Positions 1 through 64,000 of a stretch of DNA of 64,000 nucleotides are shown one piece after another. Every line of letters begins with the position of its first letter. Within the stretch, counting starts at the first letter, position 1. The stretch comes from Geranomyces variabilis (Eukaryota > Chytridiomycota > Chytridiomycetes > Spizellomycetales > Powellomycetaceae), in the NCBI GenBank assembly GCA_027603065.1, contig JADGJP010000014.1, forward strand, positions 521,061-585,060, given 5' to 3'. The notes below the pieces were generated by a model, which was not told the DNA's origin, did not search any database, and saw only the letters and a program-made list of their open reading frames with translations. A program made the translations under genes and the position numbers.

Positions 1-841
1 GAATCTCGTCCGTCTCAAACGGGAACTTGGGCTCGAGATGCAGCAACTGGGCGTAGTAGTGCGAAAGTCGATCGATGCCGGTTTCTGACCGCTCCGGCGC
101 TCCAGCGTGAATCCGCAACTCATTTAACAGATACCACTGGGTCTCGGTGGGCAAAAGCAGACCCGTTGCACGAAGCAGCTGTCCCCGGACGCGCTCTTCT
201 TCCCGCTCCGCATCCGTGGCAACATTATCATCGGGTGCCCCTGCATGCTCATTTGCAGTTTCAGCCATTCGTCCGTCCATCAGTGGTGACGCTGATTGGG
301 CAGCCGGGCTTGTTTGAAGAATCTCCAAATGCGCTCGGTTCTTTTGCTCGCTGACTTTGCGACTCTGCGCGGACAGACCGGATGCCGCCGCCGCTGACGC
401 GGGTGTGCCCAGGTCGGCTATCGCGTCCAGATCGTGGTCCGACGTTGCACTGCGAATTTCAGGGTGCATGTTTCGCACCGCTGCAAGCATTGAGGGTAGC
501 AGTGCGCGCTTAAAGTTAAGAAAACGCATCGACGTTTGCTTCAAGCCGCCAGTCGTGGAACTTCCATGCGGCCCGCCCATCGGATTTCGGCCCATGGTCT
601 TCAACAGTGACAAAAATGAGCCACCACTTTGGACACCGACGTGATTTGCAACATTTGGAGACAGCAAGCGGTCATTTCGCTTCACGGGTACTGCGATAAA
701 AGTAGAGACTTCGCCGTTGAAGGAGATCTCCGGGCCATCTTGAAACGGGATGTGATCTGAGTATGGAGCTTCGAAAAAGCGCGAAAAAGAAGGGTGAATC
801 ACTGCCTCGATGGCAGCAGCGCTATTGTCGCTTCGCAGCAT
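1..841 (-). CDS. Bro1-domain protein (ALIX/Bro1/Rim20 family), 3' part outside the window
   Basis: Open reading frame from an ATG at 841 to the window edge, about 280 codons with no stop. The Bro1 signature is seen in the segment at about 3-61, which reads HYYAQLLHLEPKFPF, close to the RYYDQICSIEPKFPF segment of ALIX. Near the N-terminus FIAVPVKR fits the opening beta strand of Bro1 domains. Family knowledge: Bro1 proteins bind ESCRT-III Snf7 and act in endosomal sorting, deubiquitinase recruitment or the Rim101 pH pathway. Odd: the two conserved pieces are about 195 residues apart, where about 70 is usual. The gap is a low-complexity segment rich in Ala, Ser and Glu, and about 47 residues precede the first strand. 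Which subfamily it is cannot be decided without the C-terminal half. Confidence 0.72.
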   Translation of the reverse strand, partial: MLRSDNSAAAIEAVIHPSFSRFFEAPYSDHIPFQDGPEISFNGEVSTFIAVPVKRNDRLLSPNVANHVGVQSGGSFLSLLKTMGRNPMGGPHGSSTTGGLKQTSMRFLNFKRALLPSMLAAVRNMHPEIRSATSDHDLDAIADLGTPASAAAASGLSAQSRKVSEQKNRAHLEILQTSPAAQSASPLMDGRMAETANEHAGAPDDNVATDAEREEERVRGQLLRATGLLLPTETQWYLLNELRIHAGAPERSETGIDRLSHYYAQLLHLEPKFPFETDEI

Positions 842-1095
842 TTCGTGCTTTGCGGGTGCAGGCGGGAGGTAGGCTGCACAAGCAGTCGCGGGAACTGAGA
901 CTACCGGTAGCAGCAGCTGTCAGGTTTTTCTGACAGCCAGCCGGGGGGTGCTTACGCAAGCGTGACGTGGCCCGCCTTCATCGAGCGTTTCCCCGCCAAA
1001 GACACAGCCAAGTACCAAATCCCCGACAACAGCCCCTCCTGCAGCCTTTCTTTCTTGTCTAATAGTTATATCTTAGTTACGTCCCGCTCTCCGCC

Positions 1096-4000
1096 ATGAA
1101 GCAGCGCTTTTCAGCTCTGGATGTTTCGGCGCAGGTCGCTGAGCTTCGACCACGACTCGTCGGGTTGCGCATGCAAAACGTCTACGACATCAACAGCAAA
1201 ACCTACCTATTCAAGTTTTCCCGTCCAGATTTCAAAGAGATGCTGCTCGTTGAGTCTGGCATCCGCTTTCACTCGACGGAGTTTGCACGCGACAAGGGAA
1301 ATTCTCCGTCTCACTTCTGCATGAAGATCCGCAAGCACCTGCGGACACGGCGGCTAACGGCCCTTAATCAGCTCGGCGCTGATAGAGTCGTCGATATGCG
1401 ATTTGGCGAGGGCGAGGCTGCTTATCACTTGATACTGGAATTTTTTGCTTCTGGTAATATCATCCTTACCGACCACGAGTACCGCATCCTTGCGCTCCTT
1501 CGCGTTGTGGAAATCGAGGGCGCCGCCAGCACAAGCGCACCGACCATATCATCCGATCCTGCCGGGGCTGCAGGCGCTGGCGCGCGGAATGAGGGCGATG
1601 CCAAATTCGCCGTTGGAGAGATATACGACGTTACCGCCGCGAGGCCTTTTCAGCCTGTAACGGAAGAGAAAGTGCGAGGGATGCTTGAGAGCGCGAAAGC
1701 GGCCGCGAGTCGAGCCGCCGCCGCAGCAGATCCAGCTGCCGCTGCCGAGGAGCTGTTGGAGGAACCGCGGACCGGTGGGAAGGTGAAGGGTGGAAAGAAA
1801 AAAATCGCATCGAGCAAGAAGTCGGGCAAAGAAAAAAACAAGTTGAAAGAAAACACATTACGCAAAGTGATTCGTGACAAAATGAGCCAAGACTACGGGC
1901 CCACGCTGGTGGATCATTGCATTGCCCGATCCGGACTTGACGTCGGGTCAAAAATCACCGAAGATCTCGATGTCGGCCCAAATTCGACCATCGTTCTGTC
2001 TCTGCTTGAAGCCTTCCGCGAGGGTGATGCAATTGTCCGTTCATGTATTGACTCAGCGCAAAAGGGATGGATAATTTTGCGAGCACTGGACACTACCCAG
2101 AACGGCGCGGCTCCACCACCCCGCCCAGACGCAACCACCGCTCCCGATGGTCGCGAATCAGCTCCGAGGGCGTTTGTCGCCTACGATGAATTTCATCCCT
2201 TTTTGTTCGAACAATTCGTAGCAGACGGCGCTTCTGGTGCGGAACCGCGCAGCGTGGAATTTCCGTCTTTCGATAAATGCGTGGATGAGTTCTATTCCAA
2301 ACTTGAGGCCCAAAAGCTCGAACTTCGAGCGCGGCAAGCCGAAATGCACGCGGTAAAAAAGCTCGAGAGCGTCAAAGCTGGCCACGAGAGCCATGTGCGC
2401 GGGCTTAACGTTCTGCAGGAAGAGAGCGCGAAGACCGCGCAAGCCATCGAGGCAAACTTACTGCTTGTTGACAGCATAATCAACACGTTCCGCAGTTTCA
2501 TTGCGTCAGGCATGGACTGGACGGATCTGGAAGAGCTCGTCAAGGAGGAAAAGAAGAAAGGAAATCCCGTAGCAAGTGTGGTTACGAAGTTGCGATTGGA
2601 TGTTGGAATGGTCACTATTCAGCTTCGTGATACCGACTGGACAGATAGCGACGACGAAGACGATGACGCGGATGAAACGGACTCAGAGGCGGATTCGGTA
2701 AATGAGAGCGATGACGAGGATGGCAAAAAGGCCGCGAAGCCGTCGCCGAAAGCGCCGACGGTTCTGTCTGTTGATCTGGATATTTACATGTCCGCTTTCG
2801 CCAACGCACGGCGCTACTATGATACAAAAAAAATAGCTGCGGTCAAGCAGGATAAGACCCTCCAGGCAGCCGAAAAGGTCATTAAAGCGGCCGAGCGCAA
2901 AATCGAAATTGATCTCAAGTCCACTCAGCAGGTTACGCCGGCGATTACCAAAATGCGCAAGCCATATTGGTTTGAGAAGTTCTTGTGGTTCATATCGAGC
3001 GAAAACTACCTTGTCGTCGGCGGGCGAGATGCGACGCAAAACGAGCTTCTCGTCAAACGGTACTTAAAAAAGGGCGATATCTACGTCCATGCCGACTTGC
3101 ACGGTGCGGCAAGTGTTATCGTCAAAAACATTGCGGATCCGGACGCTCCGCGAACCATCCCGCCAACAACCTTACATCAAGCCGGGACCATGAGCGTTTG
3201 CATGTCGCGTGCATGGGACGCGAAGATTGTTACGAGTGCGTGGTGGGTTGATGATACGCAGGTTAGCAAGACTGCTCCAACCGGAGAGTATCTTACCACC
3301 GGAAGCTTCATGATTCGTGGCAAAAAGAACTGGCTTCCTCCCGTGCAGCTGATATACGGTTTTGCCATACTCTTTAAAGTCGACGAGAGTTGTGCGGCGA
3401 GACATTATTGGGAGAGAAGACCGTGGCGGCGGCAGGAAGAAGACGGCGATCTCGCAGATCCAGCAGATCGCGTTACGGAGAACGCAACACCGAAGGATGC
3501 TGAACAAGACAATGTAAACTTCGATGATATGCACGAAGACGAGATTGCCAACGGCGACGATGACGGCATGGCTGCTCGAAGTGGCGAACATGCTGCAAAC
3601 GAGAACGCCGCGCGAGTCGACGACAGCGAGCGTGCTTTGGAGGCGGAACAAGACGAGGAAACAGAGGATCAGCCTACAGCGGATTCTACTTCTGCGGAGC
3701 ACGTTCTTCCAGAGGGAGATGACAAGTACGCTTACGAAGACGACAATAATGATGAGGGCATGGGAGTCCTCCCAACCGACCCGTCTTTGGCTGCTGCGGC
3801 AGCCAAAAAGCGCCTCACTGCAAGAGAGCGGCGAGATATCCGTAAAGCACGGGTGGTTGGCGGAACAGGTGGATCCGACTCCTCGCTCAGTAAAGACCAA
3901 GACGCAGCTGATAGCTCGGAGCCCTCTGCGGCGCTTGACAAAAGCAAGCGTAAGTCTGCTCAAAATGAGAAAACGCAACAACAACCACCAGCTGTCCGTG

Positions 4001-4927
4001 GCAAACGCGGCAAGGCAAAGAAGATAAAATCCAAGTATGCCGATCAGGACGAAGACGATATGGAGCTGATGTTGTCGCTTCTGGGCAGCCGTAAGGTGCA
4101 GAAGCAGGGACCCCCGGAGAAGCTCGCTCGCGGCGATGTTGCTGGCACTAGAAGTGGAAAGACGCATTCAGGCGACCTCAGCGCCAAAGGGAAAACATTG
4201 GCGACATCCGAATCACCACAAATGCCCCTGAACAAAGCCGCTTCCGAGATACCAACAGCTGGCGCTGCTCAGGCTCCTGTTTCCGAGGGTGTCGAGGGCC
4301 AGGCGATAAGCATTGCGACGGCCACTACAGAAACTTCTCGTCCTCGCCGCGGCTCCACCTCAGCGGAAATCACCCGTCTCCTCGCGGAAGAAAACATTTT
4401 GCAACTCCCTGAAGAAACGGATATGTCGTTTATCGACACCCTCACCGGAATTCCGCATCACACCGATGTGGTTCTCCACGCAGTCGCGGTCTGTGCTCCT
4501 TGGTCCGCGCTCACCAAGTATAAATACAAGGCAAAGCTTGTTCCGGGATCATCGAAAAAGGGCAAGGCCATCAAGACCCTTATAACTGCTTTCTGCGCGG
4601 CCCCGGCCGAGCCCGCGCGCAAACCCCGGCGGGATATAGCTGCGATAATGGATGACGCGGATGTGCTGGAGCAGACTCGCCGCGACGACGCAGCTAAGCG
4701 AGAGCGCGACCTGATCAAACTAATTCCGGATATGGAGGTGAAGTGTCGGCGCGAACAATGTCCTTGTCCTCGCAGTGATAGCATAAAGTATTTACTTCGC
4801 ATTCCACATGATTTTACAGATGGCAAATTCTTTGTTGGGCAAGGTGAAGGTTGTGCTCGGAACCGCGGATCTGGCCAACGCAAAAAGCGCTGGTGGAAAG
4901 AAAGGAGCTAGCAAGGGCGGTCGATGA
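1096..4927 (+). CDS. RQC2: Rqc2/NEMF-family ribosome quality control factor
   Basis: Two exons, 1096..4737 and 4820..4927, about 1249 aa. NFACT-N opens with MKQRFSALDVSAQV and carries an RVVDMRFG segment (Asp and Arg near residues 98-100, where the family has its functional D/R pair). A long coiled-coil region follows at about 400-480. The NFACT-R core at about 620-780 includes YWFEKFLWFISSENYLVVGG and HADLHGA. The C-terminal NFACT-C contains APWSALTKYKYKAKL. The protein binds stalled 60S-peptidyl-tRNA complexes, recruits the Ltn1/Listerin ligase and directs C-terminal tailing. Splicing the short last intron restores a Lys-rich tail and an in-frame TGA. Acidic linkers (about 515-550 and 800-910) and basic linkers make it larger than yeast Tae2. 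Family assignment is firm. Confidence 0.95.
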
Positions 4928-5502
4928 GGGCGCGAGGTCTTTTTGGTGGCGTATTCGTGAAGGAAAAGCGCCTTGTCGGTGCATCCCGATTTTCTAGATA
5001 GGTTGCCGTAGGCTCCTTCCCTTCCTTCTGATAGCAACAAATTAAAGTCGGTGATGGCGAGGCACTACGCGCAACGAGGCCGGAAGACAACCCGAGCTTT
5101 CTGAGTTTGCTCGCCTATGGAGCCGCAATATGCGCACAATTACCGGGAAGGATTGAAGCTCGACTGCTTGACGCCCGTGGACAAAGAAATTACAGGGGCG
5201 GCACGTTCCTGACAGGTGGCCCAGTGGGCGGCCAAGGAGGTCTAGAGACGAGCGCCTATCACATCGATCGTGCATCAGGTGTTGGAGACGGGCGACACCG
5301 CCATCACATGGTGGATGCCATCGGCTCGTTGCTCTCTGTGCGGGAAACAAAAAAAGTAGTAGTTCAGCGAGTTCAGCGAGGGGAGGAGGCCGGGCATCGC
5401 GTCGATACCGGTGCGTGTCATTTTTCCCGATTTCGGAGGGTTTTCTTTTTGGCTCTTCCGCCTGCACAGCGCACATCCCTGGAGACCTTCAGTCTCGTTA
5501 TC
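4928..5502. other. Intergenic region between RQC2 and TIM50
   Basis: About 575 bases between two genes on the same strand. An open frame in phase with TIM50 extends upstream of 5503, but its codons show no family resemblance and the mitochondrial presequence begins at 5503. It should hold the RQC2 terminator and TIM50 promoter; no defined site was recognised. Confidence 0.5.
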
Positions 5503-7338
5503 ATGACTTTCCTGGCTCGCTCGCCCGCCGCTCTGTGGCGGGCATCTGCCGTCGTGGCCTCAAATCCGGCCATCTCTTATCGCACGCTTTCCACTGCTTC
5601 TTGCGTTCTCCGGTCTGCCACCACCGCCCTCCACCGCCGTCCCGCCGCCCCACCAGCCTTGCGTTTGTCGCACGTTACTACTCTCCCGCCACTGATCCCC
5701 GCTCGCTGGACCGCACACGCAGGCTTGAAGATAAAGACGAAGGAAGAGTCTGCCCAATCGACGCCAAAACCTGCGTCAGCTCCGCAACCCGAGCGCTCTG
5801 CACCCCGGGATGACGACGGTGACACCCAGGGCTTGGACCTGTTTGCCCAGGCTGCTCTGAACCAAAAGCGCCGGGAAGCTCAAGCAAACCCTATGGCTGC
5901 TGCCGCTGCTGACATTGACCCAACCGCCAACCCGGGCGAGGGCACTGGCGCACCCGTTGACCCTCTCGAAGCCGAGCGTCAGCGCAAGTGGAAGGAAGAG
6001 GCTGAAAAGGAGCAAAAGAAGCAGATGGCCAAAACTTATAGGTTTCTTGGCGGCTCGCTGCTCGCTGTGGCCTTTGGCAGCTTTATCTATCTGGGCGTGC
6101 CAGATGACTCTCAGAAACTCCAAGACGGCGAATCTTTGTGGACTAACTACCACCACCGTGCATGGGAGAATCTGCAAAAGCTCCGTACTGATCTTGCTGG
6201 CCATGGGAAGGAGAAGCTTTTGCCAGATGCTTTGGCGCCTCCTTATTCGAGACCTTTGACTCTTTGCATTGAGCTGACTGATGCTCTGGTTCACCTTGAG
6301 TGGGACGTAAGTTGATTAAGAGGAATTGTTTAAGGTCAGCGATGCCACAATGGACAACTAATACCTGTTGCGCTATCAGAAATCCGTTGGCTGGCGCGTA
6401 GCTACTCGACCGGGAGTCAAGCAGTTCCTTGCAAATCTTGGCCGAACTTACGAAGTGGTTATCTTCACTAGCTCGCCAGGATATGTAAGCATTGAGGCTC
6501 TCTTCGTTCCTGCTGTTCAATTTACGTTGCGCTGACTGTACTTTGCTCGACTTCTGCAGCTCGCTGAGCCCGTCTGCGCGGCTTTCGACCCTTACTTTTT
6601 CTACACTATGTACCGGCTTTACCGCGACCATACCATATTGAAGGACGGGCATTATGTGAAGGACCTAAGCAAACTGAACCGCGATCTCAGCAAGACTATT
6701 ATCCTTGACATCGATCCGGCATCGTTCCAGCTGCAGCCGGAAAACGGTCTCGTTCTCAAACCATGGACGGGCGATCGGAGCGACCGGGAGCTCAAGAAAA
6801 TTGAAACTTTCCTCGAGGGTAAGCAGTACTGAAGTCAATTGCTTTGGGCAAACAATGAGAGTAGGTGATTTACGTAAACCCTCGTCCCATAGAAATCTTT
6901 GTTTTTATGACTGTATACGACATTCAGGACGTTCGCCCTATCCTAAACATTGTGAACACCATTGATCCAAACGACCCTGCCAAAGCGTGGGCCGAGTACA
7001 AGCAGCGAGTTCGCGCTGACCTCGAGGCACGCAACCCATCAACTGCTGGTAACGCATCAAGCACGTCGACCCGCTCACTAATCGGTCGCCTGTTCGGCGC
7101 CGGCGCCGGTGTAACTCAGCCGCCGCAAAGCACAAACATCATTGATCAGATCGAGCGCATTGCAGCTGAAGAGCATGCCATTGCCGAAAAAGATGCCGAA
7201 AGCATGAAGGAGCAAATGCTGCAAATGCAGCGCGAGCAGGAAGAGGCCATCAAAAAGCAGGTTGAAGATAACAAGAAGAAGGGGCTCAAGCTTTGGGACT
7301 ACGTCAACGGAGCTGGCGGCGCTCCGCCTCCGCAATAG
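5503..7338 (+). CDS. TIM50: Mitochondrial inner membrane translocase subunit Tim50
   Basis: Four exons (5503..6306, 6380..6484, 6560..6818, 6893..7338), about 537 aa. The start at 5503 gives an Arg/Ser/Ala-rich presequence. A single membrane span lies at about residues 183-200 (FLGGSLLAVAFGSFIYLGV), followed by the FCP1/NLI-like domain in the intermembrane space: LTLCIELTDALVHLEWD, GWRVATRPGV, VVIFTSSPGY, KDGHYVKDLSKLNRDLSK, LQPENGLVLKPW. Tim50 receives presequence proteins from TOM and keeps the TIM23 channel closed. The catalytic DxDxT of FCP1-type phosphatases is absent (IELTDAL in its place), as in other Tim50s. The C-terminus has a Gln/Glu/Lys-rich helix longer than usual. PAM17, another part of this machinery, is encoded at 54486-55306. 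Confidence 0.96.
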
Positions 7339-8025
7339 GAGTCGATTTTCCCAACTTTTACATAGGTCACCTTTAAGCAGTAAGCACAAGCACATGTATT
7401 TAAACGGGAAGAAGGGTTGTTTCGGGATCTCCCGACAATTCTCCCACCCCTATCATTTTAATTCACTTACACTCAAGTGCTCTGTGTTTCCGGCGAAAAG
7501 CTCGTGTAGTCAGCCATTTTCGACTACGGGAATTTTACATCTGTGCAGTCCAGGAACCACACGCACAGATAAGTCCTGGCTCTGCATCTAACGTCTTACC
7601 GTTTTGCGACCCGGCCATTGTCACGAACTCGATAATTATTGGTTGAGTCAGGCTACAGGATGCCTGTTGTAAGTGCCGCATCGTGAGAGGACTCAGACGG
7701 CCGGCGTTCCATTAACACAAGACGCTCGGCTTGCGGAGGGTGACCACACCGAACTGGGCGGTACCTGTCCATCAGCCGCATGCGTTTGTCGTTGTCATCC
7801 AGACCCTGCTCTTTCCCTTCAAATGCCCTCACGTTCTCCCGTGCATCGGCCCCTTCTTCGCGTCCAATACTGGTGCTCATAGTTGACTCGGTCAACATCA
7901 CTAACGTGCCCACTCGCCCTTTGAACTATGCATCTGTTTGCCGTGGCGAGTTCCGCTGTCGAGAGCCGCGCATCGCTTGAGCGCGCCAGTCAACAACGGG
8001 AAGTGACATCCTTAGGTGCAACAGT
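7339..8025. other. Intergenic region, convergent 3' ends
   Basis: About 690 bases between the stop of TIM50 and the proposed stop of an unrecognised minus-strand gene. Short open frames exist on both strands but none has a recognisable motif. No RNA gene or mobile element was seen. Confidence 0.4.
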
Positions 8026-8512
8026 TTACACGTTCCGCCGCGAGCCCCGTTGCTGCCGGAGGGCGGACCGAATGGATTGCACGAGGATTCCAAGAGAGTT
8101 TATAGCGCCGTTCCCGCCTTTGCCGAAGATCATCCGCACCGGACTGACGGGTCATCGATGGCGGCGCTGAGGAAGGTGGACTTGAAGATGATTTGGACAC
8201 CTGGTTCCGGCCGCCTGCGCCCGCAATCAGCGACCTGTACTGCCGTGAAAGCCACGCGGATAGAGCATGCGCACCAGGACATCGTGGCGGTGCGTGAAAG
8301 ACCCAAGCAGATTGAGTGCTTTGTTGAAAGTGCTTTGTTGCATGAGGCTGGGAAAGCGGTTCACGAAGGGACAGACGCGTGCGAGACCCAACTTGAAGCT
8401 TGAACGTCTCCGAGTCGTTGTTCCTTGGCAAGTCCGTCTTGGTCCGTTTTACCTTCCCGCTGCCCGCCAGCAACTTCTGAAGAACAGCCTTCTGCAACTC
8501 TATCCGCTATGG
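8026..8512 (-). CDS. Unrecognised spliced gene (tentative)
   Basis: Not a single frame, but consecutive minus-strand segments read like protein: ELQKAVLQKLLAGSGK (about 8455-8500), KLGLARVCPFVNRFPSLMQQ then FNKALNLLGSFTHRHDVLVR (about 8230-8400), VQIIFKSTFLSAAIDDPSVR (about 8140-8205), and a C-terminal segment FGKGGNGAINSLGILVQSIR ending in a TAA at 8026. Candidate GT and AG sites lie between them (for example GT after about 8243 and AG before about 8205), but not every join could be phased. The gene diverges from CAP2 and the two 5' ends nearly touch or overlap. No family was recognised. It could also be a decayed gene. Confidence 0.33.
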
Positions 8513-9641
8513 TACCACTCGAGCCTTCAGTCTAAGAAACCCTTAGGCGCATCTTCACTGCGATTGTTGCTCACTTCCACCGCCATCTTCACTTCAGGCA
8601 GATCCCGTAGACTGCGCGCTCGACCTCATGCGGCGGCTTCCTCCGCAAAAAGTGGAGGAAAATCTCGCAAACTTGGTCGAGCTAGTGCCCCACCTAACGG
8701 AGGACCTGTTGTCCGCCATTGACCAGCCGCTGAAACTGCAGCGCTGTAAGAGCACCGGGAAGGATTATTTGCTTTGCGACTACAACCGCGACGGCGACTC
8801 CTACAGGTGAGAAGGGCATTTCCTCTCTATCCGTTGGAAGTGGTCGAGGCTCGTCTGGTTCTAGCATGGGTCTGCAGAGGTCAGCTACCTTAACCATATA
8901 TCTAACAGGTCTCCATGGTCCAACGAGTACGAGCCTGCCCTGCCCGACGGGGCTCAACCTTCGTTGAAGCTGCGCAAGCTTGAGGTTGCAGCAAACGAGG
9001 CTTTCAATACCTATCGCGAATTGTATTTTGACGGAGGCGTCTCATCAGTCTATATGTGGGATTTGGACGATGGCTTTGCCGCTGTGGTGCTGGTAAAGAA
9101 CGGTACGCCTTCCTTCGAGCTGTAATACCCCGGTTGGGCACCGACAACCTGATACTTTCATCACAGTAAACGAGAGCGACCCGCAACAAAAGGGTTCTTG
9201 GGATTCGATCCACGTCATTGAAGTCAATGAGAAGGGACGAAGTGCACATTACAAACTTACCTCGACAATCATGCTGTACATGGAGGTCGGTGGAGAAAAG
9301 CACGGAACTATCAATCTTTCGGGAAGTTTGACGCGACAGGTACTTTAAGCTTCCGCTCGTATATTCGATACTGCCGCATGTCCGAATCTCACAATTCGCT
9401 CAAACTGCCTTAGACGGAACTCGACTACCCGGTCGATGACTACGGCACGCACGTCAAAAACATGGGCACAATGGTGGAGGACATGGAAATCAAGATGCGG
9501 AATTCATTGCAGGTCATATATTTCGGAAAGACAAAGGATATCACGGGAGACCTACGGTCCTACAGCAATTTAAATGAAGCAAAGAAGCTTGCTGCTATTC
9601 AGTCAGAGCTTGTTGGAAAACTGCAGGCTAGGACTCATTGA
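8509..9641 (+). CDS. CAP2: F-actin capping protein beta subunit
   Basis: Exons 8598..8806, 8909..9102, 9167..9339 and 9414..9641, with a probable first exon that is only ATG at 8509-8511; about 268 aa, normal for the family. Hallmarks: [76 protein letters not shown]. With the alpha subunit it caps actin barbed ends in cortical patches and dynactin. All internal joins give a continuous, family-matching protein. The least certain part is the start: the frame upstream of 8598 is closed by a stop, so an intron must precede it. The ATG just before GTACCA at 8512 is the nearest candidate in phase, and a more distant first exon is possible. Confidence 0.93.
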
Positions 9642-9748
9642 ATAGAACATTTGGGTATTGTGATTAAGAGCTTTTGCATCCCGATGTGAAGTCGAGCGCC
9701 AAGCAAGTACTTCTGACGCGTCCAAAGCATTCAAGCTTCTGGTACTAC

Positions 9749-12700
9749 TTATTGCTCGAATAGTTCTCCGAACCATTCGTTGGCCGCGTCGCCCTCGCCC
9801 GTCTCCTCCGCTCTTCGACGAGGCCTGTCAACCAGGTTCTTTTCGTTCATATTTAAGATAAAGCTCTGCTGCTTCTTTCCCAGTTGGCTCACTGAAAGCT
9901 ACAAATTGGGTGCCCGGAAACGCTTAAGCATGCCATCTTCGTGTTGCGAAGAGAAGTCACGGCTAGCTGCTTACCGCGGTGATCTTTTGCAATAACTCTC
10001 GGGTCAAAGCGCTCTGCATCTTGAGTGCTGGAGCCGCTGCTAGCTTGGACTCGAAATCCTGTCAAAGATTCCGAAAAAAGATTGTCAGGGGACATTTGCG
10101 AACGAACGACCATCACGTTGATTTGAGATTTACATTTAATTGTTCGCTCGTGACTCCAGGCAATGATGCAAAGATTTGATAAGGCGCTTCAGACAGCGGA
10201 CGGAGCTGCTTGTACAGCTCAGCAATGGCGGCGAACAGCTCCGTGTGCACATCGATATGGTAGGAATCATGGAGAGCCTAACATTACTGTGTTAAGTTGC
10301 GTCATGCAATGCGATCATCAGGAAAGCAGGACTGACAAGCGCACCTCCAAGTAAGTCTTGAGAAGCACAGAACCAAGCCAAGCGTGAAACTCAGGATGAG
10401 TCAATAGCGTTGGCAGCAGCTTTACGCATGTTTTTATAGCTTTCCTATATAAAGGATTAAGCTTAGCTGACGAATGTGAAAGACCCTTTCAAACTCGGCA
10501 ATACCTCGAAGCCGAAGTATCCTTGACGATGACCAGTTGCGACAGAGTGGTCAGCAGGATCTGTGCAATTTCCTGATTGCACACTTTAGCTTCCGCCATT
10601 TTATTACTGCTTTCCTTGCTGTCCTCGGCACCCACCTGATCCCATAATAGAAATTCGACCAGTGTAGGGTGAGCAAAACCTGCCACTCTTCCGTCACGGA
10701 TAATGCTAGTCTTTTCCTCCTTGTCCTTTTTTTGCGGAGCCTGTGGCGCGATAGCAAACAAGCTCATGAAAAAATCTGCGTAGGCGCGCGTCAAGTATCG
10801 GAGAGACCGCTCGGCAAGGATGTCATCGGCAAAATCGTTATCAAGGCCTCCAGCGCCTTCGTCGTTTGCGGCCACGCGCTCATCGTCGTCAAGTTGACTC
10901 AGACGCACACCACGTTCGACCAGTTCGTTCCATTGCTGATCAAGCTTTGCAGACATGGTGCCGAATGTTGTGGACAAGACCGGGCGGAGGAAGGACGCGT
11001 AAATGTCCGCGGGGCAATTGAGCACGAGCGGGCGCAAAGTTGTGGCGAAAGCAGTCTTCCAGTGCCGATTGTCCATTTCTGCTTCCGGCTGGAGCAAAAT
11101 GGTAATCCACATATTAGCAATCGAGGGAGGCTCATAAAGATGAGGACCCAGGTAGGTCATAAGGCTGAGGGCTTGAAGACAGTTGTCTCTCATGTTGCTG
11201 GTCCAAACGGTGACCTGAACAATCTGATTGAACAGCTCGTTGTTTGCGCGTTCTTCGCGAATATCTGAGGCGCTCTGGCGAGTGTGCGCGGTGATATCTT
11301 TGCCAGTTCCATGCGCCAGTATAGCAAACTCAGGTGGAGCACTTGGATAGCGCGCAGGGTTCCAAATCCCGTGTACACTTTTTACGACAGCAAACAAGCA
11401 AGCCGCAATCTGAGGTGCAAACTCTCCCCACAACAGCGCGGCCTTTGTGTTGCTGGAAGGCTGCAAAGATGGCGTTTCAGCCACGGGTGACCTGTGAATT
11501 AGAACAAAGCACCTTCATTGCTTACCGCTTTGATGTCAACAGTTCGCTTGGTAAACGCGAGAATTGCCCCCAGAGTGCCCAGCATCTATACAAAGAGCAT
11601 ATGCGAGGTAAGCTCATCGTTCTCACTTTACTAAGTTCGGCTGAGCGTGCTTGACACCTGTGACCGTTCAGATCTGAACGACTCCAACCGAGTGAGCAAG
11701 TCTCTTTGAGAAGAGATGCTGACTGCGGTAGCGCGAAGAACCTGTGCTGCAGATCATGCGATTTAGCAGTGCTACCGCATTTAAAGACGGAGACGTTGTT
11801 GGCATACCGTGCTCAAGCAGAAGCGGTAATCCTGAGAATTCGATGAGATTTTCCGCAGAGGCTGCCGAAACGCTGGCAATCACATCCAGTTCCCGCAACG
11901 TTGGAGATAGAAGCGCAGTGAACGCTTCCTTTTGCTCCTCGATTGGCGCGCGAGAAAAGTATCTGTATAAAATTTCAAGACATTTTAAGTTTGAAGCTGG
12001 GAATCACATCTCGTCTTGAATCGCCCTCCTTACACAATGGAAAGAAGAAATTCGATCAAAAGGGTTTGCTCCATTCGTACAACCTTTCTGTCGGCGATGA
12101 GCGTTTGAATAGCAGGGCAAATTTCTCCATACAAGTCCTAACTAGCTGAGTTAGTCGCTGATAGTTCCACCGAAATGCCTGACAGCTATGCGTACGATCA
12201 AAACATCGGGCATTGCCACAGCCAACCGCACTAGAGACGAGCAAGCGGTTCTCCGCAAAAGCCTTGTTTCTTCTCTAACCGATTCGTGCTTCTCGATGAA
12301 GTCCTTTTCGTCCGGCATGGCGAAAGTGACAAACTCGTACATCTTTGACAGAATGTTAAGTGCCGGCTTTATTCGCATGGACGCAGCTGATGTGACCTTG
12401 GTTGACGCACCTTTTGCACGCATCGGAGAATCAATGGGGGAGATGCGCTCAAGACCTCGGCAAACATTGTGACCATACGGAGTTGTATTCGTACCAACAC
12501 AGGGTCCTGGGGGCAGGGATGGTAAGAGCGAGACTCGCTATATAAAATCGTAAGCCGCCCGGTAGTTCACCAAAGTTTGATAGTTCAATATCGCATCCAC
12601 GAGTTCCATCATGCCGTTGATGAGAGCTGTCTGTAACAAGATTCTGTGAGCTTTCGCGATCTTCGAGGGAGGGGTGCACCAAGAAACTACTCACTGGGTT

Positions 12701-15221
12701 TCCGTTCTTAGCGTGCAGCGCTGACTGCGAGCCTTTGATAACGAGCCCTTGTAGTTCGCAGTTTCCATCGAATAAGTGTACAAACGGTGATTTTGAGTCA
12801 AGGAATCCGGACTCTATGGAGAATCTTAGCGTTGATTGACACAGGCACCGAATCGACTATGTAAGCCATACCGCTGAGTTCTGTCAACGGCGGCGGGGTG
12901 GAAATCATTGCTTGTATCCTCGTAGAAATCCAGTTGAAGGATGCGTCAGGCTGTGAAGTTGGGTCAACTCGCTGGAAAGAACTGAGTCATTTTCCAACTG
13001 ATTTGAGCGTGCTTACCTCTATCGATGCCACGCTTCTCACAATCTGGAGCAACCGCGGGCGAAGCTCGGACGCCGTTTGCTCAAGCTGGTCATCATCATC
13101 GAAGTCAGCGGAATTGTAAGACTCGGCAGCTTCGGAAACTGAATTGCCCGTCTACGGCAAGGCGGAAAGCGTCAGACGCGAAATCACAATCACGAGGGCA
13201 GCTTGCTCAAATCTACCTTGCAAATCCGTCCCGACATTATCTCTAAAAGACGCGGCAAGGCAGCGTGCAATTCGCTTGTCTGCACAGGATCGTTTAGCCT
13301 GATCACAAAAGCATGACCTCAATTGACAGGAATAATCTTACCTGCTTAAAGTGGTCGTGCTTCAAGAGTTCGAACCAAAGTGGCGCAGACGCAGATGAAA
13401 CCAGCAGAGAGGGATGATCCGAGATTAGGAGGAGAAAGCCGAGGTACCTAGATATATGTTTTAGCAGAAGACCCAGCAGTATCAAGTCATGGCCGAACTC
13501 TCACATAGAAAAGTTCGGCGGGGTGGTGGTAATCTTCTTGCCCACAATGTGTACTTCGCCAAATGCAACGACGGCCTGAAATTTAGTTTCAGAAATCTGA
13601 CGAATGCTAAAGTGGACGTGATGTGACTTACCTGTGTTAGACGCTTCAGAAACCTGTATTCTTCGTCATCAAAAGCTGCCGCCTGATCTATTATCTGGAC
13701 ACTGGCCCAAGCGCCAAGCAATCCTTCCAACTTTCGCTCAGCAAAAAGCGGTTGCCAAAGGTATGGAACGGTGCTTTCGACAGCCGACGGCGGTACGTGT
13801 CGGGAAAGTATTACAAGCAAGCCGTCCACGGAAGCCTGGGAAAACCATGCTTAACATTTGTACCTTACAGGATTGGACAGAGAGGGCACTCACGTCTCGA
13901 ATGGATGGCGACTTAGACGGAATCAACGACAGTAGGAGGTAAACCACGTGCGAGTCTTGAAGAGCTCTGCACAATTTGACGGCATGAGACATAACTACTG
14001 GTGCTCAGAACTCGTGCACTTTCGTACCGCCACGGTATCCAATCCAACTGAACACTGAGTGCATTGAGTGTCAACACGGCGAGCCGTTCCGTTGTGAAAG
14101 CATTCACGTCCCTACGTTGTATCTGTTTGCGAACAAGTCAGAACTGATAACGCAAAAGTCGTGCACACGCGGCCACGAATGACATACCTGGAGACCCCAT
14201 TCTCGGTGTAATTCCTCGGCCGCCTTTGTCCATCTTAGTAACCACCCTTCATTTTCTGGGTCGGCTCTCATCATTTTAAGTAAAATCTCGAAGTCCGAAG
14301 ATGAACTACCCAATGAGGTCAGGTTCACATCAGTGCCCCTTTCAGCGTAAAGTCGCTCCAAAGCCGGCGCGCTCAGGGTCACTGCCATTATGCCCGTCAC
14401 CAACTCAGCCTTGCGAAGCTCTGCCACAGCATCCTCAAAGATAAACACGTCTTCGACTAGCGAACGATAAATCAGAAGGACGTATTCCCGCCTGGTGGGC
14501 TGAAACAAGGTAATTAGCATTTAGAGAAAGATGCGGAAGATTATGCACATCCTTGCCGGTTTAGTATGATCTTAGCCTTTGCTTGCTTACGTTTTCGTCA
14601 TACATCCTCCGCAAGATAAAGTCCATGTCGGTCCAGCCCAGCGGCCACATCCGTTTCGCTACCTCCACAAACAGCCGGGCCACTTTTTCCTTGATGAATA
14701 CAGGCTCTTCAAACATATCCCCTGTTCCCTGTCGGCAATTAAACGGCATTAGTAGGTGAAGAAAGGGACCACGCGGCGCCGGAAGGGTACATTTTGAACA
14801 AGATCCAGGACAGTATCCTTCAGCTGACTCCGCTCCTCGTCTCCGTACGATCCGTCGTTCCATTTGTAAGCAATAGAGCTTTCGATTAGAGACAATCCGA
14901 AATGTCTGAGATAGTCCGGTTTGGCGTTTCGCTTGCTGGCAAGATAGTGGCCCCAGAGCGGTGCCTCTTTATGCTCTTTCACACTTTCGCAGAGCTGCTG
15001 GCAAGACTGCGTCAGCCGCCAGTTCCGGCCACAGCAAATGCAGTCACCAACGTACACTGTTTGCAAGACGCCGCTCTTCGGCGGAAGCTGTCGAATCGTA
15101 TATAGTGCTGAGCGCTTGGACGAGCTGCTCCAGTTCTGTAGTGCCAGACACGAAGAGTCAATATGGGACTGTAAAGAGTGGCATGCAGGGCGGCACTTGT
15201 CTCCGCACTTAAAATGTCCAT
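9749..15221 (-). CDS. MSN5: Exportin-5/Msn5 family nuclear export receptor
   Basis: Importin-beta-type HEAT-repeat protein of roughly 1200 aa in many small exons. The N-terminus starts at 15221 with a 13-nt exon, giving MDILKLEQLVQALSTIYD, then DYLRHFGLSLIESSIAYKWN, FVEVAKRMWPLGWTDMD (the family's KREWPQHWPDM), FLKRLTQ and DHPSLL. The C-terminal exons include 10444..10345, 10277..10134 and the last exon ending in a TAA at 9749-9751 after NEWFGELFEQ; their splice phases agree. Family role: Ran-GTP-dependent export of phosphoproteins (Msn5) or of pre-miRNA, tRNA and double-stranded-RNA proteins (exportin-5). Several introns are near 60-70 nt; the one at 10504-10445 ends TATATAG. Exact ends in the middle of the gene were not all resolved. 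It converges on CAP2 with about 107 bases between stops. Confidence 0.88.
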
Positions 15222-15435
15222 GTTTTCTGAGCTCCCGTAGTAGACAGGTGGGTCTCCTACCGACAACATTCTGCGTTGCGGGTTGCAGCGGGCAGCCCCG
15301 CCAGCGCCGAAACGTCAAAAAGTCAAAAGGCCGTGTCCGGACGATCCGGACACGCAAACTGTACGCCACACATCAAAAGTCGACGTAAAAGTGACTGTGA
15401 CAACATTGTCTGCCAAAATGCTTCGAACTGTTCAA

Positions 15436-15949
15436 CTACTTCCTGTCTTCTACCATGATAATATGGTACCCATGCTTGGTTTTTACAGGGGGGTTTGTGT
15501 ATGCAGGGGCACCGACAGTCGACGGCGTTAAACTGAATGCGGCGTCTTGAAACGGGCCAACCATGGACGCACGGACCATCCACCCCAGCGACCCACCGGC
15601 TTTCGCCTTGTCTTCTGAAAAAGTCTGAGCCACCTTGTCGAACGATATGCCTTCTTGCAGCTGTGCTATTGCCTCCATGGACTGGGTTGTGAAGCGGAAG
15701 CCAGTTGAGCCGCGCAGCTTGCATTGCAGGTCTACAGCACACCACAAGTACCTTGCTGTGCTTTTCGCACAGGATATGCCGGACCTGATCCGCGCCATTT
15801 AGAAGTTGAGAAGACAAGTTTCGCTTGAAGCATGAGCTTCAAAAAAGCATCACCTTGACAGAGTTGACGTCTTTTTTCATTTTGGGTTCGGCAGGAGCGC
15901 TCGCCTTGGCAGCGGTCTTTCCGGCGCCCTGAGCCTGTTTTTTGGCCAT
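15436..15949 (-). CDS. PIN4: Parvulin-type peptidyl-prolyl isomerase, PIN4/Par14
   Basis: Three exons (15949..15854, 15784..15752, 15681..15436), 124 aa, close to the 131 aa of human Par14. A basic Lys/Ala/Gln-rich N-terminus ([15 protein letters not shown]) precedes one rotamase domain: [61 protein letters not shown]. It lacks a WW domain, so it is the Par14 and not the Pin1 type. It accelerates X-Pro isomerisation; Par14 is linked to pre-rRNA processing and chromatin. The middle exon is only 33 nt (11 codons). All joins are phase 0. The start is chosen because MAKK with a basic tail is the usual Par14 beginning. Confidence 0.95.
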
Positions 15950-16221
15950 CTCGACCGCGCGAGTGTTGAAGTTGCGATAAATGAGAATTCCGGCTTGGAT
16001 ACGGGGACTTGAGGCGGCAAGAAGGGCAAACCGCTAGTGCAACGAAAGAGCGGAGAACGAGTGCCCGTTGAATGGATTTATCACGGCAAATAACGTCGGC
16101 CCCTAACTATTGTCAAATCTTTTTGGCGCGCCTAGTTTTAGCATGTCGTGCCTGAGGAGTTTCTGCTCACAACGCATTTCTCAACCTTCCAACATCCTTG
16201 CCCCGCTGAGACTTCCTTGCG

Positions 16222-19200
16222 ATGGTAAAGCTGTATCTCCGCTACAGGCTCGCGGCAAGCTTTGGGGTCGTGTCCAGCGGCGCCGCAAACTCGCTCTTCG
16301 ACCCTGCGGCAAAGCTCGCCATTACCCCGGCGCTCGAGGACGTCAATATATGGGACGTCCGTAAAGGCACGCTTCTTAACACCTGGCATGAGGATGGAAA
16401 CCGCGCTGAAGTCACATGCATGACGAGAAGTCCCGGAGGTGACGCTGTGGCAGTAGGGTAGGTGACGCTCGGACCGTAAAGAAAAGAATTCACACAATTT
16501 CTTCACTGACTTGACTGTTTTGGTTGTTAACAGCTACGCTGATGGATCGATCCGAATATGGGCCTTGGCTTCGGGAGAAACCGCCATCACCTTCAACGGC
16601 CATCGGTCTGCGGTTACAGCGCTGGCGTACGACCCGGCGGGCTCGCGGCTCGTATCTGGGTCTCGGGATACTGACCTTATTGTTTGGGACATTGTTGCCG
16701 AGACGGGAATGTTCCGGCTCCGCGGGCACAAAGACCAGATTACGGCCGTGCGCTTCCTCACTAAGGGAGGCATGGATCACGTCGTCTCTGGCTCGAAAGA
16801 CACGCTGGTCAAGTTTTGGGATCTTGCTACGCAGCACTGTGTCGAGACGGTCATTGCACATCGTGGAGAGATCTGGGCGCTGGACGTCTCGCCGATCGAC
16901 GAAACCATGATGTTTACGGGTGCAGCGGATGGAGAGGTGCGCGTGTGGAAGATCAACCCGCAGATTCTATCTGCGAAACTTGAGTCAAATGGAGATACTC
17001 TCGACAAAGGCTGGGTCGATTCTGCAGCTGAAACGACTTTGGAGGATGGAACGCCGGTCATGAAGCGCGCCGTGGTCAATTACGGGACATTAGAACGCCA
17101 AAGCAAAGAGCGTGTGGTGACGCTTAAAGTGCACCCAAGTGGGAGATACATTGGAGCACAGGGCGCCGACAGATTGGTTGAGCTGTACAAAGTCCGGACC
17201 GAAGAGGAGCTCAAAAAAAAGGTGCAAAGACTCAAGAAGCGCCAGAACGAAAAGAAGAAGAATCAAAAAGTGCCCACTCCAATGGAGGACGAGACCGACG
17301 AACCAGCTTTATCGGTCGCTGACGAGATTCCTCGCGTGGCACACGTCCGCTGCTCCGCAAAAGTCCGGTCTTTTGATTTCTCTCCCGGCAAGATCGCTGG
17401 AACCTCGAGCGGCCGCGATGGCATCCTACAGCTTTTGTGTGCACTTTCAAATAACTCGGTAGAAGTGCATACCGTCGAGTTTGACAAAAAGGAGGAGGCG
17501 ACAAGGATGGTGTCCAGCATTGATCTTCCTGGCCACCGTTCCGACGTTCGGACTCTTGCGCTAAGCACAGACGATGAGCTACTGGTGACGGGGTCGTCGG
17601 ACCTCGTCAAAATCTGGAACATCTACTCGCGGCAGTGCTTAAAGACTCTTGCGTCAGGATACGCGCTGTGCTGCGAGTTCTTGCCCGGGAACGCGTTCGT
17701 TGTGGTGGGCACGAAAGCGGGGGAGTTGCAACTGTTTGATCTCGCGCGCTCAGCAATGATCGAGAACATAAAGGCGCACGACGGTCCGATTTGGTCGCTC
17801 CAGGTCCGGCCCGACAAAGAGGGACTTACGACTGGCTCACAAGACAAAGACGTGAAATTTTGGGAGCTGGCCTTTGTGGATGACCCCGAATACTCGCGCG
17901 TTGCAAAGCGGCCTTCATTGATCCACACCCGCACGCTAAAGATGTCTGACGATGTGCTTTGCGTTCGCCACTCTCCGGATGGCCGTCTGCTTGCCGTGTC
18001 GCTACTCGACTGCACCGTGAAGATTCTCTACGCGGATACCCTCAAATTTTTCCTCTCCCTGTACGGCCACAAGCTTCCCGTCATGTCGATGGATATTTCA
18101 TCCGATAGTGCACTCATCGCAACCGGTTCATCCGACAAATCTATAAAAATCTGGGGCCTGGATTTCGGCGATTGTCACAAGTCTTTGTTTGCTCACCAGG
18201 ACTCGGTTATGGGCGTTCGTTACGTCTTTGGGACGCATTACCTATTTTCAATCGGAAAAGACCGCCTTGTGAAATATTGGGATACCGACAAATTTGAGCT
18301 GATCATGAAGCTCGAGTCACATCACGGCGAAATCTGGGGTTTGGCCGTTGCAAAGTACGGGAACTTTGTCGTGACCGGAGCGCATGATCGTTCGATCCGC
18401 GTGTGGGAGAAGACGGACGACCAATTTATGCTTGAAGAGGAGCGAGAGCGCGAACAGGAGGAGGTCTACGAGCAAAGCTTGGCAGCGCAGAGTGGGAACG
18501 ACGCGCCGATCGGGTCTGGCGCTGACGTAGACGATTCAATGAAGCAACAACCAACAAACAGCGAAGTTGCGGCTGCAGGCAAAGCAACCTCAGAGACTCT
18601 CAAAGCCGGCGAGCGTATCATTGAAGCCCTTGACGTATGGGAAGAGGAGCGACGAAACTTTGATCAATACGAGCGCATGAAGAAAGCTGCCGCTCCCGGC
18701 GTAGTGGTCCCTACTCCGCCGCGTAGCCCATTTGTTCTTGCTACAGGACACCCGGACCTTTCTCCGGAGGAATTCGTGCTCTTTGTGACTCAGAAGATCA
18801 AGGCCAGCGATATGGAAGAGGCCCTGCTGATACTCCCGTTTGCCAAGGTCGTCGCCTTGCTGAAAAACATTGTTGTGTGGATTGAAAAGGTAGGGCTCAA
18901 GGGTTTTTCGCTGCGCACTGTTAACGAAACCCATCACTCACCCGCATTTCTTTCATAGAAATGGAACTTGTCATTGACGTCCCGCATCCTCTTCATTCTT
19001 CTTCGCATGCATCACCACCAACTTGTCGCCACTGCCACCCTTCGCCCGACGCTCACTCGCATTCGCCGCACACTTCGCGCCGCTCTCCGCGCCGACCGAG
19101 ACCGCGTCGGCTTTAACCTTGCCGGCCTTCGACACATAAAGAATATCATCAATGAAAAGTCTACATCAGACTTTTTCGTTGATGTTGAAGGAGGCTATGC

Positions 19201-19282
19201 AACTGTCGAAGATCGGGAGCGCGAGCTGGAGCTTGCTAGAAGAGCAGGCGTGCAGCAAAAGCGGAAGAGGGCCGTTACATAG
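16222..19282 (+). CDS. UTP12: Utp12/Dip2 (WDR3), WD40 subunit of the small-subunit processome
   Basis: Exons 16222..16457, 16534..18889 and 18959..19282; 971 aa against 943 in yeast. Two WD40 propellers: repeats begin at the N-terminus (LEDVNIWDVRKGT) and continue with GHRSAVTALAYDP, GHKDQITAVRF, then GHRSDVRTLALS, AHDGPIWSLQV, GHKLPVMSMDIS, AHQDSVMGVRY and SHHGEIWGLAV. A Lys/Gln-rich linker lies between propellers, and a helical Utp12 C-terminal domain follows (LPFAKVVALLKN, LTSRILFILLRMHHHQLVAT). It is part of the UTP-B complex that binds the 5' ETS and U3 snoRNP during 18S rRNA maturation in the nucleolus. The last exon is essential: reading past its donor gives an early stop and loses the conserved helical end. 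Confidence 0.96.
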
Positions 19283-19356
19283 TGTAGGACTAGATTTCAC
19301 ATAATAAATTATACATTTTGACACATTTGATCCCTTTCGCCACCACCACCACCACC

Positions 19357-19937
19357 TCATTTTGTTTTCGTCCTTGAAACGGCAGCTGTGTCCATGTCCT
19401 GGTCAATCTCGTCCTGAATTTGCAGCAAGTCTGCTCTTGTGTCTGGGTTGTTGTCCAACCAGAGGGCAAGCTCGGCACCAATGTTTGTGCTGACCTCCGA
19501 AACAGTAGCACGCCCTCCACGGTTTGGCTTTGGCATTGTGTGTCTTGGCTTAGCGTACATCCAGGCATCCTGCTGGAAGCGCTGGGCAATATCGCTGATA
19601 TCCATCTTCTTTGATTTCTCTATGAAAATGTTCAATATTTAGTTTTGCCATAACTGCCATTTTGGGGTCTCTGTTACTGTATACCTTCAAGACTCCCCAA
19701 ATTTCCTTGTGCACCGTGTGACGACGCGGGAATGTCGGCGGTGGCATTGTTAGGTGCAGCAGGCGCTGGCAGCGGAGTAGCCTGCTGCGTCGAAGCGTTG
19801 GGGTCTGTGGCCCTGCGAATAAACAGCGTTGCTGGGTCAAAGAGAGAGTCGATGCCAAACGACATTGGATGGTCCGGAAGCGCATGAAGCGGGTCTTGCT
19901 GGTGAGACAGCTGCACATGAGGTTGTATGTTAGGCAT
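19357..19937 (-). CDS. Hypothetical protein, two exons
   Basis: Exons 19937..19685 and 19619..19357, 171 aa. The first exon is rich in Pro, Ala and Gln (HVQLSHQQDPLHALPDHP; ATPLPAPAAPNN). The second has a helical segment (KKMDISDIAQRFQQDAW) and an acidic helix (LLQIQDEIDQDMD) before a Lys-rich end. Donor GTATAC and acceptor TTTTCATAG join in phase. The size and make-up suggest a small subunit of a larger complex, but no family was recognised. It lies tail-to-tail with UTP12 (74 bases) and head-to-head with DNA2. Confidence 0.6.
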
Positions 19938-20195
19938 TGTTTACTTGCGGCGTGGGGAAAAGACAACGACGCAAGATTGGAATGCGCAGTCCCTGTCCGC
20001 GGTGTCCGGGAGAGCGGACAGTTCGGACGCCGCGCGAGTGTGAGCAGTGTCCGAATGTCCGGAAGGTGCGCGAGTGTGCAGTGCACGCTGTTAATTCTTA
20101 CGGTCAGATAAGTTAAGTGTGCAGACACGCGCGCGGCAGCTCTTCTTCAGCTCCCCCATTGCACGCCAGCAGCCCGCGCTGCTACTCCTCCAGCA

Positions 20196-23100
20196 ATGTC
20201 GTCTGCTTCGTCCGCGCTCAAGCCTGCGGTGCCCAGCGATCTGGCCGCGTCTGGCGTAACAGGGCAGACTACCCTCAAGACGTCCAACCGCAAGAACATC
20301 GGCCAGGACGACACCAGGAGCACCGCCCGCACTATGATCAAGAGCCAGAGTCTAGACGAAAATAGCGACAACATCCCTGGCAAGAGCCCACGGCAGGGCA
20401 AAGGCGGCGGTCACAAAAGCGACGGCGAAAACACAACTGCACTGAGAACGCCGAGAAAACACTTTACCAAACTGCGAAGCACTGGTGAGCTCGCAAAGCA
20501 ACAAAGCAAAAAGGTACAGAAATAGAAGCCGTAAAACTGCCGGCTTTGTATCACTCGATGCTCTTACTCACTTTGGCCCTTCGCGTCACGCATTTTCAAG
20601 AAATGTAACTGGCAAAAGCAAGCTGACGAAAACGACGCCTTCCAGCAAGCGCGTGTCGCACTTAAACGGACTCACAGCGCAGAGGATTTGCAAAAAAAGT
20701 CTTTGAAGCCAAATAGCCCGCCCCATAATGTGAAGCGCTTCCGACCGGCTGGGTGGCAGGGAAGGGACGACATCGCTACCGCACCAGGCATCGCGGCACG
20801 CTCTGCGGGATTGGAGCGAGGGTCCTCCGAGCCAAACTTAGTTGCTGCTGGCCGTCGCCCTCCAAACCCTCGCCACGGACGAACGTCACCAGACCGGGGT
20901 CGAGAATGGCAACCTGACGAAGATTTCAAAGAAAACATTGATCCTCAGCGGTACCCAAGTGCCCTTATCGAGACGCACACTAGGCGGCGTCGGATCCGCA
21001 GGCCAGCCGAAGGCTCTCCCGCAACAGCTGAAAACGCTCTGCTTCGATTGCCGGGATCAGACGGGAGCGTCCGCGTTGAAGTGCAGCCCGCAGCTCCCGT
21101 GGAAGAAGACAGATTCTCCGACGCGGGCGACGATGAGCTATTTGCATCGGTAGATATCGAGGCTTTGTTCGGCAGTGCGGGTGAAAAGCGAGCCCAGACA
21201 GCAACGGCGCCTGCAAGTGCAGCTGCATCCGTTCTGCCTCTTTCCCCTCCCAAAACTATGCGTGCCATCGAGCTGAAGCGATTTGATCGCTTTCTTGTAC
21301 TCGAAGTCTCGCGTTCAGAATATGAACTTGAGCCACCCAGCCCGACGGGAATCCGCAGCCACGAACAGATTCTGCGCTTGCTTGACGAGAGCTCCCAGAA
21401 GGAAAGATGGCTTCATTTACGCGAAGACTGGTGGCAATTGGACGTCGACGTTGGCGATTACCTTCACCTAGTGCATGGGGAGTTTGATTCCACGCACAAC
21501 CGCTGTATAGCAGACAACTCCAAGCCGACCCTCGTAACCTTGCATCCTGACTGCCTGATCTCTGCTACTAGTCTGTCGGAAAGCTTCGGATGCTTGCGCA
21601 AAGCAATCCTACAGGATAGGGTCCGCTCACAAGGCGACATTACCCCGCCGCTGGTCTACGGCAAGATGATGCATTGCCTCCTGCAAACCTGCCTTAAAGC
21701 AAACGATTTCTCCACCGCACGGATTGAACGGGAGATTGAAGGGCTGGTATTGAACGGAATTGAGGATCTACACGCCATTGGCGAGGATGAAGCCATGGCA
21801 AAGGCACATCTTGCTCAGTTCGTGCCGGGCTTGCGGGCTTGGGCAGCCGTATTTGTTGGACCCGCGCCAAAGGTATGGCTTGATATGACAGCAAAACAGC
21901 GCTGGTCCCAGACAGCCCCTTTTGTTGCACACAGTTCGCACAAAGCATTCTTCTTCCCTGTTGCTCACATTTTTCGATACAGCCGGATGCAATAGTTCAC
22001 AAAGACCGCGGCATGGGGACCCGCGCACCTGAAAAGACCACCATGTGTATCAACAAGATACTTGACATTGAGGAAAACATATGGTCTCCGACCTACGGTA
22101 TTAAAGGCATGATTGACGCAAGCGTGCAAGTCCGAGTCCGCCAGGGATCGGAACGCCCCAAGACTCTCGCCGCACCCTTCGAGTTTAAGACAGGCAAAAG
22201 CACATCAGTAGTCGCACACCATGCGCAGACGGTGCTCTACACCCTCATGATGTCCGACCGGTACGACGTGAACGTCTCCTCAGGCTTGCTGTACTACATG
22301 CGCGAGGGCGGGCTTGTCCACGTCCCGGGCATCTCTCACGAAATCAGAGGCTTGATGATTGCGAGAAACGCAATGGCTTGTCACTTGAATAAGAAGACCA
22401 AATTGCCACCTGTCATTCAAAACCCCGACACATGTAAACGGTGCTATGCGCTGGACAAATGTCTTTTATACCACAAGGTAAACTTTGCAGCCTATGCCAG
22501 AAGTTGACTGTGCATCTCTCGGGTGGCTAACGTGTGTGACTCACATTACCCAGGCAGTTGAATTGGGAACGGCGGAGACGAGCGGTGTGGGCCCATTGTT
22601 CGACGAGCGAACGAGTCACCTAACTCCAACCCATCTCCGATTTTTCGAGAAATGGGAGCGACTGATTACTATGGAGGAGGGAGATCTGCACAGCCAGCGA
22701 AAGGAGATCTGGACTCTACTTGGCAGTGAACGCGAGAAGAAAGGTACATGCTTCAGTGGGCTCCAAATCATGCACAAGTCAGCTGCAGGCTCGGGCTCGA
22801 CTATGCAATACCGGTTCAGCAAGGCCGTTGTGACGCCTTCTGAGGGATCCTCGACTGCTGAACCAGACGCGCCGGTATTCTTTACCAGCTCTCAAATTGC
22901 GGTCGGAGATATGGTGGTTGTGTCGACCGAGGCTGGACACTATGCATTGGCCGTGGGATTTGTCTCCGAACTGCAACCGAGCTCGGTGACCATTTCGATG
23001 AACAGGGAACTGCGGGGACCGCCACGTCGGATCGCCGACAATTTCGACGAAGAGAGCAATCAATCGTTCCAGGGAGTGCTTGAGGAGGACAATGAAGAAA

Positions 23101-24927
23101 CTGAGTGCTCGGACAGGACGCTTTACCGAATAGACAAAGATGAGCTTACTTCTGGCATGGGCTTCGTGCGCGCGAATCTTGTTGCTCTTCTGGCTCACGA
23201 AGGCAATGAAAGGCAGCGCCGTCTTATCGTTGACCAGGAACCACCGACCTTCCAACATGATGCTGAAACGTCAGCAGTGGTGTCTGCGGCTATGGATCCC
23301 TCTCTCAATGCGGACCAGCAAAAAGCCGTCGAGATGGTTATGAGCACGCGGGACTATACCTTGATCCTCGGCATGCCAGGAACCGGCAAGACGACCACCA
23401 TCGCGCATATTATTCGCGCGCTTGTCAAATTAGGCAAATCGGTGCTCTTAACATCATACACCCACACGGCTGTCGACAACGTGTTACTCAAACTTCGTGA
23501 GGATGTAGAGCCTGTAGATTTCTTACGGCTGGGCAGCAACTCCAAAATCCATCCGGCAATCGCAAGCTCAAACACGCTTGCGGCCGCGAATCTCGAAACC
23601 GTTGCCCAGCTCGAAAAATTTTACGCTAGCAAGCGGGTTGTGGCCACTACATGCCTTGGACTCGGCCACTCTCTTTTCAGCAAGAGGAGATTCGATTACT
23701 GCATTGTGGACGAGGCGTCGCAGCTCACTCTCCCAGTATGTCTCGGACCGCTCAGGTTCGCGGACGCGTTTGTCCTCGTGGGCGACAACTATCAGCTACC
23801 GCCCTTGGTCCGCAACCTCAACGCAAGGGAGCAAGGGCTTACTTCGTCGCTGTTCAAGATTCTTAGCGAAGCTCACCCTGCCGCCGTCGTGAACTTGGAG
23901 CACCAGTACCGCATGTGCGAAGATATAATGCTGCTGAGTAACGTGCTGGTATACGGCCATAGGCTGCGATGCGGAACTACGGAAGTAGCCAATGCGCGGC
24001 TCGCACTGCCAACAGAGAGCGAAGGGGTGAGCGCATTCCATGCCGCGGACGCTCCTTGTCTTGCGGATTCTGAAGGATGCTGGCTCCGGCGGATGCTGAA
24101 ACCCGAAAATCGAGTTGTTTTCCTCAACACGGACGAAGTGCCTGGACCCGAGATCCGACCTAGTAACGACCGGGTGCAAAACGACGTGGAAGCGATTCTA
24201 GTAGCGCAATGCGTGGAGGCTTTACTCCGATGCGGGGTCGATGAACAAGACATGGGTGTCATCTCCCCATACCGATCACAGCTAAAGACTATCGGTCAGG
24301 CCCTTCGAAACCGCCGCAATGTGGCAATCCAAACGGTTGATAAATTCCAAGGAAGTGACAAGGAATGTGCTATTGTGTCACTCGTGCGCAGTAATCCCAC
24401 CGGGAATGTGAGTTACCACGCCCTTCTAGTCTTGTTGCGTGCCTCGCTCTACCACGCGATGCTGCTAATTCTTACTCATGGCTACCCTACCGTACACAGG
24501 TTGGGGAGCTGCTACGTGACTGGCGTCGCATAAACGTCGCGTTTACGAGAGCAAAGAAAAAGCTGATAATCATCGGCTCTCGACAAACGCTGAACAACAC
24601 CGGCGTATTCCCCGAATTTTTTAAGATAATCGACGAGAAAAAATGGGTAGGTCTCGGCAACACGGAAAAATAATCAAGCGCGGATTTCTTACCTCATATT
24701 CATTAAACTTTGTCATGTAGGAACTTATGCTACCGGCTAACGCACATAGCATTCACGCAATTCCGGTCCCATCTTCTGTTCCGGACCCTTCTACTGAGGA
24801 CCGTTTCACTTCTCGCAGCCAAGAAGTGATGAAGGCGTCTTCACGACAGATCAGGGCCAACCGTATCGCGGCAAAAAGCCCCAACGCTGGCGTTGGACTT
24901 TTAGGACATTTACTCGAAGAAGCTTGA
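20196..24927 (+). CDS. DNA2: DNA2 nuclease/helicase
   Basis: Six exons (20196..20513, 20646..21872, 21983..22477, 22554..24407, 24500..24646, 24721..24927), about 1415 aa. The disordered N-terminus is Ser/Lys-rich. The RecB-like nuclease runs about 250-560, with ATSLSESFGCLRKAILQ, the metal-site segments KGMIDASV and PFEFKTGK, and four Cys for a 4Fe-4S cluster (C of GCLRKA, then CKRCYALDKC). The superfamily-1 helicase has Walker A GMPGTGKTTT, DEASQLTLP, EHQYRMCEDI, TVDKFQGSDKE and VAFTRAKKKL. The enzyme trims long Okazaki flaps and resects double-strand breaks. Start and first join are the weakest points: another donor (GTGAGC at about 20484) exists. The last exon is a short, non-conserved tail. 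Confidence 0.94.
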
Positions 24928-25064
24928 TCCATGCTAAGAACTTTTTTGGACAGACGCTATAGCACAACCACCGACACCATAAAAACCCTCGCCAATCTGG
25001 GCAAGAACTGACAGTGCAACAAATAGATATAAACGCACATAATAAATACACGCAAAACAGTTTA

Positions 25065-25610
25065 CTAAAGAGCACTTAGTGAAGCCAGGGCAGCATCCAT
25101 GTCGGTTTCAGTGTTTTCAAACTCCTGTTGCCGAGCTTCTGCCTTTCGCTTCGCATCGTTCCTCCTCTTCGCTGATGATCCTTTAGCCTTGGCCTTCTCA
25201 GCCTGCCGCTCATTGAGCGCTGCGACCACCGTGCCCAGTTCGGCATCAAGGCTGTCCAAGAGGTCCTCGTCCTTCATTTTCTGGGTAACCAGCTGCGATT
25301 TTGTTGGCGGGCGCACACTGTCAGCCAACGTCGCGGGGTGCGAAGATGGAAGGGATGAGGCTGACGCGGCGGACGACGAATTCGGCTGGCCGAGAGATGC
25401 AAGACCAAGGGCAGAAAGCCGGGAAGCGGTGCGATTTGCGGCGGCCGGGCGTGCCTTTGGGTCGAGGCCGCCATTCTTGTTGAGTTCGTGGCGGGCGTAC
25501 GGTTTTGCCTTGTGTGGCTTTTCAGAGGCTGGCCCTCGATATGTCTTTCGCCGCCCGCTTCCCGCTGCTGGCCGTGCTCCCGATTTGCTGCCGTCTTTTG
25601 ATGGTGGCAT
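25065..25610 (-). CDS. Hypothetical basic, low-complexity protein
   Basis: Single exon, 181 aa from the ATG at 25610; an in-frame ATG at 25652 is an alternative. The N-terminal half is Gly/Arg/Lys/Pro-rich (SGRRKTYRGPASEKPHKAKP), and the middle is Ser/Ala-rich (about residues 75-100). The C-terminal half is a charged helix (EKAKAKGSSAKRRNDAKRKA) ending in an acidic short motif, TETDMDAALASLSAL. Composition suggests a nuclear RNA-associated or ribosome-biogenesis protein, but this is inference only. It is convergent with DNA2 (stops 138 bases apart) and divergent from SNX4. Confidence 0.6.
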   Translation of the reverse strand: MPPSKDGSKSGARPAAGSGRRKTYRGPASEKPHKAKPYARHELNKNGGLDPKARPAAANRTASRLSALGLASLGQPNSSSAASASSLPSSHPATLADSVRPPTKSQLVTQKMKDEDLLDSLDAELGTVVAALNERQAEKAKAKGSSAKRRNDAKRKAEARQQEFENTETDMDAALASLSAL

Positions 25611-25782
25611 GGATGCGTTTGTTTTCCAAGTATTGAATGAATGCAATGGCAAAAAGAAAAAGGAAGTTACCGGCGCGCCTGTGAGTCAGCGTCACGGCAC
25701 GGTGTCACGGGCTGGGCAGGCAGCGCTCCCCCCGGCCGCCAGAACATCTTCAAAACACGCAGCCCGGTAGTATCTTGGTATT

Positions 25783-27871
25783 ATGGAGGAGGTTTATATG
25801 AGCGAAGAGTACAGCGATGTGCCGTGGGAGACCGCGCCGCCAGGTTACGCTCAACGAGTAAGTCAAAAAGAGCCTCCCGAGCTTGGGCCAAACGCATCTT
25901 CGGTGCTTACCCCGCCTCCACTCCTTCTTGCGGCCGTGCTGCTATTAGGCGTCCAGTTCCCTCGCCCCTGATATTGCAGGCCCTTCGTCTTCAGGCGGAC
26001 TCGACGGCCCCAGTCTTACTACGTTTGCTCTCAACGCAAATGACGCCCTCAATGTCACTATCACTGACTCACAAAAGCACGGCGAAGGCTCCAGCGCCTT
26101 CGTGACGTACGCGGTGACAAGTAAGGTGGGTCCGACGCTCGTCAACGGAAATGGCATCTCGTAAAGGACGAGGAGTCTGGCTTGTGCACGTGCGTCCCGT
26201 TTCTAACGTAGCACTTTTGGAAGACGACACTGGACTCGTTCCCGCGGTCGACCATGTCCACTCGCCGACGGTTTCAAGACTTTGTGTGGCTTCACCGCAC
26301 GCTCACGGACGAATACCCAGCATGCATTATACCGCCGTTGCCGGGAAAGCACCGCATGGGTATGTCGCATAAATTTCAATCAACGGTGGAGATATGAATC
26401 TGACCACTAGCTATGGCACTATGGCAGAATACATTACCGGCGACCGCTTCAGCGCCGACTTCATAGAAAAGCGCCGACACTCGCTTCAAACGTACATGGA
26501 CCGAATCACTAGGCATCCGACGTTGCAGAGAAGTCCAGCAATGCGCAAGTTTTTGGAAACCGGAGACCTGGTGCGCTTTGTCGCAAGTCGCTTTGACCGT
26601 GCGATGGGAACCATCTTATTGATCTCAAATGGCCTTTTGCAGATTGGAGTGGAGGCTGCCGCGAAAAACCGCGACAGCCATGTTTTCGAGACTATCAGCG
26701 ATGTGATTCTCAACGTGGTGACCAAAGTACGCAAGCCCGACGAACGGTTTGTCGACTTTAAGGAAAACGTTGAGAAGTTTGAAGAAAATATCAAAACTGT
26801 GGAGAGACTGCATGTCAAGCTGCTCAAAGAGCAGACAGGTGCGATATTTGGAGTACCGCATAAATCGCGCGACGCGGTATTGAGATAGTATTTCTCGTTA
26901 CATCAGAGCTGGAATCAGAGACAAACGAGTTTCTTGGAAGTGTAATTACCATGGGATCCATGGAGACGCAAATCACCGAACCGTTAACGGAGTTCAGCAA
27001 AACTGTACAAGAAGTCTCGAAGCTGTTGAAAGAGAAGGTATCGAGTGTGTATCGGTAACTTTCCCGCACTGAGGAGTGGGTCTAATTCTTGCGGCCATCA
27101 GTCACAACGGGAAGAGAGCGACTTTGTGGGTGGCCTGCGCGAGTACATTGCGTACTGTCAATCGGTCAAGGTGATTTTCAAGCGCGGTTGGTCTTAGTCA
27201 CAAGATCAATACTTGACCAACTACCTCCCTCCTCGCAGGAAGTTTTGCGTGCCCGCGACCAAAAGCAGGTTGACCACGAAGAGCTGGAACGCTATCTCAC
27301 GCAAGAAACATCCGAGCGCGACAAGACAGCCTCAGGCCGAAGCGATGGCAGCCTAACTGGATTTATCCGTGACAAGTACAATGACTTCCGTAACATCAAC
27401 CAAGAGCAGGCGCGGAAACTAAAATTGGAAAAGCTGGAGGCTAGGATTGTTGAGGTAATTCAATTGCATGGCTGGACAGATCAATTGAAAGGACGGCGCA
27501 GCGGACTCTTACTGAGCTATGTATTCATGTGCATCTAGCTTCGAGAGGCCGTGGAGGAGAGCAATCGCACGTCCACGGCGTTTTCCAATGAGGTCATCAA
27601 GGAGATGGATCTTTTCAACAGCGTAAAGATCCAAGACTTCAAAGGGATAATGAGAGATTGCACCGAGAGTCAGATGGAATTTTATCAAAAGGTATGCAAT
27701 GTCTTGCTCTCGTCGATCGAGTTCTTTCCAACTCATCTGCCGTGGGTCGGGATTGTCTCGCAGGGGTTCAGAGTATGGGACAGCATTATCCCCGTTCTCG
27801 AAAATATTGAGATTGATCCCCCAGGCGCTGCTGCGAAAGCGGACGCGAACGCTTCAACAACTGCCTTTTGA
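25783..27871 (+). CDS. SNX4: Sorting nexin 4 (Snx4/Atg24), PX-BAR protein
   Basis: Nine exons (25783..25857, 25949..26125, 26224..26359, 26428..26838, 26907..27037, 27102..27170, 27239..27454, 27539..27691, 27764..27871), 491 aa. A PX domain lies at about 45-170: ITDSQKHGEGSSAFVTYAV, TRRRFQDFVWLHRTL, PPLPGKHRMEYITGDRFS, KRRHSLQTYMDRITRHP. A BAR domain follows with TEPLTEFSKTVQEVSKLLK, DQKQVDHEELERYLTQ and SQMEFYQK. YITGDRFS and DQKQ(I/V)D are typical of fungal Snx4. It binds PI3P and tubulates endosomes for recycling to the Golgi and for selective autophagy. Every internal join restores the conserved frame. The least certain is the acceptor of exon 3 (26223), where two AGs lie close together. 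Confidence 0.93.
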
Positions 27872-28098
27872 AAATCGCTCCGCTGACACACTCACCCTGT
27901 CCTTTTAACCTTCGACGGCTTGTACATATATATTGTAATTCTGAAGCGATCTCGAAAACCCCACATGTTTACTCCAAGATGCCTAAATTCGCGGCAGGAC
28001 GAGGCCCTGCCGCTGTATAACTCGACCACTAGTAATTAATATGCCCTTGAAAAATATATCAGGGACGGCTTGAAAAGAGGGCTGCGGAAAAGCCCTGT

Positions 28099-30302
<2,204 letters not shown>

Positions 30303-30671
30303 GCAGTTGAAGTTTCAGCCACGGTATTAGCAGCAGTTCGGACCGGAATATGGGCAATTGGCGGAAAATCTGTAAACAGCAGGCGGCGGAGAGAGAGAGA
30401 GTGGTTTATCTGTCAACGGCAGGCATGCCCCGCCCAGCCGCACATGTCCGCACGTCTGGGTGCAGGCAGGCAGCGCGACCGAATCGGCCGACTTCTTTCT
30501 CGCCGCGTTCAGGGAGGGCGCGCGGGTGGTCCGACGCCTGCGCAACTTGCAGCTCTCAAATGTCAAAGTCGATTGGTGAATGCGCGACTACTGTAGGTGC
30601 TGCTGCGCTGGAAGTCAGGTGACGCTGAGCGGTGATTCTTGGGAAGGTTGGACGGAGGCCGCGCGCCCTGC

Positions 30672-30722
30672 CGCTTGTGTGAGCCGCTTGTGAGCCGCTT
30701 GTGAGCCGCTGTGTGCCGCTGT
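30672..30722. repeat. Imperfect tandem repeat, unit about 11 bases
   Basis: The unit GTGAGCCGCTT is repeated about three times, flanked by shorter derivatives ending GTGTGCCGCTGTG. It lies in the ERG1/Frizzled-like promoter region. Minisatellite by appearance; a regulatory role is not shown. Confidence 0.8.
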
Positions 30723-30925
30723 GGCTCCTGGGTCCCGCGCCCTTGTGCATTGAATTATTATTTTTTCCCCCCCGTTTGTCCCCAGTTTCTCGCGGCACAC
30801 GCACAAGGCCCCACCCCCGCCCGCCCAGACTGCCCGAGAGCAACAGCGAGAAAGAAAGAGAAATGAAAGGAGAAAAAAACGGCAGGCCCTCCGCCTCTCG
30901 AAAAAACCGGAGGCAAGGGAAAGAC

Positions 30926-30965
30926 TGGCAGGCAGGCAGGCAGGCGCGCAGGCACGCAGGCAGGA
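30926..30965. repeat. GGCA/GCAG microsatellite
   Basis: Tetranucleotide GGCA is repeated about four times, then interrupted copies (GGCGCGCAGGCACGCAGG). It sits about 160-195 bases upstream of the Frizzled-like start codon. Confidence 0.85.
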
Positions 30966-31003
30966 GTCTGCATTTTTGAATCTACATACTGCCCGCTTCC
31001 TAT

Positions 31004-31023
31004 TGCTGCTGCTGCTGCTGCTG
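31004..31023. repeat. CTG trinucleotide run
   Basis: Six to seven CTG units, about 100 bases before the ATG of the Frizzled-like gene and so likely in its 5' leader. The copy number may vary between isolates. Confidence 0.85.
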
Positions 31024-31120
31024 TTTGTTTTCTTGCTCCTTTTTGTCCGGGTTCGGCCCAGCAGCCATCGATTCATACGACTCATAACGAACGTCTTGTT
31101 CATTCTCTCCGCGCGGTGTC

Positions 31121-33716
31121 ATGCAGTTGTTGTCGCCTCAGTCGCGGCTACACGCTTTCGCGGCCCTTTTACTGGCCCTTCCCGCTATTACGCGGGCCCA
31201 GCAGCCAACTTCACCCCCCGCAGCTGCGTCCTCCGCTTGCCAGCCATCGACGCTCGTTTCGCAAGCATGCGGCGTGGTGCGCGACTTGGATCTGGCCACC
31301 TCGGTTTCTACGGCGGACGCCGCCGCGGCAGATGCTCAGCTTCAGACAATCGTCGCCGGGCTCAAGCCATTGCAAAACATTGCTCCGGCTTGCTACGGCT
31401 ACCTTCGCCAAATCTACTGCGGTAGCGTTTACCCTGGATGCAGGAATGGCATCACCGTCTATCCTTGCGCTACTGCCTGCCAGTTTGCCACCGATTCCTG
31501 CTTGACCATTCTGACGGCGCTGGGCAAGGAGCACATGTTGCCTGACTGCGCACAAGGCATTGCTCCCTCTGGCAATACTACTCGCGTGCCTTATCCAACC
31601 ACCCAATGTCTTGGCTCCGCCGCCCCAGGCGCCAAGATTGCCGTTCTTGACTCGCAGGCAACCACCATGGCCACGGCACTGCCGGCGACCGTTTATTCGG
31701 ACGGCGTCGATACTCAAGTCATCATTCTCATGTCGCTTTGTGAGTCCTTGCTGAGAGACGCCTCTCAACTTTCGCCGTGGTTCGCGTATTCCTGCTTGCT
31801 CGCCGTGCTAACCTGGCGTCTATTCCTTGCGCAGATTTTGTTTCGCTTTTTGGGTTTATCGATCTTATCGTTGCATTCTCCCGCATGCGCCGCTCCTATT
31901 CTGTCGTCTCGTGGGCTTGCGTCTGGATTTTGACGGACTGTGTGATTCTGTGGGGACAGATTTCCAACGGCTGGCAAATCCAACGGTGGTTTGGGTCACC
32001 ATCGTGTCGCACTCAGGCATTGATGATGACATACCTCAATCAGGCTTCATACATCTGGCCGTTCTTTTTCACCTTCGACGTGTGGTACGCCGTCGTCCGC
32101 AAACGAATGCGCGGCACAAGTGAGCGCGCGCGCTTCATGTGGAACGCTCCATTTGCCTTCCTGCTGCCGGTCGTTCCTACGGTCGTGCTGGCTTTGAAGG
32201 CAAACCCCGTCGGATTAAACCCTCCTGCAAGTCTGCAGCCAGGATTTGGTCCTCATGTCTGTAAGTTACATGCATTTGCTTTGCCTTATTGCGGCCAAGT
32301 CTGCTAGCCAGTTTGAAAACTAACCAGAAGCAATTCCAAAGTGTTTTGCTCGTTCCAATTTCCAGTCAACGGATGGGCAATGTCGACCCTCCCTTTCGTC
32401 ATTGTTTTTGCAATTTCGGCAGGATTTTTTGGCGGGCACGCGGCGTACCACTTGTATCTACAACGAGCAGCTTTCGACTCGACGTCCGCGTCCGGCAAGG
32501 GAAGCAGCTCTAATACTCGATCCAACTCCGGCAAGGGCTCTCAGCGAGCCCAGAGCCGGCTTTCGCTCGTCTTGTTTGCTCGAGTCTTGTCTTTGACCGC
32601 AATCTTTTTGGCAGTGTGCGTTGTGGCCAATTACCAACAAATGCGCGCTGTCTTCCGTGGCACCTACGATCCATCAGACAGCAATCCCGGAATCAGGGAG
32701 TATACGATTGCAGCCATTGGTATCGTAGTTTGGTAAGCGAACGCGTTATGGCTATTCTGAAAGAAAATCGTTTCAAATAATAACCGATCCCTCGCAGGCT
32801 CGTTCTCTGCACAAGCTCGGCTACATGGAGCAAAACCCTACCTGGATCTTTGTTTGCTGCAACATTCGGGACCTCGAGCGGGTCGCGTAATGATCCTCAC
32901 ACTCGCAGCGCGCGGTCGCAAACCAAGAGTCAATTGGACGAGGACATGATAGAGCTTCGCTCCTCGCCGACGCAATACTCTGCACATCGTTCGGGCACTA
33001 AAGTGTCGGCCATTTCCGGCCCATTTAGCGTGTCCAGCGGACACACTTTGGATGCTCCGCAAATGGCGGTCACCCGCCAGAACACGGCTGGCCCGTACGA
33101 CGGTAGTGCACCCTTGCCGGACACATATCGCTCCACTGCAGCAAACGACGATTACTACGCGAGTTTATATACCGCTGCGGCTGACACTTACTCGGATCAC
33201 TGGGCCACCCGCAAAGGCACAGACCGTAGCGATCGGTCGTTAGTTGACGACGGGTTCGAAGGAGCGGTTTTGCCTCACCGTACCAACACCAATGGCTCAG
33301 GCGTGCGGCCTCCGCGCCGCAAGAAGTCGGCCACATCGCAACGGTCTTATGAGCCCGAAGCTGGGCACTCGCACTTTGCGGAGGAAATTCCCGCCGTCCC
33401 GCCGCTGTCTATTAGCACTACGAACATTGGCAGCGGGTACTCGCAACGCTACAACGTTCAGCGATCGCCCGTGTCCCCAACGCACAGGTACCGCGATGAC
33501 GCAGAGCCGTCTCCGGTCGCCAGCATAGCAGATTCTAGGTACGCCTCTCGGTCGCGCTCCCAGTCGCGCGGACGTAGAGATGTTGACGCCACGCTTAGAC
33601 AGCGGGGCGAGTCTCCCGTCCGTCGCGAGAGAAGCCAGCGGCGATATTACGACGTAAACGCCGCCGAGTCACAGCCCGCCGATTACGATGCTGACGACTG
33701 GTCCAGATCAAGATAG
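31121..33716 (+). CDS. Frizzled/Smoothened-like seven-transmembrane receptor
   Basis: Four exons (31121..31739, 31835..32260, 32366..32732, about 32798..33716), about 776 aa. A signal peptide (about 1-26, AFAALLLALPAITRA) is followed by a Cys-rich domain at about 40-180. It has ten Cys spaced like an FZ domain: SACQPS, QACGVV, APACYGYLRQIYC, VYPGC, YPCATACQFATDSC, LPDC. Seven hydrophobic spans then follow (from VIILMSLYFVSLFGFIDLIV to TIAAIGIVVWLVLC); a span-3 segment YLNQASYIWPFFFTFDVWYA fits the Frizzled fold. The cytoplasmic tail of about 290 aa is Ser/Arg-rich (RSRSQSRGRRDVD near the end) and disordered. After span 7, SKTLPGS resembles the KTxxxW Dishevelled-binding motif but lacks its Trp. 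Fungi have no known Wnt, so ligand and partner are unknown. Confidence 0.87.
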
Positions 33717-33997
33717 GTCTCCTCTTGCAGAACGGATTAATACATATTAGATAGTAGATACAGAAGTTAAGGCGTTGGTGTACAGTAATATCGTTCCTTC
33801 CGGACAGCTGTTTTCCAAAGGCGGGTGCGGTCCAGCCGCTGCGCCACCTGTGTGTCACGGCAAGCCGGCGGGCAGCGGGCGCCCCCAAACTTCCCAAACT
33901 CATCCTTTCCTCCAACACCCGCTTGCCGGTCGGCCTACGACAGCCTTTGAGCATTTGATCTGTACACTTCAGCTCTCCGCATTCCTTCACGCAGACC

Positions 33998-36900
33998 ATG
34001 GCTGACTTGTGGGCTTCGTCTGGGGACCCCTTTGCCTCGCCCGGGACCCCGTCCGCCGGTAATACGCGGAAGACATCTCGCTCGATGCAACTGTCGACTG
34101 AGTGGCGCTACCGTTTTCTTTCATCTCAGAGACTCCTGGCGGATTCCCGTTGTCTGCAGACGAAACCGCAGTATACGCTCACCTATACAAACTTGCTGAT
34201 CCGACTGGCAAACTCACCGTGCAGCCACAAGAAGCGGTAGCCTTTCTCTCGAAGTCGAGGCTCCCGCAAAATGTCCTGAGTGAGGTTTGTTGGAGAATCT
34301 ATTTCCCTACTACTACTCCTGACCACATGGCTGAAATATGTGGTTTCGACTTGCGATACTAGATTTGGCAGCAGGCGGACTCGGATCGCAAGGGATACTT
34401 GACGCAGGCAGACTTTTGGAAGAGTTTGAAAATGATCGCTTTGGCTCAGAGTGGCAAGTCGCCAAATCTAGCTTCTCTAGGAACCTGTATGTTAAACGCG
34501 GTTTGCAGGTTTGTGTGCGTCCGTCCACTTGACAGCTCACTGCCGGCGTATCGATCATGTTAGCCACTCCAATCCCGGTTTTTGAGGGCGTTGCCGTCCC
34601 GCATCGCACAGCACCTGTTACTTCGCACTTGACTGGTGGCAATCAGTATGCTCCCGCCGTGGCAATGTCTCCTCAGCGGACCGGGCCGCTCTCCACCCAT
34701 AACACAGGAGGCAGCGGCTTGGGATCAACTCGGGTGGCCAGTCACAATACCGGTGGAACTCAGGTTTTAGCTCACACTACTGGAGGTCCTGGTCGGTATG
34801 ACATCACATCTGAAGAGAGGGAGCGATTCAGCGCGGCATTTGCAAGCTGTGGGCCTGTGGACGGGGCGGTATCGGGTGTGTGATAGGTTCTGTGAGTTGG
34901 TTTTTGTCGGTACCCCCTTAACCATGTTTTTTGCATTAGGCGATGCAGCGCGAGATCTATTCATGCGATCAACGTTGCCTGTCGACCAGCTTGGCAAAAT
35001 ATGGTAAGCGCAAAACAACCAGCTTTCTCGATCGTGCGCTGATAGGAGTTCAACCCGTCCCCAACCGCAGGTCTTTGGTCGATACCAATGCTGCTGGCAG
35101 ATTGACCCTCCCACAGTTCACGGTTGCCATGTATCTCATCACTAAGCTTCGCCAGGGTGTTCTTTCGACCATCCCAGCGGCCGTCCCTGCAGAACTCTGG
35201 TTGGCTGTGAACCGTTCCGCTCGGTCGTCCTCCGAATCAATTTCAGAACCGGCCCCGTCTGCAGAATCTCCACTTCAGGGCCTGCCTCCCCCACCATCCG
35301 CGCGACCTTTGAATCGTATGTCGACCATGCTCCCCGGCGCCGCGTCGCCTAGGATGGACCGCCGGCGTACTATGATTGGCAGTCCGGGCTTTAGCGTAAA
35401 TATCGACTGGGCCGTCACCGCAGAGGAGAAAAGTCAGTTTGATCAATATTTCGACGCAATCGACGTCCAGAAGAAATCATTCGTCACTGGACAAGAAAGC
35501 TATGATTTGTTCCTGAAAGCGAAGCTTCCGCAGAGCGAGCTCGCAAAAATCTGGGATCTCGCTGATATAGAAAAGCGAGGCAACCTGAGAAAGGAAGAGT
35601 TTGCTGTAGCGATGCACCTGATTCGGCTACGAATGGCTGGCGGTACTCTTCCTCAGACGTTGCCAGCCGATCTTGTTCCGCCCTCGCTGCGAGGGGCGCA
35701 ACAAACTTCACTTGGCCCGGGCCTGTCGATGCAACCAACACGCACGAGTACTACTGATCTAGACCTCATGGGCGACTTCACTTCTTCGCAATCGCCGCAG
35801 CCCACCGAAACGGCAGCACTTTCTAAGCCCGCGTTTGAAGCTCCGCGGTCACTTTCGTTTTCGAACATTCCTTCGGCGCACGAAGTAGCCGACTTTCAAA
35901 ATCGCGAAAGAGATCTTACCGCGCGAAAGCAAGATCTGCAACAGGTCGAACAGCAGATCGAGCTGCTGCAACCTACGGTTGAGGAGCTCCGTCAGAAACG
36001 GGCAGAGATCGATGCAGAGTACAAGTCCGCGACAGAGAAGCGCAACGAAATGGCGATGAAACTTAGCCAGTTGCGTGGTGTGTACGAGACCGAATCTCAA
36101 ATCACCAGCGAGCTCGAGCAAGAGCTGCGGAGGGAGCAGCAAATGGTGCAAATTGGCGCCCAAGAACTGCAGCAGGCTCAGCAAACGGTTGCAATGCTCA
36201 CTCAGGAAAAAGAAAACCTTGAGCAGACTTTGCAGCAAACGCTTAAATACAACGAAGACGCAAAGCGCATCATTGCCGAAACCACGGACGCTGCTGCACC
36301 TCTTAGAATCGAACTAGAAAAACTGCGAGCAGAGCTCCACAAGCAGGTCCAGCATCGTCAAGTTAATGACCAGTTACTGGAGGCCGCTCAGCGTGAGTAT
36401 CAACAGGTGCACGGCGACGTTCAGATCGAAACTGCAAATTTGGAGCGTGAGAAATCCAGAAACTTGCACGTCACGCAGCAAATTGCGGTGCAGTCCAGCA
36501 TCAACGAACGAGAGCGCCTTCGCTTGCAAAGTGTAATTGCCGAAAAAGAGGCGGAGGCTGTCAAGGCGCAGGCAGCTGCCGCCATGCCAACTGAAGTAAA
36601 GACAGCCGATGCAAAGGGAGACATTTACGCTGCCTTTTCGGCTGCAGGAACGACGGCTTCGCCGACAACTGAAGTTCCTCCTGCAATTCAAACCCGGCAA
36701 CCCTCCGTAGCCAACGGCCTCGCATCACCTTCCCCAGTAACCCCAGCAGCCGGGACCCCGACTAAGAAACCACCGCCGCGACCGCCCGCCGCTAAGAAGC
36801 CGGAGCGTGGACAGCCACTGACTCCGCTACATGGGGCCGAAATTCCTGGCGCTGGCCACATGACGCCTGAGAGCACTAAGACCGTGCAGACCCCGCTGCA

Positions 36901-38488
36901 AAAGAATCTCAGCACCCCCAAGCTGTCAAGTTCCCCAGCCCCAGTCACTGCGATGACCCCCGCTTCGACTGACGCCTCCCCCGAAAAGGCAAAGCCATCC
37001 AGTCCGGCCAAGGTCTCTGAAAAGGACGACTTCGAAGCTCTTTTCGAGTCCAACAAGCCCACTACCAAGAAATCAATTGACAACCTAGCTGCTGTTGCAA
37101 ACGCCTTGCCAGCGAGCCCGGCATCGGCCCTCCGAGCTGCGAGCCCGCTTCCCTCAGCCGCGTCGCCTCTCACGCCTCCAGCGCAAGCCACGCCTACCAC
37201 GTCTTCTCCGGGAGGTAAAACAAGTAAAGGTGGCTTTTCGCTGGGCTTTGAACCCCGCAAGGACTTTGGCGAAGGCGGCGGTAAACGCAGCGGCTCAAGT
37301 TCTGCAAGTGTGCGAAGTCTGCCGCTACTTGACAAACAAGAAGCGACAAAGACTGAAACGCCTCTTTCCGCGCCCGTTGCAAACTCCGCCCAACAGCTTA
37401 ATGTCGCCAACGACGAGGACACTTTTTCTTTCAGCACTGCCCCCGGCTCTCTTTCGGCGCTGGCGGACACCACAGTGTCTACGGCCGATTTGGCTGCAGA
37501 TTCAGCGATTGCAGGCAACGCCGGACCAGCCAGCCACTTGGATCGAGAATTCGGCGTCGGCCATGCGGATCAAGCTGCGGGCTTCAGCAATCCCGATTTT
37601 GATGCCGATTTCGCTAGTGTGTTTCCGCAAGCCACTCCCGCACCACCAGGAAGTGTGTCGTCTGATGGTCAGCGGCCGCCGCCCATTGAGCCCGTCCCAG
37701 ACTCGCGTCCAGTCCCGAAACGCGCCGACACGGCCCTTTCCGAGGTGGACCTTGAAGCAGAATTTAAAGACGCATTTGCAGATGCGCAGGTTGCCGCTCA
37801 AGGTTCTCCGAGCAAACTTCCTGCGGAATTTGATGACGCCGCATTTGCGGCCGGGCGTTTTGACGACGATGCATTCAGCTTTGACTCGTCGTTCGGAAAC
37901 TTTGCCAGCCCAGCCAGAGCCGGTGCAGCGAATGCTACACCAGTGAAACCGGGATTTGAGGCCGATTTTGCCTCGGCGTTCTCTGGAGGGTCCGATCCGT
38001 TCGCGGCTTCTGGATTTTCGTTTGGTGAACCACTTGCAAAGTCATCGGATTCTGCGAGCTCAAACGCCGCTCAAATGAGCGCGGCCGATATGGACGCATT
38101 GTTTGGAGGCGGCGGGAGCACTGGCAGCGCTACACTGGGCACTGTTAACGAAACTAGCAGTGCGTTTGATGATGCATTTGCCGCGGACGCTTTCACTACA
38201 GCATTTGGCGATGCGTCCATCAAGAAGCCTGCTGCAAATGAGGACGTAAGACCGCCGCCCCCAGCTCTTCCAAAGCGCAAGGAAACGACCGACGACGCTG
38301 AAGAAGTGAAGCAAATCGTGGCCCTGGGATTTACGAAAGAACAGGCCGTCAATGCTTTAGACCTGTATGACGGGGACAGTTTTGAGTTACAAGCGAATAT
38401 GCACAATGCTGATCATGAATCTTTCTGATTTTTTAGGAACGGGTTTGACGTAGCACAAGCTACTAATTATCTGCTCGATGCAAAATGA
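33998..38488 (+). CDS. EDE1: Ede1/EPS15-like endocytic scaffold with EH domains and UBA
   Basis: Multi-exon, about 1300 aa. First exons are 33998..34058 and 34130..34284, with the next starting at 34363. Three EH domains are visible: (1) AHLYKLADPTGKLTVQPQEA and SRLPQNVLSEIW; (2) DLFMRSTLPVDQLGKIWSLV with TLPQFTVAMYLI; (3) DQYFDAIDVQKKSFVTG, LPQSELAKIWDLAD and EFAVAMHLIRLRMAGG. A coiled coil of about 230 residues follows, then a Pro/Ser/Thr-rich region and DxF-type motifs (DPFAASGF, DADFASVF). The last 60 residues are a UBA domain completed by splicing 38364 to 38437 (LGFTKEQAVNAL joined to NGFDVAQATNYLLD). It is an early-arriving endocytic adaptor binding NPF motifs and ubiquitin. The join near 34490-34540 is not resolved. 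Confidence 0.92.
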
Positions 38489-38551
38489 TGCAAATCATGA
38501 TTGCCTGCTGCCGTGATTTCAGCAGCAAGGATAGATTAAATCTTCCGCAAA

Positions 38552-40803
38552 CTATCTGAATCCTAGCTTATTGAATCTACTCCTTAGCGCCTCATCGCTT
38601 ACATCGTCCCCTTTTGACCCTTTTGAACTCTTGCGTGAACTCTGCGGTCTGCTTTTCTTTGTCTTTCCAGCTGGCGCCGCAGGCTCCAGCTCACTGCTTA
38701 TCCTCTCGACTTGCTCAGCCGACATCCATCGTCGTGTCACGAGCCAATGCATGGGGCCGATGCACCCATTAGACGGGTTTCCGGCGGACCCAACCTCGCG
38801 ATCCCAATCCTCCTCGCCCTGTTTGCATGCCTCTAGCATTCTCACCGCATCTCCCGCGTCTAGCTGTCGCAGCAGCGCATCAAGAGCAGGCACGCACGGC
38901 TTTGGTAAACCGTCGAGGAAATCTCCGCGATACTTTCGCCAACCTACGCCCTGTCCGTCGTCGTCCGCCGGCCGAGGGATGTCGGAGTATATGCTGCGAT
39001 ATTTCTTACTCACCAGTTTCCATGTCGCTTTCAGCCCTGCAATAGGAGGCGACGCCAGCGCTGAGCAGACGGCATGAGCGGCGTGGAGATCACGGCGGAC
39101 AACCAAAGCTTGCGCGACAAGGATCCAGCGGACGATCGCGCTCGCGCGGTCCACGGGCATGTTGCAGTCCACTACGGTCGCCTGGACCACACGGTGCAAG
39201 AAAAACGCAAAATCTTGCACGCGCTTTATCGTGTCGGGCACAGTTGCACCGCTGGACACGGCATGAGTGAGCAAATCAGGCGGTGTAAGGGCGCGAAACA
39301 TGTCGACGTCAAAGCAGAGTATTCCGCCCGCGAGCTCGGTGGGTCCAACCTGGGGCAGCGTCTTGCGGTCCCATTCATTTATGAGTCCGCTTAGTTGCGC
39401 AAGCTTGCGCTTTGCTAGGCCGGTCGTCTCAACTAGGCGACGAACTTGGGAGAGGACGCCGGCGGTTGCTGCACCGGCGCGGCCAGTGTGTTGCGCCTGT
39501 TCGAGTTGTTGAAGCTGAGCACCGGCTGCGTTATACTGCTCGGTTATGTATCGGTGCTGATGGATAAGCGGAGACGCGGGTATTATGGGAAGATAGTCAG
39601 TGGGTGTGTATTGGCGAGGTGTGCCAGGAAGATTAGGTATGCTGCTTTGGTTGATAAGCGACACGGCATGTTCTGGCTGACTACAGAGCACACGATACGG
39701 AGGTGGGGCTCGCGGTGATGAGGAATCCGGTAATGGTAGTGGCGGCGTCTCTCTGGGCTGTTCTGGTGGCGTTGTAGATGGACATGACGAAGGCTTTGGA
39801 AGATCTGGCGGTGGAGCCTTCGCACCGCGCTTCGGCACAGAGGGGAAGTGCCAAATTAGTGACTCGCCAGACGTTCGTGGATTCCGCGGCCCGGGCACCT
39901 CGTGGTGTTGCTGCACGTCATTCGATATTGATGTAGGTCGGGGCTCGGGCGACTCCGCTCGACTGGTCTCCAGAAGCCAGGATGATGAAAGGGGACTCAG
40001 TGCCTGCACAGGCAAGGCACACGACCGACTGTTAGAGCTTGCCGCAAGTCATACTTTCATCTTTGACCCCGTACCTTATAGTCTTCCTCCAAGGATGCAA
40101 CACTAATCGGTCGGAGGGACGAAGACCCTGATAGGCCAGAGTTTCGCAACGAGTTCCACGTGCCACTCCGTTTGAGCGAGCGGATAGTATGTGCACGGGA
40201 GAGACGATGCTCGCGAAAGTCGACCGCCTTTGGCGGCTTTCCCTGCGGTAAAACTAGCGGCGAGCTTTCCGGCTTAAAAGCCGGCGAACCTCCTGCTTTG
40301 TAGCTACCACTCGCTGCATTTGGTGATGACTGATCTTCCAGGACTGTTGCCAGCGGATCAGAGTCATGTGTCGCGACAGCCCCGGTGGACCCCAGGTCCA
40401 TCTCCTCATCCTCGTCACCGTCACTCTCCTCGTCGCTGTCATGAAACGGCTCCAAATCGTCGATGGACACGGTGCCAAACATGATATCCTCCACCTCGGT
40501 TAGACACAGATGCGCGAGGCCGAATAATCGTTCGATATCGTCGGGAATGACAGCGACGGAGTTTTTGAAACGTTTGGGGGCAACATGAGTTGCTACAGCA
40601 CTCGTCTCTGTAGCGTTCGGCTGCTCCTCTGGTGCAAAAACCGTGTCGGAGGAGAAATGAGACGAGATTAGAGCGAGGGCGGCAAGATACGCATCAAAGG
40701 CGGCTTTGAGATCGAGTTGGCCAAGGTGCTTGTCAGCGCTAGCGATTGCAACGTCGATGGCGGACATTGATAGGCCGCCGGTAGGGCGAGGACGGAGCGC
40801 CAT
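38552..40803 (-). CDS. RasGEF-domain protein with MIT-like N-terminus
   Basis: Two exons (40803..40075, 40003..38552), about 726 aa. The N-terminal helix ASADKHLGQLDLKAAFDAYL resembles the first helix of MIT domains (tentative), followed by an acidic stretch (residues about 120-140, Asp/Glu runs) and a Ser/Pro-rich linker of about 200. At about 480-620 lies a Cdc25-type RasGEF catalytic region: DVDMFRALTPPDLLTHAVSS, AIVRWILVAQALVVRRDLHA, VCSALASPPIAGLKATWKLV. No REM domain was seen. The Lys/Ser-rich tail ends at 38552. RasGEFs load Ras-like GTPases with GTP; MIT domains bind ESCRT-III tails. If both calls hold, the protein may act on a GTPase at endosomes (inference). An ATG at 40830 in the same frame is an alternative start. 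Confidence 0.78.
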
Positions 40804-41101
40804 GACCTTGCGTGTTGCATGGGATAACACAATAGTGGGCGCCTCGCTTACGTAATATCAATTGAGCAACTTTTTTGACAGCTCCTTCATATGAGCGTCT
40901 GCCACAAAAAACCAAAAATTGCAATTGCTTACAGAAACCCGCTATTCTATGATCGGGATACCGTAAATGGCCTGTCAATGTCAATTTCAGAGGCCACTCC
41001 GACGCTTCATTTTTCGCTCTCTTTGTGGTATCCGGTGCGTAAAAAACTTCCCTTGATTGACAATTCCAGGTCCGCTTTCTTCGCTGAAACGGCGGCTAGA
41101 G

Positions 41102-42062
41102 ATGGAGGCACCCTCTCCGGCTCTTCCGCATGAGATCTGGCTCAAAATTCTACATAAGCTTCCCGGCCCGGTGCTAGCCTTGACCCGCTTAGTCTCCCGA
41201 GCGTGGCGCATCCGAGCGAACGACCCAATTCTATGGCGTGCCCTTTGCTGGAATGCTCGCATCGATACCTCACGATACGTCGTAAAGCGGTGTGGAGAGG
41301 ACGAAGATGATGGCGGGTACGTTTTTTGCTCTTTGGCACATTGCAGTATAATTGTTAAAACTTGTAATATTCAGGCCACGCTTGACTATTGACTGGCTTC
41401 AAACGTTTGCGGCTCACACTATCCGAGATCGGAACCGAGCGAAGAGATATTGGGCCAGCCATCACGAATGCAACGGGGATCCTTCGCCTCGCCAGCTCAC
41501 TGTAGATCCCACACTGCGCAGAGTGATGGTTTTGGTGCCCCCGGCGCCCTGCGAGCAGTGTATCATTGAGCGGACGGTGTGGTCAGACCTCGGTTGGGGA
41601 GTAGACAACGGTGAGCGGCATAGTAGCCATAAATGTGGTGGCTGCCCACTGACGCATGTTCCTAAAATGATTGCAGTGGACATTCCATTCCCCTGGGGGC
41701 TGGGAGGGTCGCCCACTCCGGTTAGCGTTCCGCCGCCCTCTCCCGCCGCAACTACCACCCTTCATTCATCACGTCCGCTGCTATCGCGGGCCTCTGCGCT
41801 GATGCACACGTTGACCTCAGGCTGCGAATTTGCAGCTGGCTTGAAAGACTTGAGCTCTCGATTTCACATTGTCAGTCCGCAACAAAGCTGGATGGAGGAA
41901 ACGGCTACAGGGTTTCGAGCCAGTGTAGAAAGCATTGAAGAGGTGTTTTCCATGTCGCCGCCGTCAACTGCGGGGACTAGCGGATTTTCGGAACTTGCGC
42001 GACAGTTTTCGAGGATCAGCGTTGGAGGAGGAGACGGAACATTTCCCCGATACATACCCTAA
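41102..42062 (+). CDS. F-box protein
   Basis: Exons 41102..41316 and 41375..42062, 300 aa. The F-box is at residues about 7-47 (LPHEIWLKILHKLPGPVLAL, DPILWRALCWN), the Skp1-binding module of SCF ubiquitin ligases. The substrate-binding part lacks LRR, WD40 or Kelch repeats. It has CxxC-like pairs (PCEQCIIE and HKCGGCPLTH) that could bind metal, then a Pro/Ser-rich stretch and a helical C-terminus (ETATGFRASVESIEEVF). The frame is also open upstream to an ATG at 41057; 41102 was chosen because the F-box then starts near the N-terminus as usual. Substrate unknown. It diverges from the RasGEF gene, with about 300 bases shared. Confidence 0.8.
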
Positions 42063-42266
42063 AAGCGGATGGCGCACCGTCGTCTCCATAAAGTGAATTG
42101 GACGTATAAGCACATTCTCTGAACCCTTAGAGGCTATAGGTGTGTCGTCGGGGATGTCCAGTGTTGGGGCTGTCGGCGTCGCGCATGAGATGCTTTTGCC
42201 GTGACAGTGACTCATCGGCATTTTGGCAACGGCGCAAAACGGCTCCATTCCTTTCCGGCCATCCTA

Positions 42267-43044
42267 ATGGCTGCCAACGATATCCAAATAGCGGCGGTCC
42301 CGGGGCTTCGTCTCATTAACGACTTTATATCCGAAGAAGAAGCCACCTTCCTGCTGCAGACGCTGGACTCACTCAGCTGGGGCGGCAACGGCAGCCACCC
42401 AAATCCAGAGTTGAAGAGACGCACTCTTGTTTTCGGCCACCACTTTTCATTTGTTTCGCGAACGATTGTGCAGGACCTCGGTCCCCTGCCCGATTTCCTT
42501 ACAAATATAATTTCTCGGATGCGTGAGCACGGCGTTTTCGCGGAGAAGCCGCCAGAGCTGTGTTTAGTAAACGAGTATGAACCGGGCCAAGGGTGAGGAT
42601 TTCGTTTTGGCCTTTCTTTTCCCTCTTTGTCCTCCTTTCTGCCTTCGTCTTAATTAATATGCAACAAACTCTAGAATCATGCCTCACGTAGACGCTCCAT
42701 CCTTTGGTCCTATCGTAACCTCCCTTTCTCTCATGACCCCGTGCGTTATGAACTTCACGCCCACACATTCGAACGGTTCCCACGCGACGGCCGTCTTGCT
42801 AAGTGTGTTTGGAAAGTGTGGAAGCGACCATGCAAGAACCAAGGAAAATTGATGGCCCTTTAACATAACAGAACCACGGTCCCTTTTGGTGCTTAGTGGC
42901 GAAGCGCGCTTCCACTTCAAGCATGGAATCGGAAAAGAGCTCTTTGACCTGTACCAGGGTCAGAAAGTTGAGCGGGGCCGGAGAGTCTCGCTCACCTTTC
43001 GGACCCTTTCCCAGCCGCAAGATGCCGAGCGCAGAGACCAGTAA
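42267..43044 (+). CDS. AlkB-family 2-oxoglutarate/Fe(II) dioxygenase, ALKBH8-like
   Basis: Exons 42267..42592, 42675..42802 and 42872..43044, 208 aa. Landmarks follow the AlkB fold of ALKBH8: PGLRLINDFISEEEATFLL, LVNEYEPGQGIMPHVDAPSF (HxD of the Fe site), IVTSLSLMTPCVMNF, KPRSLLVLSGEARFHFKHGI (distal His), RVSLTFRT (Arg pair for 2-oxoglutarate). In animals ALKBH8 hydroxylates wobble uridines of tRNA and also carries an RRM and a Trm9-type methyltransferase. Here only the dioxygenase is present, so the partner methyltransferase would be separate, as Trm9 is in fungi. All three joins restore conserved sequence. An in-frame ATG at 42201 is an alternative start. Confidence 0.88.
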
Positions 43045-43181
43045 TCGCCCGCATAACGTTAACTACAAGAGCAGTAAATTATTACACATCAAGTTTACAA
43101 AAGGAAGTATAAACACAAGCACGTATCGTCGCTGTGAACGCCGCAGCGCAGCTTACGGTGCCGGGCCCTGATGTACCGTCG

Positions 43182-44601
43182 TCACGCGGTGTGGTGCGCC
43201 GGCGTAGTAGAATTGACAGTTGGCTGAGGCCGCGCGTCAGTGGAAGGCAACTTCGTCGCTCCCCTGCGCTCAGCATTGCGGGCTTGGGGTCGACGCGGCG
43301 GTGGGGACCTGGATCTGCCCGAATCTGAGCCCGAATCAGTGTCCGAGCCCGTGTGAGAGTTCGACATTGATGATCCTGTGTAGGATCCCGTATCGCTCGT
43401 GTATGAGCCGCCTGAGCTTGGCGACCGGGACGAATGAGGCCGACGCCTACGGCTTGGAGACGAGTCTCGGCCCCGGCCTTCGGGTCGCCGCCCGCGTACG
43501 CCACGATCACCTGAATCACGCGCCGGACTTGACGACGTTCGTGCTCTATCTGACCAACCCCGTTCATAGCTAGACCTATTTCCGTAACGATCCGGTTCCT
43601 CTTCGCGATAACGGACTCTGGCGTCTCGTGAAGAGCCCCTTGCAGGGGCATGATAATACTCGTCGCGGCGGCTGTCATTGTACCGCCAATCCGAGCCCCG
43701 ATCTCGATCATAAATAGCGCGCTCATTGCCGCTTCTGCGCGCTCGGTCATCACTGTACCGGGAATTGGCATATCCCCGAGAGGGGCGGTCAATGCTTCGA
43801 GATGGGCTGCGAGATCGAGTTCGGCTATGACTTCGACTTTCGCCACGACGCCTCGCTTTTGCTGTCGAGCTTGCGGGCATGTCTTTCTTACGTGCAGCTT
43901 GACGCTCGGCCCGCTCTGTTGCCTCCTTGGCATGTTGCGCCTCAAGTTTGGCCCTGATCTCTTCATCCTCTGCCTAAATTTAATTTTACACAAAATTAGG
44001 GATATAAGACATACAGAAAGCAGAGGCCTAAAACAGTCATCTTTTACCCGTTTCTTAATAATTTCTGCCTTCTTCTGATCCAAGAATTGCTGCGGAATGC
44101 CGCCGATGGTTGACTGTGCGCTGACAAGTAGTCCCCATAAGTCCTTCATGAAAGATGGAGCATTGCCCTCTAGGAAACCTGATATTTCAATCTGCATTGC
44201 GCGAGGATCCACTTTCTAGTAGCAAAAGTAAAGCTTTGGGTTAATGCCACCTGGATTTACCAATGACGTCTTGAGATCGGCCAGAGTGGAACAACTTACG
44301 TCGGCCTCGAGAAGGTTAAACACAAACTCAATGAGGACATCGTCTTCAAAGCCGACCATTTCAACAACTCTTGCAGTTACCCACGGCCGAATCACAGTCA
44401 TGTTGACCTTTTTAACATCAACTTTCTTGTCAAAAAGTTTTGGAAACTTCATGCTTTTCAGAAGCTTTTTTTGCTTGTCGCCAAAGCGCTGATCCTGCTC
44501 GGCGCTTGTGCCCTGCCGAAAAAAGAGAGTTAAGAACTGCGAGCCGTTCGCATGCATCGGAGGCTACGGAACGGCACCTTGAAGAACCCCGCATCTCCCA
44601 T
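43182..44601 (-). CDS. SRRM1: PWI-domain RS protein, SRRM1/SRm160 homologue
   Basis: Four exons (44601..44578, 44512..44300, 44215..44048, 43973..43182), 398 aa. The 24-nt first exon gives MGDAGFFK and joins GTSAEQDQRFGDKQKKLLKS, nearly the human start MDAGFFRGTSAEQDNRF. The PWI motif is VIRPWVTARVVEMVGFEDDV; the domain ends with KDLWGLLVSAQSTIGGIPQQ. The second half is an RS domain (SRSHSRTRSRSPSRSIDRPS, then SPSRRRRPHSSRSPS). It is a nuclear matrix/splicing coactivator that binds RNA through PWI and bridges SR proteins on exonic enhancers. Much shorter than vertebrate SRRM1, as in other fungi. Strong assignment. Confidence 0.93.
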
Positions 44602-45048
44602 TTTAGTTTTGGAATTTCAATGTCGGAAAACGAGTTTGCAACTGAACGAGTCACCGCGCTCGCGCGCTCTCCCCTGCATTGAAAAACGCTGCTCCCGCCT
44701 GCCCGCTGATTTCTTTCCTCGACTCGCAAACCGCTTAGTGTGCTGCTGTAGCATCTAACGCGATTGGCGGATGCTGGTGGTCCCGCCGCGCTAGGAGCAT
44801 TGCACGTGGTTCGGCGGACATTATTACTGCTGTCAGGACAAAATAGACTTGTAAGGGATGAATAAAGGTGGTTTTGGCCCAATATACAAAAACAAGCGAG
44901 GCTATACATTGCCGGGAAAGCTACTCGACGTACAAGATTTGAGACTACATTCATTCTGCAAACGACATAGAGACCAGCACGTCCACAATTGCCCGAGTAC
45001 CGCAGGGTGCATGCTTTGGGTGCGCCCATTACGCTCCAGCGTTCAAAA
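44602..45048. other. Intergenic region upstream of SRRM1
   Basis: About 450 bases between the SRRM1 start and the stop of the next minus-strand gene. Short open frames on both strands show no motif. No RNA gene was recognised; it should contain the SRRM1 promoter and the terminator of the neighbour. Confidence 0.4.
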
Positions 45049-45777
45049 TCAGCCGGCCGTCTTGTTGGACTTTGACTCAAACTGGTCCCGGTAAGGATCG
45101 AAGACAACGTAATCCTTTGGAAGGGGTGGATAGGGAGCCATTACGGGACGCTCGTGCACAGCGGCGCCCCAACCAAGAGCATCGCGGACACTCGGGTCAA
45201 TTGGAGGCGGCTCTCTGACGATCTTTTGCATACGCGGAGACATGACCCGAGCAGCAGGAGCGGAAGGTCGGTTTGACGACTGAGCGAGCGGGCCTCTCGA
45301 CGTTGTACGAGAAGTTGCGGCAGCTGTTGTTGCGGCGCGGTTTGGCGAAGGCCGAGCGACCACTGCAGGGATTGGGGCCGTAAAGGGTTTTCTTGGAACG
45401 GTAACAGTGACTTTGGAAGAAAGCGGTGGTTTGGGAGAGAAAGGGTGACTGCTTTTCACGTAAACAATAGCAGGTTGGAATTCAGACAGCCGAGTCCGCT
45501 GCGAGGTGAGCGGATAGCCTCTCGCTGCGGACTCCTTGACTGTGCCGCTAGTTTGGCCAGCTTCGCTCTTCGGTGGAGCAGAGGGAGGAGTTGGCACGGT
45601 TTGCGGTTGGAGGGATTCTTCCTTGTTCGCTCCGTCCTTGACGGATGCGTCGGTGCGAAAATACGGTTCTGGCCCCGACAGCCGAGGCAAGCCATTTGCT
45701 ACTCGGCGGATATTTTCGTGCGCAAACGACAGCAGAAGATTTATCTCTTTCTTGATTTCTTCGTCTGTGAGCAGCAT
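45049..45777 (-). CDS. Hypothetical protein with conserved-looking ends
   Basis: Single exon, 242 aa from the ATG at 45777 (frame open further upstream to 45915). Residues 1-35 form a helix (MLLTDEEIKKEINLLLSFAH, ENIRRVANGLPRL). The middle 150 residues are Pro/Ser/Thr/Ala-rich and disordered. The C-terminus is again ordered-looking (DALGWGAAVHERPVMAPYPP, then VFDPYRDQFES). Two short structured ends with a flexible middle suggest an adaptor or scaffold. No family recognised. It shares a promoter region of about 170 bases with the divergent kinase gene. Confidence 0.6.
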   Translation of the reverse strand: MLLTDEEIKKEINLLLSFAHENIRRVANGLPRLSGPEPYFRTDASVKDGANKEESLQPQTVPTPPSAPPKSEAGQTSGTVKESAARGYPLTSQRTRLSEFQPAIVYVKSSHPFSPKPPLSSKVTVTVPRKPFTAPIPAVVARPSPNRAATTAAATSRTTSRGPLAQSSNRPSAPAARVMSPRMQKIVREPPPIDPSVRDALGWGAAVHERPVMAPYPPLPKDYVVFDPYRDQFESKSNKTAG

Positions 45778-45949
45778 TATGGCGGGGACGGTGAAGGTTA
45801 ATGGAGCGAGCAAGCGGACGGATGCAACTCGGCAATGGGCGTGGGACGTTCCTCGAGACAGGCGGCGAACTTGAAGAGACCGTTGAGTCACCCCTTCTCG
45901 ATTGCCTCTTCCCAAGCCAACGTGTGCCGGCTAAGGCAGGAACCAGACA

Positions 45950-48780
<2,831 letters not shown>

Positions 48781-49024
48781 GACAATGGTGAAGAGTCCAA
48801 AGGTACCCATCTGTCCCCAAGCATGTAGGCGAAGAATTTAGTTGTCGCCGAATCATATACCGTAGAACGCTTTCATGTTAGCTCCGCTCGGCGGACAGCG
48901 ACGAACGATCGCGCTTTTTGTCAGCTGGATAGGCGGGCGGCACGTGATGCGGCAAAACCAGCATTTAAAAAGGACGTACAGTATGTCATCTGGGCGCCCA
49001 TAAACCCTAGCCCACTCTAACAAC

Positions 49025-49905
49025 ATGCACGCCGCTTGCTGCTCAACGCCCGCTGTGATCGCCACAGGTTACACACCAAAGGGCACAATAACTACTTTGG
49101 CCGGCCAGAAGATTTATTCGGTTGGCCCGGAGGACTCGGCGAATGTGGTGATCTGCGTCTACGACATTTTCGGCTACGCCTCGCAGACTCAGCAAGGGGC
49201 CGACCTTATTGCTTCTGCGACGGGCTTCCGCGTGATCATGCCGGACCTCCTGCAAGGCCGCGGCGCGCCCATGGACATACTGCCGCCGCTTTCCGAAGCT
49301 TCCAAGGGCATGTCCGGCATGGACGAAGAGACAAAGAAGAAAGTTCAGGAAAGGTTCGCGGCAGTCTTCGCGGACGCTGGCGATTTTCAGAAACGCATCC
49401 CGGATCTACATGCGCTTGCTGCTGCACTGCGTGCTGGTGGTGCGCGCCGCGTTGGAGTGTATGGGCTTTGCTGGGGTGGTAAGCTCGCTATTCTAGCAGC
49501 CAACGCCCACGGTGGAGATTTCGATGCGATTGCCCAGGCGCATCCCACGCGGTTCGACGCAGACGACTACTGTGCAGTAAAAGTGCCCGTCGCAAGCTTC
49601 CCTTCCGAGTCGGACAATCACGAGGCACAGGCGAAATTGATTGAGATGGTTAACCAGCAGCATGAGATTAAAGACCTGTGCAGTTTCCACAGTTATCGCA
49701 ACATGCACCATGGTGAGCGCCGGACCAAGCCAGACCTCTTCGTTTGCTCCTTGGAAATCTTAAGTAGCACCGCATTTACTCTTTGGGTTGTTGTTTAGGG
49801 TGGGCCGGCGCACGTGCCAATCTTGAGGACCCCGACAACTTGCGCGAGTTCCAGGACGTTTACCGACGACTTGCCGACTTTTTCGCACGAGCCTTTGCCG
49901 CTTGA
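49025..49905 (+). CDS. Dienelactone hydrolase family protein
   Basis: Exons 49025..49712 and 49799..49905, 264 aa. The alpha/beta-hydrolase fold has the nucleophile motif GLCWGG (Cys), an acidic residue near ESDNHEA and the His in NMHHGWAGARAN, which is completed only after splicing. The N-terminus MHAACCSTPAVIATGYTPKG matches fungal dienelactone-hydrolase-like proteins (the Aim2 type). Bacterial enzymes open dienelactone rings in chloroaromatic breakdown; the substrates of fungal members are mostly unknown. The second exon supplies the catalytic His environment and the C-terminal helix (EFQDVYRRLADFF). Confidence 0.9.
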
Positions 49906-50443
49906 ACGGCGTATCTGTTTCCTTCTTGCAGTTTACAGTTATGTGTGGCTCCTTTTTTTAAAAGAAAATAAAATTACTTGCGCCCCGCACAAAACAAAAA
50001 ATGTTCCGGCCCGAATGGCCGATGGTTGTAGCTGTGTTGTCTCTCCTGATGGAGATCGAAAACATTGAACCACCAGCAAAGTGATGGACCGGCAGTGTAC
50101 TCTTCCCCCGCATAAATATAGCCAGGCCCGCCAGCTGCGGCACCCTTTATACAGAGGATGCCTTGGGGCGAGTCTAAGGAGCCCGGCCTGCGGGGGTTAA
50201 GCAATCTCTTTTTCTGCATCATACGTGGGCAGCGCGTACTATCCTTGCGAACGAGTTGAGAGCAGAGGTCGTTACAAGCCCAGCTCGTTGGCAAAGCTTG
50301 TCGTAGCGGGCAAATCGCAGAGAGGAAAAAGACATGCGGGCGCCAACGCAAGAGTTCGTGAAAACCAACCTTTTTATAACCACAGTCACGTGACGGACAC
50401 CAAGCCACACCTTCCGGCTGTCAGAAAATCACATATTATTTTG
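49906..50443. other. Intergenic region between convergent genes
   Basis: About 540 bases between the stops of the dienelactone hydrolase and kinesin-9 genes. A 144-codon minus-strand frame (50408 to 49974) crosses it but is Cys/Trp/Pro-rich with no motif and no link to either gene. No tRNA or snRNA pattern was found by eye. Confidence 0.4.
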
Positions 50444-53400
50444 TTATAGTGCGAGTCTCCTTCCTTTTTGCATCACTTTTTGCGTCTTTCTCACTGAATT
50501 CTTCCTTGCGTTGTAGAACGGTAAAGAGTCCGGATCCTCCTGCGACATGCGAGCCATTTGCAGTCGGTCAAACTTTTCCCCAATATCCATCATATCCTCA
50601 ACCTGCCCGTCCGACCCGTCGTCTGGTACCTGCCCGCCATATTGCGCTTCATACCACTGCTCAAACTCCGTCATAAGCTTCTGCCGGCATTGGTCAACCA
50701 GCCGAGAACAGTACTCGATGTCGGCACGTGTCGATCGCAGCGCGTCGAACCGTGTCCGATATTCTTCTTTTAGCTGTTTGAGGGAGTTGAGAAAGAGGTA
50801 CTCTTCCTCATCAATAATGATTTCATCCCCGGACTGGAGATCATCTGCAAAATTTGTCCGTTAGCGAGGCGCAGTTTTCAGCAATTTTCCCGTGCTCGTC
50901 GATCAACTTACTTGCAGTCCCGCGACCTGCGCGCTTCCGCTCTACACTTTCTTTTAACTCGTCAATTCGCCTCTTCAAATCATTAACGAGTTCCGCCGAC
51001 TCCTTTGCCACATGCCGTTTGTCCTTCAGGATAGTCTTGTTTTCGGCAAGTATCCGCGACATGTCCGCGCCGCGGCCTCGTTTAAAAGCTTCGAATTCTT
51101 CGGCTCGACTTGGGGGCGGGCCTAAAGGCTTTGCCGCTACATTGCTGTTGCTTTGTGGAAGAGGCAGCAGTCCGGTAAGGTCAGATGGTGCAAGCATTTC
51201 CATATGGCGGTAGGGGGAGGACGCTTCGGTCGCCGCCTGGGATGATCCAAAAAGCATATAGTCGGCGAGAGCATCAGCAACTGCAGCTTAAATCTGAACG
51301 GCAAGATGGCATTGCAGGGCTGGTCACCTCAGACCGAGCGTCATCATCGTCCTCCGCGCGTGCCGTATACGTTGCTTGAAGATTCACACGGCTCTTTAGT
51401 ACGCCGCGGGATTTGGCTGGTTTGACGGACCCCGCCGCTGCAGCAAGTCCGCCAGCGGTGGTGCGGCCAGTGATTGGCGCCTGTCATTTGCGAAGGCAAC
51501 AATCAATTTTTTCAAAGCGCAGAATAGGTAATTCCTGTGCTATCCGGACGTCTTACCAGGCCGACACCAAAGCCGCTGCCTTCAAGATCTCCCACACCTT
51601 CTTCTTTATCGTCTAAGCCACGGGCGCCCTGAATGGAAAGAAGACGCTTAGCTGCCCTTACGAAAACTTCAGCGACTTTGCATGCAAGCAATCCCGTACC
51701 AGTTGTATTGTATCATGCGCTTCTTCTTTGGCGGCCGTGCCGCCCAGCACACTTTTATGTATCCGCTGCCAGTCTTCATTTTCTTGCTCAAGTCCTTTGT
51801 ATAGCACGCGCATCTGGTGAAATAGTTCCTTCACCTGCCGCAAGCTGACAATCTGGGCAAAAGCACATCGAAAGCCAACGGTAATACAATAAAGATCAGT
51901 CTTCCGCCTGGCGTCACGTCACGGTCATTGCCGTGATATAAACACCTCACCTCCAAGTCTTCATCCTCGTTATCCAAGAAATTCTTCACCAGCTTCTGCA
52001 GCTCCACACGTTGTGGTTCGGTAAACGGTTCATGCTGAACATGGCTGCGATTGCTCAGAGTGTCGTGCATTGAGAGCTCCTGCTTGAGTTCCCGGATCTC
52101 GCGTTCGTACTTCTTGATCAGCGCCACGGGATCATACTGTACGTTGAGCTCGGGGGTGTTGGTCACACACATCATGCGAGTGGCAAAGCGCAGTGTAGAT
52201 ATTGTTTCTTCGATAAAGCTCCGTTCACCTGTTGACATGAGTGGAGGGGACAGGGGAGGCCAGACGTGTGGTTAGGGTTCTGTGTAATGCGATGCGTACG
52301 AACGCTAAGATAAATTACATCGGACGTTTGCAATCATAAGAGTATTGCAATTTCCACCCAGAGCATCACGGAGTACGTTTGTGAGCTTAGACTGACGGTA
52401 TGGGATATGACCCCTGGAGAAAAGGCAGTTGTGTGGATACGTTGGTACTGACGGCAAATTCTTGAGACAGTCTGAGCAACATACCGTTTTTTATCCGCCA
52501 ACGCGATGATCACTTGCTCCAGGAATGTGAGCGACTTGTTTATGTCTGATAGACGAGAAGAAACACAGCTAAGCATCCATTCTCATAGGCTTTACTGAAT
52601 CTAGGGAAGGCGCAAAGCGGGTTCCAACTGAAGGACAACCGTGAACATACACATGGCTTCCCGTAGCGAGACGCCAGTCGTTTGTGTTTTCGACAATCGT
52701 TCCGATCCCGCAAGGTCGACCAAATTTAGCTTGCTGTACAGGACTTTCTCGGACGACTCAACACGCGATCGTGATTCAAGCCAAATGGTGAATATGCAAT
52801 GGGAACTGAGCGCATGGATGTGTCAAAAGTCTTTAAGTTAGCTCAGCCTTTAGAAAAGTTGCAAGGATTTTGGCAAAGGATGCGCACCGTGATGAGTTGC
52901 GGTTCAGTTGGTGCTCGGCAATTGAGCGCGTCGTCTCGCCTTCAAACAGGTAGCTAAGCGCCTCTTCCTCCGTGTTGGCCACTCGGACTGTTAGTCCCTT
53001 AACCTGTGCCGTGCCTTTTAACAGAATGAACCAAAACCTCACTTGTTGAAGCAAGAACTGCAAAGCACTCATGGAAAGAATCTGCTATTACCGTTTTGAT
53101 CCTCGACGACGTTCAGACCGTTGTCACCCTTCACAACCTCTGGTATCGCGCCGAGCAGGTCTACCATTTGCTCATTGTAGATCTCAATGTAAGAGATTCT
53201 GGCAGTGTAGGAGAGTTGTGGGCGATCGGCCATCTCGCGAAACACTTGAGAGATGGAGCGAGGGATCAGACCGCGGTGTTTGTAGTTTTCCGAGGCCCCC
53301 GTCCTGAGGTTGACAGCTCGGGCCGTCAGTTGACGCTTGATATTAGAAGCTGCTGTCACCTAGCAGAGGCTCTTACATTGTAAATGTCTTCCCCGCTCCT

Positions 53401-53936
53401 AAAAGCAGCCGTTAGTTTTAAGGGTATCGCGCGGCGCGGCGCACGGAAGATTCAATGACGAACCGGTCTGTCCATAAGCCATTATCGTCCCTAAGCATTC
53501 CCAAAAGATCAACGACAAAGGTCCCGTTTGTCAGCCTGCAGCTCCAATCCTCCAGTGCCTCCGAGGAGCTGGTAAAGATCGCACCGTTATATCCGTCAAG
53601 CAGCCCTTTCATGATGGCGTTCACACATTCCTCATACACCGCCTCCTGCGAAGCATTATGCAGCAGATTGTCGAAGCGAAAGTCCCAATCCTCCTGCTGG
53701 TTATTGATATAGCCTCCCTCTACGCTCTTTGGAATGTGGATGTGGATGGCCTTTTTTGGCGCAGAATAAGTTATTTTCGAAAACAGAATTGTCAGTTTTA
53801 CATGTTGCAGAGCTCTCGAAACTAGCAAGCGTATCCTCTTTACTTTGTGATCAGGTGTGAACTTGATCAGATCATCGGCAAGTTCGGCTGTAGGACGGGT
53901 GCGCACGACCACGCGGACATGCTTGGATTTTGACAT
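50444..53936 (-). CDS. KIF9: Kinesin-9 family motor (KIF9 type), axonemal
   Basis: Many small exons; start 53936 ([20 protein letters not shown]), stop at 50444. Motor domain: [20 protein letters not shown], then a P-loop [16 protein letters not shown] assembled from exons 53490..53464 (27 nt) and 53398..53377 (22 nt). Then [54 protein letters not shown] (switch I), [15 protein letters not shown] (switch II), [20 protein letters not shown] and [20 protein letters not shown]. The tail keeps KIF9 blocks: [55 protein letters not shown]. Kinesin-9 is found in organisms with motile cilia or flagella and works on the central pair or axoneme. Exon ends in the tail (50850-52240) are approximate. Confidence 0.93.
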
Positions 53937-54066
53937 GACGGAAAAACAATGCTGTCCTCGATGGACGAACGACGAAACAAACGAGAATTTTCGACAGCGC
54001 GACCGAGTATTACGTAAGCAGAGCCCCGTTCGCCTCCAGCCTCACCTTCCTTCGCCCCACCAAACC

Positions 54067-54405
54067 ATGAGCTACTTGGTGCTGCAATCCAAAAATCAGC
54101 GCGGTACCGGCTTTAGCGGTTTCATTGCCAAATCCTACTCGCCTCGACGCGCGACCAATAACTGCTTTTCGAATCTTCTTCGCTTGTCACGGTAGAGATG
54201 TTCCTTGAGGATGAGCGTGGCACCTGAGTGGTGCCTCAGGCGGAATCGGAAAGCGAGTTCATTTCATTCAAAGATCAGAGCTCGTATGTAAAGGTATGAT
54301 TTATGAGCAGCGCAGAGCGCTACAACAGCCCCGCGGAGCAGCCTTCGCTCTACATGCAGAGGGACTACGGAGAATAGAGAAATCGCCACAACACTAGTTC
54401 TACTG
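54067..54405 (+). other. Possible small spliced gene or decayed coding DNA
   Basis: An ATG at 54067 opens MSYLVLQSKNQR up to a GT at 54104. After an AG near 54231 two alternative readings are open for about 25-50 codons, one of them ESEFISFKDQSSYVK. A GGCACC/GGTGCC inverted repeat lies in the putative intron (about 54213-54229). Frame cannot be fixed and no family is recognised. It lies between the divergent kinesin-9 start and the PAM17 stop; the rest of 53937-54485 shows nothing else. Confidence 0.2.
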
Positions 54406-54485
54406 GCGTACGCGGGACGAAAGTCTCCCACCACAAAAAACTCCCCTGCCAGCCGTGCACTTGTTGCAGCATATTCTGAGTGCGG

Positions 54486-55306
54486 CTAAAAGCTTTCATT
54501 CTGGCTTTTTGACGCAACAAACAGCCGCTGCTTCCTGCGCCAATCCCGATACGCGTCGACCGAGTCGATTTTCTCGCCATAATAGTCAGGCAAGCCGCTG
54601 TTCATCTGGCGGGGAATCGGGTTTGCAATGGGAATTTCTTTCGGACGGTTGGTCTTGATTAAATGCTGGAATACGCGATCACGGACGTCGAGACCTTCCG
54701 CCACAGATCTAAGCGAAATAAACACAGGGTGAAATGAAAAGCTTGTCAGACCGGATTGTTGTCCTATCAGGGGGCGGCCAAATCGATCACAAACGAAGCC
54801 TTCGCTTCTGCTCAATCGCACCTGTTCGTCTTGAGTCTCCACAGCTGTCCAAATAGCAACGTGCCCGCGGCAGAAGCCGCGCCAGCCACAGCAATGACAG
54901 CCAGAGCGTAAGCCATTGTCGGGTCCAGCGACATGATCTGGATGGTCGGGTCAAATTCCGCGACAGTGCCAAAGTAGTATCCGCCGCCTGCAAGGCCGGA
55001 CGCGCCGGCAATGAAGCCGCCGCTGCGTTCCCAGTTCCTACGCGATTTGCGCAAGGCAAAGTACTGATCCCATGTCACGGGAATTGGCGTTGTGTCCTCA
55101 GGAAAAAGCGGGTCGTCGTGGTCTGGGTCATTGGCAAGCGAGGAGGCAGAAGGAAAGGAGGAGGATGAAGAAGAGGACGAGGAGGCAAGCGCGCGGGCGA
55201 GAAGCGGCAGGTTCCGCGACCGCAGCAGCGGGGTGCCTCGCAGGCAAGAAGCGGTGGGTGCTCTGAGGACCGGCCTGAGGGCGGCGGACGTTTGGAGACC
55301 GAGCAT
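54486..55306 (-). CDS. PAM17: Pam17, subunit of the mitochondrial presequence translocase motor
   Basis: Exons 55306..54822 and 54708..54486, 235 aa. A mitochondrial presequence rich in Arg/Ser/Leu (MLGLQTSAALRPVLRAPTAS; later a run of nine Ser) precedes the conserved part: PVTWDQYFALRKSRRNWERS, two membrane spans (GGFIAGASGLAGGGYYFG and MAYALAVIAVAGAASAAGTL) separated by FDPTIQIMSLDP, and the C-terminal matrix part ending LPDYYGEKIDSVDAYRDWRR. Pam17 helps organise Pam16/Pam18 with TIM23. The family is essentially fungal, which supports the taxonomic call. The upstream ATG at 55372 is unlikely because it precedes the presequence. Confidence 0.95.
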
Positions 55307-55508
55307 TACTACGGGGAAGGAGAAAACGCAAGGTGGTGGATGAGCGCTGAGCAGCGAGAGAAAACGAGACAATTTTTTGCGACCGGGAGAAGCCGCTTGG
55401 CCTCAAACCTCAAAAGAAACCTGCCGCTGTCTGTCCGCCGCTCTCTCTCGTCGATCCCCACAAACTTCTCCTGCATTGCTCTCTCTCGCTCTCTCCCTCT
55501 CACTCACC

Positions 55509-56171
55509 ATGAGCGCTCTCGCATACCAACAGCAGTTTGACAACTACCTGGGCAAATTCAGGACCCTCCGTCGCATTGAAAAAGCCACCGGCGTGCCAAA
55601 GGTGCGAGTGGGCGATAAATGCTATCAAACAGGCTGGCGCCTCAGAGCGACCACAATTGACCTGCGCCGAGGCTTTCGTCCGCTAACTCATGTCTACATT
55701 CATTTACTTGGCCCCATCACCGACCGAAAACAGGTTTACTTCACCCTTGCAATTTACACCCTGGTTTCGATATCGGTGTTCTTCCAGCTCAAGGCCGGCT
55801 TCACGACCTCCCTTCTTGCCCTCATCTACCCCACCTACCGTATGTTTGAATCATCGTACAAGAACGATTCGGAAGGTCTGAAAGTCTGGGCCACCTACTT
55901 CTGGTTCTCGTCCCTGGTGAGCTTCGCCGAGCTCGCTCGCCCGGAGCAGTACGTGCCGCTTTTCTACGTCGCCAAACTAGTGATTTTGTTTGGGATGTTC
56001 CTCCCGGGGTACCTGGTAAGTACAAAGCACGAAGTCCGCGTCCGCCTCCCGATTTGTATCTGTTTAACGGCTTGTTTGTTCCGTCAGGGAGCCAAACATC
56101 TTCACGATGCTGTTGCACCGCTTTTTGTCCCGTTCTTTAAAGCTGCCGAGGATGCCGCCAAGCAGAACTAA
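55509..56171 (+). CDS. YOP1: Yop1/REEP5 ER membrane-shaping protein (TB2/DP1/HVA22)
   Basis: Exons 55509..55601, 55734..56015 and 56088..56171, 152 aa. Start MSALAYQQQFDNYLGKF, then IEKATGVPK joined to VYFTLAIYTLVSISVFFQ. Hydrophobic hairpins and LLALIYPTYRMFESSY, WATYFWFSSLVSFAEL and YVAKLVILFGMFLPGYLGAK follow; the end LHDAVAPLFVPFFKA is an amphipathic helix. These proteins insert wedge-like into the ER membrane and stabilise tubules with reticulons. Somewhat shorter than yeast Yop1 (180 aa) because the N- and C-termini are short. Divergent from PAM17, with 202 bases between starts. Confidence 0.94.
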   Translation: MSALAYQQQFDNYLGKFRTLRRIEKATGVPKVRVGDKCYQTGWRLRATTIDLRRGFRPLTHVYIHLLGPITDRKQVYFTLAIYTLVSISVFFQLKAGFTTSLLALIYPTYRMFESSYKNDSEGLKVWATYFWFSSLVSFAELARPEQYVPLFYVAKLVILFGMFLPGYLVSTKHEVRVRLPICICLTACLFRQGAKHLHDAVAPLFVPFFKAAEDAAKQN

Positions 56172-56358
56172 AAACACAGGACAAAGAAAGAGGGCAAAAC
56201 TCACGCATACCTGCACTCCAGCTGACTTCACCTGTACTTGATTCAAGCTCGGGCCATTTTTTCACATTAGCTACCTGACACGTCATTCCACCCTAATAAG
56301 ACCTAATAGACACTCTCAGAATCTGGCATGACCATATATCCAAGCTATAGTTTCAAAA

Positions 56359-58303
56359 CTACCGGGATCCGTTTATTGGCGGAAACAGAGCATTGCACAC
56401 TGGCTGAGCAAATATCCCAAACTGATTCTCGATCTCTGTACGTAAGTCGTCCGCCGGGTCGCTCAGTATTGCGTCCTCATCTGCGGCAGCCGCAGCTGCA
56501 GTTGAAGCTTGCCGATCCGCAAGCATTTGCTTTGCATGCGCCGTCATAATTTCCTGCGGGGAACAACCACGAGCAGAATATTAGGACACATAAGCAGGAG
56601 GGTAGCAACAGCGCAATGCTTTCCAAGACGAGTGCACTCACAACAACAGCATCCTTGCAAATCCGTGCCTCGTTCTTCCGCCCCACTTTTCCGTCCTCCT
56701 CCATCTCGTCCATCACGGCATTTAAACGCTCGCCAAACATGAGCAGGTTTGGAACGAGCAGGATTCTGACAGCTTCTTCCCCCAAAGCTTTGATCCCCAC
56801 AAGGCCTCCATATGCGGTGCTGAGGGGTTTTACTGGATCAATGAATGCGCGGAGCAAGGTTTTTGTAACGCGGGGCTGCAACGACTGGTAAGTCGCGCCG
56901 TAAGTCGTGCATATATGAGAAGCGAGAAGCGCGGCGTAGCGCCGTAGGGCCCAGTGGTCTTGCGTGCCTGCTTCGTCGCAAAGCCGTTTCGCAACAATAC
57001 AGGTCAGAATGTTGGGAATGAGTTGATGCAACTGCAGGGGCCAGGGCAAGTGCGATTGCCGTAAGAATTCAATACAATTAATCGAAAACAAGTTGACCGT
57101 GGGAGCCTTACGTATGGTTCCACAAACAAGTTGGGGTTGTCAAGCAGCGCCCGCGTTAAGCGCATCATTGCATGCGTTATGTGAAGCTTGCGTACGTTTT
57201 GCGAGACCTATGCAAAGCGCCAGCAGCAACACAAACAAAGTGTTAAACCCCTGTGCATGCTTGAGTAAAAATTACGCACTCACCTGCTCTGAAATAAACT
57301 GGATCAGGTAGGGGAGTAGCGGTTGAATCCCTGGATCCTTAGCAATGCTCTGCACCGCTAATGACCGCAATTCCTCTGACGTGCTGACCAACGCCTCCGT
57401 GATCTTCTCAAAATAAAGCTGCAACTCTTTTGTAAGAGCGCTTTTGATAAGCGCGTCACTTGAAGCTCGGTGCATGGATGGGTGTTGCTGCTGTTGGAGC
57501 AACAAGCCATGTGACAACGCGGCAGTCGTTGCATGAAGTGCGATGGTGGACGGTGCAAAGTTCCGCGCGCTGATTTCTACAAAGAACCGTCAGCTTATGA
57601 CCGCCGAAACTTGGGTCTGCATTGACTCTGCCGGCGAGGGCGGCGTGCGTCGTACCAGCTGGAGAGGGATTTTGAACAATTGCGGGTTGGACCCCCTCGA
57701 TCGCCAACCAGTGGGCAGTATATGCAACATCGAGCGGCACAGGTGGTAGCGGTCCATTGAGCATGTCCTCCAGGTCCAACTCGTGCTCATCAACGTAATA
57801 TATTTGCTGAGTACCCTGTATGATAAGCTGGAATTTGGACGCCTTGCCCGCTGACCAACCATATGTCGGCTGTAAAGAAGAATCTGAAAAATCAGTACAA
57901 GCATGCTATCCACGCAGTTGCTCAACGGGTAGAAAAAATCTCAACCTCAACGTTGCGGACCCGAAGCGCGTGATTAAGGTCCTCTGAAGTCAGGCGCAAA
58001 CGTTTGCCATGACGCATAAACTTTCCCGCTTCCTAAAATCAGAAACCTGTCAGCTAGCCCCGCAAGTCAAGATTGAGCAAGAACAAGGTCCTTTTCGCTC
58101 ACATGTACAATTTCCCGCAGTCGATATTCGATGTCTTGTGTTATGGCATTTGCAACATCGTCTTTAAGACTAATGCCAGCTGTGTCCGCAATAGCCTATT
58201 TTTTTTGCCACGAATGAGTTGAATGACGTTTGTCCTGTGTTGATCGGAAGCCGCCCAGCACCGGCTTCTCTACCGTCACAGAGTCTTTGGTGAATATGCT
58301 CAT
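56359..58303 (-). CDS. TAF6: TFIID/SAGA subunit TAF6
   Basis: Multi-exon. The start at 58303 gives [10 protein letters not shown] joined to [47 protein letters not shown] and HALRVRNVE: the histone fold that pairs with TAF9. A linker follows with PTYGW and [20 protein letters not shown]. The C-terminal HEAT domain has [69 protein letters not shown] and a short Ala/Glu-rich end in the last exon (stop 56359). It is a structural core of TFIID and, in fungi, SAGA. The histone fold is split over three exons. Introns in the 57100-57700 part were only partly placed. Confidence 0.93.
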
Positions 58304-58441
58304 TTCTCAGGGCGTTGTTATTATGCTCCGGGCTCAACGCTGTTTACAAATCGGAGCCGGAGAAAAAGCGCGGCAAACGAGGCACAAAAGGGACCTGCAC
58401 GCCCGCGTCGACATCTTCCTCACCCAACCGCGAGCAGTAAC

Positions 58442-60055
58442 ATGGCTGCCAAGACAATTTACGACTACTTAGTGATCGGCGCCGGCAGTGGAGGCGTGGC
58501 ATCCGCTCGTCGTGCTGCATCTTATGGTGCCAAAGTAGCTATCGTCGAGTCTGGTACGCATGGCAACCTCTGTGATATCCTGTGCAAGTGTAACTGACTA
58601 TGTCTCCCGCCGCGACAAGGCCGATTCGGGGGTACATGTGTTAACGTTGGCTGCGTTCCCAAGAAGATAATGTGGACTGCTGCGTCCTTTGCGGACGCGG
58701 TTCCTGAGCTCCGAGGCTACGGTTTCGATGTCAAAGTCAACTCGTTCGACTGGTCAACGGTGAAAAGGAAGCGTGACGCATATATAGAGCGCCTCAACGG
58801 CATCTACGAGCGTAACCTCGAGAAGGAGAAGGTGGAGAGCATTAGAGGTCTAGCAAAGTTTGTAGATCCAAAAACGGTGGAAGTGGATGGCGTACGGTAC
58901 GAGGGCAAACATATTTTGATTGCCACTGGAAGCTACGCCTGGATTCCTCAGGTGCGCCGTTTGCATTAACTCTACAAGTGGGGGGGGGGGGGGCGCAAGG
59001 GTGCTTGAGCTAAAGCTTTGTTACTGCTAGGTCCCCGGCGCGCAGGAGCACGGTTTGACGTCCGACGGCTTTTTCGAGCTTGATTACCTGCCCAAGAAAG
59101 TTGCACTAGTTGGGGGCGGCTATATTGCCGTCGAGCTGGCAGGCATTTTCAACGCCCTGGGCACCGATACAACTCTTTTCATCCGCCACGATGAGTTTCT
59201 CCGCGATTTCGATCCTATTATAGGCAAAACGGTTATGGAAACGTACGAGGCCGCTGGCGTGAAGATCATCAAAGGCTCTGCGCTCAAATCTGTTTCAAAC
59301 AACGCCGACAATATCAAAAAGAACCTTTCAATGGAGTTCGATGTCGGGTACGGCGACAAGAAGGCTCTCTCCAGTTTTGATGGGTTCGAAGAGATAGTCT
59401 TTGCTGTTGGCCGGAAGGCGCATACCGAGCCGCTCAACCTCGGCGTCACAAGCATCAAGACCGACGACCGGGATTACATTATCGCCGACGAGTGGCAGAA
59501 CACTAACGAGCAGAACATTTACGCCGTTGGCGACGTCACTGGAAAGGCTATGCTGACCCCAGTGGCTATTGCTGCCGGTCGTCGTCTGTCAGACCGCTTG
59601 TTTGGCAACAAGCCAAACTCAAAGCTGAGTTACGAAAACATTCCGTCTGTAATTTTCTCGCATCCCACCGCGGGAAGCTGCGGAATAACCGAAAACGAAG
59701 CGAACAAGCGGTACGGAGAGAACAACGTTAAAATTTACCAATCGAAGGTCAGTGCTTTGCAAGAGTAAGAACAAAATAGTAATTAATTCCTAACCTTTTT
59801 CAACTCTGTCTCTCAATCCGCTAGTTTGTTAACATGCATTTCGCGTTGACCGAGCATAAACAGCCGACTGTTTATAAACTTGTTTGCGCCGGACCGGAAG
59901 AAAAAGTTGTGGGCATGCACATCGTGGGCAAGGGGTCGGATGAGATTCTCCAAGGCTTTGCGGTCGCCATTAGTATGGGCGTTACAAAATCCCAGATGGA
60001 TTCAACCGTAGCAATTCATCCGACAGCAGCGGAAGAGCTCGTGACAATGAAATAA
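58442..60055 (+). CDS. GLR1: Glutathione reductase
   Basis: Exons 58442..58553, 58620..58951, 59031..59747 and 59825..60055, 463 aa (yeast Glr1 483). FAD motif [18 protein letters not shown]; the redox disulfide [16 protein letters not shown] is completed by the first splice. NADPH motif [18 protein letters not shown]; second FAD motif [21 protein letters not shown]-terminal active-site segment [14 protein letters not shown] with the catalytic His. It reduces glutathione disulfide with NADPH and keeps the cytosol and mitochondria reduced. The HPTxxEE end and lack of a C-terminal Cys/Sec pair separate it from animal thioredoxin reductase. No clear presequence. Divergent from TAF6, with 138 bases between starts. 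Confidence 0.96.
58980..58993. repeat. Poly-G tract in intron 2 of GLR1
   Basis: Fourteen G in a row, 37 bases before the acceptor of exon 3. Such a run is prone to length errors in sequencing and slippage in vivo, and could form a G-rich structure in the pre-mRNA. It does not touch coding sequence. Confidence 0.9.
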
Positions 60056-60445
60056 ATTTTTACCCACCCTAATGTTAGGATCTTCCATAATTGACGCTGG
60101 CCTCTTCTACCCTGGCCAGCCATGGCTTTGCGAGTGCGAGTGGGTGTGGCTAGCGCTTCTCGAGCTATGCGAAAGAAGCACAAAGGCGATCGCGCTCACC
60201 AAAGTTCCAGGCGCGCTGTCTCTTGCGCTGATTACACCGCGCGCGGGGTTTTCAAACTTATCCTGGAGTTGGCCGCTAATTCTTTGATATTGATGAAGGT
60301 ATGGACACTTTTCTTTCCGGCATCTCTTGAATGGAATGAGAAACCCCGCGGAGTTAGTTCCGCTCTGCCAGAGCGCACGCAAACGTGTTGCACGTAAACA
60401 AAGGCGAAGGTTAAAGCTCTTATAGGGACGGATTATCTTAATACG
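60056..60445. other. Intergenic region between convergent genes
   Basis: About 390 bases between the GLR1 stop and the stop of the next minus-strand gene. Short frames on both strands lack motifs. No RNA gene or repeat was recognised. Confidence 0.4.
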
Positions 60446-62922
60446 CTATGTCAAATAGGTTCGAAGGAACATTGCGAACAGATCCATTCGCCCTTCGGAG
60501 GGTCTGAAAGCCCAACGCAAGCGAGGTGATACCAGCCGACGTCGCAGCCCTGCCAGATTGTCATCAGAGAGGTATACGGAAATGATATCGCCCATCACAA
60601 ACTGACTTACGTCGCGTTCGCACAAAATCAGGGTGCCTTCCGTGTCCTGCAAAAAAGGAAGGAAACATGTGGGGTCCGGGTTACTTGATGTAAAAGCAGT
60701 ATTGACTTACCTTGCGGCAGTAGCAGAAAGACGGGATCACATGACTTCCGGACTGTTCGTTGGCCACCCCGCTAGAAACCAGGGGCGGCGGCACCGAGTC
60801 AACTTCCGAAGTCGTCGTCCAATCAACAAAATGGTCATCATCTTTGTGGTCACTGTTTTGTGGGGGTTCAAATGAGATTCCTTCGCACCGCGTAGCCACT
60901 ACCCAGGCCACGCACACCCGGGGCCACTTACCGCGTACAACTCAAGCAATTCAGGTCCCAAGCTTTCTGCTGGGAGGCTTGTTATCGAATGTAAGTCATT
61001 CATAAAAGGGCGTATTAACAGGAAGTGTGCGACCCACCTACCTGCATGATGGCGTTTGACGGTTTCCATGGCCTCGCGGTGAACGCAAATGCGACCGGAT
61101 CCCAAAACATTCTGCATACGCACACACACCCGGAATGCAAAGGCGGAATGTTCGCCAATCTTGTCGGTCAACGATCGCTCAAGCAATCTGAGACATGTGC
61201 ATACCAGTCGCTCTGAAATCCGTCCGTAAGGGAACCGCGGCGTAACCAAGACCAAGGTATGGGCACGAACCATTGACATAGCCTTCCGGCAAAGGACCGT
61301 GTTCTTGATGCAAAAGCTGCTCGAGTGTGTATAACAAATAATAGGAAATGCTAAGAGCAGATATTGCGGCGTACTCGTCGTCCACTCCTGCCAATGAGGA
61401 CTTCCAAAATTCCGGCGCAATAAGTCCCTGCTGACGTTGATCTAGTTCGGGGAACTTGTCCGGGAGGATTTTGACGTCAGCCATCCCCGATAGACGCGTC
61501 ATAGAGTCGCATTTTTCGGCCAGCATGACCATTATCGATGGAACGAGTATCCGCTGTATAGCGCCAATATCCACAAGTAGGTGACATAGTGTCTGGCACG
61601 CGTCGAGCTCAGATCTCGGTTTCCCACTACTTTCGCTAAATGTCGCAGCCTCGGTTTCGTGCCAGTTGTTCTCATCTGTCGCGCAAAAATCGTTATCTGC
61701 AGCGCCGAGCATGCAGATCAGATCGACCACATCACGGGCGAATGCAGTGTAAATAATCGCAAATTGCTCATGGTCCTGACTTGAAAAGCAGTCTGACGAA
61801 GCGAATTCTGAAGGGTTTGATAACATAGCAAGTTAGGTGTGTGTACTTGGCGAAAGGTGGCCCCGCAGCAACGCACCCAGAATCCTGAATGAGATCCTTC
61901 TTAAGCCAACAGCAGCTTGTCGGAGACCTTGGCGTATCTGCTGAGCATCCTGCGGATGCTGGCGATCGCGCGTGCCAGGCTGTACGACTTTCCCCAGCTC
62001 CAAGCAGCGTCGGCGGACGTCATCCATACTGTGCCTCAATATCTGTTGAGCGGCGTTAGCAACCAGGAACGAGTTTCCGACCCGCGTCGTGCCTTCTAAA
62101 GGGTGGCATTGCATGTTATGATCACGGCAGCAGAAGAAATGGGGACGAGAAATGGGACGTAAGTCACCCTCTTGCTCCGATGCTCTGAGCAGAAGCCGCA
62201 CGAGCTCCAAGAACTCCATACTTGATCGAAGCTCCACGCCTCCGCCAAACATGGCAGACTCTAGAGATGGCGCTTAGAGAGAGAAATGTAGGGCACAAAA
62301 GCTTAGCGCACACCTTCTTTTGCCAGAGCTGCAGCTTTGGTCTTTTGATACGTATGAGCTTTTTTTTTCTTAGTCCCGGTGTGTTCCCGGTGCTTCTGCT
62401 GTAGAGATTTGACCTCGAGCTCTGCTTGGCAAAGCTTCCTCCTGGTCTCTTGCAATGCACTTTGCAGCTCCTCTATTTGGGCTTTGAGCTCCTCAGCCTT
62501 AGCCCGATCATTGATTTTCTCAACATCGTTGAGACCGGCGTACACGATGCGCGCGTCCTGGCCAGCTTCAAGTGCTACGCAGACCGATTCCGATAAATCG
62601 TCGACTACAAAGCTCCGCGTGGTGTGCGCGACGGAGTTCATGCCGACTTCCAGCGCGCCAGGCTGAAGTAGCAAGGTTGCGTATTCTGAACAACAGTTTG
62701 TAAGCACAAGGCTTATCACCATACCAGCAACACGAGAGGAGAGGGATAAGCTTCTCTGTATAATAAATACTTACCATCCACAGCTAGCTCCAACGGTTTG
62801 CAACGAGCGAGAGCAAGTAGCTATGCAACGCAGATATGAGTTAGCGCGCTGCCCGTTTTCTTCGCGTTCGCCCGCAAACTCACCAATGCAGCCTGCAGCC
62901 GGCGGTGGGACGTTTCTGTCAT
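60446..62922 (-). CDS. Unrecognised multi-exon gene with central coiled coil
   Basis: A chain of minus-strand exons with matching splice phases: MTETSHRRLQAAL (start 62922), ELAVDEYATLLLQPGALEVG, then a coiled coil (KAEELKAQIEELQSALQETR, ending in a Lys-rich run), ELRSSMEFLELVRLLLRASE, GTTRVGNSFLVANAAQQILR, FASSDCFSSQDHEQFAIIYT, DACQTLCHLLVDIGAIQRIL, ISALSISYYLLYTLEQLLHQ, LLERSLTDKIGEHSAFAFRV, ESLGPELLELYA, SGSHVIPSFCYCRKDTEGTL and a last exon ending at 60446. Roughly 650-700 aa. Mostly helical, HEAT-like in feel; no family recognised. The stretch 61830-61990 is unresolved (two frames look plausible), so it could be two genes. Codon and splice quality match the neighbours. Confidence 0.5.
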
Positions 62923-63449
62923 TGCGAGGTAACTACTGTATATTGTCAGGTAGAAGGGCAGCAAGCGACGGCACCGGAAGCTGGAGCAGAATGCGAACGC
63001 GCGGGGACGCTCAGCGCGTTGTTCTTGGGTCTCCGGACTCGGCACTCCCCGCTGAGTCAGCGGGCTGCACAGCCGGGGCGCGGGTGTCGCGCCAGAAATA
63101 GTCCCCCCTGAAAAGAGAGTCCCCCCCGCGCCGCCCACTATTTTTGGAGGGCGCAGCTGAACTAGTTCATACAATACCATCACACTCAGCAAAGATTCGG
63201 GCATGCCATAATCAGAGGTTTTACTGAAAAGATCTTGGGTATTACGAGACCATGAAAACTGCAAGCTGCTATGTACAAAGAAAACTGCAACTACAACACA
63301 AAAACCCAAAAGGCGGAATGGCCAGACTACTCGCCGTACTTGGCAGGACGGCCTGCGTTCCGGGGCAATTGAGTACTGGCGGTTTTGTTTGCCTGAATGG
63401 CCTTCCTTCGCCCGGCTTTGTGTACTTTCTGTGCACGTGCAATCCGGCA
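62923..63449. other. Upstream region with C-rich blocks
   Basis: About 530 bases between the proposed start of one minus-strand gene and the stop of the next. It contains two C-rich runs at about 63099-63130 of the form AGTCCCCCC separated by about 20 bases, and a GC-rich stretch around 63000-63090. An open minus-strand frame crosses it but is low-complexity. Likely promoter of the gene ending at 60446. Confidence 0.4.
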
Positions 63450-64000
63450 TTACGCCTCTTGTTCAACCTCAATGCGAGTATGTTCGGCCTCTTGCTTTGC
63501 CTTGATACGGGCTAGAGCTGCAAGTGGCCCAGCGGCAGCAACAGCCGTGGCTCTCGGACCAGTGACTGGGGGAAGCTAGAAAAGCAAACTGTAAGAAAAC
63601 TCTGAAAACTCCATCTGGGTCTATCTCTTCGTTGAGGCTATTGGTAACAGCAGTATCAAATCCAGACTGGGAGCTTCCAGGAACAGCAATGCGGGGCCGT
63701 TGACCCTTGTCGGTAGGCTCGCCGCCACCCTTGCACTTTTGTTGAGTGCTATTGCCCACTGCAAGAGAGTTGGCATACTCTTTTGGCAATTTGCTGGAGG
63801 GAAGTAAAATTAAAGTAAGCCAGGAGCAAAACTCCGGAAGAGGTTTTGGCCGCGATCAAAGCTTTCATACCTCAATAAGTGATGCGAGGAAGTGTCTGTG
63901 GACGATATCGCTGGGAGAGGAGCGTTGTAAAGTGCCCGGGTAGGAGCACTTAGAAATTTTTTGGCGGGGGATATGGAGAGGTAGCAGTGATAGGAAGGGG
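63450..64000 (-). CDS. Hypothetical protein, 5' part outside the window
   Basis: The 3' end of a minus-strand gene. Segments in order: RALYNAPLPAISSTDTSSHH (about 63875-63935), KLPKEYANSLAVGNSTQQKC (about 63740-63800), SSQSGFDTAVTNSLNEEIDP (about 63610-63680), then a last exon 63575..63450 with PPVTGPRATAVAAAGPLAAL and an Ala/Glu-rich helix (RIKAKQEAEHTRIEVEQEA) before the TAA. The join to the last exon would need a very short intron or an unusual donor; reading straight through gives a Cys/Ser-rich end instead. No family recognised. Confidence 0.4.

Follow-up and report, generated by a model that had tools for sequence, protein, structure and literature searches.

Does the gene at positions 31121-33716 encode a complete Frizzled receptor, and, if only part of the protein is of the Frizzled kind, which part is it? 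The gene lies in a window (the whole stretch of 64,000 nucleotides that was analysed, C6:521061-585060) of a genome of 23.8 Mb in 91 contigs. A first-pass annotation had proposed a full Frizzled-type receptor at this place, with a relic of the Dishevelled-binding motif, and had presented such a receptor as a novelty in a fungus. The gene itself is borne out: it runs on the + strand from an ATG at 31121 to a stop codon ending at 33716, and its four exons encode a predicted protein of 784 aa, laid out as a signal peptide, a ten-cysteine ectodomain, seven hydrophobic spans (the 7TM part) and a Ser/Arg-rich tail.

The presumed fungal host is supported by six matches to Chitin_synth_1N in the genome, and the presence of radial-spoke genes makes a flagellum probable; judging from this gene content, we are probably dealing with a zoosporic, chytrid-like fungus. 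The novelty of the receptor was overstated, since fungal Frizzled-like receptors have been in print since 2012, when Krishnan et al. described a pair of Frizzleds from Spizellomyces punctatus (PMC3251606). In 2025 Liu et al. reported 187 Frizzled-class sequences, mostly outside the Ascomycota and Basidiomycota (PMC12842992), and a GPCR survey of the same year describes the Fz domain in fungal and amoebozoan Frizzled homologs (PMC12716839). What is unusual about the present gene is that its Frizzled-type cysteine-rich domain (FZ-CRD) is attached to a 7TM of a family unrecognised by Pfam.

Exon 1 (31121..31739) encodes the putative signal peptide (residues 1-26, 31121..31198), the CRD (residues 40-163, 31238..31609), a linker and the first part of TM1. 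The signal peptide is recognised by its hydrophobic stretch, LHAFAALLLALPAI, its cleavage site being guessed by eye. Following intron 1 (95 nt, 31740..31834), exon 2 (31835..32260) supplies the rest of TM1 together with TM2 (31900-31965), TM3 (32011-32097) and TM4 (32140-32196). Intron 2 (81 nt, 32261..32341) leads to exon 3 (32342..32732), which encodes the end of ECL2 with Cys 351, TM5 (32374-32460), ICL3, TM6 (32560-32634) and the start of TM7. Beyond intron 3 (65 nt, 32733..32797), exon 4 (32798..33716) encodes the end of TM7, a tail of 295 residues (16% Ser, 12% Arg) and the stop. All of these features are on the + strand, and all three introns are GT-AG. The acceptor of intron 2 was picked by homology to C45, whose 7TM is the closest to that of the window protein (discussed below): position 32342 was preferred over 32366 because the extra residues, LFCSFQFP, align to IYCSYIYP in C45, and because a search with the C45 protein matches from window position 32335 (C6:553395). 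The start at 32366 has the better acceptor consensus and may be the true one, as the joints were predicted without RNA.

The seven spans were assigned by hydropathy. The would-be inner loops hold 3, 6 and 6 Lys plus Arg residues and the outer loops 2, 1 and 3, a distribution consistent with an external N-terminus. The signal peptide, the seven spans with an external N-terminus and the long Ser/Arg tail of the first-pass annotation are all supported, the topology by hydropathy and charge counts. Exon joints predicted without RNA do leave room for a gene-model artefact, in which the gene of a secreted CRD protein has been mistakenly merged with an independent 7TM gene, but we regard such a fusion as highly improbable. 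Exon 1 contains the complete CRD as well as the beginning of TM1, where DTQVIILMSL of the window protein aligns to DTNAEILLAC of C45, and the GT-AG intron that follows restores an alignment with C45 that is continuous across the joint. The CRD and the 7TM part belong to a single gene.

Beyond the receptor, a gene for an EH-domain protein (approximately 33999-38428, +) starts some 280 bases past the stop codon, and a RasGEF gene (38552-40015, -) lies beyond it. The other neighbours noted in the window are housekeeping genes, all on the + strand, at 1096-4911, 16511-18958 and 20688-24533, encoding NFACT family, WDR3-like and Dna2-like proteins.

We inspected the ten cysteines ahead of span 1, which stand at residues 40, 50, 91, 100, 107, 116, 120, 127, 143 and 163. 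Their gaps, 9-40-8-6-8-3-6-15-19, satisfy the formula given for FZ-CRDs, CnCnCX8CX6CnCX3CX6,7CnCnC (PMC6938638). Across all six reading frames of the window, a ten-cysteine pattern of this type is found a single time; 50,000 shuffled versions of the ectodomain never produced it, and its six-cysteine core arose in 3 of 50,000. Pfam Fz matches the trimmed ectodomain at 28.3 bits (2.7e-6), exon 1 at 27.6 bits and the first full-length model (776 aa) at 24.5 bits, every construct of the window protein missing the curated cut-off of 32.1 bits. In a six-frame scan of the genome the window gene scores 28.8 bits; C34, another receptor gene, is also under the cut-off, and a third, C8, reaches it at 34. 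The similarity exceeds mere cysteine spacing, since among nine ectodomain shuffles with the cysteines held fixed six gave no match and three matched at 15.4-15.6 bits, compared with 28.3 for the real sequence. The formula and this margin bear out the ten-cysteine FZ-like domain that had been proposed.

Searches of the PDB agree. With phmmer, exon 1 ranks Smoothened CRDs first (best E 0.0063), and Smoothened or sizzled accounts for 16 of the 18 hits with E up to 10. A profile of three CRDs, two of its three sequences being the paralogs, reaches Smoothened at 2.2e-5 and Frizzled-3 at 9.1e-5, with all 51 hits listed up to E 1 being Smoothened, Frizzled or Frizzled-related. All ten cysteines are invariant across the three paralogs. 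AlphaFold models of the ectodomain, built from three-sequence alignments, had pLDDT of 45 and 47, too poor for a fold call either way, and Foldseek with these models found nothing below E 1.7 and 4.8. Because a connection between FZ domains and the cysteine-rich regions of fungal Mid1 has been drawn (Pei and Grishin 2012, cited in PMC3945613), the ectodomain might be thought a Mid1-type domain and not an FZ-CRD proper; we consider this scarcely credible, as the Pfam and PDB matches are to Fz, Smoothened and Frizzled, and as the nearest CRD in the genome, that of C34, sits on a protein with a Frizzled 7TM. Judged by its sequence, the ectodomain belongs to the FZ cysteine-rich domains.

The 7TM part is another matter. 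No match to Pfam Frizzled (PF01534) was obtained at E up to 10, and an NCBIfam scan was likewise negative. A match to 7tm_2 varied from E 0.036 to 0.55 depending on trimming and was treated as noise. The one clear relative is C45 (C45:470715-471926, +), which aligns to the window 7TM at 127.5 bits, compared with a maximum of 24.3 among 500 segment shuffles, and with 91 of 302 aligned residues identical. Each is the other's only strong paralog in our genome searches, the counts from which are lower bounds. The two proteins share a cysteine in TM3 and one in ECL2, but C45 starts only 37 residues ahead of its TM1 and has neither signal peptide nor CRD. It matches no Pfam family. When the two 7TM sequences were combined in a profile and compared with the PDB, no GPCR was found, the best of the seven hits being a cytochrome oxidase subunit (0.017). 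Viral contigs were searched for further relatives, and none was found. A receptor fragment at C29:197159-197545 (+) matches 7tm_2 above the cut-off (26.3 bits); a comparison of the window 7TM with this receptor stayed at the level of shuffles (29 of 100).

Three other genes in the genome are of Frizzled type. C8 (C8:182281-182484, -) and C34 (C34:127960-128931, +) bear both PF01392 and PF01534 on a protein scan, whereas C78 (C78:36534-36734, +) is a receptor lacking the CRD, encoded by one open frame of 726 aa, that keeps the CCxPCP linker. A six-frame genome search with PF01534 found only C34 and C78. C8 has an intron within its 7TM and was recognised once spliced; for this reason the genome counts for PF01534 are lower bounds. 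C8 and C34 share the ten-cysteine CRD with the window protein, the spacing in C34 (9-38-8-6-8-3-6-15-17) being nearly that of the window CRD, but differ from it in having a 7TM recognised by PF01534 and a CxxxCCxxCP linker. The linker cysteine cluster common to all three Frizzled-type paralogs is absent from the window protein, as is any cysteine in ECL3, where cysteine is present in C8 and C34. Hence the full Frizzled architecture claimed for the gene stands for the FZ-type ectodomain, the signal peptide and the seven spans, and is not supported for the 7TM part, which has neither a Frizzled match nor the linker cysteines.

Could the 7TM nevertheless be that of a strongly diverged class F receptor, drifted beyond recognition, with C45 a copy that has lost the CRD, as has happened repeatedly in Dictyostelium? 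The CRD of the window protein is of the ordinary Frizzled kind, and CRD-less Frizzled-type receptors are known from amoebae (PMC10445921) and occur here in C78. In a profile-profile comparison by hhalign, the 7TM also matches the Frizzled-type profile at E 0.012 (probability 3.7%), in register from TM3 to TM5. Shuffled profiles matched as well in 8 of 100 trials of a rerun, and the window 7TM scores 5.7 bits against the three-paralog Frizzled-type profile, with 16 of 500 shuffles as good. Because of the register and these frequencies a remote kinship to class F is possible. Pairwise, however, the scores are near noise: 7.9 bits against C34 (9 of 500 shuffles equally good), -1.2 against C78 (221 of 500) and -5.2 against C8 (467 of 500), and C45 obtains -2.3 bits against the three-paralog profile (375 of 500). 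As positive controls, the 7TMs of C8, C34 and C78 find each other at 129-178 bits (none of 300 shuffles as good in each case), and their joint profile finds Frizzled-4 at 7.6e-11. Since these three genes are so easily recognised, and the window protein lacks the Pfam match and the cysteines in the linker and ECL3, we think divergence from class F an unlikely origin, though one to be kept in view. The window 7TM is not detectably class F, a verdict that rests on the absence of detectable similarity.

A Wnt-type receptor acting through a Dishevelled-like protein has even less to recommend it. The motif KTXXXW of Frizzleds has been implicated in recruiting Dishevelled (PMC4834752), and SKTLPGS (residues 490-496, 32829..32849, +), proposed earlier as its degenerate relic, is indeed present directly after span 7. 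It is without the Trp, however, and is not conserved: the aligned stretch in C45 is QASTPYV, with no KT. The corresponding stretches in C34 (GTLIAEW) and C8 (TALIRDW) have the Trp and no KT, and the exact motif is reported missing from most Dictyostelium members (PMC10445921). Nothing in these sequences indicates that the KT of SKTLPGS is a preserved relic. Searches of the genome for DIX and WLS gave no match, but neither had a positive control that gave signal, so absence is not proven. The best genome match to Wnt, from a search likewise lacking a working control, had E 0.917 and an inner stop and was discarded; 16 matches to Arm repeats were found, among which beta-catenin was not singled out. 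The fungal Wnt-like proteins described in print are catalytic Min-Wnts and not animal-type Wnts (PMC12419801). We give a Wnt and Dishevelled role for this receptor very little chance.

The explanation we favour, with a probability of roughly 0.6, is that a single gene combines an FZ-type CRD with a 7TM that makes up a small family with C45 and cannot be recognised as class F, giving a seven-pass surface receptor. This would most likely have come about by domain shuffling, a CRD like those of the genome's ordinary Frizzled-type genes being placed before a C45-like 7TM. In the Smoothened CRD the groove accommodates oxysterol, and in the Frizzled-8 CRD it accommodates the acyl chain of Wnt (PMC3809587); by analogy, the window CRD would hold, in a similar groove, an extracellular cue that is hydrophobic or carries a lipid. 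The 7TM could then relay the signal to one of the several G-alpha proteins of the genome (20 matches, at least 7 loci), and the Ser/Arg-rich tail may have a regulatory part as a site of phosphorylation or desensitisation. Such signalling would not need a Wnt/Dishevelled pathway, and none was found. The protein's likely job is to sense a cue that is hydrophobic or lipidated and to signal by way of G proteins, not of Wnt and Dishevelled; that a swimming-spore fungus might use it to sense surfaces, hosts or partners is a guess.

A wider reading, which we offer tentatively and at somewhat less than even odds, is that of a receptor swap: the FZ-CRD would have moved onto a fungal 7TM family outside the described GPCR classes, and fungi would then sense FZ-type ligands through two or more membrane domains that are unrelated to each other, and would do so independently of Wnt and Dishevelled. 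Should the CRD indeed function on both kinds of 7TM within a single genome, it would be a sensor that can be moved about and is not tied to Frizzled, and this, if true, would bear on the origin of Frizzled and Smoothened before Wnt and Hedgehog. One fungus offers the set for comparison: two Frizzleds with a CRD and one without, plus the other 7TM type both with a CRD and without one.

Among the closest known systems is fungal GPCR class XVII, Frizzled/Fz (PF01534/PF01392), which includes S. punctatus SPPG_01720 and SPPG_06172 (PMC12842992, PMC3251606) and for which, according to a 2026 review, there are no functional data in print (PMC13308352). Liu et al. assign a protein to the class when it has seven spans and matches Frizzled or Fz in Pfam at p < 1e-5; the Fz match of the window protein is 4.2e-5 at full length and 4.7e-6 for exon 1 alone. 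Class XVII receptors resemble the window protein in the zoosporic fungal host, the Fz-type ectodomain and the seven spans, but the window 7TM has no PF01534 match and lacks the linker cysteine cluster of its paralogs. The closest solved relatives of the CRD are those of Smoothened and Frizzled (PDB 5kzv, 8q7o), although these are animal receptors with a class F 7TM and known ligands. In the literature searched, as listings and passages, no fungal receptor combining an FZ-CRD with a 7TM outside class F turned up. Such a combination likely has a precedent elsewhere, since the N-terminal domains listed for adhesion GPCRs of Salpingoeca and Capsaspora include CRD_FZ (PMC3251606). Those holozoan receptors have many-domain N-termini with a GPS, whereas the window protein carries a lone CRD ahead of an unrecognised 7TM.
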